DNA of 64,000 nt, taken from assembly GCA_036374795.1 (NCBI GenBank), contig DASUTC010000279.1, positions 1 to 64,000 of the forward strand, given 5' to 3'. The notes below the pieces were generated by a model that saw only the letters and a list, made by a program, of their open reading frames with translations, searched no databases and was not told the origin of the DNA. Position numbers and translations under genes: made by a program. Positions within the stretch are counted from its first letter, which is position 1. Each line of letters opens with the position of its first letter. Shown piece after piece: positions 1 through 64,000 of the stretch. The stretch is from Herpetosiphonaceae bacterium (GTDB lineage: Bacteria > Chloroflexota > Chloroflexia > Chloroflexales > Kallotenuaceae).

Positions 1-258
1 GCCACGCCGTTCCTGATCCTCGACGATTTCGGCGCACAGTCGTCGACATCCTGGGCCAAAGAGAAGCTCTACCAGATCTTGAACTACCGCTATAACGCGC
101 AGCTTCCAACGGTGATCACGACGAACCAGACCTTAGAAGAGATCGATCCGCCGCTTCAGTCGCGCATGAGCGATCAAGAATACTGTGGTGTGCTGGCCGT
201 GTTAGCGCCCGACTACCGCAAAACGCGGGGCGGGCTGTGGAAGCTTAGGGGTCGTTAA
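1..258 (+). CDS. DnaC/IstB-like ATP-binding protein, 3' end only
   Basis: Open from the first base of the window, so the N-terminus and Walker A lie outside; 85 codons remain. The start of the visible part reads [10 protein letters not shown], a Walker B strand of the DnaC/IstB AAA+ type. It is followed by [10 protein letters not shown] and VITTNQ (sensor I-like) and an Arg-containing RMSDQ segment. Family members load replicative helicase (DnaC) or assist IS21 transposition (IstB). No IstA or helicase partner is visible, so the role stays open. It converges on the sigma factor gene and the two share a terminator region. Confidence 0.7.
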
Positions 259-289
259 AAAAAGAAGGGGCAGGCGGTGTGCCTGCCCC
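257..289 (-). terminator. Rho-independent terminator of the sigma factor gene
   Basis: A perfect 9-bp stem GGGGCAGGC/GCCTGCCCC with a 5-nt loop is followed on the minus strand by TTCTTTTTTT. It lies between convergent genes and serves the minus-strand sigma gene. Confidence 0.85.
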
Positions 290-301
290 GGTGCGTTATG
301 G

Positions 302-1321
302 CTACTCAAGGTAGCCCTGGAGCCGTCGTCCAACCTCCGGCGCGCGTAGCCGCCGCATCGCCTCCGCCTCGATCTGGCGCGTCCGCTCCCGCGTGATGCC
401 AAACGCCGCGCCCACCTCTTCCAGCGTCCGCCGCTTGCCGTCCTCCAGGCCATAGCGCAGCGCGAGCACCCGCCGCTCGCGCTCAGGCAGCTCGCCGAGT
501 GCCGCGTGAATATCGTGGTAGAGCAAGTTCTGCGTCGCAACCTCCATCGGCCCATCTTCGCGCTCGTCGGAGAGCATCTCGCCGATAAAGGTGTCGCCGT
601 CGGGGCCGACCGGCTGCTCAAGCGAGACTGGCGTAATCGTCGCGGTCAGCAGCCGCTTGACCTTGCGCACGCTGATACCAAGCGCATCGGCCAGCTCCTC
701 GTGCGTCGGCGGTCGTTCGAGAGCCTGCTCTAGCTGGTGCATCGTGCGTCGAACCTGCACAATCATCTCGCCCAGGTGGACCGGCAGCCGGATCAGCCGT
801 CCATGCTCGGCCAGCGAGCGGCTAACTGCCTGACGAATCCACCACGTGGCGTAGGTTGAAAAGCGGTTTCCCTTGCGCCAGTCGAACTTCTCGACGGCGC
901 GCATCAAGCCAAGATTACCCTCTTGCACCAGATCCAGAAACGAGAGCTGGTGCCCAATGTATTTTTTGGCGACGCTCACGACGAGCCGCAGGTTTGCCTG
1001 GATCAACTCCTGGCGAGCCAGCGCTCCATCAGCGATCAGCTCGTCCAGCCCTGTGCGATCCAGCCCCGGCACGCCCTCTTCGAGCTGAAGACGCGCGGCC
1101 TTGCCACGTTCTATCCGCTGCGCGAGTGTGACTTCCTGCTCTGCTGTTAACAGCGAAACCTGACCAATCTCTCGGAGGTAGAGCTGGATCGGATCTTCCG
1201 CGCGTCCAGCCTCTTCCTCCTCGGCATCTGTCTCAAGCGCTGGCTCGTCCCAGCTAGTGCCTATGCCAGGCCCTTGATTCACCATCAGCTCCGCGCCGTC
1301 AGCAGCAATATCAGCATGCAT
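302..1321 (-). CDS. RNA polymerase sigma factor, sigma-70 RpoD/SigA-like
   Basis: 339 aa. After about 40 acidic residues, region 1.2 begins at DPIQLYLREIG. Region 2 contains NLRLVVSVAKKY and the core-binding/-10 part FSTYATWWIRQAV. Region 3 follows, and region 4.2 ends with an HTH around GITRERTRQIEAEAMRRLR. No region 1.1 is present, and the length fits group 2 (non-essential) sigma factors better than a full housekeeping RpoD; this assignment is inference. The ATG at 1321 is preceded by AAGGTGGGTG. A second ATG thirteen codons in is possible. It would direct RNA polymerase to housekeeping-like -10/-35 promoters such as those seen in this window. Confidence 0.9.
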   Translation of the reverse strand: MHADIAADGAELMVNQGPGIGTSWDEPALETDAEEEEAGRAEDPIQLYLREIGQVSLLTAEQEVTLAQRIERGKAARLQLEEGVPGLDRTGLDELIADGALARQELIQANLRLVVSVAKKYIGHQLSFLDLVQEGNLGLMRAVEKFDWRKGNRFSTYATWWIRQAVSRSLAEHGRLIRLPVHLGEMIVQVRRTMHQLEQALERPPTHEELADALGISVRKVKRLLTATITPVSLEQPVGPDGDTFIGEMLSDEREDGPMEVATQNLLYHDIHAALGELPERERRVLALRYGLEDGKRRTLEEVGAAFGITRERTRQIEAEAMRRLRAPEVGRRLQGYLE

Positions 1322-1408
1322 ACTTCACCCACCTTATCCACTGCCACACGTACGGGGCTTTGGGCAATGGTTTACAAAACTACCCAACTCAAACACAACG
1401 CACGTACT

Positions 1409-1424
1409 TTTCTATACGTAGAAA
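1409..1424. promoter_or_regulatory. 16-bp palindrome upstream of the sigma gene
   Basis: Arms TTTCTA and TAGAAA flank a 4-nt centre, about 90 bp upstream of the sigma factor start in an otherwise empty spacer. This could be an operator; no regulator is identified. Confidence 0.3.
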
Positions 1425-1497
1425 TCGGATAAAAAGATTGGTCACGCCAAGCGTACGTTGCTCGGCGCCGCGCGACCGCCCGCTCCTCTACCTCGCG

Positions 1498-2238
1498 TTA
1501 CTGCAATCCTCCTCCTAATCCCTCGTCGGTATTCCACGCCAGTGCATCGATGATGTTGCCCGTCAGACCACGCGGCGGCTGTGTCGCCAGAGCGACCGCA
1601 GCGGGCGTAATCACCGCCGGATCGAGCAGATCCTGGCTCCACTCTGGCACCGCATCGCGGACCATCGTCGTATCGGCAAAGCCGCCGGGATGCAGGCCGT
1701 TGACGTTAATGCTGTAACGACGCAGCTCTTTGCCCAGCGCTTGCGTCAGCCCCACGACGCCGAACTTGGCAGCGCTGTAGGCGCTAAAGCCCGGCACAGT
1801 GATCTTTTCGAGCGGCGCGACCAGATTGATGATATTGCCCCGGCTCGCCGCGATCATCGTCGGCAGCACCGCCTGTGTCACCAGGAACGTGCCTTTGAGC
1901 AGCGTATCGACTACCGCGTCCCAATCTGTAGGCTCGATCGCGACGAAGGGACGGCGCAGCGCGACGCCCGCGCTGTTGACCAGCACATCGATCCGCGACC
2001 ACGCGCTGAGCGTCTGCGCTACCAGCGCCGAAACCTGCGTGGGCTCGCGTACATCGCACGCGACGACAAGCGCCTCGCGGCCAAGCCCCTCGATCTGCGC
2101 AGCAACCTCGTCGAGCGCCTTGCCATTACGCGATACCAGCACCAGCGCCGCGCCTTCCTCTGCCAGCGCCAGCGCAATCGTCCGTCCAAGACCTCGGCTG
2201 GCTCCCGTGACGATGGCAACGTGCCCTTCAAGATCCAT
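1498..2238 (-). CDS. SDR-family oxidoreductase-like protein lacking the catalytic Ser
   Basis: 246 aa Rossmann-fold short-chain dehydrogenase/reductase. The nucleotide-binding motif TGASRGLG is at 11-18, CDV at about 61-63, NSAG (NNAG motif) at 88-91 and YSAAK at 154-158. In classical SDRs the catalytic Ser lies 13 residues before the Tyr; here that position is Ala141 (NLVAPLEK). Either the enzyme uses another residue or it is not a normal dehydrogenase. The substrate cannot be told. A GAGG ribosome binding site lies 7 nt before the ATG. The gene is monocistronic by its spacing. Confidence 0.85.
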   Translation of the reverse strand: MDLEGHVAIVTGASRGLGRTIALALAEEGAALVLVSRNGKALDEVAAQIEGLGREALVVACDVREPTQVSALVAQTLSAWSRIDVLVNSAGVALRRPFVAIEPTDWDAVVDTLLKGTFLVTQAVLPTMIAASRGNIINLVAPLEKITVPGFSAYSAAKFGVVGLTQALGKELRRYSINVNGLHPGGFADTTMVRDAVPEWSQDLLDPAVITPAAVALATQPPRGLTGNIIDALAWNTDEGLGGGLQ

Positions 2239-2253
2239 GATGCGCCTCGCCTC

Positions 2254-2272
2254 GAACAGGTGACATGTTCAC
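2254..2272. promoter_or_regulatory. Inverted repeat upstream of the SDR gene
   Basis: GAACA-N7-TGTTC (2254-2270) overlaps GTGA-N5-TCAC (2260-2272), about 16-34 bp upstream of the start codon. It is operator-like, but no regulator can be named. Confidence 0.25.
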
Positions 2273-2467
2273 TTGCGTACCTGCTGTTCCAACTCACCGG
2301 TTGCCGCAGCAGCGACGCCTGTCTGGTCGTAATCAACTAGCCGAGAAGCATATACCGATGTATCGACACAGCCGGAGTCTGATCGGTGAGTGCTTGGCAC
2401 TTAGCACGGCGTATGCCAGCGCTCCCTATCGCTTCCCGTTTCCTCGCTGCGTACTCGCCCGATCTAT

Positions 2468-3439
2468 CTATCGACGCCCATCCGCCTGCGGCACCTCGAT
2501 CGGGTGTTGCTTAGGGATCACAACAACTTGACGCCAGAAACGCCTGTTCTGTTGCAGCAGCGGCAGCAGCAGGAGGCCCTCCACCACGAGCAGCGCCACC
2601 GCGACGCCAATCAGCACGGCGGGCAGATCCATGCCTGTCAGACGTAGCTCAGGGATCAGCGCCAGCAGCATGGCCCAGCCCAGGAAATAGCCGTGCATCG
2701 CCCAGCGCGTCAGCGTCGGGATCAGGTCGATGCCAGGACGCACGCGCACGCCCTGTCGCCAGATCGCCAGCCCGACGATTGCCGCGAAGACAGCCAGGGC
2801 ACCCGCGAAGATCGACAGGCCGCCGCCAGCAGGTATGCCCGCCGGGTAGAGCACTGCCGCCAGTGCTTTGAAAAGCCAGATGCCCAGCAGCAGGCCGATA
2901 AACGCGGCGATCGGCGCGGCAAGCTGCAAGGCTGCCCGCAGCCCGCCCACCCGTGTGTGCCGCCGAATCCAGCGGGCGTATGCCGAGAAAGAGAGCGCCA
3001 CGAACAGCCAGGCAAAGAAGTTATCCGCCGGAACGCCGAAGTAGCCCGCCGATAGCGGAATGGTCCAGCTCCACAGTTGCAGCCGGATCGCAATCGCGTC
3101 GAAGGCCAGATCGAGAATGATCGCCCACAGCGCGTCGGCGAACGGCGCGGCCCACACCGGCAGACCAAGCTGATCGCTGTAGGCCATCGCGCCATAGATA
3201 ATCAAGCCCCAGCACAGCCCGATGATGATCGGCACCGGACCGATCGCCACCCAAAAACCCGGCGAGTAGCTGTAGGTCTTGAAGATCACAATATCGCCCC
3301 ACTCCAGCAAGATGCCGTAGATCGCGGCGCTGATCAGCTCAAAAACCGCGATTCGCCCCCGCCGCCGCGCGTGCCAGATCGTTAGCCCAAAGAGCGCTAA
3401 CGTCGAAACTTCAAGAAAGAGATATGCCACACTCGACAT
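2468..3439 (-). CDS. Carotenoid-biosynthesis-like (DUF422/CruF-type) membrane protein
   Basis: 323 aa polytopic membrane protein with about eight hydrophobic segments. The N-terminal half has GILLEWGDI and SPGFWVAIGPVPIIIG, and the middle has YFGVPADNFFAWLF. These resemble the conserved segments of the carotenoid 1,2-hydratase-like family (CruF; Pfam Caroten_synth), where YFGVPxxNFxxW is the signature. The C-terminal third is an extra set of membrane segments. The start is taken at the ATG at 3439, with AAAGGA 8 nt upstream. An earlier ATG at 3466 has its AAGG only 3 nt away. No other carotenoid genes are nearby, so function is inferred from similarity alone. Confidence 0.55.
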   Translation of the reverse strand: MSSVAYLFLEVSTLALFGLTIWHARRRGRIAVFELISAAIYGILLEWGDIVIFKTYSYSPGFWVAIGPVPIIIGLCWGLIIYGAMAYSDQLGLPVWAAPFADALWAIILDLAFDAIAIRLQLWSWTIPLSAGYFGVPADNFFAWLFVALSFSAYARWIRRHTRVGGLRAALQLAAPIAAFIGLLLGIWLFKALAAVLYPAGIPAGGGLSIFAGALAVFAAIVGLAIWRQGVRVRPGIDLIPTLTRWAMHGYFLGWAMLLALIPELRLTGMDLPAVLIGVAVALLVVEGLLLLPLLQQNRRFWRQVVVIPKQHPIEVPQADGRR

Positions 3440-3630
3440 CTTGAACATCCTTTGCACAAGTAGCATACACCTTTTGCAAAGTGTTTGTCAATATCCTTAA
3501 TATATTGTGATGCTTATCACAACTTTAGTGTACGCGATGTGTCTATCGGGTGCTAGCAGTAGAGCAAGGATGGTAGAGCACGAGGGTCATACGCAGGCGG
3601 TACCAGGAAAGATCTCAGCGCGGATCATAC

Positions 3631-3656
3631 TAAAAAGAGCAGGTATCACCCTGCTC
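3631..3656 (-). terminator. Rho-independent terminator of tsaD
   Basis: The 7-bp stem GAGCAGG/CCTGCTC with a 6-nt loop is followed on the minus strand by TTTTTAG. It lies 39 bp downstream of tsaD. Confidence 0.75.
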
Positions 3657-3694
3657 CTTCATGCCGATCGCGCAGCCTGGTGATCGCTCTAACG

Positions 3695-4771
3695 TCAACT
3701 AATGAGCTTGAGATTTGGCTTGACGCCTAGCGCCCAGTTGCGCTGCACTCCCTGCTCGAAGCGGAAATAGGCCGCGGCACCGACCATCGCGGCGTTGTCG
3801 GTACACAGCCATATCGGCGGGTACTGGACCGGCACCGGCGACCGCGCGATCAGGGTGTCGCGCAGGCAGGTATTGGCTGCCACGCCGCCCGCCAGCAAGA
3901 TCATCCGCGCGTCGAAGCGCTGTGCGGCCTGAGCTGCTTTTGTCACCAGCACATCCACGATCGACTCTTGGAACGCGGCGGCTAGCTGCCGCACAAAATC
4001 GGGATCGGCCTCGGCGAGATTCACGTCGCCGCCCTGTTTGGCGCGCTGAACCTCGTGCAAGACATGCGTTTTTACGCCGCTAAACGAAAAATCATAGCTG
4101 TCGCCGAGCCAGGCGCGCGGCACTTTGACCGCGCTCGCATCCACACCTGCCGCGATCTTTTGGATCTGTGGGCCGCCGGGATAGCCCAGGCCCATAATCC
4201 GGGCTGCCTTATCGAACGCCTCACCCGCAGCATCGTCGCGGGTCTGGCCCAAGAGCTGGTAATCGCCGTGGCCGCGCAGCAGCACCAGCGCAGTATGGCC
4301 GCCCGACACGATCAGACAGACCAGCGGAAACGGCGGCGGCGGCGCTATGTCGGCCACGCTCGCGACGTTGCCGAGCACCTGCGGATGAAGCCAGTTGGCA
4401 TAGATGTGCGCCTCAAGATGATTCACCCCGACCAGCGGCTTGGCCTGCGCCCAGGCCAGGCCCTTCGCGGCGTTCACGCCGGCCAGCAGCGCGCCGGGGA
4501 GTCCCGGCCCGTAGGTACAGGCAATCGCATCGATCTCGGCCCAGCCAAGCGGCAACGGCGCGAGCGCCTCGCTGAGCACCGGCGCGAGGCTGGTGATATG
4601 CTCGCGGGATGCCAGCTCCGGCACGACGCCGCCGTAGCGCTCGTGCAGATGCATCTGCGACGCGACGACATTCGACACGACCAGCCGCCCGTCGCGAATG
4701 ATCGCCGCTGCCGTCTCGTCGCACGATGTTTCGAGCGCCAGAATTGTAAAGCCAGGTTTGAGTTCTACCAT
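3695..4771 (-). CDS. tsaD: tRNA N6-adenosine threonylcarbamoyltransferase TsaD
   Basis: 358 aa. Transfers the threonylcarbamoyl group to A37 of ANN-decoding tRNAs, working with TsaB, TsaE and TsaC. Visible family motifs: LALETSCDET near the N-terminus, the metal ligands in NHLEAH (His118, His122), SGGHT at 156-160, GEAFDKAAR, LAGGVAANTCLR and TDNAAMVGAAAY. The start is placed at the ATG at 4771 (MVELKPGF) because homologues begin there. The upstream in-frame extension has no family similarity. A TACAAT box ends only 6 nt before this ATG, so the transcript may be leaderless. No tsaB or rimI is adjacent. Confidence 0.95.
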   Translation of the reverse strand: MVELKPGFTILALETSCDETAAAIIRDGRLVVSNVVASQMHLHERYGGVVPELASREHITSLAPVLSEALAPLPLGWAEIDAIACTYGPGLPGALLAGVNAAKGLAWAQAKPLVGVNHLEAHIYANWLHPQVLGNVASVADIAPPPPFPLVCLIVSGGHTALVLLRGHGDYQLLGQTRDDAAGEAFDKAARIMGLGYPGGPQIQKIAAGVDASAVKVPRAWLGDSYDFSFSGVKTHVLHEVQRAKQGGDVNLAEADPDFVRQLAAAFQESIVDVLVTKAAQAAQRFDARMILLAGGVAANTCLRDTLIARSPVPVQYPPIWLCTDNAAMVGAAAYFRFEQGVQRNWALGVKPNLKLIS

Positions 4772-4777
4772 AGCTCT

Positions 4778-4786
4778 ATTGTAGCA
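4778..4786 (-). promoter_or_regulatory. Extended -10 box of tsaD, possibly leaderless
   Basis: On the minus strand TGC-TACAAT ends 6 nt before the tsaD ATG, which would put transcription initiation at or next to the start codon. Confidence 0.45.
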
Positions 4787-4835
4787 AAGCCGCCGCCCTC
4801 GTGTGGACAATCGGGCTCCTGCTGACGGAAACAAC

Positions 4836-4860
4836 AGGGGCGACCTGTTCGATCGCCCCT
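4836..4860 (-). terminator. Probable terminator
   Basis: The 8-bp stem AGGGGCGA/TCGCCCCT with a 9-nt loop is followed on the minus strand by GTTGTTT. It sits downstream of the four-helix protein gene. Confidence 0.5.
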
Positions 4861-4885
4861 GGTCAGTCGGCGGTCGATCGTGGAT

Positions 4886-5554
4886 CTAGCGCCCAACCTC
4901 GCGCGATGCCATCGACTCTTGCGATTCCTGATACGCTAGATCAGCGCGCGGCGACGTGCGGCCCTGCTTATTGCGCCCGCCGCGCCCGAAGACAAAGCCC
5001 AGGCCAACCAGCGCCGCCTCCAACACCCAGAAGGCCGGTTTCGGATAGCGCAGCCATTGCGGCGCGAAGAACTCGGCGCTGGTGCCGACGTAGGTGCCGC
5101 GCAGCGCGATCTGCTCGCTCAGATCGCGAATATGATCGATGTGCGCGTGATTGTACGACTCGATCAGGCTACGGCTTTTGCCGCTCAGATCGGCCTCCTC
5201 CAGCGCCTCGCGACACATCGCAACGCCGTTCTCCTCGCCCTGGCGCATAGCGATCAGCAGATCGCGGATCGAGCCTGCGCCTTGAATCCGTGTGATCGTC
5301 CGTGTGGCCTGTTCCATCACACCCGTGCGATCCTCAGGATCGCGGCCCAGCTTTTTGACGCGCTTCTTGAAGTCGTCCGCAAAATCGAGATGATTCGAGC
5401 GCAGCTTGCCGAAGAGCTTGAACACATCGCCCTCGTCAACCCGATTCATCGCGGCATCGTAGGACTCCGACGCCGCCAGCGTCGAGGCATAAAAACCGGC
5501 CATAAGTAACGCCTCAGCCGCCTCGCTGTCTTTGCTTCGTCCAAACCAAGCCAT
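4886..5554 (-). CDS. Four-helix-bundle (DUF2383/ferritin-like) protein with C-terminal membrane helix
   Basis: 222 aa. The protein is mainly long amphipathic helices, for example AEALLMAGFYASTLAASE and HLDFADDFKKRVKKLG. The pattern is that of a stress-type four-helix bundle such as the DUF2383/PA2169 family, but no complete di-iron ExxH pair is obvious. A hydrophobic segment near residue 180 (PAFWVLEAALVGLGFVFG) would anchor it, leaving a short charged tail. The start at 5554 has AGGAGG 7 nt upstream; the ATG two codons earlier abuts the ribosome binding site. The biological role is unknown. It is divergent from dnaN. Confidence 0.55.
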   Translation of the reverse strand: MAWFGRSKDSEAAEALLMAGFYASTLAASESYDAAMNRVDEGDVFKLFGKLRSNHLDFADDFKKRVKKLGRDPEDRTGVMEQATRTITRIQGAGSIRDLLIAMRQGEENGVAMCREALEEADLSGKSRSLIESYNHAHIDHIRDLSEQIALRGTYVGTSAEFFAPQWLRYPKPAFWVLEAALVGLGFVFGRGGRNKQGRTSPRADLAYQESQESMASREVGR

Positions 5555-5621
5555 AAACATCCTCCTTGTTCCGATCATGCAGAGGGCAGGGGGTCGCATA
5601 AGCACGCCAGCAAACACCATG

Positions 5622-5650
5622 CCGACAACCCTAAATCGCTATGCTATAAT
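5622..5650 (+). promoter_or_regulatory. dnaN promoter
   Basis: CCGACA (5622-5627), a 17-bp spacer and TATAAT (5645-5650) with an extended TGC just upstream. The leader to the dnaN ATG is about 70 nt. Confidence 0.65.
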
Positions 5651-5726
5651 CGTGCAAGAAATGCGACACTTGCACCGTGCGGCGTTGCCGGTGAGCCCAT
5701 ATGAATTTAAGGAGTAGGGAAGCGGC

Positions 5727-6860
5727 ATGAAGGTCTCCTGTTTACAAGAAAATCTTAAGCGCGGCCTATCGATTGTAAGCCACGCTGTGGCCTCGAAAAG
5801 TACGCTGCCGGTGCTCTCGAATATTCTGCTGACCACCGAGGGCGGGCGGCTGCGGCTGCAAGCGACAAACCTTGAGGTCGGCATTACCTGCTGGATCGGC
5901 GCGAAAGTAGAAGATGAGGGAGCCGTCACGATTCCGGCCAAGCTGCTCTCGGATTTCGTCGGCAATCTGCCCAACGACGCCGTTAACCTGGCGCTGGACG
6001 AGCGCACGCAGACTGTGAACCTGCGCTGTGCTCGCTCGGAGGCCAACATCAAGGGCATCGAGGCCGACGAGTTTCCGTCGATTCCCACGGTAGACGCCGA
6101 CGAGCCCACCGTGTCGATCATGCCCGATGTGCTGCGCAAAGCGATCGATCAGGTTGCCTTCGCCGCCGCTACCGACGACACGCGGCCTGTGCTGGCGGGC
6201 GTGTTGCTCAAGCTTCAGGGCAATACGATCACCATGTCGGCGACGGACGGCTTTCGTCTGTCGGTCAAAACGATCGATCTGCCGGAGCCGGTGCGCGTCT
6301 CGCAGGAGGTGATCGTCCCGGCTCGCGCGCTGATCGAGCTGGGCCGAATCGTCGGCGATAGCGACAGCCCGGTCGACATCACGATCACGCCGAACGGCAG
6401 CCAGATCTTGTTCCACACCGAAAACGTCGATCTGGTCAGCCGGTTGATTGACGGCAAGTTCCCCGACTACCAGCGCATCATTCCCAAGCAGTACGCGACG
6501 CGCGCGGTCATGGATCGCGGGACGTTCCTCCAGGCGGCCAGGCAGGCGTCGGTCTTCGCCACGTCGAGCGCCAACATCGCCAAGCTGACGCTTGAGGCTG
6601 GCGCGGAGTGGGGGCCGGGCCGCATGACGCTATCAGCCAACGCGGCGGAAGTCGGCGATAACAAGACCGAGCTTGAGGGCCAGATCACCGGCGAGGGCGG
6701 CCAGATCGCGCTCAATGTCAAGTTCCTTCAGGAGGCGCTCAACGCGATCGATACGCCGCAGGTCGGCTTCGAGATGCAGACCCAGGCCGCGCCCGGCGTG
6801 TTCCGTCCAGTCGGCGACGAAAGCCTGCTGATCATCGTTATGCCGATGACCGTGCGCTAA
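5727..6860 (+). CDS. dnaN: DNA polymerase III beta subunit (sliding clamp)
   Basis: 377 aa, the usual clamp length, with three consecutive clamp folds. It starts MKVSCLQENLKRGLSIVSHAVASK-like (seen in two parts), then STLPVLSNILL. Domain 2 has DDTRPVLAGVLL and SATDGFRLS; domain 3 has GKFPDYQRIIP and the C-terminal ending LLIIVMPMTVR that forms the peptide-binding groove. It tethers the polymerase to DNA. AAGGAG lies 12 nt before the ATG. The gene stands alone, away from dnaA and gyrB, flanked by unrelated genes, and has its own promoter and terminator. Confidence 0.97.
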   Translation: MKVSCLQENLKRGLSIVSHAVASKSTLPVLSNILLTTEGGRLRLQATNLEVGITCWIGAKVEDEGAVTIPAKLLSDFVGNLPNDAVNLALDERTQTVNLRCARSEANIKGIEADEFPSIPTVDADEPTVSIMPDVLRKAIDQVAFAAATDDTRPVLAGVLLKLQGNTITMSATDGFRLSVKTIDLPEPVRVSQEVIVPARALIELGRIVGDSDSPVDITITPNGSQILFHTENVDLVSRLIDGKFPDYQRIIPKQYATRAVMDRGTFLQAARQASVFATSSANIAKLTLEAGAEWGPGRMTLSANAAEVGDNKTELEGQITGEGGQIALNVKFLQEALNAIDTPQVGFEMQTQAAPGVFRPVGDESLLIIVMPMTVR

Positions 6861-6880
6861 AGCGCACCGGCCACCAGATC

Positions 6881-6915
6881 CAAGGAGAGGCATGACTCAG
6901 TCACGCCTCTCCTTG
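6881..6915 (+). terminator. dnaN terminator
   Basis: The 11-bp stem CAAGGAGAGGC/GCCTCTCCTTG is extended by an inner TGACT/AGTCA and followed by CTTTAT. It lies 20 bp after the stop and can also serve the opposing VOC gene. Confidence 0.75.
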
Positions 6916-6976
6916 CTTTATCAACACCCATCGGCGAAACAAGCGCTCGTATTGCTGCGTAAGATTCCGGCAGCTA

Positions 6977-7360
6977 CTAGACCTGATGGAGCTGGATCAG
7001 GTTGCCGCAGGTATCATCGAATATCGCGAAGGTGCCCCAGTCCATAGTTGTCGGCTCCGTACGAAACTCCACACCCAGCTTTTTCAGGCGGTCGTACTCT
7101 TGTCGCACATTATCGACAGAAAAGGACGTTATCGGGATGCCTTGCTCAAAAATAGCCTGCTGGTATGTCCGGGCAGCCGGGTTATTGTTCGGCTCAAGCA
7201 CCAGCTCCATATCGTCCGGCCCTTCGGGCGAGACAACGGTAAGCCATCTGAATTCGCCAGCCGCTACGTCGGTCTTCTTGACAAAGCCCAACACCTCCGT
7301 ATAAAACTTCAGAGCCTTGGCCTGGTCGTCGACAAACACGCTGCTGAGCTTGATCTTCAT
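6977..7360 (-). CDS. VOC-family (glyoxalase/bleomycin-resistance fold) protein
   Basis: 127 aa with paired beta-alpha-beta-beta-beta modules. Visible elements are VFVDDQAKALKFYTEVLGF (module 1) and SFSVDNVRQEYDRLKKLGV, ending FAIFDDTCGNLIQLHQV (module 2). The latter is the classic D..GN.i.L end of VOC proteins with a metal-ligand Glu replaced by Gln (LIQL). Members are small dioxygenases, isomerases or resistance proteins; the substrate is unknown. The start at 7360 is fixed by AAGGAGGA 6 nt upstream; an upstream in-frame extension lacks family similarity. Confidence 0.85.
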   Translation of the reverse strand: MKIKLSSVFVDDQAKALKFYTEVLGFVKKTDVAAGEFRWLTVVSPEGPDDMELVLEPNNNPAARTYQQAIFEQGIPITSFSVDNVRQEYDRLKKLGVEFRTEPTTMDWGTFAIFDDTCGNLIQLHQV

Positions 7361-7565
7361 CGCGCTTCCTCCTTCATGATGGGCTGACGTACCAATGTAG
7401 GTGCTGCGCCCGCGGCCCGCACAGGCAGTATAGGACGTAGCTGTGACACCTACCGTCACTCAGCGGCGATTATTTGCACGCATGTTCCACCGGCGCGGCT
7501 GCCACACGGCGCGACACTGTTCCAGCACGAGATTGTACATCGCCGTACCACTCCGGGCAGCCGAC

Positions 7566-8153
7566 CTAACGAATCCGCTGCAAAATCGTCATGAGCCGCG
7601 CATGGTCGTCGCGCAGCAGCAGGGCAAGCTGGCGGCCCGCATTGACGACGAACTGGTAGCGATCCTCCTGGCACTCCGCGGCGTGCCGCAGCGCCGCCGC
7701 CAATAGCTCGTCGGCGGGCGCATCGTGAGCGGATAGCACCGTCGGCAGAAAATCGAGGCGCGTCATGAACCGGCGTAGCTCGTCGGCGTCGCAGACATGT
7801 ACGCTATAATGGACCGGCGGCGGCAGCGGCGGCAAGTACTGCCGGATCGTCGGCCCATCGCAGAATCCGACGACCAGCGCGCGAAACTCGGTCTGAAGCA
7901 CAACTTCCAGATCGGGATTTTCGGCGTAAATATCGCGATCGTACATGCCCTCACGGCCACGCACCACCGCCCGACCGCCAAGCTCACGGCTGGCGGTATG
8001 AATGTCGTAGACCAGCGCATAGGCCGCGCAGCCATCCTGTCCGTCGGCGCGGACCAGCGCCCCAAACGGCGGCGCGTCCAGCAGGCGATAGGTTCCCGCC
8101 ACGAATGCCGTGCTGTTGGCTTCGATGATTTCACCAATCGGCGTCGAATACAT
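7566..8153 (-). CDS. HAS-barrel-domain-like protein
   Basis: 195 aa. The N-terminus IGEIIEANSTAFVAGTYRLL followed by DAPPFGALVRA resembles the HerA/ATP synthase (HAS) barrel domain, as in stand-alone cyanobacterial and Chloroflexi proteins. The remainder is helical, with HYSVHVCDADELRRFM and a Leu/Ala-rich end. No P-loop is present, so it is not the HerA translocase itself. NurA, the usual HerA partner, is encoded 4.4 kb away on the same strand. A TACAAT box lies about 35 nt before the ATG; the ribosome binding site (GAGAGAAG) is weak. The HAS-barrel call is from motif resemblance only. Confidence 0.5.
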   Translation of the reverse strand: MYSTPIGEIIEANSTAFVAGTYRLLDAPPFGALVRADGQDGCAAYALVYDIHTASRELGGRAVVRGREGMYDRDIYAENPDLEVVLQTEFRALVVGFCDGPTIRQYLPPLPPPVHYSVHVCDADELRRFMTRLDFLPTVLSAHDAPADELLAAALRHAAECQEDRYQFVVNAGRQLALLLRDDHARLMTILQRIR

Positions 8154-8188
8154 GATCTTCTCTCGTGCGATAGTCGATACGCGCCGCT

Positions 8189-8197
8189 ATTGTAGCA
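8189..8197 (-). promoter_or_regulatory. Extended -10 box of the HAS-barrel gene
   Basis: On the minus strand TTTGC-TACAAT-AG is identical over 13 bases to the sequence upstream of tsaD. Confidence 0.45.
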
Positions 8198-8310
8198 AAG
8201 ACCTTCGAGCGGCGTGATTTGCCGCGCCTGGTGTCATCGACCATGTTCAACGCTCAAATCGCGCACGTCCCGATCGCGTCAGGCAATAAGACCGGCACGT
8301 TAAACACGAA

Positions 8311-8337
8311 ACCGGCACGGCTTGAGGCCGTGCCGGT
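8311..8337 (-). terminator. Terminator of the lipoprotein gene
   Basis: The 10-bp stem ACCGGCACGG/CCGTGCCGGT with a short loop ends 6 bp after the lipoprotein stop. The T-tract is weak on both strands (TTCGTGTTT on the minus strand). Confidence 0.5.
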
Positions 8338-8342
8338 CTGTT

Positions 8343-9095
8343 TTAGCTGATCTTGAACGATCGCAGCATCTCTGCCGAGAAGTGTCCCAACGGCGTGAGC
8401 CGGTACACATACTGGCCGTGCGACACGAAATAAAACTGGTTCGGCGCTTGCATCGTCTGAAGCGCGACAAGATAGCCGCGTAGATTTCCGACATCTGCCT
8501 CGGTCGGCGTGCCCCGCCGCTCGTTGGCCGCGATCCAGTCTTCGAGCACCAGCGCGTCCGTATTCTCGAACACATCGATCATAAACTGCGGCGGCTGAAG
8601 GTTAGCAGTTGGGCTGGCGGCCAGCGCCTTATCCATGAAGCGCACCCGCTGAATCAGATGCGGGATATTTTGCGGCAGATCGCCTCCCTCGGCGACGACG
8701 TACACATCCGGGTAGTCGATCGAGAAATTGAACTGCGCGCTGCTGTAGGTCAGCCAGCTTGCGGGCTGCGCCGGTGCGGCGTTTGGAGCGCCCTGCTGTC
8801 CTGGCGGTGCGGCTGCGGGAACACCTGGCTGCGCCTGGGGTCCGCCTCCCGTCGCGCCCATGCCGCCCGATCCTTGCGCGGGCTGTCCCGGCACTGCCTG
8901 AGCGCCCTGGTTCTGAGCCGGTGGGAGCGCCGCCTGTGGCGCATCGGCTGCGCTGGAGTCGGCGGTGCGTGTGCTGTTGGGGGGAGTGCCTTCGTCCTGG
9001 ATGTTGCCTGATGCGCTGGCAGGGTCGGAGCCGCAGCCCGTCGTTGCGAGCAGCGCTACGATCAGGATTGCCGCGCAAAGCATGTTTCGTATCAT
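8343..9095 (-). CDS. Lipoprotein with Pro/Ala/Gln-rich linker
   Basis: 250 aa. A type II signal peptide ends in a lipobox-like ATTGC, so the mature protein would begin at Cys21 and be membrane-anchored. A low-complexity linker rich in Ala, Gln, Pro and Gly (about residues 25-115) leads to a globular domain starting SWLTYSSAQFNFSIDYP. That is the pattern of PsbP/LppX-like extracytoplasmic domains that open with a short beta strand. It ends with EMLRSFKI, a common close for this fold. AAGGAGG lies 5 nt before the ATG at 9095. Function unknown; it precedes no obvious partner but is followed upstream by the secreted peptidase. Confidence 0.7.
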   Translation of the reverse strand: MIRNMLCAAILIVALLATTGCGSDPASASGNIQDEGTPPNSTRTADSSAADAPQAALPPAQNQGAQAVPGQPAQGSGGMGATGGGPQAQPGVPAAAPPGQQGAPNAAPAQPASWLTYSSAQFNFSIDYPDVYVVAEGGDLPQNIPHLIQRVRFMDKALAASPTANLQPPQFMIDVFENTDALVLEDWIAANERRGTPTEADVGNLRGYLVALQTMQAPNQFYFVSHGQYVYRLTPLGHFSAEMLRSFKIS

Positions 9096-9171
9096 CGACA
9101 CCTCCTTACAGGTTGCCAAATTGACGAGCAGACGGCTTGAATCGTTCCCCGCCCGATCGCTCCGACAGTCC

Positions 9172-10620
9172 CTACGGCCACGAGCGCTCCAGCCATTCCT
9201 GCGGCTTGACGTTGATCGAGCCGATGCGCACGTCCCAATGCAGATGCGGCCCCGTCACCATGCCCTTCGCGCCGATCCGCCCGATGATCTGGCCCTGCTC
9301 GACGATCGCGCCGGGCTGCACCAGCACCGCCGACATGTGCCAGAAGCCGGTATGCACGCCCTGCCCGTGATCGAGGATTACCGCGCCGCCACGTACCAGC
9401 AGATCCGCCTCCGCCAGCATCACCCGTCCGCGCGCTGGCGCGACAACCGGCGTACCGACCGCGTTGGCGATGTCCAGCCCCTCGTGGAACGAGTCGACCG
9501 GCCCGCCGTTGTAGGAGCGCCTGGTGCCGAAGTCGGATGAGACGCGGCCCTGCGCTGGCAGGATGAAGCGGCCCGACCATAGGCGCTCCGGTGTCACCTG
9601 CGGCCAGATCGCGTTGACCAGACGGCGCTCGGCGGCGATAGCCTCCCGGTTGCGCTCCAGCCGATCGCGGACCTCCTGCGGCAGGTCGATGTTCTCGGTG
9701 CGGTAGCGCGCATCGACCACACGGATCGTGCCCTGATGCACAGCGGTGCGGCCATCGGGCAGATCGGCCTCGATCCGCAGCGGCAGCGTGCCCGGCGCGG
9801 TCAGCACCGGCACAGCGCCGAGCCCGGTCCAGCTCTGCTCGCCTGCCCTGAAGAGCGCGACCGGCGCGTCGGCGAGCCTGCCGCGCACGGCGGTAGCGCC
9901 CGGCACCTGCACCCGAATCGAGACGGTATGGCCTTGCAGCACCGCCGCCGGATCGCTGCGCACATCGAGCTTTGGCATTGCCGCTGCCTCGCCCGCCAGC
10001 TCAGCGCCCAGCCGCCCCAGCAGCACTTTATACGGATCGGGATTGTTGGGATGATACTCGAAGCGCGTCCGCTCGAACCATTGGGTGATCACATGGCTGC
10101 CGGAACTGTTCGTCTCGTAGTTCGGCTCGGTCAGCGGCAGGCCAAAGAGCGCCAGACTTTCCCGCTCGCTCACCCCACGATCGCCAAGCTCCAGGCCGTG
10201 GCTCTGCCAGTAGCTCAAGAACGCGCCACAGACGGCCCGCCCCGTCGTCGGAAAGCTGCGACACGGCCCATCCAACTGCACGCCCGTGCTCGGCCCGCGC
10301 CAATCACGGCCTTGTTTGCGCAGCACCTCCTCGCCGAGCCGGCCAAGCTGTACATCGTACGGGCGCTGCTGCTCAGGATGCAGCTCTAGCCGCTCGCGCT
10401 CAAACATCTGCGTTGTGAACTGTCCCTCCGGCGTAGACTCCACACGCTGCGGCCCGATCGGCAGGCCAAACACCGGCAGGCCGCCGCTCGCCTCCCAGAA
10501 TTCCAGCAGCCGCCCCTCGACGCGCCAGCCGGTTTCGGGAAAAAGACGCTCCTCGGCGCGCACCGGCTGCGCTGTGATAGCCAGCAGACCGATCAACAGA
10601 AAGACTAAGCATGTGCGCAT
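9172..10620 (-). CDS. Secreted M23-family metallopeptidase with two GGLPVFG-type repeats
   Basis: 482 aa. Signal peptide of about 22 residues. Two repeats follow (about 26-100 and 118-208), each with FPETG or FPTTG, a GRLLEFW or FLSYW segment, FGLP, Q(W/M)FER and LGRLG. An immunoglobulin-like stretch (about 215-310) links to a LytM/M23 domain with zinc and catalytic residues in HEGLD (His379, Asp383), FWH (His428) and HLH (459-461). It would cut peptidoglycan or surface peptides outside the cell. GAGGAGG lies 7 nt before the ATG at 10620. Both repeats are closely related to those of the neighbouring hydrolase, suggesting duplication of a surface-binding module. Confidence 0.9.
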   Translation of the reverse strand: MRTCLVFLLIGLLAITAQPVRAEERLFPETGWRVEGRLLEFWEASGGLPVFGLPIGPQRVESTPEGQFTTQMFERERLELHPEQQRPYDVQLGRLGEEVLRKQGRDWRGPSTGVQLDGPCRSFPTTGRAVCGAFLSYWQSHGLELGDRGVSERESLALFGLPLTEPNYETNSSGSHVITQWFERTRFEYHPNNPDPYKVLLGRLGAELAGEAAAMPKLDVRSDPAAVLQGHTVSIRVQVPGATAVRGRLADAPVALFRAGEQSWTGLGAVPVLTAPGTLPLRIEADLPDGRTAVHQGTIRVVDARYRTENIDLPQEVRDRLERNREAIAAERRLVNAIWPQVTPERLWSGRFILPAQGRVSSDFGTRRSYNGGPVDSFHEGLDIANAVGTPVVAPARGRVMLAEADLLVRGGAVILDHGQGVHTGFWHMSAVLVQPGAIVEQGQIIGRIGAKGMVTGPHLHWDVRIGSINVKPQEWLERSWP

Positions 10621-10667
10621 GACAAATCCTCCTCTGGGCGCAGATCCTAGCACGACGCGCAAACGAA

Positions 10668-10693
10668 ACAGCCCACCGCCAGGGGTGGGCTGT
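10668..10693 (-). terminator. Terminator of the GH99/71-like gene
   Basis: The 10-bp perfect stem ACAGCCCACC/GGTGGGCTGT is followed on the minus strand by TTTCGTTTG. Confidence 0.7.
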
Positions 10694-10719
10694 CGCTAGA
10701 TGGTACGCGAAGACGACGT

Positions 10720-12264
10720 TTAGCGCAACTCGGCACCGAGCCGTCCGAGCAGCACCTTGTACGGATTCGGATTTTCGGGATGATACTCGAAGCGCGCCCG
10801 CTCGAACCATTGGGTCGCGCCGGTCCAGCCATCGCCGTTGCGCTCGCTCTGCACGCTGGTGACAGGATAGCCAAAGAGCGCCAGGCTTTCGCGCTGCGAG
10901 ACGCCCCGATCGCCAAGCTCCAGGCCGTGCGTCCGCCAGTAGCTCAGGAACGGCTCGCACAGGGTGTGCTGCGTCTCGGCAAAGAACAGACAGCCGGGCT
11001 TCGCCTGCTCGCGCGGCAGCGTCTCCCAGGGTCGGCCCTGCTTGAAGAGCAGATCGGTGCCGAGCCGTCCGAGCAGCACGTCGTAGGGCCGCGCGTTTTC
11101 GGGATGCAGCTCAAGGCGGTTGCGCTCGAACCACTGCATGCGGAAGCGTCCGTCATGCGTCTGCTGCTCGGCCTCCCCGGTCAGCGGCAGGCCAAAGACC
11201 GGCAGGCCGCCGTTGCCGTTCCAGTATTCGAGCAGCCGACCGCTCACAGTCTGGCCCGTCTCTGGGAAGGTGCGCGAGCCGCCGGGCGCTGGCGCTGGTC
11301 CGGGCGCTCCCGCGCTATGGAAGCGACTGGCATAGTCGCGCGTCAGATCCAGGTACAGGTTGCCGTAGCTCCGGCTCGGCTCGATCTGGTGGCCTTCAAA
11401 CCACTCATTCCACGAGGTGATCACCACGGCCTGCGCGCCCTTGTCGATCGCCGCCTGCCACGAGCGCCGGTAGTAGTCGCCGCCCGCTCGATCGCGCACG
11501 ACGTGCCCGCCGCGAATCCGCGAGTCGTCGTAGCCGGGCATGACCGTGGCGACAAACGGCTTCTTGGTGCCGTGCGAGCTGTTATACTCATTGAAGCGGC
11601 GCAGGTAGGAGTTCATCGCGCTGGCCGGATCGGCGGCCCAGGTGATGTCGAAGAAATAGATGCCGTCGAAGACGTCGAGGTAGCTGAAATCGACGCCCTC
11701 GCCCATCCAGAACCACTCGTGGTTGGGATCGACCGCCTGCTGCACCTGTCGCCAGGCATTCACGCCGCCGAATGACGGCAGGTTCCAGAAGACGACGACC
11801 GGCTTACCGTTCCAGCGCAGCCAGTTGGGATGGCCCATGTAGTGGTCGCGCATGTAGCGCAGGCTATCGATCATGCCCTGCTGCGTTTTGAGCGTGCCGG
11901 TAAAGTCCGCCGCCTGATCGGGGATGAACGTGACGTTGAAGTCGCGCCCGGCGCTGGCGTTGAGCAGCTTGCCGCAGCGCTCGTTGAGACGCGGCTCGTT
12001 CGGGCCGTACCACGTGCAGATAAATCCGTCGATCCCGGCATCATCCGCCTGCTGCACGTGGCGCGCGATCACGCCATCGTCGCCGCCGCTGTACGGCTCA
12101 GGCGGCAGATCGGACATACGCGCGGGATTCCAGTCGGAGTGCTCGTACCAGGGGTAATAAAAAGCCAGCACGGGCTTTGCTGGCGCTGCATGAGCAGTAG
12201 GTTGATAGGCCAGGCTGGCTGCGACGATCAGCAGGAGGCACAGGCCCAGAAGACGACGTACCAT
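10720..12264 (-). CDS. Secreted GH99/GH71-like glycoside hydrolase with two GGLPVFG-type repeats
   Basis: 514 aa. A signal peptide of about 27 residues is followed by a TIM-barrel catalytic region opening LAFYYPWYEHSDW. It has HVQQADDAGIDGFICTWYGP at about 69-88 and SWNEWFEG at 284-291, the pattern of GH99 endo-mannosidases and related GH71/WbsX proteins. The C-terminal 180 residues carry two copies (about 332-410 and 428-514) of the repeat shared with the adjacent M23 peptidase: FPETG, GRLLEYW, GGLPVFGLP, QWFER, LGRLG. The second copy keeps a Cys pair about 10 residues apart. The ATG at 12264 has AAGGGAG 4 nt upstream. Likely acts on mannan-like polysaccharide; the substrate is inference. 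Confidence 0.8.
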   Translation of the reverse strand: MVRRLLGLCLLLIVAASLAYQPTAHAAPAKPVLAFYYPWYEHSDWNPARMSDLPPEPYSGGDDGVIARHVQQADDAGIDGFICTWYGPNEPRLNERCGKLLNASAGRDFNVTFIPDQAADFTGTLKTQQGMIDSLRYMRDHYMGHPNWLRWNGKPVVVFWNLPSFGGVNAWRQVQQAVDPNHEWFWMGEGVDFSYLDVFDGIYFFDITWAADPASAMNSYLRRFNEYNSSHGTKKPFVATVMPGYDDSRIRGGHVVRDRAGGDYYRRSWQAAIDKGAQAVVITSWNEWFEGHQIEPSRSYGNLYLDLTRDYASRFHSAGAPGPAPAPGGSRTFPETGQTVSGRLLEYWNGNGGLPVFGLPLTGEAEQQTHDGRFRMQWFERNRLELHPENARPYDVLLGRLGTDLLFKQGRPWETLPREQAKPGCLFFAETQHTLCEPFLSYWRTHGLELGDRGVSQRESLALFGYPVTSVQSERNGDGWTGATQWFERARFEYHPENPNPYKVLLGRLGAELR

Positions 12265-12558
12265 GATTCTCCCTTCTCGTGAAGCGCATGGCTTCATGTT
12301 TGGGGATGACTACGCGCGGCACGTGCGCCAGGCGACAAGACGGTGGTGACGCAAGTATCGACAGGGATTGGGGGGGCGCACCGACGCAGTCAATCCAATA
12401 ATCGAACCGCTGCGACGTGGAAGCGGTTACGAAGTAGGTCGTTAGGATTGTACCAGATGCGACCTGAGACGCAAGACCTGGCAGCACCACCGCCCGCCAC
12501 CACTTAACCATAACGAACACAGGACCAGCGGGCTATAAACCCCCGCCGCACGTTGCGC

Positions 12559-13731
12559 TCAGGCGCCCGGTCGCAGCTTCGATGCCGCTTTCGCCGAGCG
12601 CTCGGTGGGTACCTGCGACTGTACCAGCAGCCGCTCGATCAGCGATTGGATCTGCCGCCGCTCGTCGCGGTGGATCACGGCCTGCTCGTGCGCTCGCGCC
12701 AGGATGTTGGGATAGCCCAGGCCACGACGACACTGCTCGTAGACTACCGCGTGAAGCAGATCGAGATAGCCTTCGTCGGCCACCCACGCGGGAAACTCGA
12801 CGCGCGCCAGCTCGCGGCCTACTCGCAGGTAGAAGAACTGGATGCGATGCGGCCCGTAGAACTCGACGTTGATCCGCGACATCGAGCCCCAGCGAGCCGA
12901 GCGCTGTCCATCGGCAAGCTGCTCGAAGAGCATGTAATCGACGATGCCGCGATAAGGATCGGCGTGACGCTCAGGGTACTCGAAGCGCCAGCGGTTGAAG
13001 TCGCCGCGCACCCGGAGCAGCTTGACCAGCCCGACGACCTCACGGGAGCGCGGGCGGCTCAGGTAGCTGCCGACCGGACACGCGAGCGCGTGCATAGTGT
13101 CGAGGTAGCTCAGGTACACGCTCATGAAATGGTTGCGCAGAAAGGGATCGAAGCCTGCCAGCGTCCAGCGGATCAGCGTGCCGTCTTGCAGCGCCAGCCG
13201 GGGCCGATCGTCGGGCAGCTCCATCGCCAGCGCCGCCAGCCGCATGCCCTCGTCGACGTCGCGCTGCGCCGCCAGCACCGCGCCCTCCTTGGGATAGTCG
13301 CGGCCTGTGTGCGGATCGTGAATCACCAGATCTTCGTCACGGTAGCCGAGCGTCGGCAGGCTGGCGCTGCGAAAGCAGGCATCGGAGCCGTATTGCAGCA
13401 CGGCGGTGCCGATGTTGATCACATAGCAGGCCGCGACGCCGTGATGATCGATGTCGAGCTGCGAGCCGTCCGAGGCGGCCACGACGTAGCCGGGCGGACA
13501 CTCCGGCAGATCGTGAATCACGTCGTAGCGCTCAAGCGGCTGAGCCGTGAGCCACGCAGCCGTTCCCGATTGCTCCTCGATCACATCGCGCCAGTACTCC
13601 CACTCCGCCGCCTCCGCGTCCAGCAGCTCACGGGCCTGGGCGATCCGCGCGGGCAGCGCGCGCAGCTCGTCGCGGAGCGCGCCGCTCATGGTGCGGATCT
13701 GACCGCCGAGCGCCAGCATGTCGAGCGTCAT
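12559..13731 (-). CDS. nurA: NurA-domain nuclease (DNA double-strand break repair)
   Basis: 390 aa. The NurA fold is seen in VVAASDGSQLDIDHH (first metal-binding Asp), LALQDGTLIRW (second Asp) and the C-terminal YLDLLHAVVYEQCRRGLGYP. NurA is a 5'-3' nuclease that works with the HerA translocase in end resection. No herA is in the window; a HAS-barrel protein without an ATPase lies 4.4 kb downstream. The start is taken at 13731, because GGGAG lies 5 nt upstream; an ATG four codons earlier overlaps that ribosome binding site. The spacer upstream carries heptad repeats and a long imperfect hairpin. Confidence 0.85.
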   Translation of the reverse strand: MTLDMLALGGQIRTMSGALRDELRALPARIAQARELLDAEAAEWEYWRDVIEEQSGTAAWLTAQPLERYDVIHDLPECPPGYVVAASDGSQLDIDHHGVAACYVINIGTAVLQYGSDACFRSASLPTLGYRDEDLVIHDPHTGRDYPKEGAVLAAQRDVDEGMRLAALAMELPDDRPRLALQDGTLIRWTLAGFDPFLRNHFMSVYLSYLDTMHALACPVGSYLSRPRSREVVGLVKLLRVRGDFNRWRFEYPERHADPYRGIVDYMLFEQLADGQRSARWGSMSRINVEFYGPHRIQFFYLRVGRELARVEFPAWVADEGYLDLLHAVVYEQCRRGLGYPNILARAHEQAVIHRDERRQIQSLIERLLVQSQVPTERSAKAASKLRPGA

Positions 13732-13788
13732 AGCGTCTCCCAAGAATCAATCGAGTTCAAAGTTGGGGTCATGGGGATAGAAACAAGC

Positions 13789-13845
13789 GAACAAGCGCAC
13801 AAGGGAACAAAGAAGTTCAGCCTTTGTCCCCTTGTTCCTTTGTTC
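13789..13845. repeat. Tandem short repeats forming a long imperfect hairpin
   Basis: Purine-rich units such as GAACAAGC and GAACAAAG form two 24-nt arms (13789-13812 and 13822-13845) matching at 20 of 24 positions in inverted orientation. The block lies between the Zincin_2 gene and nurA and belongs to the spacer repeat family also found at 17060, 26034, 35800, 50213 and 52795. Its units here fit a 7-8 nt period. Confidence 0.75.
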
Positions 13846-13860
13846 TTTTGCGACGGACCA

Positions 13861-13912
13861 GGAAGAGGAAGAGGGAAGGGGGGACAACCCCCACACCCCC
13901 GGCCCGACGGCG
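13861..13912 (-). repeat. GC-rich post-stop element, copy 1
   Basis: Read on the minus strand, GCCGTCGGGCCGGGGG is followed by GTGTGGGGG and pyrimidine-rich TTCCCTCTTCC. It directly follows the Zincin_2 stop codon. Confidence 0.55.
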
Positions 13913-15085
13913 TTACCCCTCAATCCGCGCGATCCAGCGGTCGGGATTGCGAATCTCATCGATCGTCGGCAGGTTCTCGACGCGCTCCCAGACCTTGGTG
14001 GCAAAGCCGATGCCGCGCCGCTCGACGATCGTATCCACGAACTTCTGGCCCTGCTGATACTGCTGCATCTTCAGGTCCATGCCGGTGATGCGGTTGAAGA
14101 GCTGCTCGGCCAGATTGCGCGAGCCTTTGCGCTCCTCGATCCGCCGCTCGATCTCCTCGAAGTTGGGCAGCACCTGCTTGCCGATCGCGTTCATGATGTG
14201 GTTGGAGTAGCCCTCCACCAGCGACATGAGCGCCTGTAGCTCGTTGAAGAGCGCGCGTTGCGTCGGCGTCTGGAGCGTCTCCATCCAGTGCTGGCCCTTG
14301 CCCCAGCTCTCCATGATCCGCGTGAGGATCGGGCCGAGGCCGCCCCGGAAGCTCTGCAACTGATCGTTGACGGTATCGAAGTAGCGGCGCAGCAGCGAGT
14401 TGAAGTGCTCGCGCACCCACGGATACGCCTCGAACTCGTAGGCGTGCGTCGTCTCGTGCAGCGCGATCCACAGCCGGAAATCGTGCGCGTCCAGGCCGAG
14501 CGTCTTTTGCACCCGGTCGATGTTCGGCTCGACGAAGTAGAGCGCGCCGCCGGTCGGCTCAGGCGCGAGCAGCGAAAGATCGTACTGGCCGAGCACCTTG
14601 CGCGCGACCACGCCCAGCAGCACACCGACCTGCACGCTCATCACGCGCCGGTTAATGCCCGCCGCCATCATCGAGCCGATCGTCTGCTGATTGATGTTGC
14701 GCTGGTACAGATCCTCGATGAAGCGGAACAGCTCGGTGAAGTTCGAGATGTTGGCCTCAAGCCACTCGCGCCGGTCCATCACGACGATCCGCTGGATCGG
14801 CTCCGGCAGGCGTACCTGAAGATACTCCTCGATCAGCGGCTCCGAGCGCCGCACCATGTCGGTATACTGCTCGCGCGCCACGGCTCGCTGGCGAACCGGC
14901 GCCTGCTCTGTCTGCGAAACCTGGACCGACATCCGGCGGACGACGCTCCAGTCGATCAAGCGCGCGTCGGACCATTGCTCCGGTCGCTTGCGGCTGGCGA
15001 CGTAGCTTGCGCCCAGCCCGGCGACAGCGCCGGCCAGCAGGATCATGCCCAATCGTTTCGCGTCATTCGCGGGTCGTGGTGACAT
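13913..15085 (-). CDS. Zincin_2 family zinc-dependent metalloprotein
   Basis: 390 aa. A short N-terminal hydrophobic segment (about 12-30) is followed by a helical zinc-metallopeptidase-like body with HETTH at 210-214 in IALHETTHAYEFEAYPW. This matches the family annotated as coenzyme-F420-biosynthesis-associated protein (Zincin_2), common in Actinobacteria and Chloroflexota. Its substrate is unknown, and the F420 link rests only on phylogenetic co-occurrence reported for the family. AAAGGAG lies 7 nt before the ATG. Its stop codon is followed at once by a GC-rich element and heptad repeats, then nurA. Confidence 0.85.
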   Translation of the reverse strand: MSPRPANDAKRLGMILLAGAVAGLGASYVASRKRPEQWSDARLIDWSVVRRMSVQVSQTEQAPVRQRAVAREQYTDMVRRSEPLIEEYLQVRLPEPIQRIVVMDRREWLEANISNFTELFRFIEDLYQRNINQQTIGSMMAAGINRRVMSVQVGVLLGVVARKVLGQYDLSLLAPEPTGGALYFVEPNIDRVQKTLGLDAHDFRLWIALHETTHAYEFEAYPWVREHFNSLLRRYFDTVNDQLQSFRGGLGPILTRIMESWGKGQHWMETLQTPTQRALFNELQALMSLVEGYSNHIMNAIGKQVLPNFEEIERRIEERKGSRNLAEQLFNRITGMDLKMQQYQQGQKFVDTIVERRGIGFATKVWERVENLPTIDEIRNPDRWIARIEG

Positions 15086-15172
15086 CTTCTAGCTCCTTTA
15101 CAGACCAAGCGACGGGGCAACCGAGTGTGCGACGATTGTGCTCAATGCTGGCCGCTGCATCAGCCGCTCGAT

Positions 15173-17056
15173 TCAATACTTTACCCGTACATCGCCGACG
15201 CGCCGCGTCAGCTTACGCTCGTCCAAATACTCCAAAAATGCCAGCGCGTACTTGCGGCTGGTGCCGAAATGATCGCGCAGGCTGGCAACCGTAACTTCGC
15301 CGACCGTGTCTAACGTGTACATGGTCCATTCTACCAGCTTATGGAAAGCTGCGGCGTCGAACAGCACCTCAGGGCTGACGCGCACCAGATGTCCGCTCTC
15401 GATCAGGTAGCCGATCAGCTCAGCGCCGAGCGACTCCCAATCGGCTTTGGCGGGCGGCGCGAACGGCTCAGCCCGAAAATCGCGCAGCAGCGCATCGACG
15501 TGCCGCTGCTGCGCCTGGCTCAGGCGCGGCGTCCAGTCGTGGAGCCGCACCAGCGTCTCGGTCATGGCGATCGTCCCGGCCTGCTCAGCGCGCCGGATCA
15601 CCTCGTCGAAGACTCGCGCCGACGAAAGGCCAAGCTTCGATTTCAACTCCTCACGCGGCATGCCCAGCCGTAGCGCCCATTTGCGGTGGTAGGACGACAG
15701 CGTCGCGGTGATTGTTTCAAGCAGCTTGGTCCAGCCCGCACGTGCGATCAGCCAGCTTGTCGCGTGCGGCTGTTGCTCCGACGACAGCAGCAACGCCTGG
15801 TCGCTGGTTCGTAGCTCGGCCAGCGCCGCGCGCGCGGTCGTCTCGTCCAGGCCGCTCTGCCGCACCAGCGCGGCCCACTCGATCGGCGCTGTGCCAAGCG
15901 TTTGCAACAGAATCTCGGCGGGCGTGCCCCGGCTGCGCGTCTCCAGACCGGCGATCACCTCAGATCGAAAGCGCCGATGACGCGGCGGATGCGCATCGAC
16001 GATCCGGCCACCGCCGACCGTCAGCGACGGCGACGGAATGCGCAGAATGCAGCGATCACCGCCTGCGACGGCGATCGGATGCTCCAGCCGCACCTGGACC
16101 CAGCCCTCGCCGCCGGGCGGAATCCGCTCGGCGTCCAGCAGCGTCACCCGGCAGGGCACCTCCGCCGCACCGACAAAAAGATCGAGCGGGTCGTTTTGCT
16201 CGATCGGGCCGGGCGCTGCCGCCACCAGCCGCAGCTTCAGATCGATCAGCGTAGTTGGCTGGATATGACCGGGCAGCGTCAGCACCGCGCCGCGCTGCAC
16301 CTCGTCCACGCCGATGCTTGTCAGGTTAACCGCAACGCGCGTGCCCGGCAGCGCCGTCTCTTCCTTCGCGCCATGCGTTTGCAGCCCGCGCACCCGCCCG
16401 CGCCGACCCTGCGGCTGAATCTCGATCTCCTGCCCGACCGCCAGCGGGCCGTCGGCGAGCGTGCCGGTGACGACCGTGCCAAATCCGCCGATTGTAAACA
16501 CGCGGTCGATCGGCAGGCGCGGCGTGCCACGGGCGACCGTGCGTGAGGGCGTCTGCTCCAGCACCCGATCGATCGCCCGCTTGAGATCGTCAAGGCCCGC
16601 GCCAGTCCGCGCCGAAACCGCGATCATCTCGGCGTTCGCCAGGACCGTGCCCGCCAGCCGGGCGCGCACGTCCTCGCAGACCAGATCGAGCCAGTCGGCA
16701 TCGACCAGATCTGCCTTGGTCAGCACCACCAGGCCATGCTCCACGCCCAGCAGATCGAGGATGTTGAGATGCTCGGCGGTCTGCGGCATCACGCCTTCAT
16801 CGGCGGCCACAATCAGCAGCACCGCATCGATCCCGCCGACGCCCGCGAGCATATTCTTGATGAAGCGCTCGTGGCCGGGCACATCCACGATGCTGACCTG
16901 CTTGCCGCTCGGCAGCCGCAGATGTGCAAAGCCCAGGTCGATCGTCATCTCGCGACGACGCTCTTCTTCCAGCCGATCGGGGTTGATCCCGGTCAGCGCG
17001 TACACTAGCGTCGATTTGCCATGATCGACGTGTCCTGAAGTTCCAATCACGTACAT
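15173..17056 (-). CDS. selB: Selenocysteine-specific elongation factor SelB
   Basis: 627 aa. The GTPase domain starts at MYVIGTSGHVDHGKST (G1), with MTIDLGFAHL (G2), DVPGHERFIKNML (G3) and TKADL (G4). EF-Tu-like domains 2-3 follow, then about 250 residues of C-terminal winged helices that would bind the SECIS hairpin of selenoprotein mRNA. It delivers Sec-tRNA to UGA codons. The start is set at 17056 by homologue starts; no good ribosome binding site is visible because the upstream spacer consists of heptad repeats. A tRNA-Sec gene is present at 42778-42874. selA and selD lie outside the window. Confidence 0.95.
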   Translation of the reverse strand: MYVIGTSGHVDHGKSTLVYALTGINPDRLEEERRREMTIDLGFAHLRLPSGKQVSIVDVPGHERFIKNMLAGVGGIDAVLLIVAADEGVMPQTAEHLNILDLLGVEHGLVVLTKADLVDADWLDLVCEDVRARLAGTVLANAEMIAVSARTGAGLDDLKRAIDRVLEQTPSRTVARGTPRLPIDRVFTIGGFGTVVTGTLADGPLAVGQEIEIQPQGRRGRVRGLQTHGAKEETALPGTRVAVNLTSIGVDEVQRGAVLTLPGHIQPTTLIDLKLRLVAAAPGPIEQNDPLDLFVGAAEVPCRVTLLDAERIPPGGEGWVQVRLEHPIAVAGGDRCILRIPSPSLTVGGGRIVDAHPPRHRRFRSEVIAGLETRSRGTPAEILLQTLGTAPIEWAALVRQSGLDETTARAALAELRTSDQALLLSSEQQPHATSWLIARAGWTKLLETITATLSSYHRKWALRLGMPREELKSKLGLSSARVFDEVIRRAEQAGTIAMTETLVRLHDWTPRLSQAQQRHVDALLRDFRAEPFAPPAKADWESLGAELIGYLIESGHLVRVSPEVLFDAAAFHKLVEWTMYTLDTVGEVTVASLRDHFGTSRKYALAFLEYLDERKLTRRVGDVRVKY

Positions 17057-17059
17057 ACA

Positions 17060-17101
17060 GCGTTTCGAGTTCCAAGTATCGAGTTCCAAGTTTCGAGTTT
17101 C
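17060..17101 (-). repeat. Tandem heptanucleotide repeats before selB
   Basis: Six consecutive 7-mers on the minus strand: GAAACTC, GAAACTT, GGAACTC, GATACTT, GGAACTC, GAAACGC. The array ends 3 nt before the selB start codon, occupying the place of a ribosome binding site. Confidence 0.85.
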
Positions 17102-17133
17102 GGGTTGCGGCCCACACCCTCGGCCTGACGGCT
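17102..17133 (-). repeat. GC-rich post-stop element, copy 2
   Basis: Read on the minus strand, GCCGTCAGGCCGAGGG then TGTGGGCCGC, starting 3 nt after the cupin stop codon and running into the heptad array. Confidence 0.55.
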
Positions 17134-17134
17134 C

Positions 17135-17446
17135 CTAGCCGCGATGCGCTTCCAGGCAGACAACGCCCTCAGGCCCGACCAGCGCATCATGCAGCACGCC
17201 GGGCGGTAGCTCCAGCCGATCGCCGGGATGCAGCGCTACCCGCTGTTTGCTGGACGGCAGCCCGAAGGTGATCGAGCCGGAGACGACGTAGATCACTTTG
17301 TGGTACCTGTGTGTATGCGCGCCGTAGACGTCGCCCGGCCCGTTCGACCAGCGGTAGGGCTGGAGGCCCTCGGCCTGCAATCTCCGCCGGATTGCCGCTT
17401 CGGTCGGCGGCTCATCTTCGTCCCATTGTAAAGCATTGATAATCAT
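17135..17446 (-). CDS. Small cupin-domain protein in the iron island
   Basis: 103 aa single cupin. The metal-binding motif 1 is GAHTHRYHKVIYVVSGSITF (H, H and a Lys/Val at the usual Glu position) and motif 2 is HPGDRLELPPGVLHDALV. The fold often binds a metal and a small ligand. The gene is divergent from the Fe(III)-binding protein, and a partial Fur-like site (TGATAATCATTCTCG) covers its start codon. It is therefore probably iron-regulated, which is inference. No strong ribosome binding site is visible. Confidence 0.8.
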   Translation of the reverse strand: MIINALQWDEDEPPTEAAIRRRLQAEGLQPYRWSNGPGDVYGAHTHRYHKVIYVVSGSITFGLPSSKQRVALHPGDRLELPPGVLHDALVGPEGVVCLEAHRG

Positions 17447-17483
17447 TCTCGTTTACTTTATAGCTTTGTGATAATGAATATCA
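17437..17483. promoter_or_regulatory. Divergent Fur-box region
   Basis: TGATAATGAATATCA (17469-17483) matches the 7-1-7 Fur consensus TGATAATNATTATCA at 13 of 14 defined positions. TGATAATCATTCTCG (17437-17451) matches at 12 of 14 and overlaps the cupin start. Both lie between cupin and the Fe(III)-binding protein gene. Confidence 0.7.
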
Positions 17484-17493
17484 CAAACATAAC

Positions 17494-17522
17494 TTGACAA
17501 TAGTTTACACCTGCTATATCCT
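17494..17522 (+). promoter_or_regulatory. Promoter of the Fe(III) ABC importer genes
   Basis: TTGACA (17494-17499) with TATCCT 17 bp away (17517-17522), or an extended TGC-TATATC at 15 bp. It starts 10 bp after the Fur box, so Fur binding would block polymerase. Confidence 0.65.
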
Positions 17523-17582
17523 ATGCTGCGCAGATAAGAACAGCCAGACTGTTCCGTATTGTAACAGGAGGACCAAATAGAT

Positions 17583-18734
17583 ATGTTCGCTCACACCATC
17601 CGCCGCTTCATGCCGGTATTACTGACTATCGTTATCCTTGCCGCCTGTGGCTCTCCCGCAGGAGAGACGGGCGGCACATCCGGCAATCAGGCAAGCAGCG
17701 CGCCCGCCGCATCGACAGCGGCATCACCCACCACAGAATCCTCGCCTGCCGCGTCGGTTGAGGCCAGCGCCGCAGCATCGCCTGAGGCAGCCAGCGCCGC
17801 ATCGGGCGGCGAGCTGACGATCTACTCCGGGCGCAACGAAGAGCTGATCGGCGCGCTGATCAAGCAGTACGAGGCGCAGAGTGGCGCGAAGGTCAACGTG
17901 AAGTACGGCGACACCGCCGAGCTAGCCGCGACGATCCTCGAAGAGGGCGAGAACAGCCCCGCAGATGTCTTCTTTGCCCAAGATGCCGGTGCGCTCGGCG
18001 CGCTGGCGAAAGAAGATCGGCTGGCGACGCTGCCCGACGAGCTGCTCAATCAGGTCAACGAGCGCTTCCGCTCGCCTGAGGGCGAATGGGTCGGCGTTTC
18101 TGGCCGCGCGCGTGTGGTCGTCTTCAACACCAAGACGCTGACCGAAACCGATCTGCCTGAAACGATCTTCGGCTTTACCGATCCCAAGTGGAAGGGCCGA
18201 CTGGGCTGGGCACCGACCAATGGCTCGTTCCAGGCGTTTGTCACGGCGCTGCGCACGCTGCAAGGCGAGGACAAAGCGCGCGAGTGGCTCGAAGGCATCA
18301 AAGCGAATGAGCCGAAGGTCTACGACAATAACACGGCGGTGGTTAAAGCGGTGGGTGCTGGCGAGATCGACGCGGGCTTCGTCAACCACTACTACCTGTT
18401 CCGCCAGATCAAGGAGCAGGGCGAGGGCTTTGCCGCGCGCAACTACTTCTTGAAGAACGGCGATCCGGGCGCGCTGGTCAATGTTGCGGGCGCGGGCGTG
18501 CTCAAGCGCTCCAAGAACGCGGCGGCGGGCGAGAAGTTTATCAGCTTCCTGCTCAGCGCAGAGGCGCAGCAGTACTTCTCGGCGCAAACCTACGAGTATC
18601 CGCTGATCGAGGGCGTCGAGCCAAGCGCATCGCTGCCGCCGCTCAGCACGATCCAGACGCCGCAGCTTGACCTGAGCAAGCTCGAAGATTTGCAGGGCAC
18701 ATTGAAGTTACTGCAAGATGTCGGTATCCTTTAA
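17583..18734 (+). CDS. fbpA: Fe(III) ABC transporter substrate-binding lipoprotein
   Basis: 383 aa. The signal peptide ends in lipobox LAAC, followed by a Ser/Ala/Glu-rich linker to about residue 75. The ferric-binding fold starts at ELTIYSGRNEELIGALIKQY. Iron-site features of the FbpA/FutA class are visible: FAQDAGALGAL, GRARVVVFNT, and the tandem tyrosines in FVNHYYLFRQ. It captures Fe3+ outside the membrane for the permease encoded 3 nt downstream. AGGAGGA lies 10 nt before the ATG. The upstream promoter overlaps a Fur-box region, so iron starvation should induce it. Confidence 0.9.
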   Translation: MFAHTIRRFMPVLLTIVILAACGSPAGETGGTSGNQASSAPAASTAASPTTESSPAASVEASAAASPEAASAASGGELTIYSGRNEELIGALIKQYEAQSGAKVNVKYGDTAELAATILEEGENSPADVFFAQDAGALGALAKEDRLATLPDELLNQVNERFRSPEGEWVGVSGRARVVVFNTKTLTETDLPETIFGFTDPKWKGRLGWAPTNGSFQAFVTALRTLQGEDKAREWLEGIKANEPKVYDNNTAVVKAVGAGEIDAGFVNHYYLFRQIKEQGEGFAARNYFLKNGDPGALVNVAGAGVLKRSKNAAAGEKFISFLLSAEAQQYFSAQTYEYPLIEGVEPSASLPPLSTIQTPQLDLSKLEDLQGTLKLLQDVGIL

Positions 18735-18737
18735 GCA

Positions 18738-20384
18738 ATGAGCCTGTCACAAACGACAATTCTTCGACATCGTTCGGATCATACCCAGGGAGTGCGCGGC
18801 AAGCCGCGACACTCCCTTCGGCCACCTAAAACGCTCCTGATCGCGGCCAGCGTGGTCGTTGCGGCGATGCTGCTGCCGATCGTGTATCTGCTGCTGCGCA
18901 CGCTGACCGCCGACAGCGACGTGCTCCAGCAGGTGCTTCGCCCGCGCACGCTCTCGGTCTTTGCCAGCTCTGCCTGGCTGGCGCTGAGTGTCACGGGCGC
19001 AGGTATCGCGCTGGGCGTGCCGCTGGCCTGGCTGACCGTCGCGACCGATCTGCCGGGTCGGCGCGTGTTTGCCGTGCTGATCGCGCTGCCGCTGGTGATT
19101 CCAACCTACATCGGCGGCTATGCGATCGTGAGCGCGCTGGGGCCGCGCGGCGCGCTGCAAGATCTGCTCGGCCATATCTTCGGCGTGGAGCGGCTGCCGG
19201 AGCTGTACGGCTTTTGGGGCGCGTGGCTGGCGCTGACGCTCTTCACCTATCCCTACGTGGTGCTGAGCGTGCAAAGCAGGCTGCGCAGCATCGATCCGGC
19301 GCTGGAAGAGGCGGCGCGCAGCTTGGGCTACGGCCCGTGGTACACCTTCTGGCGAATCACGCTACCGCAGCTTCGACCGGCGATTGCAGCAGGCGGCCTC
19401 CTCGTGGCGCTCTACACGCTCAGCGACTTTGGCGCTGTCTCGCTGCTGCAATTCAACTCATTCAGCCGCGCGATCTACGTCCAGTACCGCAGCGCCTTCG
19501 ACCGCGACTATGCCGCCGCGCTCGCGCTGCTGCTGGTGGTGCTGACCTCGGCGCTGCTTGGCGGCGAGATCTGGACGCGCGGACGAGTGCGCTATCATCG
19601 CAGCACGGCGGGCGCGGTGCGAGCGCGACGCCGGGTAGCGCTCGGCGTCTGGCGCTGGCCTGCCGTCGCGCTCTGTAGCTTGGTCGTCGGCCTCGCGCTG
19701 ATTATGCCGGTCGGCGTGGTCATCTTCTGGCTGGTGCGTGGCCTGCAAGCGGGCGAGCCGCTGCGCCTGGTCTGGTCCGCCGCCTGGAACTCGATGTATA
19801 GCTCGGCGCTGGCAGCGGTGCTGGCGGTATTTGCCGCGCTGCCGGTAGCGATCCTGACTGTGCGCTTCCGCAGCCGGTTGAGCAGCGCGTTCGAGGGCAT
19901 TGCCTACGCCGGCTACTCGCTGCCAGGCATCGTGATCGCGCTGGCGCTCGTCCGCTTCGCCTCACAGTACACGCCGCTGCTGTACCAGACGCTCACGCTG
20001 ATGATCGTCGCGTATGTGATGCGCTTCCTGCCCCAGGCGCTCGGCACGATCCGCTCGACGCTGCTCGGCGTCAGCCCGAATGTCGAAGAAGCCGCGCGCA
20101 GCCTGGGCCACTCGCCGCTGCATGTGACGCTGCGGGTGACGCTGCCGCTGATCCGTTCGGGATTGCTCAGCGGCGCGGCGCTGGTCTTTCTGACGACCAT
20201 GAAAGAGCTGCCGGTCACGCTGCTGCTCGGCCCGATCGGCTTCAAAACGCTGGCGACCGCCACCTGGACGGCGACCGCCGAAGGCTTTTTTGCCCGCGCC
20301 GCCGCTCCGGCCCTGCTGATCATCGTGATGTCCGCGCTGTCGATGGTGCTGATTCTGCGCCATACCTGGAACGACGCGCGCTAG
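18738..20384 (+). CDS. fbpB: Fe(III) ABC transporter permease (fused double domain)
   Basis: 548 aa with about 12 membrane helices, arranged as two BPD_transp_1 halves in one chain, the usual form for ferric permeases (FbpB/SfuB). Each half has an EAA loop contacting the ATPase: EEAARSLGYGPWYTFWRITL in the first and EEAARSLGHSPLHVTLRVTL in the second. It begins 3 nt after the binding-protein stop with no clear ribosome binding site, so it is probably translationally coupled. The ATPase of the system lies 2.6 kb downstream, beyond the FTR1 and ferredoxin genes. Confidence 0.92.
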   Translation: MSLSQTTILRHRSDHTQGVRGKPRHSLRPPKTLLIAASVVVAAMLLPIVYLLLRTLTADSDVLQQVLRPRTLSVFASSAWLALSVTGAGIALGVPLAWLTVATDLPGRRVFAVLIALPLVIPTYIGGYAIVSALGPRGALQDLLGHIFGVERLPELYGFWGAWLALTLFTYPYVVLSVQSRLRSIDPALEEAARSLGYGPWYTFWRITLPQLRPAIAAGGLLVALYTLSDFGAVSLLQFNSFSRAIYVQYRSAFDRDYAAALALLLVVLTSALLGGEIWTRGRVRYHRSTAGAVRARRRVALGVWRWPAVALCSLVVGLALIMPVGVVIFWLVRGLQAGEPLRLVWSAAWNSMYSSALAAVLAVFAALPVAILTVRFRSRLSSAFEGIAYAGYSLPGIVIALALVRFASQYTPLLYQTLTLMIVAYVMRFLPQALGTIRSTLLGVSPNVEEAARSLGHSPLHVTLRVTLPLIRSGLLSGAALVFLTTMKELPVTLLLGPIGFKTLATATWTATAEGFFARAAAPALLIIVMSALSMVLILRHTWNDAR

Positions 20385-20525
20385 TCGTGGCCCTATTCGG
20401 CTGCATGGGCCATACGCTGGCTTGCCCAGTTATTGCTTAACCCCAAATAGTCCCACTTCGCTGCCCCAATACCAGCGTCAGCCGCGATAGCCGTGCCTCC
20501 GATCCGGCTTTGTGAAATTCAACTC

Positions 20526-20554
20526 TTGACAATGATTGGATTAATCCCTATACT
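20526..20554 (+). promoter_or_regulatory. Promoter of the FTR1 permease gene
   Basis: TTGACA (20526-20531), exactly 17 bp, TATACT (20549-20554). The predicted leader of about 120 nt contains the Fur box. Confidence 0.7.
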
Positions 20555-20621
20555 CTCTACGGACTTAAATTAGCAGTTATAGAGCATTCTAAAGCATCAA
20601 AATGATTCTCTTTATTGGTAT

Positions 20622-20636
20622 TGGTAATCATTATCA
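20622..20636. promoter_or_regulatory. Near-perfect Fur box before the FTR1 gene
   Basis: TGGTAATCATTATCA matches the 7-1-7 consensus TGATAATNATTATCA at 13 of 14 defined positions. It lies 47 bp before the chosen start codon and downstream of the promoter, where bound Fur would act as a roadblock or cover a second promoter. Confidence 0.75.
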
Positions 20637-20682
20637 TTCTCAAACAAGTGTAAGCATTTTCTCATCAGGGGCACGTCTACGC

Positions 20683-22197
20683 ATGCCCTGCATGCTGCGC
20701 GCCATATTGGTGATCTGCGCCGTGCTGCTCATGCCGCGCGTAGCCGCCGCGCACGAGGGCACCGGCAATCCGCATCAGGATCTCTACGTCGTCAACAACC
20801 ATGTCGAGAACGCGATTGCCGCTCTTCGGTCGGGCGATGCCGAGCAGGCGCGCGCCGAGTACGCCCGTTTCGATGACGAGTGGTTCGAGATCGAGGACGG
20901 CATCCGCGATCTTTCCCGGCAGAGCTACCGCGACATCGAAGACGCCATGAGTGATGTCAGATTCGCGCTCAACCAGCAGCCGGTCGATCCCCTCAAGGCG
21001 CAGGCCGCGCTCGAAGCCTTAGTCGCCGCCAATGATGCCTTCATCGATACGGCGGGCACGGCGATCACCTCCGGCGGCCAGGATGCGGCTCCGTCGACGC
21101 TCACACTTGGCGGCGTGCTGCCGAAGCTCGACGAAGCGCTTGAGGCCCTTGCGCGGGGCGATCTGGCGTATGCGAGCGCCGAAGTCGAAGAGTTCCGCGC
21201 GCTCTGGCCCGATGTCGAGGGCGTGGTCGCGGCGAACGATGGCGCGGTCTACCGCCGGGCCGAGGAGCTACAAGCGCAGGCTTCGGCGGAACTCAAGGCA
21301 GGCGCGGCGCAGCAGGCCGTGGCGACGCTGACCGAGCTAAAAACCGCGCTCCAGCCCTTCGCCCAGGCGACGCTGACCTATGGCATGTTCGACGCGACCA
21401 GCATTTTGCTGCGCGAAGGGCTTGAGGCCCTGCTGATCATCGCGGCGCTGCTGGCATTCCTGCAAAAATCGGGCAACGCCGACAAACGCCGCTGGATCTG
21501 GATCGGCGGCGCCGCAGGCGTGATCGCCAGCCTCCTCGCAGCCATCGCGATCCAGCAGCTTTTCAGCTCGTTGATCACCGGCGCGAATCGCGAGCTGATC
21601 GAGGGCATCACCGGGCTGGTGGCGGCGGCGCTGCTTTTCTACGTCTCGTACTGGCTCCACTCCAAGACGCATCTCGGCGGCTGGCAGCGCTACATCAAGG
21701 ACAAGACCAGCGCCGCGCTCGCGACCGGCAGCCTTTTCTCGCTGGCGTCGCTGGCCTTTCTCTCGGTCTTCCGCGAAGGAGCCGAAACCGCGCTGTTTTA
21801 TATCGGCATTGCTCCGGCGATTGCGCTGCGGGATCTGCTGCTCGGCCTCGGCCTCGGCACGGCGATCCTGATCGTCATCGGCGTCGTGATGATCGGCCTG
21901 GGCAAGCATCTGCCGCTCAAGCTGTTCTTCCAGATCACCAGCGTGCTGATCTGGTACCTGGGCTTTAAGTTCATCGGCTCAGGCATTCGCGCCTTGCAGA
22001 TCGCGCGGGTGGTGCCGGAGACGACCGCATCCTGGCTGCCGAGCTCGGAGGTGCTCGGTCTGTATCCCACCTGGGAGACGACCCTGCCACAGATGGCGCT
22101 GGTGGCCCTGGCGATCGGCGTTGTGCTCTGGATGCGCTCGCTCGTGAGGGAGGCCGATCGGCTCAACGTACCAGCTAAGACCTCAAGGAACCTGTAA
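20683..22197 (+). CDS. FTR1-family iron permease with N-terminal extracytoplasmic domain
   Basis: 504 aa. The signal peptide MPCMLRAILV... ends near AAAHEG. A periplasm-facing helical domain of about 220 residues follows (NHVENAIAALRSGD and related alpha-helical repeats), then seven membrane helices. Two REXXE motifs mark the iron path of FTR1/EfeU proteins: REGLE at about 244 and REGAE at about 362. It would import iron across the membrane, possibly after oxidation by a partner not seen here. The start is set at 20683; an in-frame ATG at 20602 would place the Fur box inside the gene and spoil the signal peptide. Confidence 0.9.
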   Translation: MPCMLRAILVICAVLLMPRVAAAHEGTGNPHQDLYVVNNHVENAIAALRSGDAEQARAEYARFDDEWFEIEDGIRDLSRQSYRDIEDAMSDVRFALNQQPVDPLKAQAALEALVAANDAFIDTAGTAITSGGQDAAPSTLTLGGVLPKLDEALEALARGDLAYASAEVEEFRALWPDVEGVVAANDGAVYRRAEELQAQASAELKAGAAQQAVATLTELKTALQPFAQATLTYGMFDATSILLREGLEALLIIAALLAFLQKSGNADKRRWIWIGGAAGVIASLLAAIAIQQLFSSLITGANRELIEGITGLVAAALLFYVSYWLHSKTHLGGWQRYIKDKTSAALATGSLFSLASLAFLSVFREGAETALFYIGIAPAIALRDLLLGLGLGTAILIVIGVVMIGLGKHLPLKLFFQITSVLIWYLGFKFIGSGIRALQIARVVPETTASWLPSSEVLGLYPTWETTLPQMALVALAIGVVLWMRSLVREADRLNVPAKTSRNL

Positions 22198-22202
22198 GAT
22201 CT

Positions 22203-22373
22203 ATGCGACTTCGACGATCCATACTCATGCTCGTCCTGACCCTGCCCGCTGCGCAGCAGGTGGATCAGGCGCTCGACACACTGCTCGCTTCGGCTTTCAA
22301 AACATATGTCAAAGCGAAGACGAGCACTGCGAGCGCAGATCGAGGCGTTCGTCAAAATACTCAAGTAGCTTAG
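22203..22373 (+). CDS. Possible 56-aa small protein after the FTR1 gene
   Basis: The frame opens 5 nt after the FTR1 stop, with AAGGA about 15 nt upstream inside the FTR1 coding end. The start MRLRRSILMLVLTLPAA looks like a signal peptide, but what follows (QQVDQALDTLLASAFK) is short and unlike any family I know. It may be a genuine short exported peptide, or the remnant of a longer exported protein deleted between FTR1 and the ferredoxin gene. Confidence 0.3.
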   Translation: MRLRRSILMLVLTLPAAQQVDQALDTLLASAFKTYVKAKTSTASADRGVRQNTQVA

Positions 22374-22418
22374 CTGGCCGGGCCAGGAGTCGTTTCTGGC
22401 CCGCCCTCAGGAAGGATC

Positions 22419-22910
22419 ATGGGCAAGAAGGAGAAGAAGCTCAAAAAGGCCAGGGCGTCGCTCGCTGCTGTTGCCGAGGCTGCACCCAAGCCGAAGAAGC
22501 TTGAGGGCAGCGATAAGAAGCTCAAAAACACCGTGCGCACGTATGTGCAGCATATTCTGGTCTGCACCGACTCGAAGAGCAAGGCGTGTAAAAAGGGCGG
22601 CCCCGACGTGCTCAAGGCGTTTGAAAAAGCGATCAAGGCGCGCAAGCTTGGCAGGCAGGTGATAGTGACGGAGATCGGGCATGTCGGCGGCTGTAGCCTG
22701 GGTCCCAATGTGATCGTTTATCCTGAGGGCGTCTGGTACGGTCGCGTCGAGCCCGAAGATGTCGACGAGATTATCGAGGAGCATATTCTCGAAGGCCGCG
22801 TTGTGCCGCGGCTGCTGCGCGGTCAGCGCATGGACGATCCCTGCGGCGGCTGCATCCTGACGAAGCCGCTGGTCGTCGCGGCCCAGCAGGCGAACGAAGC
22901 GCTGAATTAG
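22419..22910 (+). CDS. Thioredoxin-like [2Fe-2S] ferredoxin with a His in place of one Cys
   Basis: 163 aa. A Lys-rich N-terminal 40 residues is followed by a thioredoxin-like ferredoxin domain: ILVCTDSKSKACKKGG (Cys49, Cys57), then GHVGGCSLGPNVIVYPEGVW. In the family the second pair is C-x3-C-x2-GP; here the first of these is His88 and only Cys92 remains. Two additional cysteines occur near the C-terminus (DDPCGGC, 142 and 145). The cluster may therefore be His-ligated or use the extra cysteines. It sits between FTR1 and the Fe ABC ATPase and could reduce iron during uptake; that role is inference. Confidence 0.85.
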   Translation: MGKKEKKLKKARASLAAVAEAAPKPKKLEGSDKKLKNTVRTYVQHILVCTDSKSKACKKGGPDVLKAFEKAIKARKLGRQVIVTEIGHVGGCSLGPNVIVYPEGVWYGRVEPEDVDEIIEEHILEGRVVPRLLRGQRMDDPCGGCILTKPLVVAAQQANEALN

Positions 22911-22965
22911 CGCGATCCGGCGGCGTAGCGCGGGCATCTTCGCTATCGCAGCCAGCGGTATCCGG

Positions 22966-24015
22966 GTGACTATGGCGATTATTCAGCTCGATCAGATCAG
23001 CAAACACTACGATACACAGGCGCATCCCGCCGTCGATAACCTTTCGCTGAAGGTTGGCGACGGCGAATTGCTTGTGCTGCTCGGACCTTCCGGCTGCGGC
23101 AAGACGACGACGCTGCGGATGATCGCGGGCTTCGAGCGGCCTGAGCGCGGAACGATCCGCATCGGCGATGAGCTGGTCGCTGGTGAGCGGGCCTGGGTGC
23201 CGCCGGAGCGCCGAGGTGTCGGGATCGTGTTCCAAGATTACGCGCTCTTTCCGCATCTGACCGTCGCGCAAAACGTCGCGTTCGGCGTGCTGCGGCTCAG
23301 CCGACGCGAGCGCGAGCAGCGGGTCGCGTCGGCGCTGGCAACGGTCGATCTCAGCGAGTACGCGGCGCGGTATCCCCATGAGCTGTCGGGAGGGCAGCAG
23401 CAGCGCGTCGCGCTGGCCCGCGCGATGGCTCCTCAGCCACGGCTGCTGCTGCTGGACGAGCCGTTCTCGAATCTCGATCTGGAGCTACGAGTAGCGCTGC
23501 GCTACGAGGTCCGCGCGATTGTGCGCCGCGCAGGGATCACTACGGTGCTCGTGACTCACGATCAGAGCGAAGCCTTTGCCCTCGCCGATCGCATCGCCGT
23601 GATGCACCGGGGGCGGCTGCACCAGCTTGCCGATCCCGAAACGCTCTATCGCCGCCCGGCCAGCCGCTTTGTCGCCGGTTTTGTGGGCCGCGCCCAATTC
23701 TTGAGCGGCAGCGTCGACGACGATCATGTCACAACCGAGCTTGGCACGTTTCGGCTCCACAGAGCTATGCCGCAGGGAGCCGCCGCCGATGTGTTGCTGC
23801 GTCCTGATGATCTGCATATCTACCCCGATCGCGATGGCAGCGGCCTGGTGGTCGGGCGTGAGTTCGGCGGCGCGACCGTGCGCTACGCGGTGCGGCTGCC
23901 ATCGTCGCGCATTATCGACGTGATCCAGCCCTCGGTTCATCTGGTGCCGCTCGATAGCGCGGTTCGCATTGAGGTGCTGCCGCGCGAGCCGGTGGTCTTT
24001 CCGGCGCAGGAGTAG
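22966..24015 (+). CDS. fbpC: Fe(III) ABC transporter ATP-binding protein
   Basis: 349 aa. Walker A GPSGCGKTT at 40-48, Q-loop FQDYALFPHLTV, signature LSGGQQQRVALARA, Walker B LLLLDEPFSNLD and switch His in VTHDQSEA. A C-terminal TOBE-like regulatory domain follows (about 245-345). The length and TOBE domain fit FbpC/PotA-type importers, and location makes it the energy subunit of the ferric system at 17583-20384. GTG at 22966 and ATG at 22972 are both possible starts; neither has a clear ribosome binding site. Confidence 0.9.
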   Translation: MTMAIIQLDQISKHYDTQAHPAVDNLSLKVGDGELLVLLGPSGCGKTTTLRMIAGFERPERGTIRIGDELVAGERAWVPPERRGVGIVFQDYALFPHLTVAQNVAFGVLRLSRREREQRVASALATVDLSEYAARYPHELSGGQQQRVALARAMAPQPRLLLLDEPFSNLDLELRVALRYEVRAIVRRAGITTVLVTHDQSEAFALADRIAVMHRGRLHQLADPETLYRRPASRFVAGFVGRAQFLSGSVDDDHVTTELGTFRLHRAMPQGAAADVLLRPDDLHIYPDRDGSGLVVGREFGGATVRYAVRLPSSRIIDVIQPSVHLVPLDSAVRIEVLPREPVVFPAQE

Positions 24016-24016
24016 C

Positions 24017-24062
24017 GCGCCGTCAGGCTGGGGTTTTCTCCAAACATTCCCTGCTCTGATGA
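24017..24062 (+). repeat. GC-rich post-stop element, copy 5
   Basis: GCGCCGTCAGGCTGGGG then TCTCCAAACATTCCC and CTCTGATG, starting 1 nt after the fbpC stop. The right half matches the copies at 49266 and 40505. Confidence 0.55.
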
Positions 24063-24074
24063 GGAGCGGGCAGC

Positions 24075-24102
24075 AAAAAAGGAGAGCCCGAAAGCTCTCC
24101 TT
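24075..24102 (-). terminator. Terminator of the two small minus-strand genes
   Basis: The 9-bp stem AAGGAGAGC/GCTCTCCTT with a 6-nt loop is followed on the minus strand by TTTTTTGC. Confidence 0.85.
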
Positions 24103-24130
24103 GAGGCACGGCCGGTAGCTATGACGGCTG

Positions 24131-24352
24131 CTACGCGGCTTCTTCAAATCCTACGTAAAACGTAGATGGGCGGATGTAGGAGATGGGACGAAGCTGCACA
24201 TCCGCAACGCCCTCGGTACGATCCTGCTCGTTGATCAGCACAATATTCGGATGCCTGCGGAAGCGTCGCTCGTAGGCGGCGACGGCCTCCTGAATTTTAA
24301 GACCCGTCTCTTTCTTCCGGTCGTCGTCAAACCACGCTAAGTAAAAGTCCAT
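24131..24352 (-). CDS. Small protein of unknown function
   Basis: 73 aa, starting MDFYLAWFDDDRKKETGLKI, with a helical central part (EAVAAYERRFRRHPNIVLIN) and a beta-like end. No family recognised. Its ATG lies inside the last 16 nt of the upstream gene, so the pair is translationally coupled and probably works together. A good terminator follows. Confidence 0.65.
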   Translation of the reverse strand: MDFYLAWFDDDRKKETGLKIQEAVAAYERRFRRHPNIVLINEQDRTEGVADVQLRPISYIRPSTFYVGFEEAA

Positions 24353-24636
24353 CTCAACGTTCCCTTCTCTAAAGCTCTGCTACGACGTAGACGCTCCACC
24401 ACCGACCCGGTCTGCCTGAGATACCATGTATTGAGGATCACATCGTGGAATAGATCGCAGACCGCGCCATCTTGACAGCGTACGCGAAAATAATGCCCCG
24501 GATGCTTGCCCCAGCTCGCCCCGACACCCCAGGCGCGCTCGACGCGCAGGACTTGCCGGACAACGCCACGATGCAGAAAGCGGTGCGGCAGCCAGTTGAA
24601 GCGCTTTGCTTGCAGCAGGATCGGTTCTTGCCGCAT
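24337..24636 (-). CDS. Small basic protein, DUF6504-like pattern
   Basis: 99 aa. The start at 24636 is fixed by GAGGAGG 4 nt upstream. The pattern FLHRGVVRQVLRVERAW, then YFRVRCQDGAVCDLFHD and TWYLRQ, resembles the DUF6504 layout (W..G..Y.V..V...W, R.R...G...L..D...W.L) known from Gram-positive genomes. It is rich in Arg and Trp. The similarity is by eye and weak. It overlaps the next gene by 16 nt. Confidence 0.55.
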   Translation of the reverse strand: MRQEPILLQAKRFNWLPHRFLHRGVVRQVLRVERAWGVGASWGKHPGHYFRVRCQDGAVCDLFHDVILNTWYLRQTGSVVERLRRSRALEKGTLRWTFT

Positions 24637-24655
24637 ACATCCTCCTCGACTTAAT

Positions 24656-24710
24656 GCGCCGTCAGGGCGGGGCGCCCGGCGGTAGGTGGCCCCCAAAAGA
24701 TTCTCCATCT
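24656..24710 (+). repeat. GC-rich element, copy 6
   Basis: GCGCCGTCAGGGCGGGG followed by GGTGGCCCCCAAAAGATTCT. This copy lies between divergent genes rather than after a stop codon. Confidence 0.45.
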
Positions 24711-24856
24711 TGAGCGGATGCAGGAGATCCCATTCCCGAAAAAGCTCCCTGAGCCGGTATTAACTACCACCATTATATTCGCACAATTGTTCTACGTCAA
24801 GCGGTTGAATCGCCTATCTGCCCGTGGTATCCTATGATCTATCAAGGATTCCTGCT

Positions 24857-25555
24857 ATGCGCGTACAACTGTTTACTCAGATTCAACAGGTCGATCAGCA
24901 ACTCACCAATCTTGCACGTGAGCGCGATGCAGTGCTGGACGAGTTTCGCGAGCGCGATCGTCTCCGCGATCTACGCAATACGCGCCGCGACCTGGCGAGT
25001 AAGCTCAAGGAAGAGCGCGGCCACAGCAGCGATCTACAATGGGAGCTTGACGATGTTGAGCTGCGCCTGCGCACTCTCGACGAGCAGGAGCGCGACGGGC
25101 CGAGCGATCCGCTGGTTGCGCGTGAGCTGGTGATCCTCCGCGAGCGGGCCGCGCAGCTCGAAGAGCATGTGCTGGCACAGCTTGAGCGCATCGCAGAGCT
25201 GGAGCGTCAGCTTAGCGAGGTGGAGCATCAGGTGGAGCAGGCGGCTGTCGCATGGAATGAGCGAGAGGCGCTGCTGCAAACACAGCTCGATCGCCTTGGA
25301 CACGACCTTGAAGCGCTCCAGACTCAGCGCCAGAGTATCGCGGGCCAGCTTCCCGACGGCGCGCTCGATCTGTATGACGATCTCCAGCGCCGCCATCGCG
25401 GCACCGCGCTCGCGCCGATTCGCAACCGGCAGTGTAGCGCCTGCCGGGCACGGCTGCCCGCCGCCGTCTTCGATCTGCTGAGCACTCCCGATCCGCTGGT
25501 CCGCTGCCCGCGCTGTGGCCGAGTCCTATACATCGAGGCCGAAGCATCCGAGTAA
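24857..25555 (+). CDS. Coiled-coil protein with C4 zinc ribbon (COG1579-like)
   Basis: 232 aa. About 150 residues of charged heptad coiled coil (DAVLDEFRERDRLRDLRNTR and similar) lead to a C-terminal zinc ribbon with two CxxC pairs: RQCSACRARLP and VRCPRCGRVLYIE. This architecture is that of a widespread but uncharacterised family of presumed nucleic-acid-binding proteins. The ATG at 24857 has AAGGA 8 nt upstream; a GTG 33 nt earlier is less likely. TATGAT about 20 nt before the ATG could be the -10 box. Bacterial relatives are often near RNase H or DNA metabolism genes; that is not the case here. Confidence 0.85.
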   Translation: MRVQLFTQIQQVDQQLTNLARERDAVLDEFRERDRLRDLRNTRRDLASKLKEERGHSSDLQWELDDVELRLRTLDEQERDGPSDPLVARELVILRERAAQLEEHVLAQLERIAELERQLSEVEHQVEQAAVAWNEREALLQTQLDRLGHDLEALQTQRQSIAGQLPDGALDLYDDLQRRHRGTALAPIRNRQCSACRARLPAAVFDLLSTPDPLVRCPRCGRVLYIEAEASE

Positions 25556-25646
25556 GGTCCGTGGTGTATTTTGCCGTTTTGGTTTAAGATAGCATCCGAG
25601 CCGTCCGGCTCATGCGCTATTGGCACATCTCAACGTTGGAGCTGTC

Positions 25647-26021
25647 ATGCACCACTCTGAAATTTGGCAAGACATCAACGCTGCCGTACATCAAGCCGTT
25701 CGTGACCGGCTGTTTCAGCTCGACGAGAACGATCTGATCGAGCGGAGCGACGCGCTGCTCGAAAATGTACCCGTTGTCGGCGGCGCGCAGCCTTCGACGG
25801 CGCTGCTCCTGCGGCGCTATCACACCCAGCTTCATCAAGAGCTGTGTGTCGGCAGCCAGCCACGCGCGACATTCGGCTCGATCGAAGATGAGCTGCGCGA
25901 GCTGACCCGTGCTGTGATGGTCACGGTTGACGCGGATGAGGGTATTTCTGTCGAAAGCGCTGTGCTGCTGGCCCTGATCTTACAGAAGCGCGGCCTGACG
26001 AACTTCTGCGCCAGGCCCTAG
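25647..26021 (+). CDS. Protein of unknown function
   Basis: 124 aa, MHHSEIWQDINAAVHQAVRD, predicted mostly helical, ending ESAVLLALILQKRGLTNF. No motif recognised. GGAG lies 6 nt before the ATG; an in-frame TTG 27 nt upstream is unlikely. It could be cotranscribed with the next small gene, 63 bp away, across a heptad-repeat spacer. Confidence 0.6.
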   Translation: MHHSEIWQDINAAVHQAVRDRLFQLDENDLIERSDALLENVPVVGGAQPSTALLLRRYHTQLHQELCVGSQPRATFGSIEDELRELTRAVMVTVDADEGISVESAVLLALILQKRGLTNFCARP

Positions 26022-26033
26022 CCGGGGACGAAA

Positions 26034-26082
26034 GAACAAGGGGAGAACGCGAAACGCGAAACGCGGGGCGCAAAGGGAGAAG
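26034..26082 (+). repeat. Tandem heptanucleotide repeats merging into a ribosome binding site
   Basis: Seven consecutive 7-mers in register: GAACAAG, GGGAGAA, CGCGAAA, CGCGAAA, CGCGGGG, CGCAAAG, GGAGAAG. The last unit is the ribosome binding site of the gene starting at 26084. Confidence 0.8.
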
Positions 26083-26083
26083 T

Positions 26084-26491
26084 ATGTCGCCAACGGATCG
26101 GATGCTGATCGGAGCAATCGCCGCCAATCCAGGCCGCTATGATGGCGCGGGTGAGTACCGCTACTGCCGCACGTGTGACAGCATCTTCTTTACCCGCGCC
26201 GCGAAGCCCGACACCAGGCACGATGGGCACAGCGTCGTTACGCTTCCGGCGCTGAACCAGGACGGCAGTGAGCGCCTGAGTCGCGCCTTCAAGGTCTTTA
26301 TTCAGCGCTGGCCGGAAGCACGGCGCGTCGAGATCGAACATTTTGCGCAGCGGCGCGGCTGGGAGCTGGCGATGGAGCATTCCGACGGCGGCGGCGCGCT
26401 GACCGATGAAGAAGTCGCGCAGTGGCGTCGAGTGATCGAGGCCGAGCTGCAACGGCTGGTCGCCGAGAGCCGCACGCTGATCGCGGGCTAG
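26084..26491 (+). CDS. Protein of unknown function with one CxxC
   Basis: 135 aa. The N-terminal part YRYCRTCDSIFFTRA carries a single CxxC, so any zinc site would need two subunits or histidines (several follow: RHDGHS). The middle has RRVEIEHFAQRRGWELA and the end is helical. No family recognised. GGGAGAAG precedes the ATG. A strong bidirectional terminator follows. Confidence 0.6.
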   Translation: MSPTDRMLIGAIAANPGRYDGAGEYRYCRTCDSIFFTRAAKPDTRHDGHSVVTLPALNQDGSERLSRAFKVFIQRWPEARRVEIEHFAQRRGWELAMEHSDGGGALTDEEVAQWRRVIEAELQRLVAESRTLIAG

Positions 26492-26516
26492 CGACCGGCG
26501 CGGCTGCACGCACACA

Positions 26517-26544
26517 AAGGGGACATGCGCAGGCATGTCCCCTT
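26517..26544. terminator. Bidirectional terminator between convergent genes
   Basis: The 12-bp perfect stem AAGGGGACATGC/GCATGTCCCCTT has a 4-nt loop, with TT-rich flanks on both sides. Confidence 0.7.
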
Positions 26545-26568
26545 CACGTTCTACCTTGTGTCGGCGTA

Positions 26569-27540
26569 CTACTGACCGGCACCTGCCGTATCGCTGATGA
26601 TGCTGGTAGCGTCGATCAAGGGCGTCGCGCCGCCGCCGCTGAAGACCGGCAGCTTACCGTCCCATCTCTGGAGCTGCTGGTAGCGGATCAGATCCGATGT
26701 CAGGCTTTGCGAGAGCAGGCGATTGGCCTGAGCCTGGGCCTCTGCTCGAATGCGCGTAGCGTCGGCCTCGCCCTGCGCCTGCGCGCGCAGCGCATTGGCC
26801 TGGCCCTCCGCCGCCACCTGATCCTGCTGAGCCTTGATCTGCGCCTGCTTGAGCGCGAAGGATTGCTGCTCCGCCGCCTGCTGCGCCGCGATCTTCTGAT
26901 CGAGCGCGTTCTGCAAGTTCTGCGGCAGGTGGAAGCCGCGCAGGTTCAGCGACTCGAACTTGACGTATTTTTCCGCAAAGCGCCGCCGCAGCTCCTCGGA
27001 AACCTTCTGGGTATACTCGATGCGCTTCTCGCCGTAGATCTCCTCCCAGCCGTACTGCGAGGCGATGTCGTTGAGCGCCGAGCGCGTCACCTGACGCACC
27101 AGGTTATCGCGGATCACCTCGATCGGCGCGCCCGCCCAGGTGCGATACAGATTGGCCGCCTCTTCGCTCAGCACCGAGTACTGGACGCTGACATCCGCGT
27201 TCATGGTCTGGCCTTCGCGGCTGCCGATCTTGACGCTATCGTCGCCTCTGACCTCGCCCTCCTGCTCCGTCTGCACCATCACGATCGTCTGCACGCCGAC
27301 CGGATACTTGGTGATGCTCTGAGTGAACGGATTGATAAAGACCCAGCCCGGATCGAGCGTGTTGGTCACTTTGCGGCTGGCCTTGTCGAAGACGATGCCG
27401 ACGTAGCCCGGCTCGATCGTGCGCCACGCGGAGAAGACCAGCCCCAGCGCCACCAGCGCGATCAGCGCCGCGATACCCAGCACGAACAAGCTCACCATTC
27501 CATTCCGTCTTGGACGGACAGCCTTCATATTAGCGCTCAT
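26569..27540 (-). CDS. SPFH/prohibitin-family membrane protein
   Basis: 323 aa. One N-terminal membrane helix (about 14-36) is followed by the SPFH (band 7) domain, from IEPGYVGIVFDKASRKV through LRGFHLPQNLQNALDQKIAA. An Ala/Gln/Glu-rich coiled coil follows (QQAAEQQSFALKQAQIKAQQ and on), then a short Gly/Thr tail. Prohibitins form ring- or cage-like assemblies around membrane proteases such as FtsH and order the membrane. The start overlaps by 11 nt the end of the mini membrane protein gene, so both are made together. Confidence 0.92.
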   Translation of the reverse strand: MSANMKAVRPRRNGMVSLFVLGIAALIALVALGLVFSAWRTIEPGYVGIVFDKASRKVTNTLDPGWVFINPFTQSITKYPVGVQTIVMVQTEQEGEVRGDDSVKIGSREGQTMNADVSVQYSVLSEEAANLYRTWAGAPIEVIRDNLVRQVTRSALNDIASQYGWEEIYGEKRIEYTQKVSEELRRRFAEKYVKFESLNLRGFHLPQNLQNALDQKIAAQQAAEQQSFALKQAQIKAQQDQVAAEGQANALRAQAQGEADATRIRAEAQAQANRLLSQSLTSDLIRYQQLQRWDGKLPVFSGGGATPLIDATSIISDTAGAGQ

Positions 27541-27700
27541 AATCTTCCGATTCCCTTTCGTCGCTCTCTTCGGGATTGAATACGTGATCGAAATAATGCG
27601 ACAACTGCTCTATAACCAGCGGAACGGCGCGCACCGCAAAGAGAAAGACAAGCACTGCGGCGATCAGTCCGATCGTTACTTCGAGCAGAGTAGGACTCAT
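27530..27700 (-). CDS. 56-aa single-pass membrane protein coupled to prohibitin
   Basis: A membrane helix (about 8-30, TIGLIAAVLVFLFAVRAVPLV) is followed by an acidic tail ending NPEESDERESEDYER. The ATG at 27700 has GAGGAGG 4 nt upstream; its stop overlaps the prohibitin start. The coupling and size suggest a small partner or regulator of the SPFH assembly. No family recognised. Confidence 0.75.
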   Translation of the reverse strand: MSPTLLEVTIGLIAAVLVFLFAVRAVPLVIEQLSHYFDHVFNPEESDERESEDYER

Positions 27701-27736
27701 ATAGCCTCCTCGATGATCGGGGCGATCATCCATCTG

Positions 27737-27789
27737 ATTGTACGGTGACAGGCACAACAAGTTGCAACGATCGGCACAAGGAGTTGCAA
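27737..27789 (-). promoter_or_regulatory. Prohibitin operon promoter with 22-bp direct repeats
   Basis: On the minus strand TACAAT (27742-27737) lies 19 bp from a TTGCAA. Two 17-bp copies (27751-27767 and 27773-27789) of GGCACAA-NN-AGTTGCAA are spaced 22 bp apart, two helical turns. The copy nearer the gene covers the -35 region, suggesting tandem operators. Confidence 0.5.
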
Positions 27790-28041
27790 AGAGAGGATGC
27801 CAGCTTTCGGTGGAGTGAGTGCCCCGTGTCTATTCTACGGTTAAAACAGACGAGCACGAGATGATGATGTACTATGTTACCACAGCCTTAAGTCCATGCG
27901 CTAAAAGCGACTAGCAGACTTCGGTGGAGCGCCAAAGCAGGGCTGCGTCTGGTACAAAGACATGCACGGTTATCATCCGCCTGCAACACTTGTCTATGCG
28001 GCGACGTACAGTAACCGTAGTTCGTTTGAGAAGGAGCGTTC

Positions 28042-29241
28042 ATGCGTCTCATTTTATATCTAGGCAAAGGCGGCGTCGGCAAGACCACCACTGCCGCCGC
28101 AACCGCAGCGCGCGCCGCCGAGCTTGGGCATCGCACGCTGGTCGTCTCGACTGACGTGGCGCACTCGCTGGCCGATGCGCTCGATGTTCCGCTGCAATCA
28201 CAGCCCACGCTTGTCGCGCCGAATCTGTGGGGTCAGGAGATCAACGTTCTGGACGAGGTGCGACGCCACTGGGGTCATCTCCAGACCTATCTGCAAAATG
28301 TGCTGCGCCGCAAAGGCGTTAACGAAGTCGCGGCGGAAGAGCTATCGGTCATTCCCGGCATGGAGGAGGTCGTCAGCCTCATGCATATCCGCAAGCAGGC
28401 GCGCGAAGGCAATTACGATGCGGTGATCGTGGATGCCGCGCCGACGGGCGAGACAGTGCGCCTGCTGACGATGCCTGAAACCTTCCAGTGGTACGCGGGG
28501 CGGGTGCTCAACTGGGAGCAGACGACCGTTAAGCTGGCGCGCCCGCTCGTGCGGGCGCTGATCCCGGCCAGCGATGTGTTCGACTCGCTGCCCAAGTTCA
28601 TGGCAGAGGTCGATGAGCTGCGCGCCACGCTGACCGATCCGGCGATCTCGTCGTATCGTCTGGTGCTGACGCCGGAGCGCATGGTGCTCAAAGAGGCGCA
28701 GCGTGCCGCGACCTACCTGGCGCTCTACGGCTATCCGATCGACGGCGCGGTGCTGAACCGCGTCTTACCGGAGAACGTCCAGGGCAACGGATTCTTACAG
28801 CAGCTTTACACGATCCAGCAGGGCTACCGCAAAGAGGCGCACGAGCTATTCACGCCGCTGCCGATCTGGGAAGCGCCATACGAAGCGCGCGATCTGCGCG
28901 GCATCGACGATCTGCGGCGGCTCGGACGAACGCTCTTCGGAGACAGCGATCCGACCCAGGTGTTCTTCAAGGGCGCAACCCAGGAGTTGACCAAGGTCGG
29001 CGACGAGTACCTGCTGAAGCTGCCGCTGCCGCACGTCGAGCTGGACAAGGTCAATATGACCAAGCGCGGCGATCAGTTGTTTATCGAGATTGGGAATTTT
29101 CGCCGTGAGCTGATTCTACCGCTCACCCTGGCAGATCGCGAGGCGACGCGCGCGGTGTTCAAGAATGGCGTACTCGAAGTGCGCTTTGGCCCACCGGTGG
29201 CTCCACAGCCGAATGCTGCCCAGGCCGCGCCCAGCGCGTGA
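28042..29241 (+). CDS. ArsA/Get3-family ATPase with C-terminal HSP20-like domain
   Basis: 399 aa. Deviant Walker A GKGGVGKTT at 8-16, switch I TDVAHSLADAL and switch II VDAAPTGETVRLL are those of ArsA/Get3 (SIMIBI) ATPases. Residues from about 310 form an alpha-crystallin-like beta domain (LPHVELDKVNMTKRGDQLFI) as in the ArsA_HSP20 architecture of phototrophic and Chloroflexi proteins. Such proteins are thought to handle hydrophobic clients rather than pump arsenite; no ars genes are present. AAGGAG lies 7 nt before the ATG. A terminator follows. Confidence 0.9.
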   Translation: MRLILYLGKGGVGKTTTAAATAARAAELGHRTLVVSTDVAHSLADALDVPLQSQPTLVAPNLWGQEINVLDEVRRHWGHLQTYLQNVLRRKGVNEVAAEELSVIPGMEEVVSLMHIRKQAREGNYDAVIVDAAPTGETVRLLTMPETFQWYAGRVLNWEQTTVKLARPLVRALIPASDVFDSLPKFMAEVDELRATLTDPAISSYRLVLTPERMVLKEAQRAATYLALYGYPIDGAVLNRVLPENVQGNGFLQQLYTIQQGYRKEAHELFTPLPIWEAPYEARDLRGIDDLRRLGRTLFGDSDPTQVFFKGATQELTKVGDEYLLKLPLPHVELDKVNMTKRGDQLFIEIGNFRRELILPLTLADREATRAVFKNGVLEVRFGPPVAPQPNAAQAAPSA

Positions 29242-29270
29242 GCAGCGACTCGCAGATCTTAGCATACGTT

Positions 29271-29300
29271 CCGGCAGGCGTTCCAGCCCGCCGGATTTTT
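29271..29300 (+). terminator. Terminator after the ArsA-like gene
   Basis: Stem CCGGC-x-GGC / GCC-x-GCCGG with a 6-nt loop is followed by ATTTTTC. Confidence 0.75.
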
Positions 29301-29350
29301 CATGTATCCGCAATCATTGCTCAAACATCACCTACAGAAAGGCCCGACCT

Positions 29351-30130
29351 ATGCGTTTCATCGGCCTGGATCTCGCCTGGTCGTTCCGCAACCCAACCGG
29401 CGCCGCCGTGATCGAGGGCGACGCGACCAGCGGGCGCTTGCTGACAACACGGCTCCTGCGCGGCGACGACGAGGTTATCGCGTTCGTGGTGGAGCACGCC
29501 GGTGATGCTCCGGCGCTCGTCGCGATCGACGCGCCGCTGAGCGTGCCGAACCAGGCCGGGCGGCGACCGGCTGAGGTTGAGATCAGCAAGCTGTTCGCGC
29601 GCTACCACGCGGGGGCGCATCCGGTCAATCGCAACCGGCTGGCGCGGGATGGGATCGTTCGAGGCGAGGTGCTGCTGGAGCGGCTGCTCGACCAGGGCTT
29701 CATCCACCGCACCGAGGTCGCGGCGCAGGTGCCGATCCGCCAGATTGTTGAGGTCTACACTCACCCGGCGATCGTCTCGATCTTCGACCTCGACCGCATC
29801 ATTCGCTACAAGGCGCGGCCCAGACGGACTCACGACGAGCGTCTGGCGGAGTTTGCGGCGTATCAGGCGCGGCTGCGCTCGCTTGCCCAGGCCGATCCGG
29901 CGCTGCTGCATGCCGACAAGCTGCTGGCGACCGAGCTTGCGCCGCTGAGCAAGGCGCGCCTGAAGGATTACGAAGATCTGCTCGACGGCGTGATGTGCGC
30001 CTACATCGCTCACTACCTGTGGCGCTGGGGCATGGCGCGGGCGCGAGTCTTCGGCAACATTGACGAGGGCTACATCACCACGCCCGTGCCGCGCGCCCTG
30101 TGGTCGTCCGCGCCGCAGCAGAACCAATGA
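29351..30130 (+). CDS. DUF429 (RNase H-like fold) protein
   Basis: 259 aa. It opens MRFIGLDLAWS, the first beta strand of DUF429 with its conserved Asp. ALVAIDAPLSVPN (second acidic strand) and EVYTHPAIVS follow, and the end is YEDLLDGVMCAYIAHYLWRW, with the conserved D-A/G-xxCAY motif. The acidic residues fit an RNase H-like fold, and a nuclease activity has been proposed for the family but not shown to my knowledge. The start at 29351 has AAAGG 9 nt upstream; the long in-frame extension upstream lacks similarity. Confidence 0.85.
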   Translation: MRFIGLDLAWSFRNPTGAAVIEGDATSGRLLTTRLLRGDDEVIAFVVEHAGDAPALVAIDAPLSVPNQAGRRPAEVEISKLFARYHAGAHPVNRNRLARDGIVRGEVLLERLLDQGFIHRTEVAAQVPIRQIVEVYTHPAIVSIFDLDRIIRYKARPRRTHDERLAEFAAYQARLRSLAQADPALLHADKLLATELAPLSKARLKDYEDLLDGVMCAYIAHYLWRWGMARARVFGNIDEGYITTPVPRALWSSAPQQNQ

Positions 30131-30175
30131 TTGTGTTAACGATGTACTAGAGTTGCGTCCTAGCGTTATAGAAAC

Positions 30176-30205
30176 CTTGACACTGACAGTATCAAGGATT
30201 AGAAT
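30176..30205 (+). promoter_or_regulatory. HspR-controlled promoter with HAIR operator
   Basis: CTTGA-N11-TCAAG (30176-30196) has the arm sequence and spacing of the HAIR consensus CTTGAGT-N7-ACTCAAG. TTGACA inside it (30177-30182) and TAGAAT (30200-30205) are exactly 17 bp apart. HspR is encoded two genes downstream, so this is a complete autoregulated heat-shock promoter. Confidence 0.85.
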
Positions 30206-30255
30206 CCTGATAGTCAAAGCAGAGCACACGCCAATCACTGCACATCGAGGTTCGG

Positions 30256-31305
30256 ATGGAATATAAAGACTACTACAAAACACTTGGCGTTGGCCGGAGC
30301 GCGAGCGCGGATGAGATCAAAAAAGCGTTTCGCAAGCTGGCACGCAAATATCATCCCGACATCAATCCCGGTGATCAGGTAGCAGAAACCAAATTCAAGG
30401 AGATCAACGAGGCCTACGAGGTCTTATCGGATGCCGAGAAGCGCAAGAAATACGATCAGTTCGGCGCTGACTGGAATCGGTATCAGCAGGCTGGCAGTGC
30501 TGGCGGCGGCTTCGACTGGTCGCAGTACATCAATCAGCCCGGCGGCGTGCGCGTCGACTTCGGCTCCGGCAGCGGCTTTGGCGGCTTCGGCCAGGGCTCG
30601 CCCGGCGTGGACACGGGCTTTTCGGATTTCTTTGAGAGCATGTTCGGCACGATGGGTGGGCGGCAGACCAGCGGCTTTGGCGGCGGCGGCAGCCGGCCAC
30701 AAAAAGGCAAGGACTACGAGCAGAGCGTCGATGTGACGCTCGAAGAGGCGTATAACGGCACGCAGCGCCAGATCCGCATGGACGTTCCGCAGGTCTGCGC
30801 CACCTGTAGCGGCACGGGCGTGCAAAGCAACAACCTGTGCCCAAGCTGCGGCGGCACCGGCGTCGCGGGGCAGCAGGCGCGAACGCTGGCGGTCAAGATC
30901 CCGGCTGGCATCGACACGGGCGGTAAAGTTCGCGTTTCGGGCGAGGGCGGGCCGGGCATCAACGGCGGTCCACGCGGCGATCTCTACCTGCTGGTGAATG
31001 TGCTGCCGCGCGAGCGCTACGAGCGCGAGGGCTTCGACCTGCGCTACCGCGCGCCGATCGATCTCTACACCATGTTGCTCGGCGGCGAGGCCAGGATCGG
31101 GCTGCTCAGCGGCAAGACACTAACGCTCCAGATACCGGCGAATACCCAGAACGGCAAAACCTTCCGTATTCGCAGCCAGGGCATGCCCAGGCCCGGCACG
31201 GAGCAGCGCGGCGACCTCTACATCATCGCGGAGGCCCAGCTTCCGACCGAGCTATCGGCGCGGGAGCAAGAGTTGGTACAGGAATTGCGGAGCATTCGAG
31301 CCTAA
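30256..31305 (+). CDS. dnaJ: DnaJ-type cochaperone with half-size zinc module
   Basis: 349 aa. J domain at 1-70 (YYKTLGV, KYHPDIN with HPD), a Gly/Phe-rich linker (about 85-150) and a C-terminal substrate-binding domain. The Cys-rich region has only two CxxCxGxG motifs ([16 protein letters not shown]) instead of the four of canonical DnaJ, enough for one zinc. It thus stands between DnaJ and CbpA types. It stimulates DnaK (not in the window). Expression should be heat-inducible through the HAIR element 60 bp upstream. Confidence 0.92.
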
Positions 31306-31388
31306 AGCGCGTCATGTCGAAGGAGCGGCAGGTGTTAGCGTTGTATGAGAGAATCGCGCGAGCGACATCTAAACAGCAAGCGCGACCG

Positions 31389-31423
31389 TATAATGGATTA
31401 TGTAACGTTAACCGCAACATAAT
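31389..31423 (+). promoter_or_regulatory. Possible internal promoter and operator before hspR
   Basis: TATAAT (31389-31394) is followed at once by ATTATGT-N13-ACATAAT (31397-31423), a 7-bp inverted repeat over the expected start of transcription, about 57 bp before hspR. Confidence 0.4.
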
Positions 31424-31479
31424 CGACGATACGGACAGCTAACATCGCTCCATCGGGCAAACGCGAATCGGTAGATCGC

Positions 31480-31794
31480 ATGAGTGAGCGTACACCAAAA
31501 TACACGATCAGTGTCGTAGCCCAGATGGTGGGCCTGCACGAGCAGAGCTTGCGGATGTACGAGCGAAAAGGTCTGATCCGGCCACAGCGCAGCGACGGCA
31601 ACATTCGGCTCTTTTCGGATGCTGATGTCGAGCGAGTGCGCTGCATCAAACGGCTCGTGGATGACCTGGGCGTGAATCTGGCGGGTGCGGAAGTTATCCT
31701 CCATATGCGCGAGCAGATGGATCTGTTGCGGCAAGAGGTGGAGCAGCTCCAGCACCGTGGACGGCAGGTATTGGACGAAGATCGACAATCGTAG
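31480..31794 (+). CDS. hspR: MerR-family heat-shock repressor HspR
   Basis: 104 aa. The MerR-type winged HTH starts YTISVVAQMVGLHEQSLRMYERKGLIRP, seen in two parts, followed by GNIRLFSDADVERVRCI and LGVNLAGAEVIL, all hallmarks of HspR. A short coiled coil ends the protein. In other bacteria HspR with DnaK as corepressor binds HAIR sites and is released on heat shock; a HAIR site lies upstream of dnaJ here. No strong ribosome binding site is seen. clpC starts 65 bp downstream. Confidence 0.92.
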   Translation: MSERTPKYTISVVAQMVGLHEQSLRMYERKGLIRPQRSDGNIRLFSDADVERVRCIKRLVDDLGVNLAGAEVILHMREQMDLLRQEVEQLQHRGRQVLDEDRQS

Positions 31795-31859
31795 CACATA
31801 GCCAGCAACCATAGTATCACCATAACGTCCGTTGTTGGTTTCGATGATACGAGGAACAC

Positions 31860-34331
31860 ATGCGTTTAGAAGACTACACAGAGAAAGCACAAGAAGCCTT
31901 TCAAGAGGCGCAGGAGATCATGCGGGAAATGCATCACACCCAGTTGGATGTGGAGCACATTTTCCTGGCGATGATCCGACAGAGCAAGGGCCTGACGCAG
32001 CGCGCGCTGGAGAAAGCGGGCGTCGATGCCCAGGAAGTTGCCCGGCTGGTCGAGCGCGAGCTTGAGCGCGCGCCCAAGGCGTACGGCAACCAGTTCGGCT
32101 ACAACACCGCGCAGGCATATCTGACGCCGCGTACCACCCGGCTGCTCAAGCGCGCCGAGCAGGAGACAGAGCGATTACAGGACAAGTATGTCGGCACCGA
32201 GCATCTGCTGATCGCCATCGCCAACGAGCGCGAGGGCACGTCGGCGCGGATCTTGACGGCGTTCGGCATCACCGCCGAGCGGCTCTATCAGGTCTTGATG
32301 GAGATCCGTGGCTCGCAGCGCGCGGACGATCCCGGTGCTGAGGGGCGCTACGAGATTCTGGAGAAGTACAGCACGGATCTGACCGAGCTTGCGCGCAACG
32401 GCACGCTTGATCCGGTGATCGGGCGCGAGGTCGAGATTACCCGCCTGATGCGTATCCTGTCGCGCCGCTCGAAGAATAACCCGGTGCTCGTCGGCGAAAC
32501 CGGCGTCGGCAAGACCGCGATCGTCGAGGGGCTGGCGCAGAAGATCGTGCAGGGCGACGTGCCGCCAACGCTGGCCGAGCGGCGCGTGCTGGCGCTGGAT
32601 CTGGCTGGAATGGTGGCAGGCTCCAAGTTCCGTGGCGAGTTCGAGGAGCGCCTGAAGGCGGTGATGGACGAGGTGCGCAACGGGCAGGGCAAGGTCATCC
32701 TGTTCATCGACGAGCTGCACACGGTTGTGGGCGCAGGCGCGGCGGCAGGCTCGATCGACGCCTCGAACATGCTCAAGCCCGCGCTGGCCCGTGGCGATGT
32801 CCAGGTCGTGGGCGCGACGACGCTGGACGAGTACCGCAAGCACATCGAGAAAGACGCGGCGCTTGAGCGGCGCTTCAGCCCGGTCTTTGTCGAGGAGCCG
32901 GATGTCGACACGGCGATCCAGATGCTCTACGGGCTGCGCAAGCGCTACGAAGATCATCACGGCCTGGCGATCTCCGACCACGCGATCGAGTCGGCGGCGC
33001 ATCTATCGCACCGCTACATCACCGAGCGCTTCCTGCCCGACAAGGCGATCGATCTGGTGGACGAGGCGGCGGCCAAGCTGCGCATCGACATCTACTCGAT
33101 GCCGCAGGCGCTGAAGGAGAAGCAGGCGCGGCTTACGGAGCTGCACGCAGCCGAGGAGGCGGCGGTCGAGCGGCGCGACTACGAGCGCGCGGCGATTCTC
33201 AAGGCCGAGGCGGCGCGGCTGAACGAGCAGTTCGAGCAGGAGCGCTCCGCCTGGATGCAGCAGAGCAACCTGGATGAGATCGTGGACGAGGAAGATGTCG
33301 CGACGATCGTCAGCCAGTGGACGGGCATTCCGGTCAATCGCATGCTGGAGACGGAGCGTGAGAAGCTGATTCACATGGAGGAGCGGCTGCATGAGCGGGT
33401 GATCGGCCAGCACGAGGCGATCGTCGCGCTGAGCGATGCCATCCGCCGCGCGCGCGCCGGGCTGAAAGATCCGCGCCGTCCGATCGGCTCGTTCATCTTC
33501 TTAGGCCCCACGGGCGTCGGCAAGACCGAGCTGGCGAAGGCGCTGGCGGAGTTTATGTTCGACAGCGAGGACGCGATGACGCGGATCGACATGAGCGAGT
33601 ACGGCGAGCGGCATACCACGTCGCGGCTGCTGGGGGCACCTCCAGGCTACGTCGGCTACGACGAGGGCGGCCAGCTCAGCGAGTCGATCCGGCGGCGACC
33701 GTATCAGGTGGTCTTGTTCGACGAGATCGAGAAGGCGCACCCTGAGGTCTTCAACACGCTCTTGCAGGTACTCGACGACGGTCGGCTGACGGATGGGCAG
33801 GGCCACACCGTGGACTTCCGCAACACCGTGATCATCATGACCTCGAACGTCGGCACGGAGGAGCTTCGGGCAGGCACGATCGGCTTCAAGCGCGACGCCG
33901 ATCAGATCGACCTGGCCGAGGCGCGCAAGAAGGTGGACGAGGGTCTGAAGCGCACATTCCGGCCTGAGTTCCTGAACCGCATCGACGAGATCATTGTGTT
34001 CCAGCCGCTGACGATGTCAAACTTGATGCAGATCGTCGAGCTACAGGCCAAGGAAGTGGCGGGACGGCTGAACGAGCAGCAGATCACGCTGGAGCTGACG
34101 GCAGTGGCGAAGGAACTGCTGGTCAAGGAAGGCTACAACCCGGTCTATGGCGCGCGTCCGCTTCGCCGCACGGTGCAGCGCATGCTCGAAACGCCGCTGA
34201 GCCGGTCGCTGCTCAAGAGCGAGTTTGTCGCGGGCGATGTGATCCAGGTCGATGCTGTCAACGGGCATCTGACCTTCACCAAGCGCCAGGCGGTCGCAAT
34301 CAAGAGCGAGCGTCCGACCGAGACGGTCTAA
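31860..34331 (+). CDS. clpC: ClpC-type AAA+ unfoldase
   Basis: 823 aa. Clp N-domain repeats (about 1-150), first AAA+ domain with GETGVGKT, a short middle region with a UVR-like segment ([20 protein letters not shown]), second AAA+ domain with GPTGVGKT and the C-terminal Clp_D2-small part. The short middle and UVR motif distinguish ClpC from ClpB. It unfolds proteins for ClpP (not in the window). GAGGAA lies 5 nt before the ATG. It is third in the heat-shock cluster and would respond to HspR by read-through or via the internal promoter. Confidence 0.93.
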
Positions 34332-34347
34332 TCGCACCCCTCAGGTG

Positions 34348-34386
34348 GCAGGGTATGGGCAGGTCCCATGCCCTGCTTTGCTTTAA
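34348..34386 (+). terminator. clpC terminator
   Basis: 12-bp stem GCAGGGTATGGG/CCCATGCCCTGC (one G-T pair) with a 5-nt loop, followed by TTTGCTTTAAT. Confidence 0.85.
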
Positions 34387-34458
34387 TCATTTCCCAGGCG
34401 CGCACCAACAACCGTACGCGCTCATGGTACACTCTGCCACCGCAGAGGAGTACACAGC

Positions 34459-35109
34459 ATGGAAACCGCCCGCATCCACGATCTGATCCGCCTGGGGCCG
34501 AACGAGCGTATCATCTTCGAGCGCGACGCACCCACCCCAGAGGCCATTGCGCGGCTGATCGCCAGCCTTGCCAACACCCACGGCGGCACAATTCTCTTCG
34601 GCATCGACAGGCGAAAAGCTGTCGTCGGGCTGCGCAACCCTCAGGCGGCGCTGAGCAAGATCACCCGTGGCGCGCAACTGGTGACGCCGCCGATCCTGAT
34701 CGAGCCGCGCAGCGTCGAGCTAGACGGCGCGACGCTGATCGCGCTGGACGTGCCGCAGGGCACGAACGCGCCCTACACCGCGCCGGACGGACGAATTTTG
34801 GTCAGAGCACAGCGGGGCAGCGCGCCTGCCAGCGACCAGCAGGCGGCGGAACTGGCGCGGCGGGCATTCACCGGAGCGCTGCTGATGCCGCTGGGCGAGC
34901 AGAGACGGCTACAGGCCAAGAATGCGCCGCCCGTCGATCTGGAGCATATTTTGCTCAAGCTCGAACACCTAATCATCGCCAACGCCGAGCTAACGCGCAA
35001 GCTCGACGAGGCCAACTCCTGGCAATCGCGCATGGCCGACCAGTTGATCGGCGCGGCGCTTGGGCTGATCGTCAGCGTGGCGCTGTTTTATCTGGGGTTG
35101 GGTGGCTAA
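34459..35109 (+). CDS. AlbA_2/Schlafen-like domain protein with C-terminal membrane helix
   Basis: 216 aa. The N-terminal 125 residues show the AlbA_2 (Schlafen-related nucleic-acid-binding) pattern: EAIARLIASLANTHGGTILFGI, then VVGL and LIALDVPQG, ending GRILVRAQRGSAPA. A helical linker (about 150-185) leads to a membrane segment GAALGLIVSVALFYLGLG at the C-terminus, so the nucleic-acid-binding part would be tethered to the inner membrane. GAGGAG lies 9 nt before the ATG. Function unknown. Confidence 0.8.
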   Translation: METARIHDLIRLGPNERIIFERDAPTPEAIARLIASLANTHGGTILFGIDRRKAVVGLRNPQAALSKITRGAQLVTPPILIEPRSVELDGATLIALDVPQGTNAPYTAPDGRILVRAQRGSAPASDQQAAELARRAFTGALLMPLGEQRRLQAKNAPPVDLEHILLKLEHLIIANAELTRKLDEANSWQSRMADQLIGAALGLIVSVALFYLGLGG

Positions 35110-35118
35110 GCGGCGGGG

Positions 35119-35796
35119 CTACTCGCCGGAGAGCAGCAGCAGGGCACGTCGCCAGGCGTCGCGCTCGGCGTCGATCGTCTCGTCGGCGAAGCGGTAATCG
35201 CTCTTGCGGGCAAACTCGCTTAGCTCGGCCTCAAGACGCTCCCAGACCTGCGCCTGATGTGTGGTGAGCGTTGCCAGACCCGGCCCGCCGCGCCGAACCG
35301 CCATCAGGAAGTGCGGCAGACACAGCCCCGCCGACCGCGCATAGGCCGCGCGGCCCTCATCGGTGGCAATGTCGTCGAGCAGCGCGGCGATATAGACCGC
35401 TCCGAGGTCGGCGAGATACGTGCAGATCGGGCATGGCTGCTGGGGCTGAAGCGCAGACGCCGACGGATTGCTCGCTCCGAGCGCGGCGCGCAGCCGACTG
35501 ATCGTGCCGCCCGCATCCGTCGCCGTGAGCGCCTCGCGGAGTGTCTTGAGAATGTCTGCGGCGACGAGCGAGACACCCAGCGCCGAGCGACCAACCTCCA
35601 GCACATGCTGTGTGTGCAGCGCGCAGAAGCCACGCGCGGCGCGGACCTCCGCCCGCCAGCGCACATCGGTGACATGCTCGTACAGCGTCGCGTCGATATA
35701 GCGGCGCTCGCTGCGCATGAGCAGGCCACACACGCCGCACCCGGCAGCGGTGTAGGCGGCGTGGAGATCGGTTCTGCTTGGCGGCTTGATCAGCAT
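35119..35796 (-). CDS. DUF6062-like Cys-rich protein
   Basis: 225 aa, mostly helical, with two similar halves each opening with a CxxC and followed by a C-x2-H: CGVCGLL and GFCALH, then PCPICTYL and GLCLPHF. The pairing suggests two zinc or redox sites. This is the pattern annotated DUF6062 in Chloroflexota and Firmicutes. The start is taken at the ATG at 35796; a TTG two codons upstream is possible. No ribosome binding site is visible because heptad repeats fill the spacer directly upstream. Confidence 0.8.
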   Translation of the reverse strand: MLIKPPSRTDLHAAYTAAGCGVCGLLMRSERRYIDATLYEHVTDVRWRAEVRAARGFCALHTQHVLEVGRSALGVSLVAADILKTLREALTATDAGGTISRLRAALGASNPSASALQPQQPCPICTYLADLGAVYIAALLDDIATDEGRAAYARSAGLCLPHFLMAVRRGGPGLATLTTHQAQVWERLEAELSEFARKSDYRFADETIDAERDAWRRALLLLSGE

Positions 35797-35799
35797 AGG

Positions 35800-35834
35800 C
35801 AACTTTCGAGTTCAACGTTCAAAGCTTCAAGTTC
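35800..35834 (-). repeat. Tandem heptanucleotide repeats before the DUF6062 gene
   Basis: Five 7-mers on the plus strand: CAACTTT, CGAGTTC, AACGTTC, AAAGCTT, CAAGTTC. The array begins 3 nt from the start codon, as at selB, and shares units such as CGAGTTC with that array. Confidence 0.8.
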
Positions 35835-35967
35835 TGGCCCGCACCCCAATCGCCGCCTGGAGGGCACCCGGCCATCCCTCTGCCATTGCCATAGGAGAGG
35901 GGGCGAAAGCGTGGGGCCACCCGGGCCGGGGTGCCCTTTGGGCCTGGCACCCGCCCCGGCCTGACGG
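35835..35967 (-). repeat. GC-rich post-stop element, copy 3 (expanded)
   Basis: Read on the minus strand it starts GCCGTCAGGCCGGGG at the PP2C-like stop and continues with several GGGTGCC/GGCACCC inverted repeats over 130 bp, ending at the heptad array. Confidence 0.5.
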
Positions 35968-38532
35968 CTACGGCTCCGGCGTCGTAGTTGCGGCGGGCAT
36001 TGCCTCAGCAGGCGGCTGCGGCGGCACCGGCAAGTCCACCCGGAGCACACGCGGGCCATTCGCCAGATAGAGCAAGCCGCGCGCCTCGTCTACGGCCAGA
36101 TCGCTGATCTGATTGAGCGGCCCGCGAATGCGCGCCTGGATCTGCTGGATCAGCGTGCCGTCGGTCTTGTTGATCTGGAGCACCCGCTCGTTGCGGGTAT
36201 CGAGGATGTAGATCGAGCCGGGCTGCTTGACCGTCACGCCGTCGGCCTCCAGCATATCCGCCGTCACCAGAAAGCGCGACACCGTGGAGACGGGCACGGC
36301 AAGCTGCGGCGCTGGAAACTCTCTGATCAGACTCCCGGCCTCGAAGACCATGATGCTGGCATCGCGGTTCAGCAGATAGACCAGCCCATCGACCTGCACA
36401 TCGGCGATCTGATCGAGCGGCTTGCTCATGCCGGGCGCAAGCCAGGGCGTCGGCAGATCGGCGTACATGCCGCTGGTATACTTCCAGAGCTGCTTCTCTT
36501 TACTGTCCCACATGTACAAATGCCCGCCGTAGGTCGCCAGCGGCAGATTACCCTCGGCAGGCTCCATCCACTCGGTCTGATTCAGGCGATTGGCAAGCCA
36601 GCCATCGCCGTTGCGCAGATAGACCCGGTAGATCGGCGTGCTGGGATCGCCACGGTCGAACGCGATCACGTTGTCTTCACGCCACAGCACATCGCGGATC
36701 GGATCGGTGACAGACGAATTAATATCCTGATCGGGCTTGAGCAGCGGCTCCTGCTGCCCGCGCTCGTAGAGCACGCCCGCCGCGCGGTCGAGGTAGAAGA
36801 GCGGCGGCTGAGTATCGCTGATCGCCGCCGTGCCCAGCACCACCCGCTCGATCAGCCCCTGGCCGCCCGGCAGCGTCGCGACGGACTCGAAATCGTCGAT
36901 GAAGCCGATACGATTAATCTCGGCCATCGCGCGATCGTAGTCGGTGCGCACGGCCAGATAGCGTGTCCAGACAGCGCTCTTGGTCGTCGTGATCAAGCCG
37001 CTTGCCACCAGCTTACCGACATCATCGTTCAAGGCCGACTCTGCCGCCTCAAGCTGCCGCTGCGCCACAACGCCATCCTGGGCCTGACGTGCCTGCGCGA
37101 CCGCCTCGGTTACTTTGGCGAGCGCCAGTTCGATCGTGCGCTGATCGCTCTGCCGGTTTTGACGGATGCCGAAGATCACCAGCATCGCCACAACGCCGAC
37201 GATCAAGAAAATATTGAGCCAGGGCAGCGGCGGTCGCTGCCTGCGATACGATAACCCTTTGAGCCGCAAACCCTGGGCCGGCTGCCGCTCCACCGGTCGG
37301 GCAGTTCGACGCGGCACATTGGCGACACTGCCCATGGTCATCGCCAGCAGCGAGTGAATCGGCAGCAGGATTCGATCGCCCAGGGTCGGCGGCGGCGGCG
37401 CTGGCTTGCGTGGCAGCGCCGCAAAATCAACAGGCGTGCCCGTATTGTCGGAGAGATCGATCTGGCGATTACGGCGGGGCACTGCCGGAGGCCGCACCAT
37501 GCCGCCGTAGTCGCCCTCGCCCAAAAACGCGCTCGGCGGCAGCGGCATCACGTCGGCCACCGGCAGCGTATCGATCAGCGTGAGCGGCGCGGCATTTCGC
37601 TGACCGTTGGACGGCGGAGCCGCAACCGTTGTGGGCAATGCCGCACCGACAGCCAGCTGCTCGTGCGGCGTACCGGGGTCCGACGGGGCAGGCTGCGACC
37701 GTGGCGCACGCGAGGAGCGACCCAGCCAGCCGCCCAGCCGCCCTGCCACCTTTGGGCGCTCAGCGTGCGGCTCAGGCTCGGCGGGCGCGACCGGCGTATC
37801 CTGAACTTCGGGCGCTGCGCCGGGCACCGCCTCGATCACGATCGCGTGCGCTTCGGGCAGATGCGCTGATCGACACGCATGGTACAGCTCATCGGCGATC
37901 GTCGCGGCATCCGAGTAGCAGATCAACTGCTCGGTCTGCTGCTTGCCGAGCAGACGAACGAGGTTCGACGAGCACAGCACCAGCGTATCGCCCGGCTGAA
38001 TCACCGAGCGAAAGAACTCCGGCTCTGAGCCGAGGCTGGTGCCGAGCGAGCCCTGGCGATGCGTCGCCGAGAGATCGGCGCCGTTGGTCCACGACAGCGG
38101 CACCGGCAGCGCGCGGAGCCTGGAGGTATGCGCGATAAACGCCTGCGAGGGCGGCACCTGCGTGATGAACACATCGGAGCCGTGAATCACCGCGCAGGTA
38201 CAGCCGACCAGCGCCCGCTTGTGCGGCGGCGCGTTATAGTTGTGCTGATACAGCGCGGCGTTAGCGGCCTTGAGCGCGTGGCGCAACGACGACGTGATGC
38301 TCATCGAGCCGTCGGCATAGAACGTTTCGCGGATCGTTCGAGCCACCAGCGTACATGCCTGCCGTCCCCGCGCGACATCGCCCTCCGCCTCGACGACCAG
38401 CACGAGCTGGCCTTTGCGTGCTTCGGGCGAAAACGGCGAGCGCGGCGCGCTCACGACGATCATGTCGCTATGCACCTGGCGAATGCCGCTAACGAGCCCC
38501 CACTGACTGATTGTTGTATGAAATTTGGACAT
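35968..38532 (-). CDS. PP2C-like/beta-propeller membrane protein (probable pseudophosphatase)
   Basis: 854 aa. The N-terminal 250 residues follow the PP2C fold order (IVVSAPRSPFSPEARKGQ, then TCAVIHGSDVFITQV, then GDTLVLCSSNLV). The catalytic motif VADGMGG is replaced by LVLVVEAEGDV, and metal-binding Asp residues are absent. A disordered Pro/Ala linker (about 260-450) and one membrane helix (WLNIFLIVGVVAMLVIFGI) precede a helical stalk and an extracytoplasmic beta-propeller with repeated YLLNRD/YILDTRN strands. It probably senses or binds rather than dephosphorylates. The start at 38532 lacks a ribosome binding site but lies 5 nt after the stop of a small leader frame with a strong one. Confidence 0.7.
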   Translation of the reverse strand: MSKFHTTISQWGLVSGIRQVHSDMIVVSAPRSPFSPEARKGQLVLVVEAEGDVARGRQACTLVARTIRETFYADGSMSITSSLRHALKAANAALYQHNYNAPPHKRALVGCTCAVIHGSDVFITQVPPSQAFIAHTSRLRALPVPLSWTNGADLSATHRQGSLGTSLGSEPEFFRSVIQPGDTLVLCSSNLVRLLGKQQTEQLICYSDAATIADELYHACRSAHLPEAHAIVIEAVPGAAPEVQDTPVAPAEPEPHAERPKVAGRLGGWLGRSSRAPRSQPAPSDPGTPHEQLAVGAALPTTVAAPPSNGQRNAAPLTLIDTLPVADVMPLPPSAFLGEGDYGGMVRPPAVPRRNRQIDLSDNTGTPVDFAALPRKPAPPPPTLGDRILLPIHSLLAMTMGSVANVPRRTARPVERQPAQGLRLKGLSYRRQRPPLPWLNIFLIVGVVAMLVIFGIRQNRQSDQRTIELALAKVTEAVAQARQAQDGVVAQRQLEAAESALNDDVGKLVASGLITTTKSAVWTRYLAVRTDYDRAMAEINRIGFIDDFESVATLPGGQGLIERVVLGTAAISDTQPPLFYLDRAAGVLYERGQQEPLLKPDQDINSSVTDPIRDVLWREDNVIAFDRGDPSTPIYRVYLRNGDGWLANRLNQTEWMEPAEGNLPLATYGGHLYMWDSKEKQLWKYTSGMYADLPTPWLAPGMSKPLDQIADVQVDGLVYLLNRDASIMVFEAGSLIREFPAPQLAVPVSTVSRFLVTADMLEADGVTVKQPGSIYILDTRNERVLQINKTDGTLIQQIQARIRGPLNQISDLAVDEARGLLYLANGPRVLRVDLPVPPQPPAEAMPAATTTPEP

Positions 38533-38537
38533 CGTGC

Positions 38538-38615
38538 CTACGCAAGAGTGCGTGATTGTGAGTTTCTGCTCTGAGGCAGCGCCAGACATCGGAATGCTGC
38601 CGGATCGTGCCTCAT
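38538..38615 (-). CDS. Possible 25-aa leader peptide of the PP2C-like gene
   Basis: ATG with GAGGAG 3 nt upstream encodes MRHDPAAFRCLALPQSRN and seven more residues, ending 5 nt before the PP2C-like ATG. Position and ribosome binding site suggest it drives translation of the next gene by coupling. It may be chance. Confidence 0.35.
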   Translation of the reverse strand: MRHDPAAFRCLALPQSRNSQSRTLA

Positions 38616-38625
38616 GATCTCCTCG

Positions 38626-38634
38626 ATTATAGCA
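38626..38634 (-). promoter_or_regulatory. Extended -10 of the PP2C-like gene
   Basis: On the minus strand TTGC-TATAAT; 17 bp further upstream lies TGGACG as a -35 candidate inside the surE 3' end. Confidence 0.5.
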
Positions 38635-38643
38635 ACCTCGTGC

Positions 38644-39393
38644 CTACACGTCCAACGGCCAGCGCCGGAGCGTATCCAGCCACCGCTGGTTGGTCAGATC
38701 GAAATGGACAGGAGTCACCGAAATGTAACCGTTGGCGACCGCCGCCGTATCGGTGCCCTCGGTCAGATCGCCTTCCGGCTCGCCGCCGCCGAGCCAGTAG
38801 TACGGACGACCGCGCGGATCATGGCGCACCACCAGCTCATCGCGATATACCCGCCGTCCCAGGCGCGTGATCGCCACGCCGCGAATTGGGCTATGCGGCA
38901 CGTTGACGTTCAGCACCACCTCAGGCGACAGATCATGCTCGACCGCAAGCCGGGCAAGCCTGGCGGCAAATGCCGCCGCTGGCCTGAAATCGGCATCGCG
39001 GTGCCCGTCCAGCGACACAGCGATCGACGGAATGCCCATGATCGTCCCCTCGCGCGCGGCGGCAACCGTGCCAGAATAGCTGACATCGTTGCCCAGGTTC
39101 GGCCCGATGTTAATCCCCGACACCACCAGATCGGGGCGGCGCTTCAGGATGCCGAGCAGCGACAGGGCAACACAGTCGCCGGGCGTGCCGGTGCAGACAA
39201 ATCCTTCGCGTCCGTCGGCCAGCGACACCGGATCGACGCGCAGCGGATCGAATAATGTTCGCGCTGCCGACGCGGCGCTCCAGTTGCGTTCGGGCGCAAC
39301 CACTACTGTCTCGCCGATCGTGTCGAGCGCCTGCCGGAGCGCGAGCAAGCCCGGACTTTGAATGCCATCGTCGTTTGTCACCAGAATATACAT
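38644..39393 (-). CDS. surE: 5'/3'-nucleotidase SurE
   Basis: 249 aa. Starts MYILVTNDDGIQSPG with the metal-binding DD pair; other family motifs are VVAPERNWSAAS, GTPGDCVAL, VVSGINIGPNLGNDV and SGTVAAAREG. SurE dephosphorylates nucleoside monophosphates and short polyphosphate and is linked to stationary-phase survival. Length is typical. GAGGTG lies 5 nt before the ATG. It stands upstream of the PP2C-like gene, about 110 bp away, and that gene has its own promoter in surE's end. Confidence 0.95.
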   Translation of the reverse strand: MYILVTNDDGIQSPGLLALRQALDTIGETVVVAPERNWSAASAARTLFDPLRVDPVSLADGREGFVCTGTPGDCVALSLLGILKRRPDLVVSGINIGPNLGNDVSYSGTVAAAREGTIMGIPSIAVSLDGHRDADFRPAAAFAARLARLAVEHDLSPEVVLNVNVPHSPIRGVAITRLGRRVYRDELVVRHDPRGRPYYWLGGGEPEGDLTEGTDTAAVANGYISVTPVHFDLTNQRWLDTLRRWPLDV

Positions 39394-39442
39394 GCATCAC
39401 CTCACAGCCACACAGCATACCGTTATCGCCTTAACGAAGCAA

Positions 39443-39468
39443 CAGCCACAGGGTGTATCCTGTGGCTG
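39443..39468 (-). terminator. Terminator of the first PT-rich protein gene
   Basis: 10-bp stem CAGCCACAGG/CCTGTGGCTG with a 6-nt loop, followed on the minus strand by TTGCTTCG. Confidence 0.55.
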
Positions 39469-39500
39469 CTTTGATCGTCGTCGCAATCATCCTGATCTGA

Positions 39501-40436
39501 TCAGTGGCATTTACGCAGCAGCCCAGCGTCATCGTCGTCGTCATCAGGGCAGGGCGTGGGCGTTGGTTTGCGCGTCGGCTCCGGCGTCGGCTCCGGCGTC
39601 GGCTCCGGCGTAGCGATAGGCGGCACGGTTGGCTGCGGCAGGATCGTCGGCAGCAGGGGCGTAAGCGTCGGGAGAATGGGTAGTCCTGTCGGCTCCGGCG
39701 TAGCGGTAGGCTGCGGTGTTGGCTCCGGCGTCGGCGGCACATACGTCGGCACCTGAGTCGGGTCAGGGGGCTGCTCGGTCGGAGCGGAGCGCGGCGGCGT
39801 GCTGGTGGGGATATGTGGCGGCGCGGGCCGCTCCTCTCTGGGCAGATCGGTCGGCGTTGGCGTCGGCATGCTTCGGCTCGGCGTCGGCGTGGGCGGCGCA
39901 GGCGCGGCGGCTGGCGGCTCTGGAACGCGCGCGCTGGTCGGCGCGGCAGGAATCTCCTCCGGCAGGGCAGAAGCCGTCACACGCGGCGGAGTCGGCGTGG
40001 GCGTTCCGCGCGTCGAGCGCTGTGGCGTGGCACTGGGACGTAGCGCCGTTGGAGTTGCGCGCCTAGCGCCAGGAGACAGAGGAGCATCCGACGGTGGCCG
40101 AACGGAAGCTGTTGGAAGCCGTTCGTCGTCGATCTGCAAAACCGGCAGCGTGGTCGGACCGCCAAAGAAATCAAGGATACGCTCGGCCATGCTTGGATCG
40201 GTCGGCGTCGGCTCCTGGTACTCCGGCGGCAGCACCGACATCGCCTCCGCAGGCACGGTCGGATGAGCCGTCGGCATGATCCAGATGATCTGGCCCTTCG
40301 GTGTAACCTGAACGCGCGAGCCGCTGGCAATTGCCCAGCCGACGGCACCGCTGATACTTAAACACATAGCTGCTGTGAGCAGATGGATGCGATACGCAGA
40401 GGCTATGCTGCTCCAACCCCTCGGCAATCGGGCCAT
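39501..40436 (-). CDS. Pro/Thr-rich anchored surface protein A
   Basis: 311 aa. Short cytoplasmic start, one membrane helix (HLLTAAMCLSISGAVGWAIA), a brief folded part (VTPKGQIIWIMPT, then ILDFFGG) and about 200 residues of Pro/Thr/Ala low complexity, with PTPEPTP repeats. It ends TPCPDDDDDDAGLLRKCH, two cysteines 14 residues apart. The tail resembles that of its neighbour, pointing to a shared attachment or recognition role, possibly a disulfide loop. The ATG at 40436 has AAGGA 5 nt upstream. The PT region is encoded by near-exact DNA repeats (ggctccggcgtc) and may vary in length. Confidence 0.7.
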   Translation of the reverse strand: MARLPRGWSSIASAYRIHLLTAAMCLSISGAVGWAIASGSRVQVTPKGQIIWIMPTAHPTVPAEAMSVLPPEYQEPTPTDPSMAERILDFFGGPTTLPVLQIDDERLPTASVRPPSDAPLSPGARRATPTALRPSATPQRSTRGTPTPTPPRVTASALPEEIPAAPTSARVPEPPAAAPAPPTPTPSRSMPTPTPTDLPREERPAPPHIPTSTPPRSAPTEQPPDPTQVPTYVPPTPEPTPQPTATPEPTGLPILPTLTPLLPTILPQPTVPPIATPEPTPEPTPEPTRKPTPTPCPDDDDDDAGLLRKCH

Positions 40437-40504
40437 GTCCATCCTTCCGGTCTAGCTCAGGATCACGGCGCATCTTCGGAAAACAGCCGCTTCTGCATCA
40501 GGAA

Positions 40505-40545
40505 GGGACATTGTGGGGAGTCCCCCACCCCGGCCTGTCGGCGCA
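40505..40545 (-). repeat. GC-rich element, copy 4
   Basis: Read on the minus strand GCGCCGACAGGCCGGGG, then GGACTCCCCACAATGTCCC and TCCTGATG; right half as in copies 5 and 7. It lies between the two PT-rich genes. Confidence 0.5.
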
Positions 40546-40695
40546 CGAGGAAGCATCCGTGTGGCCCGGTGGGTGTATGCGGGATGGGTGCGGGCAGTTG
40601 CCGTATTGTAGAAGACGCGCTAGAGCATGTCAATGCTCACACAACAATCCGATCTAGATGGCAGATCATGGCTGCTGTGATGGTCCGACCCGACA

Positions 40696-41793
40696 TTATT
40701 TACACTTCTTCAAGGGACCCGCGCTACCGCCCCGATCGTGTGGACACGGCGTTGGCTCCGGCGTTGGCTCCGGCGTTGGCTCCGGCGGCACTTCGGTCGG
40801 CGCGGCGGTTGGTTCGGGCGGCACCGCGGTCGGCGCGGCGGTCGGCTCCGGCGGCACCTCGGTTGGTGCAACTGTCGGCGGCAGATCCGTCGGCGCGGCG
40901 GTTGGTTCGGGCGGCGCGGTGGGCACTGCCGTCGGCGGCAGATCCGTCGGCCTTGGCGTCTTGGTCGGCCTTGGCGTCTTGGTCGGCTCCGGCTGCCTGG
41001 TTGGCGTTGGCTCCGGCGGCACCGCGGTCGGCACGGCAGTTGGTTTCGGCAGCGGCGTGACCGGCGCGGGTGGTAGCGGGCTAGATGTTGGCGGCACACG
41101 CGGCGGTGCTGCGGTCGAGCTTGGCACGGCGGTAGCGGTGCGCGGCGGCGCAGGTGCCGGGCGCTGTGGATCGGATGGCTGCTCCCGAACGGGCGTGGCG
41201 GACCACACTGGCGTAGCGGTGCGCGTCGTCTGAGGAGGTGGGAGAACATGCGACGGCGTTGGGCTTCTGGACGGCAGCGCGGTTGCTGTCGATTGCCTGC
41301 GCGGCGTGGGCGTCGCCGCACGGCGGGGCGTCGCCGATGGAGTGAGGCGCGCAGGCTGTCTGCCAGAGCCGGAGGTTGGCGTGACGGTCGGGCTGGTAGC
41401 TATCGCCGCTCGGCTGCGGGTCGGCGTTGCCATCGGCCCGGCTGCTCTGCGCGACGTAGGACCGACGATCAGCTCAGGCGGGGCCTCAATGGGCGGCGCG
41501 GATGGACCCGGCCCGAAGCCAAAGAAGTCGAGCACGGCGGCGGTGATGCCGGGCTGCGAGGTTGGAGGAGCAATCGTCTCAGCGCGCCCTACGACAGCAG
41601 CGCCAGGCTGAGGCAGCGTGGTGGGCGCGCCTGTCGGCTCGATCCAGACCAGCTTACCGTCGGGCGCGATCGTCGTGCTGCTGGAAACATTCCAGCCGAC
41701 AGCGCCGCTGACCAGCAGGCACAGCCCCAGCAGCGCAAGCTGCAAGCGCTGCTGGGGGAGTATCTGGCGCCAGATCACAAGCAGCCGCTCCAT
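40696..41793 (-). CDS. Pro/Thr-rich anchored surface protein B
   Basis: 365 aa paralogue of the gene downstream. Same order: membrane helix (LALLGLCLLVSGAVGW, sharing SGAVGW), then IAPDGKLVWIEPT (compare TPKGQIIWIMPT) and VLDFFGF. A long Pro/Thr/Ala region follows with PTAAPTxVPPEP units, ending TPCPHDRGGSAGPLKKCK. The C-terminal motif C-P-x(9-10)-[LP]-[RK]-K-C-[HK] is shared with protein A. AGGAGG lies 6 nt before the ATG at 41793; an ATG 27 nt upstream is disfavoured. Likely a cell-surface stalk protein; function unknown. Confidence 0.7.
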   Translation of the reverse strand: MERLLVIWRQILPQQRLQLALLGLCLLVSGAVGWNVSSSTTIAPDGKLVWIEPTGAPTTLPQPGAAVVGRAETIAPPTSQPGITAAVLDFFGFGPGPSAPPIEAPPELIVGPTSRRAAGPMATPTRSRAAIATSPTVTPTSGSGRQPARLTPSATPRRAATPTPRRQSTATALPSRSPTPSHVLPPPQTTRTATPVWSATPVREQPSDPQRPAPAPPRTATAVPSSTAAPPRVPPTSSPLPPAPVTPLPKPTAVPTAVPPEPTPTRQPEPTKTPRPTKTPRPTDLPPTAVPTAPPEPTAAPTDLPPTVAPTEVPPEPTAAPTAVPPEPTAAPTEVPPEPTPEPTPEPTPCPHDRGGSAGPLKKCK

Positions 41794-41993
41794 CTCCATC
41801 CTCCTGAAGGCACCATGCACCGGTGTCTTCTATAGCCCGATGGAAAGATGGCATCAACAGAGGGGGCATCGTTTGGTCCGACCATTGTATAGGCGCAGCT
41901 ACGCTCCTGTCAATCGGAATATGCTGTTCTCCTGCCGGACGCATACGGCAGGTTGATACCATCACGGTTGGAAGTTGGGGTGTCGATGCGCGG

Positions 41994-42557
41994 CTACCAC
42001 ACGCTGCCGCTGCGCCAGTCGACGCTGAGAGGACGGGTCAGATCGAGATCTGCCGGTGTTCGCGGCAAGCGCAGGATCATCACGATCTCTTCGGGCGTGT
42101 GCTGAATGCCGCGAGACGTGCGCACATAGAGCGGACCCTGCCAGACTTCCCAGCCCAGGCGACGATAAAAGCTGACTCGCGAGGTGGAGAGCGCGGCGAT
42201 GTCGTAGTCTTGAATACGCGCCGCAAGCTGCTGCATCACCAGGCTGCCGACGCCCTGGCCCTGATACGCTGGCGCTATCGCCACCGCGTCGACATACGCC
42301 GTGCGCAAAAGCGCCTGTCCCTGCGGCTCAAGCCAGCGCGTCATCCACGTTGCATGGCCGATCATCAGATCGTCGAGGAGCACGAGCAGGTGCGAGGAGG
42401 TAAGCGGGACAAGATCGAAGAGCGGGGCGAAATCCTGCGCAAAGGCCGCGCCGCACAGCTCGATGATCGCCGTACGCTGCGCCGCGCCGATCTGCCTGGT
42501 AGCGACGACCTCGACGCTCAGCCGGTCAAGCATGTCGGCTCTTTTCTTCTCGCTCAT
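41994..42557 (-). CDS. GNAT acetyltransferase resembling aminoglycoside 2'-N-acetyltransferase
   Basis: 187 aa. GNAT motif A is AVAIAPAYQGQGVGSLVMQQ. The order YVDAVAI, then ALSTSRVSFYRRLGWEVWQG, then GIQHTP and the ending DWRSGSVW follows AAC(2')-I enzymes, whose C-terminus ends in CDWRxGDVW. Those enzymes acetylate the 2' amine of aminoglycosides; mycobacterial ones also act elsewhere in metabolism. The resemblance is from memory of the family; resistance is not established. GGGAGG lies 7 nt before the ATG at 42557. Confidence 0.75.
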   Translation of the reverse strand: MSEKKRADMLDRLSVEVVATRQIGAAQRTAIIELCGAAFAQDFAPLFDLVPLTSSHLLVLLDDLMIGHATWMTRWLEPQGQALLRTAYVDAVAIAPAYQGQGVGSLVMQQLAARIQDYDIAALSTSRVSFYRRLGWEVWQGPLYVRTSRGIQHTPEEIVMILRLPRTPADLDLTRPLSVDWRSGSVW

Positions 42558-42777
42558 CGGTCCGCCTCCCAGCACTGCCCATCCCTCATCTGTGCAACGT
42601 CGCGGACCGTGCTTGGTTTGACGCAGGGGTGATCCGACGGCAGAGCGCCGAGCTACTACCTGTCGATGGTATCGAGCATGCTACTGTAGGCGTCAAGCGC
42701 AACTTGTGGATCGAGCCGTGCAATGGCGGGCGCTCAGAATGCGCAGCAGCATGCGGCTGGGTGAAGCAATCGATGAA

Positions 42778-42874
42778 TGGCGAGAGCGCGTGGGAGTCGA
42801 ACCCACCGGCGAGGCTCGTCACCCCGCCCAACCGTTTTGAAGACGGCGACCAGCACCGGCCAACACCCGCTCTC
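42778..42874 (-). tRNA. selC: tRNA-Sec (anticodon UCA)
   Basis: 97 nt with encoded CCA, 94 without. The anticodon stem GCCGT/ACGGT encloses loop CTTCAAA (anticodon TCA). A long variable arm GGCGGGG/CCTCGCC (7 bp, one G-T) and T-arm GTGGG-TTCGACT-CCCAC follow, then acceptor strand GCGCTCTC, discriminator G and CCA. The acceptor plus T stem add to 13 pairs with one mismatch at acceptor position 8, as in bacterial 8+5 tRNA-Sec. The D stem is weak, built of several G-U pairs. It partners SelB encoded at 15173-17056. Confidence 0.93.
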
Positions 42875-42926
42875 GTACATCATGCTACCGAATGCCGCGC
42901 GCCGCGTCAAGGGCGGCGGGACGGCG

Positions 42927-43658
42927 TCAGTGGAAGGATAGATTATATTGCTGCTGCCACTCGACGACCGCATGATTGAGCTGCTCGCGCGCCAAGTAGC
43001 CGCAGCGTACCAGGACATCGCCGAGCAGCACGCGGTGGCCTTTGCGCTTCAGATCGGCCTGCTGTGCCAATCCCTGATGCAGTTGAGCGCGCGTGACCAG
43101 CCCACGGCGAACGAGATACTCGCCGATCTGCATCGTGACGCCCTCGGTCGTCGGCAGCGTTTCGATCTGCGTGGCGACGGCAGCCTCAAGCTGCTGAGGC
43201 CGAACGAGCTTCATGCGCAGCAGAACCTCGCCCAGGCGCAGGGGCTTTTTCTTGCGGGCCAGACGAGCCTGCTCCTTGAGCGCCGCATCGAGCTGCTGCT
43301 GCGTGATCACGCGCGCCTCGACCAGCGCCTCGCCGAGCATGTAGCGCCGCTGCGGCGTGGACGGCGGCGGTGCCGCTGTCTGAGGCCGGAGCACGGCGGC
43401 CTCCTCCAGCAGCAAGCGAATGTTGAGCACATCGCGCGCCTCTTGCGCCTGCTTGTGGTGGGGGTTGATCGTGAGCAGATGATCGATACAGCGCAAGGCT
43501 TGCTCGACAGTAGGCATCACATGGCTGAGCCAAAGCCAGGCGGCCTCGTTTCGGGGGTCGTGCTTGAGTACACGGATGAAACAAACCCGCGCCTGCTCTT
43601 TGTCGCCGGCGCGCGTTGCGGCGATACCAGCCTGCAAATCAGCCGTAGCTAGGTCCAT
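42927..43658 (-). CDS. TPR protein with two MshEN/T2SSE_N-like repeats
   Basis: 243 aa. N-terminal TPR-like helices (GIAATRAGDKEQARVCFIRV, then HDPRNEAAWLWLS). A Pro-rich linker is followed by two half-domain repeats of the type II secretion ATPase N-terminus: MLGEALVEARVITQQQLDAA and QIGEYLVRRGLVTRAQLHQG, plus LGEVLLRMKLV and LGDVLVRCGYL. MshEN modules bind c-di-GMP in some ATPases; the binding residues cannot be judged here. No ATPase domain is attached, so it is probably an adaptor. GAGGAG lies 13 nt before the ATG. Confidence 0.75.
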   Translation of the reverse strand: MDLATADLQAGIAATRAGDKEQARVCFIRVLKHDPRNEAAWLWLSHVMPTVEQALRCIDHLLTINPHHKQAQEARDVLNIRLLLEEAAVLRPQTAAPPPSTPQRRYMLGEALVEARVITQQQLDAALKEQARLARKKKPLRLGEVLLRMKLVRPQQLEAAVATQIETLPTTEGVTMQIGEYLVRRGLVTRAQLHQGLAQQADLKRKGHRVLLGDVLVRCGYLAREQLNHAVVEWQQQYNLSFH

Positions 43659-43820
43659 AGGTTAGGACACTCCTCTGGCAGGAGATAGTTGATGAAGATG
43701 ATCTAGTATACTACATAAGGGCCACTCCGTGGAGTCGCGCTGCCGATGGGAGATCCGGCCTACCGGCGATCTGGACCATGCGCCCTTGTTCAGGGCGCGC
43801 AATTGCGTCAAAAAGACGTG

Positions 43821-43829
43821 TGCTATAAT
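43821..43829 (+). promoter_or_regulatory. Extended -10 box
   Basis: TGC-TATAAT, 33 nt before the ATG of the two-gene unit 43862-46561. Confidence 0.55.
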
Positions 43830-43861
43830 GCGCGCGTCGCGCCGAAATAAGGAGCATCGTG

Positions 43862-44977
43862 ATGCCCAGCCACTTCCCCGATGGCTTACCGGCTGTTTTA
43901 CCTGCAACCGTAGCTCAGATCCAGCGTCGTTTACCCGCGCCAGGCGACATCACGGTTCGCGTCGGTAGCCGGATCGAGCCGGACGATCCGATTGGACAGG
44001 CCATCGTGCCACAGTCCGCCGTGTTTGTTGACATCGCCAGCGCGCTAGGGATCGAGGCGCAGGCCGTGCCGCGCGCGATGCGCCGGAAAGTTGGCGAGCG
44101 CGTGGCGCCCCAGCAGGTCTTAGCCAAGCGCCGCCGCCGCAAATGTATGGCGCCCCAGGCAGGCACGCTCAGCGCCGTTGACGCCGAAACCGGCTACGCG
44201 ATCATCACGCCCGATCCGGTTCCCGTCACCTTAACCGCATCGGTGCGCGGCTATGTTGCCGATGTGATGCCCGGACGAAGCGCGCTGATCGAAACACCGG
44301 CGGCGATGATTCAGGGCGTCTTTGGGATCGGCGGCGAACAGTTCGGCGTGCTGCGTCTGCTTGTCACCGATCGCCACGACATCATCACGCCCGACATGAT
44401 CGACGCGCGCAGCGCGTACGCCCTGATCATCGGCGGCGCTGGCATTACCGCCGAGGCGCTGCGTAAAGCGCAGCAGGAGCAGGTGCGCGGCGTGATCGTC
44501 GGCAGCATCGAGCAATCGGAGGTCAGAGCGTTTCTCGGCGGCGCGCTCCCCGACGATTGGTACGCCTACGGGCAGCAGCGGGGCGGCACGCCATCGACGC
44601 CGACCGTCCTCGTCACCGAAGGGTTTGGCGCGCATCCGATGGCCGAGCCGCTCTTCGATCTGCTGACGCGCTACGATCGACAAGAGGCGTTTCTCGACGG
44701 GTGTACCACGCTCTTGCCGCCGCTGCAACGTCCACGGCTGGTAATTCCGCTGCCGCGCTTGCAGGGCGGGCAAGACCCGACACAGCCGCAAGCGCTACGC
44801 GTGGGATCGATCGTGCGGCTGGTGGACGAGCGGCATATGGGCATGATCGGGCGGGTCCAGGCGCTTAGCGCGCAGGGCCAGTTGCCATCCGGCCTGCGCA
44901 CGCCGATCGCGACCGTGCAGGTGAGCGAGGCGGAGCGGATTGTTGTGCCACAAACAGCGATCGAAGTGATTGGTTAA
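43862..44977 (+). CDS. Conserved-looking protein of unknown function with KOW-like end
   Basis: 371 aa. The N-terminal part has RRKCMAPQAGTLSAVDAETG, a barrel-sandwich-like stretch. The middle (LIIGGAGITAEALRKAQQEQ, then GVIVGSIEQSEVRAFLGG) has alternating strands and helices. The C-terminal LRVGSIVRLVDERHMGMIGRV looks like a KOW/SH3-type barrel. No known enzyme motif. AAGGAG lies 7 nt before the ATG at 43862. The sensor kinase starts 3 nt after its stop, so both proteins are produced together. Confidence 0.7.
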   Translation: MPSHFPDGLPAVLPATVAQIQRRLPAPGDITVRVGSRIEPDDPIGQAIVPQSAVFVDIASALGIEAQAVPRAMRRKVGERVAPQQVLAKRRRRKCMAPQAGTLSAVDAETGYAIITPDPVPVTLTASVRGYVADVMPGRSALIETPAAMIQGVFGIGGEQFGVLRLLVTDRHDIITPDMIDARSAYALIIGGAGITAEALRKAQQEQVRGVIVGSIEQSEVRAFLGGALPDDWYAYGQQRGGTPSTPTVLVTEGFGAHPMAEPLFDLLTRYDRQEAFLDGCTTLLPPLQRPRLVIPLPRLQGGQDPTQPQALRVGSIVRLVDERHMGMIGRVQALSAQGQLPSGLRTPIATVQVSEAERIVVPQTAIEVIG

Positions 44978-44980
44978 GGA

Positions 44981-46561
44981 ATGCCAGCCGCACCACCGCA
45001 AACAGCACTGCCTGCATTCGATGTCGAACAGCCACGGATTCTGGTTGTGGATGACGATCCGTTTGTCTGTACGGTGGTGCGCAAAACCCTAAGCCGCGAT
45101 CAGTATCGGGTCGAGACAGTCACCCGTCCAGAGGTCGCGCTGCAACGCCTGGCCGCCGAGCCCTTCGATCTGCTGCTGACCGACATCAGCATGCCCGAAA
45201 TCAACGGATTGGAGCTTGCCGAGCGGGCACGGGCGCAGCACGCCTCGCTGGGCATCGTGGTCATGACCGGCTACGGCTCGTTCGACAACATCAGCCGGGC
45301 CGTGCGTACCGGCATTGCCGACTTCATCACCAAGCCGTTCGACATCGAGGAGCTGCGCCTGACGGTCGCGCGGGCGCTGGAGCGGCAGCGGCTGCAACGC
45401 AACAACGTTCGGCTACAAACGCTTGTCAAGGTCTTTGAGTACAGCCAGACGATCAACAGCACGCTGGACCTCGACGCGCTCTATCACATCGTCATCGATA
45501 TTGTCCGGCGCGAGACGGGCGCAACTGCGGTGATGATCTGGATCGCCGACGAGCAAGATCCCTGCGTCGCGGCCTCCGGCATTGACGCCGATCAGTTGAG
45601 CGCGGTCGAGGATCTGGCCCGGCACGTCTTTGCGACCGCGCAGGTCCCCAGCGCGCAGCACGGCATGCCGATCGCGCCGGGCCGGACCGGCAAAGGGGCG
45701 GTCATGGCGCTGCCGCTGGCCGTTCACGACGAGCGGCTCGGCGTCTTAGTGGCGGCGTATGACGACGGGCAGAAGGCAGCGCTGGCCGAGCTGCTGGCGA
45801 TCATTGCCAATCAAACATCGCTGGCGATCCGCAACGCGCGCCAGTTTGCGGCGCTGCGAGAGCTCGATCATCTCAAGAGCGAATTCATCGGCATCGCATC
45901 GCACGAGCTGCGCACGCCACTCTCGCTTGTGCTGGGCTATAGCTCGCTGCTGCGGCAGTACCTTCAGAGCCACGAGAGCGGCTACTTACAGCAGGTGCTC
46001 AAGGGCGCGCACCGCATCAGCGACATCGTCGACGATCTGGTCAACCTGCGCCAGTCCGATCTCCAGCAGATGACGCTCGATCTGACGGTCTTCGATGTCT
46101 GGGAGATGCTGCGGGAAACCGTCGCGGAGCTACGGGCGCTCGCCAACGAGCGCGAGATCCCACTCCATCTGCAACACCCATCGGAGCCGCTGCTGATCCG
46201 GGCTGATCGCGATAAAATAACCTTAGCGCTGGCGAATCTGGTCGATAATGCGCTGAAGTTTAACAGACCTGGAGGTTCAGTCACGATCATAGGCACGTAC
46301 GCCGCCACCAACCGACGAGAGGTACGAATCGACGTATGCGATACCGGTATCGGCATTACGCAGCGTGATCTGTCGCGGATCTTTGAGCGTTTTTACCAGA
46401 CTGCCCCGTCGATCACCCGCATTCGGAATGGCATGGGCATCGGTCTAGCGATCACCAAAAGCTTCGTCGAAGTGCATGGCGGGCGGGTGCAGGTGGAGAG
46501 CACACCAGGGCGGGGCAGCACCTTCCATGTGTACCTGCCGGTCGCTCCACCGGATGGCTAG
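44981..46561 (+). CDS. Hybrid receiver-GAF-histidine kinase
   Basis: 526 aa, apparently cytoplasmic. Receiver domain 18-135 with VDDDP, phospho-acceptor Asp68 (LLTDISMPE), MTGYG and conserved Lys in TKPFD. A GAF-like domain follows at about 150-295, HisKA with His308 in SHELRTPLS, and HATPase with N box NLVDNALKFN, DTGIGI and GMGIGLAI. The order receiver first, kinase last suggests it is itself controlled by phosphorylation from another kinase. It begins 3 nt after the upstream gene, with TAAGGA abutting the ATG. Confidence 0.93.
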   Translation: MPAAPPQTALPAFDVEQPRILVVDDDPFVCTVVRKTLSRDQYRVETVTRPEVALQRLAAEPFDLLLTDISMPEINGLELAERARAQHASLGIVVMTGYGSFDNISRAVRTGIADFITKPFDIEELRLTVARALERQRLQRNNVRLQTLVKVFEYSQTINSTLDLDALYHIVIDIVRRETGATAVMIWIADEQDPCVAASGIDADQLSAVEDLARHVFATAQVPSAQHGMPIAPGRTGKGAVMALPLAVHDERLGVLVAAYDDGQKAALAELLAIIANQTSLAIRNARQFAALRELDHLKSEFIGIASHELRTPLSLVLGYSSLLRQYLQSHESGYLQQVLKGAHRISDIVDDLVNLRQSDLQQMTLDLTVFDVWEMLRETVAELRALANEREIPLHLQHPSEPLLIRADRDKITLALANLVDNALKFNRPGGSVTIIGTYAATNRREVRIDVCDTGIGITQRDLSRIFERFYQTAPSITRIRNGMGIGLAITKSFVEVHGGRVQVESTPGRGSTFHVYLPVAPPDG

Positions 46562-46591
46562 ACTCCTCCACGTCATTCAATCAGGAGCTAC

Positions 46592-46634
46592 GCGGTGGGC
46601 TGCACGCCTGCGGCAGAGCGGTACCGCCTTTTTT
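46592..46634 (+). terminator. Probable terminator of the kinase unit
   Basis: GCGGT (46592) pairs with ACCGC (46623-46627), with a Cys-rich-loop-like GC hairpin between, followed by CTTTTTTG. Confidence 0.55.
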
Positions 46635-46637
46635 GTG

Positions 46638-46735
46638 TATGTCGTTTCGCGCTAGTGCGGCGTCGGACCTGAGGGATTTGGGGATCTCCCCCAACAGGCT
46701 CCTTAGATTCTGCGCCAGCAGTGCGAAACGACATA
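46638..46735. mobile_element. 98-bp element with 16-bp terminal inverted repeats
   Basis: TATGTCGTTTCGCGCT (46638-46653) and AGTGCGAAACGACATA (46720-46735) match at 15 of 16 positions as inverted repeats. The interior contains a further GC-rich stem. Size, ends and position between transcription units resemble a small non-autonomous element (MITE-like), but no target duplication was identified, so a large regulatory hairpin is equally possible. Confidence 0.4.
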
Positions 46736-46817
46736 TTTCTGGATCGTACCTTGCTGCCGTAGGCTTGGATTCCATGCCTGGCAGCGCCACTACGTAAGTT
46801 TAAGCATAGGTGTGTAC

Positions 46818-47810
46818 ATGATAACTGCCCCGATTATGATTGTGCCCGGTAAAAATGCTGTGTTGCATTATGTGGCCCGGCAGATGGATCGGTTAGATGA
46901 CGTTGTGGTGATGGAGTCTGCCAACCATGCGCTGTGGCAAGCCCGCCAGACACCGCCCCGGATCGTGCTGGCGGATCTTCAACTTGAAGATATGAGCGGC
47001 CTGGAGCTGGCCGAGATTTTGCCTAATTTTGCACCCAATACGCGCATCTTGATCTGCGGCCAGGCCAGTCCTGTCACCTCCGCCGAGGTGCTGGCGGTTG
47101 GCGCCGAGTTCGTCGCGCTCGAAGGCTCGGCGGCACAGGCAGTGCGCGCCGTGTATCAGGCGCTCGACATCGCGCCGCCGCCCGTGCTGCCCACGACGAG
47201 TGAGCTGAAACAGTTGCCGCCCGCGCAGGCTAAAATGCTCAACCTGCCGACCTCACAGCCGCAGGCCGAGCCTGCGCCTGCTGCCGCGCCACAGGCTGCA
47301 CCAAGCGCGACCGTCGAGCCTTCCAGAGCCGCAGCCTCAGCGCCAAAAGAGCCGCCTGCACTGGAGCCGCCTACCGAGCCTGCGCCAGCCGAAGGTTTTG
47401 GCGGCGGCGGCTCGTTGATCATCCGGCCTCAGCAGCTCACGGTGCTGAACAAACTCTTGGAGGTGCTCGCCAAAGAGATCGGCGCGCAATGCGTCCTGCT
47501 CAGCGATCCGGCGGGTATGGTCCTGGTGCAGTGGGGCGCGCTGCCAAGCGTTGTGATGGAGATGACCGGGCCGCTGCTCGCTACCAGCTTCTCGACCGCC
47601 AGCCAGCTTGCGCGGCATTTGCAGGAGCAGGATAGCAACGCCGTGTATATCCATGAGGGCACGCGCTACGACATCTATGCCTTTAACATCAGCTACCGCG
47701 TGATCCTGATCGTTATGTTCGATAAGCACGTCAATCCGGGCAAGCTCGGCACCGTCTGGGTCTATGCCAAGCGCGCCATGAAACAACTGCAACAAATCTT
47801 GAAACTCTGA
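46818..47810 (+). CDS. Receiver-like/Roadblock-LC7 protein
   Basis: 330 aa. Residues 1-115 have the receiver fold with acceptor Asp in IVLADLQLEDMSG, but the usual Lys-Pro after strand 5 is replaced (FVALEGSA), so phosphorylation chemistry may be altered. A Pro/Ala linker (about 120-195) leads to a Roadblock/LC7 domain (QLTVLNKLLEVLAKEIGAQ, then VLLSDPAGMVLVQ). Roadblock domains regulate small GTPases such as MglA in gliding bacteria; no GTPase is adjacent. ATG at 46818 or GTG at 46812. Confidence 0.8.
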   Translation: MITAPIMIVPGKNAVLHYVARQMDRLDDVVVMESANHALWQARQTPPRIVLADLQLEDMSGLELAEILPNFAPNTRILICGQASPVTSAEVLAVGAEFVALEGSAAQAVRAVYQALDIAPPPVLPTTSELKQLPPAQAKMLNLPTSQPQAEPAPAAAPQAAPSATVEPSRAAASAPKEPPALEPPTEPAPAEGFGGGGSLIIRPQQLTVLNKLLEVLAKEIGAQCVLLSDPAGMVLVQWGALPSVVMEMTGPLLATSFSTASQLARHLQEQDSNAVYIHEGTRYDIYAFNISYRVILIVMFDKHVNPGKLGTVWVYAKRAMKQLQQILKL

Positions 47811-47811
47811 T

Positions 47812-47840
47812 TTGCAATTTTTTCACACCTCTGCTATACT
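47812..47840 (+). promoter_or_regulatory. ATP synthase operon promoter
   Basis: TTGCAA (47812-47817), 17 bp, TATACT (47835-47840) with extended TGC. The tRNA-Gly promoter at 60985-61013 uses the same two hexamers and spacing. Confidence 0.7.
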
Positions 47841-47969
47841 CGCCCTAGAAACACTATGTGAGAGATTTCTCGAAGTTCCAAGTACATCGACGCTCGCGAC
47901 CAACCCAATACGGGCTGTGCCACGAGCGTCGTCATTCGAGAAGCTGAAATAGTCGCGAGGAGGCTGGCT

Positions 47970-49265
<1,296 letters not shown>

Positions 49266-49266
<1 letters not shown>

Positions 49267-49329
49267 TGCCGAAAGGCAGGGGGATGCCCCTGGGGCCTGG
49301 GGAGTCCCCAAAGATTCCCCTCTCTGATG
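49266..49329 (+). repeat. GC-rich post-stop element, copy 7, inside the atp operon
   Basis: GTGCCGAAAGGCAGGGGG then GGGGAGTCCCCAAAGATTCC and CTCTGATG, starting at the atpE stop codon. Its own hairpins could tune the ratio of subunit c to the following subunits. Confidence 0.5.
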
Positions 49330-49351
49330 TCGATCGATAGAGGAGCACGAC

Positions 49352-49843
49352 ATGGACAAACTGGGAATTAATCCTAACCTGTTTATTGCACAGTTAATCA
49401 ACTTTGGCATCATCGCCTTCTTTTTGGCCCGCTTCCTGTACCGGCCAGTGCTGAACGCGCTGACAAACCGCCAGGCGGTTATTCGGGAAAGCCTGGAGAA
49501 TGCCGAGCAGGTCAAGCAGCAGGTTGCGCGCGCCCAGCAGGACTACGATGCCCGCTTGAACGAAGCGCGTCAGGAGGCGGCCCGCATTCTGGCGCAGGCC
49601 AACGATCGCGCCAAGACGATGGAGCAAGAGATCATCGTCCAGGCCCGTCAGGAGGCCGAGCGGATTCAAATCGAGGCCAGGCAGCAGGTGCAGCAAGAGC
49701 GCGAGCAGCTCTTGCGCGGCCTGCAATCGCAGCTTGGCAACCTTGTGGTGCAGACGGCCAGCACCGTGGTTGGGCAGGAATTGGATAGCCGTGGGCACGA
49801 CCGGCTCATTCAGAATGCCATTGCCGATCTTGGGAGGCTCTAA
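49352..49843 (+). CDS. atpF: F-type ATP synthase subunit b
   Basis: 163 aa. One N-terminal membrane helix (LFIAQLINFGIIAFFLARFL) is followed by YRPVLNALTNRQAVI and a long charged coiled coil (Ala/Gln/Glu/Arg-rich) to residue 130, the peripheral stalk. GAGGAG lies 6 nt before the ATG. Its stop overlaps the atpH start in TAATG. Confidence 0.95.
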   Translation: MDKLGINPNLFIAQLINFGIIAFFLARFLYRPVLNALTNRQAVIRESLENAEQVKQQVARAQQDYDARLNEARQEAARILAQANDRAKTMEQEIIVQARQEAERIQIEARQQVQQEREQLLRGLQSQLGNLVVQTASTVVGQELDSRGHDRLIQNAIADLGRL

Positions 49844-50199
49844 TGCCTGCCGTTGATCCCGCTGCCACGGCGCGGGCGCTGTACGATGCGCTCGCACAAA
49901 CGCTGCGCGATAGTGGAGCCGAAGATCAGCTCGATGAGGTCGTCAACCAGTTCCTTGAGCTGGCGCGTGGGTCCGGCCCGCGCGAAGCGCTGATTACCAG
50001 CGCGGTGCCGCTCACGCCGGAGCAGCAGACAGGGCTCGTGCAGCAGTTGCAGGCCAAATATAGCAAGGCGCTGGTCATCAAATTTGAGGTTGATCCGGCG
50101 ATCCTGGGCGGCCTGATCGTCCGCGTGGGCGACCGGGTCCTTGATGAGAGCGTCCGCAGCCGACTGATCGCTGTTCAGCAAGGTATGCTCACGAGCTAA
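49843..50199 (+). CDS. atpH: F-type ATP synthase subunit delta, short form
   Basis: 118 aa against about 180 in most bacteria. The C-terminal half is normal: ITSAVPLTPEQQTGLVQQ, then VDPAILGGLIVRVGDRVLDE and SVRSRL. Only about 45 residues precede it, so the N-terminal six-helix domain that caps the alpha subunits is cut to perhaps two helices. Since the frame is intact and TAATG-coupled to atpF, this looks natural rather than broken. Shortened deltas occur in other Chloroflexi. Confidence 0.88.
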   Translation: MPAVDPAATARALYDALAQTLRDSGAEDQLDEVVNQFLELARGSGPREALITSAVPLTPEQQTGLVQQLQAKYSKALVIKFEVDPAILGGLIVRVGDRVLDESVRSRLIAVQQGMLTS

Positions 50200-50212
50200 C
50201 GATACTAATACC

Positions 50213-50320
50213 GAACAGAGAACAAAGAGCGAAGGGGGCAGATACCGGCTCAGCAGAGCACTCGTCGGCAAGGTGCTTGATACGGTGACGCTGTTCCTGG
50301 TTCTTTGTTCTTTGTTTTGC
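50213..50320 (+). repeat. Heptad-repeat spacer before atpA
   Basis: Left block GAACAGA GAACAAA GAGCGAA (50213-50233) and right block TTCTTTG TTCTTTG (50301-50314) are 7-mer arrays in opposite orientation, able to pair. They flank about 65 bp of ordinary spacer between atpH and atpA. Confidence 0.75.
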
Positions 50321-50331
50321 TAGAGGATACT

Positions 50332-51867
<1,536 letters not shown>

Positions 51868-51929
51868 GCGGCAGATGTGGAGCCGATCGGCTCCACACGC
51901 CAACCCTGCTACGTCTTGACGAGGTACAC

Positions 51930-52790
51930 ATGGCATCTTTACGCGAGATTCGCCGCCGCGTGAGGTCGGTCAAGAATGTCGCCAAGATCACCAAAGCGAT
52001 GGAGATGGTTTCGGCGTCGAAGATGCGACGCGCGCAGCGCAACACGCAGGCAACGCGGCCCTACTCCGACCGGATGCGCGATGTCATGGGCGAGCTAACG
52101 GTCCGCGCCGGTCAAACGCTGGCGCATCCGCTCCTGACGCAGCGCACCGACGTACGGCGGATCGGCCTGGTGATCATCACGCCCGACAAGGGCTTGTGCG
52201 GCGCGCTCGTCTCCAACGTGCTCCGCACGGCCAGTCGCTTCATCCTCGATCAGCGCAAGCTCGGTCGTGAGGTCGAGGTGCTGACGGTCGGCAAGAAAGG
52301 CCGCGATTTCGCCGTGCGCACCGGCCTGAAGCTGGTCGCCGAGATCACCGGCCTGGGCGACGCGCCCAGCCTGATCGACATTCTGCCCGTGGCGACCAAT
52401 GTGATCAACAGCTTCAGCGACGGCCACTTCGACGAAGTGTATGTGGTCTTCACGGCGTTCATCAACACGCTGACCCAGCGACCGGAGCGCCGCCGCGTGC
52501 TGCCGATCGAGCCGCCGCAGGAGGCTGCCGAAACGCGCACCGACTACACGTACGAGCCGAGCCAGGAAGAGGTGCTGAACGCGCTTCTGCCGCGCTTCGT
52601 AGAGGTTCAGCTCTATCAGACGATTCTTGAGTCGATCGCCAGCGAGCACTCGGCGCGCATGACCGCTATGCGCAACGCGACCGACAACGCCAAGGAGCTG
52701 GTGCGCGATCTGACGCTCTCGGCCAACAAGGCGCGTCAGGCCGCGATTACCAAAGAGCTTGCGGAGATCTCAGCCGGTAGTTTGCGGTAA
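51930..52790 (+). CDS. atpG: F-type ATP synthase subunit gamma
   Basis: 286 aa central shaft. N-terminal coiled coil [20 protein letters not shown], Rossmann-like domain ([14 protein letters not shown]) and C-terminal helix [20 protein letters not shown] that rotates inside the alpha-beta ring. GAGG lies 6 nt before the ATG. Confidence 0.96.
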
Positions 52791-54377
<1,587 letters not shown>

Positions 54378-54387
54378 TTGACAACGT

Positions 54388-54426
54388 GCCGCCTCCAATG
54401 TCGCGGCTTGGGCATTGGAGGGCGGC
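54388..54426 (+). other. Hairpin between atpD and atpC
   Basis: GCCGCCTCCAATG pairs with CATTGGAGG-CGGC with one bulged base, loop 12 nt, no T-run after it. More likely a processing or stability element than a terminator. Confidence 0.5.
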
Positions 54427-54440
54427 TAAGAGAGGACGCT

Positions 54441-54884
54441 ATGCCTTTTCGCCTCGAAATTGTCACCGCCGAGCGCGTCGTTATGTCCGAAGATGTCGAT
54501 CAGGTCAATGTGCCGGGCGCGGCTGGACGTATGGGCATCCTGGCGCGTCACGAGCCGCTGCTGACCTCGCTGATTCCCGGCGAGCTGTCGATCATCAAGA
54601 ACGGCGAGCGCATCCCGTTTGCGGTATCCGGCGGCTTTATGGAGGTGCTGCCCGATCGGGTGACAATCCTGGCCGATACCGCCGAGCGCGCGGATGAGAT
54701 CGACGAAGCGCGCGCCGAAGCGGCTCGTCGTCGCGCCGAGGAGCTGCTGCACGAGCGACGATCCGAGCAGGAGATGCTGATCGCGGAGGCCCAACTGCGA
54801 CGGGCGATGGTTCGGCTGGCCGTGGCGCGGCTCAAGCGTGGCGGACGCCACACCGGTCCCGGCGGCGTGCTCGGCGAAGATTAG
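54441..54884 (+). CDS. atpC: F-type ATP synthase subunit epsilon
   Basis: 147 aa. Beta sandwich with FRLEIVTAERVVMSEDVDQV, GAAGRMGILARHEPLLTSL and VSGGFMEVLPDRVTILAD, then two helices (DEARAEAARRRAEELL and a basic final helix). It couples rotation to the c-ring and can inhibit hydrolysis. The start at 54441 has GAGGA 5 nt upstream. Last gene of the operon. Confidence 0.95.
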   Translation: MPFRLEIVTAERVVMSEDVDQVNVPGAAGRMGILARHEPLLTSLIPGELSIIKNGERIPFAVSGGFMEVLPDRVTILADTAERADEIDEARAEAARRRAEELLHERRSEQEMLIAEAQLRRAMVRLAVARLKRGGRHTGPGGVLGED

Positions 54885-54924
54885 CGCCGCGATCATTCGG
54901 TTGCAGCGGCGGTACGATGAAGTA

Positions 54925-54933
54925 TGCTACAAT
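54925..54933 (+). promoter_or_regulatory. Extended -10 box of mreB
   Basis: TGC-TACAAT, 125 nt before the GTG start; no convincing -35. Confidence 0.5.
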
Positions 54934-55058
54934 ATCTGCGCTTGACGTAACCCACGTCAGGCGCGTTTCTTTGTTTTCAAACGGCAACGCCGGGAAGTGG
55001 CAGGCCAAACAACCGGCGTCGAACAGGCTGCTTGTAATAGATTGATTGAGGAGTTACG

Positions 55059-56072
55059 GTGGCGCGCAAAATTGGTATCGATCTCGGCACAGCAAATGTT
55101 TTAGTCTATGTCAAAGGCAAAGGCATTGTCCTCAGCGAGCCGTCGGTGGTCGCGCTTTCGACCAAAACCGGACGACCTCGCGCAGTTGGCGTCGACGCGC
55201 TGGAGATGCTAGGCCGCGAGCCCGAAAGTATCGAAGTGATCCGCCCGATGCGCAACGGCGTCATCGCGGACTATATTGTCACCGAGGCGATGCTTCGGCA
55301 CTTTATCCGCAAGGCCAACCAGGGCGCGTTCTCGCGGCCCGGCGTGATGATCTGTATTCCGGCGGGTGTCACCTCGGTAGAGATGCGCGCGGTGCATCAC
55401 GCCGCGATCCAGGCCGGGGCGCATCCCAAGCACACCTACCTGATCCGCGAGCCGCTGGCCGCCGCGATCGGCGCGAACATTCCCACGGCCAAAGCGTCGG
55501 GCAATCTGGTGATCGACATCGGCGGCGGCACCACCGAGGTCGCCGTGATCTCGCTCAACGACATCGTCGTCAGCACCTCGGTGCGGGTTGGCGGGATCAA
55601 GTTCGACGAAGCGATCGCCTCCTACATCAAGCGCAAATACAACGTCGTCATCGGCGAGCGCACGGCAGAGAGTGTCAAAGTCGAGGTCGGATCGGCGCTG
55701 CCGCTCGATTCGCCGCTGCTGATGCAGGTGCGCGGACGGGATCAGGTGGCGGGCCTTCCCCGGACGATTCAGGTCAGCTCGACCGAGATCACCGAGGCGA
55801 TTCAGGAGCCGCTCGAAGCGATCATCAACGCCGTGCGCGCGGTGCTGGTCGAAACGCCGCCGGAGCTGGCATCGGATATTATCGATAAAGGCATGGTCAT
55901 GACCGGCGGCGGCTCGATGCTGCGGCGTATCAATGAGCTGCTGACTGAAGTGACCGGCGTGCCCTGCTATGTCGCCGATCAGCCCGCGAACTGTGTGGCG
56001 ATCGGCACGGGTCTGGCCCTCGAAAACCTCCATATTCTGCGCGATAGCCTGTCTGGTGACGGCGAACTGTAA
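55059..56072 (+). CDS. mreB: Rod shape-determining protein MreB/Mbl
   Basis: 337 aa actin-like ATPase. Phosphate 1 loop [13 protein letters not shown], phosphate 2 [15 protein letters not shown], adenosine loop [15 protein letters not shown] and the MreB-typical [14 protein letters not shown]. Polymerises under the membrane and guides wall synthesis. GTG start with GAGGAG 6 nt upstream. mreC and mreD do not follow, so it stands alone here; it could be the Mbl-type paralogue. Confidence 0.93.
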
Positions 56073-56214
56073 CGTAACTGACGTGTCGTACATTAAGTGC
56101 CGGGCTGAGCAGGTCCGGGCGCGGGCCTTGCTGCATCAGACGGCGGGGCGCAGCGCTGCGCTCTGGGCACGGCAGCGGTGTACCTGCGGTGCGCAAGGTG
56201 GTACATAGTTGTGA

Positions 56215-56220
56215 TAGAAT
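56215..56220 (+). promoter_or_regulatory. Probable -10 box of pckA
   Basis: TAGAAT, 39 nt before the GTG start. Confidence 0.4.
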
Positions 56221-56259
56221 GAACAACTGGGAACCTATATCCGGTTGAGGAGGAATCCA

Positions 56260-57858
<1,599 letters not shown>

Positions 57859-57904
57859 CGCGGCGCAAGGCCGGGGCTGAAAGATTCCTACGGCGGCGCG
57901 CACA

Positions 57905-57913
57905 TGGTATAAT
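57905..57913 (+). promoter_or_regulatory. Extended -10 box of secG
   Basis: TGG-TATAAT, 35 nt before the ATG. Confidence 0.55.
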
Positions 57914-57948
57914 GTCGCGCAACTGAACTCCTGGGAGCTATTGAATTC

Positions 57949-58188
57949 ATGACTGTACGTACATTTATTGACCTTGCCCAAATCGTCCTGGCGATTACGC
58001 TGATCGTGCTTGTGCTGCTGCAAGCCAAAGGCAACTCGGCCAGCGCCTTCTTCAACCGCGAGGCCGCTACCACCTATCGTACACGCCGTGGCGTGGAGCG
58101 GACGATCCTTCAGGCGACGATCGCGATCGGCATCTTGTTCTGTGTCCTTTCGCTGATCAACAACCTGCTGCCGAAGTTTGGTATCTAG
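57949..58188 (+). CDS. secG: Preprotein translocase subunit SecG
   Basis: 79 aa with two membrane helices (IVLAITLIVLVLLQAKGN and ATIAIGILFCVLSLINNLL). LQAKGN, the FFNRE segment and the short size match SecG, which assists SecYE during export. GGGAG lies 13 nt before the ATG, rather far. A strong terminator follows, so the gene is monocistronic. Confidence 0.88.
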   Translation: MTVRTFIDLAQIVLAITLIVLVLLQAKGNSASAFFNREAATTYRTRRGVERTILQATIAIGILFCVLSLINNLLPKFGI

Positions 58189-58195
58189 GCCCAGG

Positions 58196-58242
58196 CACGC
58201 CGATTGATCGTGAAGCTGCTTCATGAGCGATCGGCGTGTTTG
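58196..58242 (+). terminator. secG terminator
   Basis: A stem of about 20 bp with few mismatches (outer CACGCCGAT/ATCGGCGTG, inner GAAG/CTTC) and a 3-nt loop, followed by TTTGTGTGTT. Confidence 0.85.
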
Positions 58243-58256
58243 TGTGTTAAGTACAC

Positions 58257-59885
58257 ATGATTCGTCGTATCCGCTGGCAAATCCTGATCGCTGTCGCCGC
58301 CGCGCTGTTCATCTTCAGTCTGCTCGGCTCGTTCGCGCTCTCGTCCGCAGCCACGCATCGTCCGCTGCAAGGTCGGGTCTATGTCGAAGGCGTGGTCGGC
58401 ACGCCCGAACAGCTTAACCCGCTGGCGCAAGGCCCCGATACATCGCAGGCCGAGCGAGATATTGCCGCGCTGCTCTTCGAGGGGCTGACGGAGGTCGACG
58501 CCACGGGTCGCGTCCAGCCCGCGCTGGCGGAGCGCTGGACGGCAAGCCAGGATAGCCGCGTCTATACCTTTACGCTGCGCAGCGATCGGACCTGGCACGA
58601 TGGCGCGCCCGTCACCGCCGATGATGTGCTGTACACGGTGCGCGGCGTGCAGAACGCGAACTTTCCCGGCGATCCCGCGCTGGCCGTTCTCTGGCGGAAC
58701 GTTCTGGTGCAAAAACTCGACGAGCAGACGATCCGCTTCGAGCTGAGCACGCCCTTCGCACCCTTCCCCAGCCTTGCTCGCCTCCCGATCTTACCGGCGC
58801 ATCTCTTCCGCACCCTGCGCCCTGAGCAGTGGGCCGCCGCCCCGTTCAGCCGCCGCCCTGTCGGCACTGGCCGCTGGAAGCTTCAGGCGCTCGACGCGCA
58901 GCAAGCGCTGCTGGTGCCGTTCTTCGAGTATCCCGGCAGACGAACGCTCGATAATCTGCTGCTGCGATTCTACCCGACCGCAGATGCCGCTGTGCTGGCG
59001 CTGCGGCGCAATGAGGTCCAGGGCGTCGCGACACTTGCCACCGCAGGTCGCCGCGCGCCCGAAGCGCCGCGCCGGACGCAGCGTGTGCTGGCTCCGCTCG
59101 GCGACTACACGATGCTGGCCTTCAACCTGCGACAGCCGCCGCTCGATGAGGCGCAGTTCCGCGAGGCGCTCGCGCTCGGCATCAACCGCGATCTGCTGAT
59201 CGCCAATGTGCTCGACGGCCAGGGGCGTCTGCTCGACACGCCGGTTGTCTCCGGCACCTGGGCCGCCGATCCGCAGGCGCGGCTGCCGGAGTTTCGACGC
59301 AGCGCCGCGCAGCAATTGCTGGGGCAGCTCGGCTATGTCGATCGCAACGGCGACGGCTGGATCGAGCAGGACGGCCAACGGCTCACGCTGCCGCTGCTGA
59401 TCGCCGATACAGGCGAGCAGATCGCGCTGGCGAGCGAGGTCACGCGGCAGCTTCGGGCGATCGGCATCGGCGTCGAGGCGCGGCGCGTCCCGGCGGCCAC
59501 GCTGCAAACTGAGCTGGCGGCGCATAATTTTACGCTGGCGCTGCATAGCTGGAACAACGTCGGAGCCGATCCCGATGCATACGCGCTGTGGCACTCGTCG
59601 CGGGCCGACGGCGGCGCGAACTACGCGGGCCTGCGCGATAGCCAGATCGATCAATTCCTCACACAGGCCCGCGCGACAACCAGCGAGACGCAGCGGCGAC
59701 AGCTCTACTCGCAGTTTCAGCGGCGCTGGGCTGAGATAATCCCCAGCCTGCCGCTCTACCAGAGCGTGCTGGCCTACGACGTGAATGCGTCGATCGAGGG
59801 GCCGCCGCAGACGCCCGCCTTCCTCGCCTCGCCCGCCGATCGCTTCTCGCTGCTGGATGAGTGGAAGATTCCGGCCCGCCAGTAG
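58257..59885 (+). CDS. Oligopeptide/dipeptide-type extracellular solute-binding protein
   Basis: 542 aa, family 5 (SBP_bac_5). An N-terminal membrane helix (LIAVAAALFIFSLLGSFAL) has no lipobox, so the protein is anchored by an uncleaved signal or secreted. Family core: RDIAALLFEGLTEVD, RSDRTWHDGAPVTADDVLYT and YTMLAFNLRQPPLDEAQFRE. Near the C-terminus SWNNVGADPDAYALWHS is the usual ligand lobe. No permease or ATPase is adjacent, so the ligand is unknown. No clear ribosome binding site. Confidence 0.9.
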   Translation: MIRRIRWQILIAVAAALFIFSLLGSFALSSAATHRPLQGRVYVEGVVGTPEQLNPLAQGPDTSQAERDIAALLFEGLTEVDATGRVQPALAERWTASQDSRVYTFTLRSDRTWHDGAPVTADDVLYTVRGVQNANFPGDPALAVLWRNVLVQKLDEQTIRFELSTPFAPFPSLARLPILPAHLFRTLRPEQWAAAPFSRRPVGTGRWKLQALDAQQALLVPFFEYPGRRTLDNLLLRFYPTADAAVLALRRNEVQGVATLATAGRRAPEAPRRTQRVLAPLGDYTMLAFNLRQPPLDEAQFREALALGINRDLLIANVLDGQGRLLDTPVVSGTWAADPQARLPEFRRSAAQQLLGQLGYVDRNGDGWIEQDGQRLTLPLLIADTGEQIALASEVTRQLRAIGIGVEARRVPAATLQTELAAHNFTLALHSWNNVGADPDAYALWHSSRADGGANYAGLRDSQIDQFLTQARATTSETQRRQLYSQFQRRWAEIIPSLPLYQSVLAYDVNASIEGPPQTPAFLASPADRFSLLDEWKIPARQ

Positions 59886-60035
59886 CTCAAAAATCCATCT
59901 CCCAGCGTCACCGAACGGCCGCCACGCGAATATAGAAGATCATTTCCCGTAGGGGCGTATGGCCTACGCCCCGATTTGCGGTGTCGATCATCGAAACAGG
60001 CCAGATCCGGCTCGCCCACGCAGCGCCGCAGGGTT

Positions 60036-60041
60036 TATAAT
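60036..60041 (+). promoter_or_regulatory. -10 box of the TIR gene
   Basis: TATAAT, 75 nt before the ATG. Confidence 0.45.
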
Positions 60042-60116
60042 ACCCCTACCGAATCATCCATCATCGCCGATCTCATCCCCCGCCCGAAACAATCCTAGCG
60101 ATCGAGGAGTATTGTT

Positions 60117-60788
60117 ATGGCGCAGCAGCCTGCATCAAGTTACAGCTACGACGTGTTCATCAGCTACAGCAGCCGCGATAGCGATTGGGTCCATAACACG
60201 CTTCTGCCGCGTCTGGAAGAGGCGGGCCTGCGCGTTTGTATCGATTTTCGGGACTTTGAGATCGGCGTGCCGAGCATCGTCAACATGGAGAACGCGGTGG
60301 AGCGCAGCCGGAGGACGCTGCTGGTGCTGACAGAGAGCTGGATGAAGAGCGAGTGGACCGCGTTCGAGTCGCTATTGACGCAGACATCCGATCCCGCAGG
60401 CGTGCGCCGCAGGACGATCCCGCTCTTGCTTGAGCGCTGCGATCTGCCGCCGCGCTTGAAGATGCTAACCTACGCGGACTTCACCAACCCCAATCTCCAA
60501 GCAGCGCAGCTTCCACGGCTGATCAACGCGCTCAAAGATCCGGCGAGCAGCGCTCCGTCTGCATCGTCCAGCACGAGTCAGGCTGCGTCATCTCCCACCA
60601 CGAGCCAGAGCGCGCCTCCCAAGACCGATCCCGATCGCGCCCATGCCGAAGAGCTTTTGCGTATCAAGCGCCGCCGACTTCAGGTGTTAGAGCGTCAGGA
60701 GGCTACGTTAGGTCTACACGTACCCCCGCATATCGCGCTGGAAATCGAGGATCTGCGCCGCGAGATCGCCGATCTGGAGTCGCGCTGA
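60117..60788 (+). CDS. TIR-domain protein with C-terminal coiled module
   Basis: 223 aa. TIR fold at 10-135: YDVFISYSSRDSDWV (box 1), VCIDFRDFEIGVPSIVNM (box 2 region), LLVLTESWMKSEWTAFE, in which Glu84 sits four residues after the Trp as in NAD-cleaving TIRs. A Ser/Thr/Pro linker (140-168) leads to RAHAEELLRIKRRRLQVLE and RQEATLGLHVPPHIALEIED, a charged helical module I know from Chloroflexi and cyanobacterial conflict-type proteins. It may mediate pairing with an effector or sensor. GAGGAG lies 10 nt before the ATG. No partner gene is adjacent. Confidence 0.87.
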   Translation: MAQQPASSYSYDVFISYSSRDSDWVHNTLLPRLEEAGLRVCIDFRDFEIGVPSIVNMENAVERSRRTLLVLTESWMKSEWTAFESLLTQTSDPAGVRRRTIPLLLERCDLPPRLKMLTYADFTNPNLQAAQLPRLINALKDPASSAPSASSSTSQAASSPTTSQSAPPKTDPDRAHAEELLRIKRRRLQVLERQEATLGLHVPPHIALEIEDLRREIADLESR

Positions 60789-60843
60789 CGACGTTTCTCT
60801 CCCCTAAACACGAGACGTAGAGCTTCACGCAAGCGCACGGGGA

Positions 60844-60878
60844 CAAAAGAAAAACCCACCAGCCATTGACTGATGGGT
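60844..60878 (-). terminator. tRNA-Gly terminator
   Basis: Stem ACCCA-x-CAG/CTG-x-TGGGT, loop 7 nt, followed on the minus strand by TTTTCTTTTG. Confidence 0.8.
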
Positions 60879-60881
60879 AAT

Positions 60882-60957
60882 TGGAGCGGGAGACGGGATT
60901 CGAACCCGCGACCTTCTCCTTGGCAAGGAGATGCTCTACCAACTGAGCCACTCCCGC
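60882..60957 (-). tRNA. tRNA-Gly (anticodon GCC)
   Basis: 76 nt with encoded CCA and discriminator U. Acceptor GCGGGAG/CTCCCGC, D-arm with AGTTGGTAGA, anticodon stem CTCCT/AGGAG around TTGCCAA, T-arm CGGGTTCGAATCCCG. A full promoter (TTGCAA, 17 bp, TATACT) is upstream and a terminator follows. Confidence 0.97.
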
Positions 60958-60984
60958 AAACATCATTTGCTTGCGACGGCGTGG

Positions 60985-61013
60985 AGTATACCATAGGGTT
61001 GAAAAAATTGCAA
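60985..61013 (-). promoter_or_regulatory. tRNA-Gly promoter
   Basis: On the minus strand TTGCAA (61013-61008), 17 bp, TATACT (60990-60985), 27 nt before the mature 5' end. Confidence 0.7.
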
Positions 61014-61146
61014 ATTCAAAGCAACCGATCGACGTGCCATATCGCTGCACGAGGCCATTCCGTACGGTCGCGGCTCGTCATATCTGGACGCACCACGACC
61101 GTACGAGCTAGATCAGCGCGGGCGATCTCGACGCGAGTCTGTGGCA

Positions 61147-61536
61147 CTACCCGAAGCAGTAGTGTCCGTAATAATCAGTCCATTGCGGATCGGCTGTAAC
61201 CCAACCCTTCCAGGTATCTGAAAACGGGTTATACACATGATAGCGGTTATTGGCGATCCCTGTCGTAGCGAACACATCACCCTTTAAGAGCCTTCCAATC
61301 ACTGTGCTGCTGGTAGAGCTCTCAAAAACCCGTATATCGGTCGCCGTCACGATGCGACACCAGTATTCTCGGTACGCCGCTGTCTTAGCATGTGGGCGGT
61401 TAGCGGCCACGGTTCCCTGACGATGAGCACTGTCGCTCTTCATAATCGGCATGGAGGCTGCCGAGCTTACCGCTAGCGTGCTGCTCAACACCGCCAATGC
61501 CAACACAAAACCAACGATACGCGATCGTTTCGACAT
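61147..61536 (-). CDS. Small secreted protein with SH3-like domain
   Basis: 129 aa. A signal peptide of about 27 residues (VGFVLALAVLSSTLAVSSA) is followed by a basic linker and a compact domain: YWCRIVTATDIRVFESSTSS, then VIGRLLKGDVFATT and WKGWVTADPQW. This is the strand pattern of bacterial SH3 domains (SH3b) that bind wall components. Two Cys near both ends could form a disulfide. AAGGAGAA lies 5 nt before the ATG. Codon use is more AT-rich than its neighbours. Confidence 0.75.
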   Translation of the reverse strand: MSKRSRIVGFVLALAVLSSTLAVSSAASMPIMKSDSAHRQGTVAANRPHAKTAAYREYWCRIVTATDIRVFESSTSSTVIGRLLKGDVFATTGIANNRYHVYNPFSDTWKGWVTADPQWTDYYGHYCFG

Positions 61537-61980
61537 GGTGATTCTCCTTAGGTATGCTGCGACGGCCAGTTAAAGACAAGCCCGATCAAGCGGATAAATG
61601 TCGAGCGCACCTACCGCCGATCGATGGCATGCGTGGAGCTAAACGTCAATATCCTTTGGGGATGGAACACGAATGCTTGGAGACAACATCATTGAGTCAC
61701 CTGGGAATGTACGACGTTGGACAGAGCTGAAGGTTCTTCCTTCAATGAATAATGTGATGGGGTACCCATCCTCACTATACTCCCGACGTAGGAGCTTGTC
61801 AATCCCAAAAGTATAAGTTTTGTAAACAAACCCCGATTACAAAGAATACAACTCGATGAGACAGCCCGGGTTGCTGGAGAGATCAGAGGCTGCGCATAGC
61901 CAAGCTGGTCCAGGTATGCTATCATTCTTCGTACGAGCCTAGAACGTTCGTACGCAACGCAAGAGACGAAACCGAGCCGT
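61537..61980. other. Gene-free, relatively AT-rich stretch
   Basis: 444 bp between the SH3-like gene and the rSAM gene. Frames are short; one 47-codon frame (MLGDNIIESPGNVRRW...) at about 61673 has no ribosome binding site or recognisable family. It may contain remnants or an unrecognised RNA. Only a -10 box near the right end can be named. Confidence 0.5.
61917..61925 (+). promoter_or_regulatory. Extended -10 box of the rSAM gene
   Basis: TGC-TATCAT, 55 nt before the ATG. Confidence 0.45.
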
Positions 61981-63144
61981 ATGGACACCGAGCGAAAACT
62001 TGAGCTGCTGGCCGACGACGCGCGCTTCGAGTCGTGCGATAGCTTCACGCCGCGCAGACGCAAGGGCAAGCAGACCGGCCCCGGCATCACCACCACGCAG
62101 GGCGCGGACGGCAAGCCGATGGCGCTGTTCCGGCTGCTGCAAAGCAATAGCTGCGAGTGGGACTGTCCCTACTGCCCGCTGCGTCGCTCCAACGACATCG
62201 AGCGGGCCACGCTGGAGCCGGAGGAGCTGGCGGGCATCTTCATGCAGCGCCACGAGCAGGGCGCGGTCCAGGGCCTCTTCCTCTCGTCGGCGGTTGCGGG
62301 CGGCGTGCGTCCGGCGATGGCTCGCATGCTCGATACCGTCGAGCTGCTGCGGGTGCGCTTCGCCTACACCGGCTACGTCCATCTCAAGCTGATGCCGGGA
62401 GCGCGCGCCGACGAGGTCGAGCGAGCGGCGACACTGGCCGACCGCGTCTCGATCAACCTGGAAGCGCCCAACGGCGAGCGCATGCGCCGGATCTCGCCGG
62501 AGCGCGGCTGGAGCACGATCCTTGAGCCGATGGCTCACGCCCGCGATCAGCAGGACGCCGGGCACCTGCCGTCGGGCCAGGCCACGCAGCTCGTCGTCGG
62601 CGCGTCGGGCGAGAGCGACCGCGAGATCTTTGATGCGACCACGCGGATGTACCGCGAGTTCAAGCTGCGGCGGGTCTACTTCAACGCCTTCAGGCCGCAG
62701 GCGGGCACGCCCATGCAGGAGCACGAGGCGACGCCGCTGATGCGGCAGCAGCGCTTGCAGGAGGCAGACTGGCTGCTGCGGCACTACGGCTTCAATGCCA
62801 GCGAGCTCCCCTTCGAGGCCGACGACAACCTGCCGCTCCAGCTCGATCCCAAGTTTGCCTGGGCGCTCCATCACCCTGAGCGCTTCCCGATCGAGGTGCA
62901 GACCGCCGACCGCGAGGAGCTGCTGCGCGTGCCGGGGATCGGCCCGATCAGCGTCGAGCGCATCCTGGCGATGCGGCGCGGCGCGCGCTTCCGCGAGCTC
63001 CAGCACCTCCGTAAGCTCGGCGTCGTCGTCGACAAGGCGCGGCACTTCATCACCCTGGACGGGCGCTTCTTCGGCGACGATACCGCGCAGGTCGTCGCGC
63101 GGCTGCGCGCCAAACCGATCGTCGAGCAACTGTCGCTGTGGTAA
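61981..63144 (+). CDS. Radical SAM protein with helix-hairpin-helix, DNA modification/repair type
   Basis: 387 aa. The cluster motif CEWDCPYCPLRR gives C-x3-C-x2-C for the 4Fe-4S/SAM site, preceded by LFRLLQSNS. RVSINLEAPNGERMRRISP and YFNAFRPQAGTP belong to the barrel. The C-terminus carries a HhH motif VPGIGPISVERILAMR that would grip DNA. This matches the family annotated as putative DNA modification/repair radical SAM protein, often next to an uracil-DNA-glycosylase-like gene; none is seen here before the window ends. Weak ribosome binding site. Confidence 0.9.
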   Translation: MDTERKLELLADDARFESCDSFTPRRRKGKQTGPGITTTQGADGKPMALFRLLQSNSCEWDCPYCPLRRSNDIERATLEPEELAGIFMQRHEQGAVQGLFLSSAVAGGVRPAMARMLDTVELLRVRFAYTGYVHLKLMPGARADEVERAATLADRVSINLEAPNGERMRRISPERGWSTILEPMAHARDQQDAGHLPSGQATQLVVGASGESDREIFDATTRMYREFKLRRVYFNAFRPQAGTPMQEHEATPLMRQQRLQEADWLLRHYGFNASELPFEADDNLPLQLDPKFAWALHHPERFPIEVQTADREELLRVPGIGPISVERILAMRRGARFRELQHLRKLGVVVDKARHFITLDGRFFGDDTAQVVARLRAKPIVEQLSLW

Positions 63145-63291
63145 GCAGCGATCCTGCCAGTCATCCCCTACCAGCCTGCTAATCCTACACCATGACGGTC
63201 CCAGCGCATCTGGCTACAACTTGCCGGGAGCGGTATCATAGGCACGTTGCCCACCGCCCTGCACGTGGGTCGATCATTCCGAGGAGCCCCG

Positions 63292-64000
63292 ATGATTGAA
63301 GCGACTGACTTGCATAAATATTTCGGCACCTTCCACGCGGTGCGCGGGATCTCGCTGCATGTAGCTGCGGGCGAGGTGCTGGCGCTGCTCGGCCCCAACG
63401 GCGCGGGCAAGACCACCACCGTGCGGATGCTCAGCGCGATCTTGCAGCCTAACCGTGGCACGGCGCGCGTGGCAGGACACGACGTGGTCAAAGAGCCGCA
63501 GATCGTACGCCACAAGATCGGGCTGCTGACCGAGTATCCCGGCCTCTACGCGCGCATGACCGCCGTCGACTATCTGATGTTCTTCGGACGCTTGCAGGGC
63601 ATGAGCCAGCACGATTGCACCGTGCGCGCCACGGAGCTGCTTCAGCAGTTCGGGCTGTGGCAGGCGCGCGACCGCAAGCTGGACGGATACTCCAAGGGCA
63701 TGAAGCAAAAGGTCGCGCTGATCCGCGCCATGTTCCACGATCCGGCGGTGCTCTTTCTGGACGAGCCGACGACCGCGATGGACCCGCAGAGCGCGCGGAC
63801 GGTGCGCGATGCCATCGCCGGGCTGCGCGACTCGCGGCGAGCCGTGGTGCTCTGCACGCACAACCTGACCGAGGCCGAGGAGCTGGCAGACTACATCGCG
63901 GTGGTGCGCGGCGGGCAGATCGTGGCGCAGGGCACGTCGGAGGAATTGACCCAGCAGCTTCTCGGCGATCCGCTGTGGGAGCTGCGCACGGCTCGTTCGC
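63292..64000 (+). CDS. ABC transporter ATP-binding protein, 3' truncated by window
   Basis: 236 codons visible. Walker A GPNGAGKTT, Q-loop LTEYPGLYARM, signature YSKGMKQKVALIRA (variant of LSGGQ) and Walker B VLFLDEPTTAMD. Switch His in CTHNLTEAEE. The YSKGMKQK-type signature and lack of TOBE are typical of CcmA/NatA-type exporters. The permease probably lies beyond the window. GAGGAG lies 5 nt before the ATG. Confidence 0.9.
   Translation, partial: MIEATDLHKYFGTFHAVRGISLHVAAGEVLALLGPNGAGKTTTVRMLSAILQPNRGTARVAGHDVVKEPQIVRHKIGLLTEYPGLYARMTAVDYLMFFGRLQGMSQHDCTVRATELLQQFGLWQARDRKLDGYSKGMKQKVALIRAMFHDPAVLFLDEPTTAMDPQSARTVRDAIAGLRDSRRAVVLCTHNLTEAEELADYIAVVRGGQIVAQGTSEELTQQLLGDPLWELRTARS

Follow-up and report, generated by a model that had tools for sequence, protein, structure and literature searches.

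A genus-level two-cysteine tip on tandem Pro/Thr-rich, putative surface-stalk proteins of Kallotenuaceae-like Chloroflexota

Two adjacent genes on the minus strand of the window (the whole 64,000-nucleotide stretch of DNA analysed here) encode Pro/Thr-rich bitopic proteins, referred to as P1 (311 aa, 39501..40436) and P2 (365 aa, 40696..41793), each of which ends in a short tip bearing two cysteines. The tip is a real but genus-level variation on ordinary bacterial surface-stalk proteins. The family to which P1 and P2 belong is undescribed and, as far as the sequence searches reach, restricted to Kallotenuaceae-like genomes. At a probability of about one half, P1 and P2 are paralogous, wall-spanning flexible surface tethers, with a disulfide that either closes the tip or cross-links it to a partner.

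P1 and P2 are real genes, each with its own near-consensus promoter. The starts at 41793 (P2, MERLL) and 40436 (P1, MARLP) are backed by Shine-Dalgarno-like sequences (AGGAGG and GGAAGG, respectively) and by the starts of the homologues; possible alternatives lie upstream at 41799 (ATG) and 41820 (GTG) for P2 and at 40442 (ATG) for P1. Promoter-like elements with identical hexamers occur on the minus strand 90 nt before the P2 start (TTGACA-18-TACAAT, 41884..41913) and 168 nt before the P1 start (TTGACA-17-TACAAT, 40605..40633), and two such elements compare with 0.4 expected from shuffles of the region. In the sister species (G055, contig JAFAYS010000482.1), the P1 promoter resides 91 nt before the start and retains both hexamers, the TCTTC before the -10 and part of the spacer, and no such near-consensus promoter was seen before any of the tip-less relatives checked. 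Between the two species, the 92 N-terminal codons of P1 have accumulated 29, 21 and 45 substitutions at codon positions 1, 2 and 3, with dN of 0.34 and dS of 1.02, and by this comparison the N-terminal domain (N-domain) evolves under purifying constraint. The P1 promoter also overlaps a perfect inverted repeat, GAGCAT-4-ATGCTC.

Both proteins are assembled from the same parts in the same order. The conserved N-domain of 92 aa (minus strand, 40161..40436 in P1 and 41518..41793 in P2) begins with a short basic segment, followed by a hydrophobic membrane helix ending in SGAVGW, continues with the landmark PxGxxxWIxPT (PKGQIIWIMPT in P1; PDGKLVWIEPT, a putative hairpin, in P2) and closes with an xxLDFFG stretch, VLDFFG in P2, that is probably helical. 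Downstream is the Pro/Thr-rich stalk, of 202 aa in P1 (39555..40160) and 256 aa in P2 (40750..41517), with 30-32% Pro and 18% Thr, which leads into the C-terminal tips PCPDDDDDDAGLLRKCH (P1, 39504..39554) and PCPHDRGGSAGPLKKCK (P2, 40699..40749), likewise on the minus strand. The tips share the pattern PCP-x(11)-KC[HK], in which 13 residues separate the two cysteines, and neither protein has any other cysteine outside its membrane helix. The charge of the tips differs, being acidic in P1 (DDDDDD) and basic in P2 (LKKCK).

The original prediction had described both proteins as a helix with SGAVGW, WIxPT, DFFG, a Pro/Thr stalk and a two-cysteine tail, and all five landmarks are found in both. 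Its statement that the repeats are nearly exact at the DNA level applies to local arrays of 12-bp and 18-bp units, which are 100% identical over 2-3 copies; most of the stalk is degenerate, with 33- and 57-bp units matching at 80-85%. The suggestion that stalk length may vary is weakly supported by the P1 stalk of the sister species, which has 235 residues compared with 202 in the window genome. Structure prediction for the N-domain of P1, in a model that begins two residues earlier than the annotated start and is numbered accordingly, gives a mean pLDDT of 64, with a helix at 15-40 (pLDDT about 80-92) and, at low confidence, a hairpin at 43-55 and a helix at 83-92.

No Pfam or NCBIfam model matches the whole P1 or P2 protein, one stalk end weakly matches PF04886 (E 0.008, under the cut-off), and literature searches turned up no account of these proteins. 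They are assigned here to a Kallotenuaceae surE-linked Pro/Thr-rich family, defined by an N-terminal helix with [SG]xxGW, W.xPT and DFFG, followed by a Pro/Thr-rich stalk. Proteins with this helix, these landmarks and a stalk occur in five genomes at E 1e-29 to 1e-41, the rows of the N-domain profile having come from those same five Kallotenuaceae-like genomes. The profile detects homologues in five of the six genomes of the window's own taxonomic family and otherwise gives, across the class (158 genomes), a single marginal match (G122, E 6e-4). An earlier profile of three rows, built from the window genome only, had already recovered these relatives at E 4e-7 to 1e-29; its weak matches in other taxonomic families (E 1e-4 to 1e-2) were discarded as chance membrane-helix matches and disappeared with the wider profile. 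The viral contigs searched contain no relative of P1 or P2.

The genomic setting of the family is also shared. In four genomes (the window genome, G055, G053 and the Kallotenue-like G052) the family gene or pair is positioned directly upstream of surE and a gene for a PP2C-like/propeller protein, which in the window occupy 38644..39393 (PF01975) and 35968..38589 (likely start about 38529), both on the minus strand. The sister species has the same tandem pair with tips upstream of surE, and G052 has a single-copy member. A methyltransferase gene adjoins a family member in G053 and G054, and also adjoins a third paralogue in the window genome (contig C168, L055 9614-10639). Based on these positions by surE and the methyltransferase gene, the family was probably already present in the ancestor of the group, one genus having since gained copies. 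The cluster of G053 has its upstream half matched by the neighbourhood of the third paralogue on C168, so the window genome probably carries this cluster in split form. L099, a more distant relative, has the PP2C-like gene with neither surE nor a Pro/Thr gene beside it.

The neighbour at 35968-38589 is a conserved protein of 850-870 aa, encoded after surE in each of the four genomes in which the junction is seen. Its N-terminal part is PP2C-like (NF033484, E 6e-8, far below the cut-off) and its C-terminal part propeller-like; it also has a membrane helix, and it has no Pfam match. Elsewhere in the window, the gene at 42927-43658 joins a TPR-like start and a DUF4388-like stretch (below the cut-off) in one protein; a response regulator/histidine kinase hybrid is encoded nearby (44981-46561).

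The two-cysteine tip is not a feature of the whole family: its only carriers are the tandem pairs of two species, both in one genus. There it is present in all four copies (in the sister species, P1 ends ...PCPRDDDDDGVVDRGCDD and P2 ends ...DCPGDQGPLKKCK), the first cysteine residing in CP and the last lying 1-2 residues from the end in every case. The cysteine spacing is 9 in one of the four and 13 otherwise, and the stalks are free of cysteine, that of the sister-species P2 being known in part, up to where its contig ends inside the repeats. Other members end in PSPEAIGGE (the third paralogue), GPDRAI (the Kallotenue-like protein), EKSDDQSPP (G054), and VDGL and KEPKGPKK (G053, whose stalks contain runs of N and whose tails were read in frame after the gap). 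The extreme C-terminus had been called conserved: this holds for the cysteines of the sister-species orthologues, but the third paralogue and the other relatives end differently. Loss of these cysteines in orthologues had been named as grounds for abandoning the idea, and both are kept in both copies of the sister species.

Around the cysteines the sequence has drifted. Identity between the P1 orthologues is 53% in the N-domain and 54% in the aligned stalk (40%, and at most 47%, for shuffled stalks), and about one half in the tip, so that tip residues other than the cysteines are conserved no better than the N-domain or stalk; P1 and P2 share 38% identity in the N-domain. With four known tips, from two species, the case for constraint on the cysteines is a weak one. 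The tip likely had a single origin; in the N-domain tree, in which four of six inner branches are unresolved, the tailed proteins form one clade in 4% of bootstrap trees. It could be that the tip has no specific function and is a chance C-terminus of the ancestor of the two species that was inherited by both duplicates, which would be consistent with its confinement to one genus, the freely varying ends of the relatives and the drift of the non-cysteine residues. Retention of the cysteines in all four copies, despite N-domain identities of 53% between orthologues and 38% between P1 and P2, makes this rather unlikely.

Further tails were sought by DNA pattern rather than by protein, in a sample of 400 Chloroflexota genomes that does not include G053-G055. 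The specific pattern, ACNCCNTGYCCN{19,43}AARTGYMANTRR, occurs at two places in the window's own genome and at three elsewhere in the 399 further genomes, none of those three being an open reading frame that runs to a stop codon. The original prediction had proposed a search for C-terminal CP-x(8,12)-KC across Chloroflexota; with the specific DNA pattern, no in-frame tail was found in the 399 other genomes. With a looser pattern, the window's own genome shows the tail on no Pro/Thr-rich protein other than P1 and P2. A wide pattern applied to 82 genomes matched in most, at a rate not far above that of a reversed control, and among the matches listed (stop-ended and translated) [RK]KC near the end occurs solely in the two genes of the window. 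The rarity of the pattern, together with the recurrence of both cysteines in both copies of the sister species, argues against chance as the source of the tip.

The same searches bear on whether the tip is a C-terminal sorting or processing tag common to many secreted proteins, as had initially been considered. Its location at the extreme C-terminus, after a linker, would suit such a tag. Nevertheless, the tail is in frame in no further protein of this genome or of the 399 others, and the relatives end differently; moreover, neither a hydrophobic helix nor a basic tail follows the tip, and the N-terminal helix already provides an anchor. Because the in-frame tail is limited to these two genes among 400 genomes, a general sorting tag is scarcely credible.

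Under the preferred reading, that of flexible tethers with a disulfide-bonded tip, the N-terminal helix would anchor the protein in the cytoplasmic membrane with its N-terminus inside, the topology expected from the positive-inside rule because arginines precede the helix. Just outside the membrane, the PxGxxxWIxPT hairpin and the amphipathic xxLDFFG helix would form a short juxtamembrane module, from which the flexible Pro/Thr-rich spacer would carry the tip of 15-17 residues to the surface. Polyproline-type chains measure about 0.3 nm per residue when extended, and an extended stalk of 200-256 residues could span 60-75 nm, enough for a single-membrane wall. A DsbA-like gene (PF13462) and a VKOR gene (PF07884) lie side by side at C179, and the presence of this pair in the genome favours a disulfide-bonded loop or cross-link over a ligand-binding tip. 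The DsbA-VKOR system could oxidise the exported tip cysteines, linking them to one another or to a partner protein. An internal bond would close a charged loop of 13 residues, which might cap the stalk and either shield it against carboxypeptidases or offer a binding surface. A further DsbA-like thioredoxin gene (L111, G000 C276:14687-15184) is read with one in-frame TGA.

Conceivably, the bonds are instead intermolecular, joining P1 to P2 or P1 to P1 tip to tip, or either to another surface protein, to yield a cross-linked outer layer. Both adjacent paralogues keep the tip in both species, the single-copy Kallotenue-like relative lacks it, and the acidic tip of P1 and the basic tip of P2 differ in charge. 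The presence of two cysteines in each tip is better suited to an internal bond, however, and the promoters of P1 and P2 are separate, so intermolecular bonding is regarded as possible but doubtful. The fuller picture, in which disordered, membrane-anchored tethers span the wall and form a covalent outer layer of a single-membrane bacterium through tip-to-tip disulfides, is improbable. Were the tips linked in this manner, they would provide a simple way of tying together the outside of a single-membrane cell; if they are not disulfide-linked, the tip amounts to ordinary surface-protein variation. In either case, P1 and P2 define a small family of uncharacterised envelope proteins that is specific to Kallotenuaceae-like Chloroflexota and whose C-terminal end varies freely between species.

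Comparisons can be drawn with several known systems. The C-terminal CP...KC[H] of the tips looks similar to the SEC-C zinc motif of SecA (C-x-C-x(8)-C-[HC]), and a CP-DDDDDGVVD segment in one orthologue to the thrombospondin type 3 calcium repeat. The tip might be a small metal-binding end, for Ca2+ in the P1 orthologue with CPRDDDDDGVVDRGCDD, which visually resembles DxDxDGxxD, or for Zn2+ through Cys/His, since the KCH and KCK ends resemble the SecA tail PCPCGSGKKFKKCHG of the same genome, found with the same DNA pattern. Yet the CxC pair, and with it the second cysteine of SEC-C (CPC), is absent from all four tips, whose context is not that of a cytosolic SecA-type protein. The loop DxDxDGxxDxxD is intact to D9 only in the sister-species P1 and is broken in the window's proteins, P1 lacking the G and the last D and P2 the acidic run. 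Neither the thrombospondin type 3 nor the SEC-C model of Pfam matches at E up to 10, and metal binding is judged very unlikely.

A lipoprotein assignment was also considered and rejected: Cys25 is preceded by AAM in P1 and LGL in P2 rather than by the lipobox [LVI][ASTVI][GAS]C, and further membrane-like residues follow it. Only the Kallotenue-like homologue (LAGC) fits the lipobox.

LPXTG proteins anchored to the wall by sortase are likewise stalk-like surface proteins, and sortases, as well as PMT-type glycosyltransferases, are encoded in the genome; nothing was found that links either to P1 or P2. Unlike LPXTG substrates, P1 and P2 are anchored by the N-terminus, and their C-termini, read directly, contain no LPXTG, hydrophobic helix or basic tail. 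The architecture is ordinary, and the lineage-specific tip is a modest curiosity. In composition and in their likely role as extended spacers, the stalks of P1 and P2 are akin to the PF04886-type linkers and stalks ('PT repeat') found in bacterial surface proteins; whereas those linkers join two folded domains, the stalk of P1 and P2 ends in a bare two-cysteine tip.
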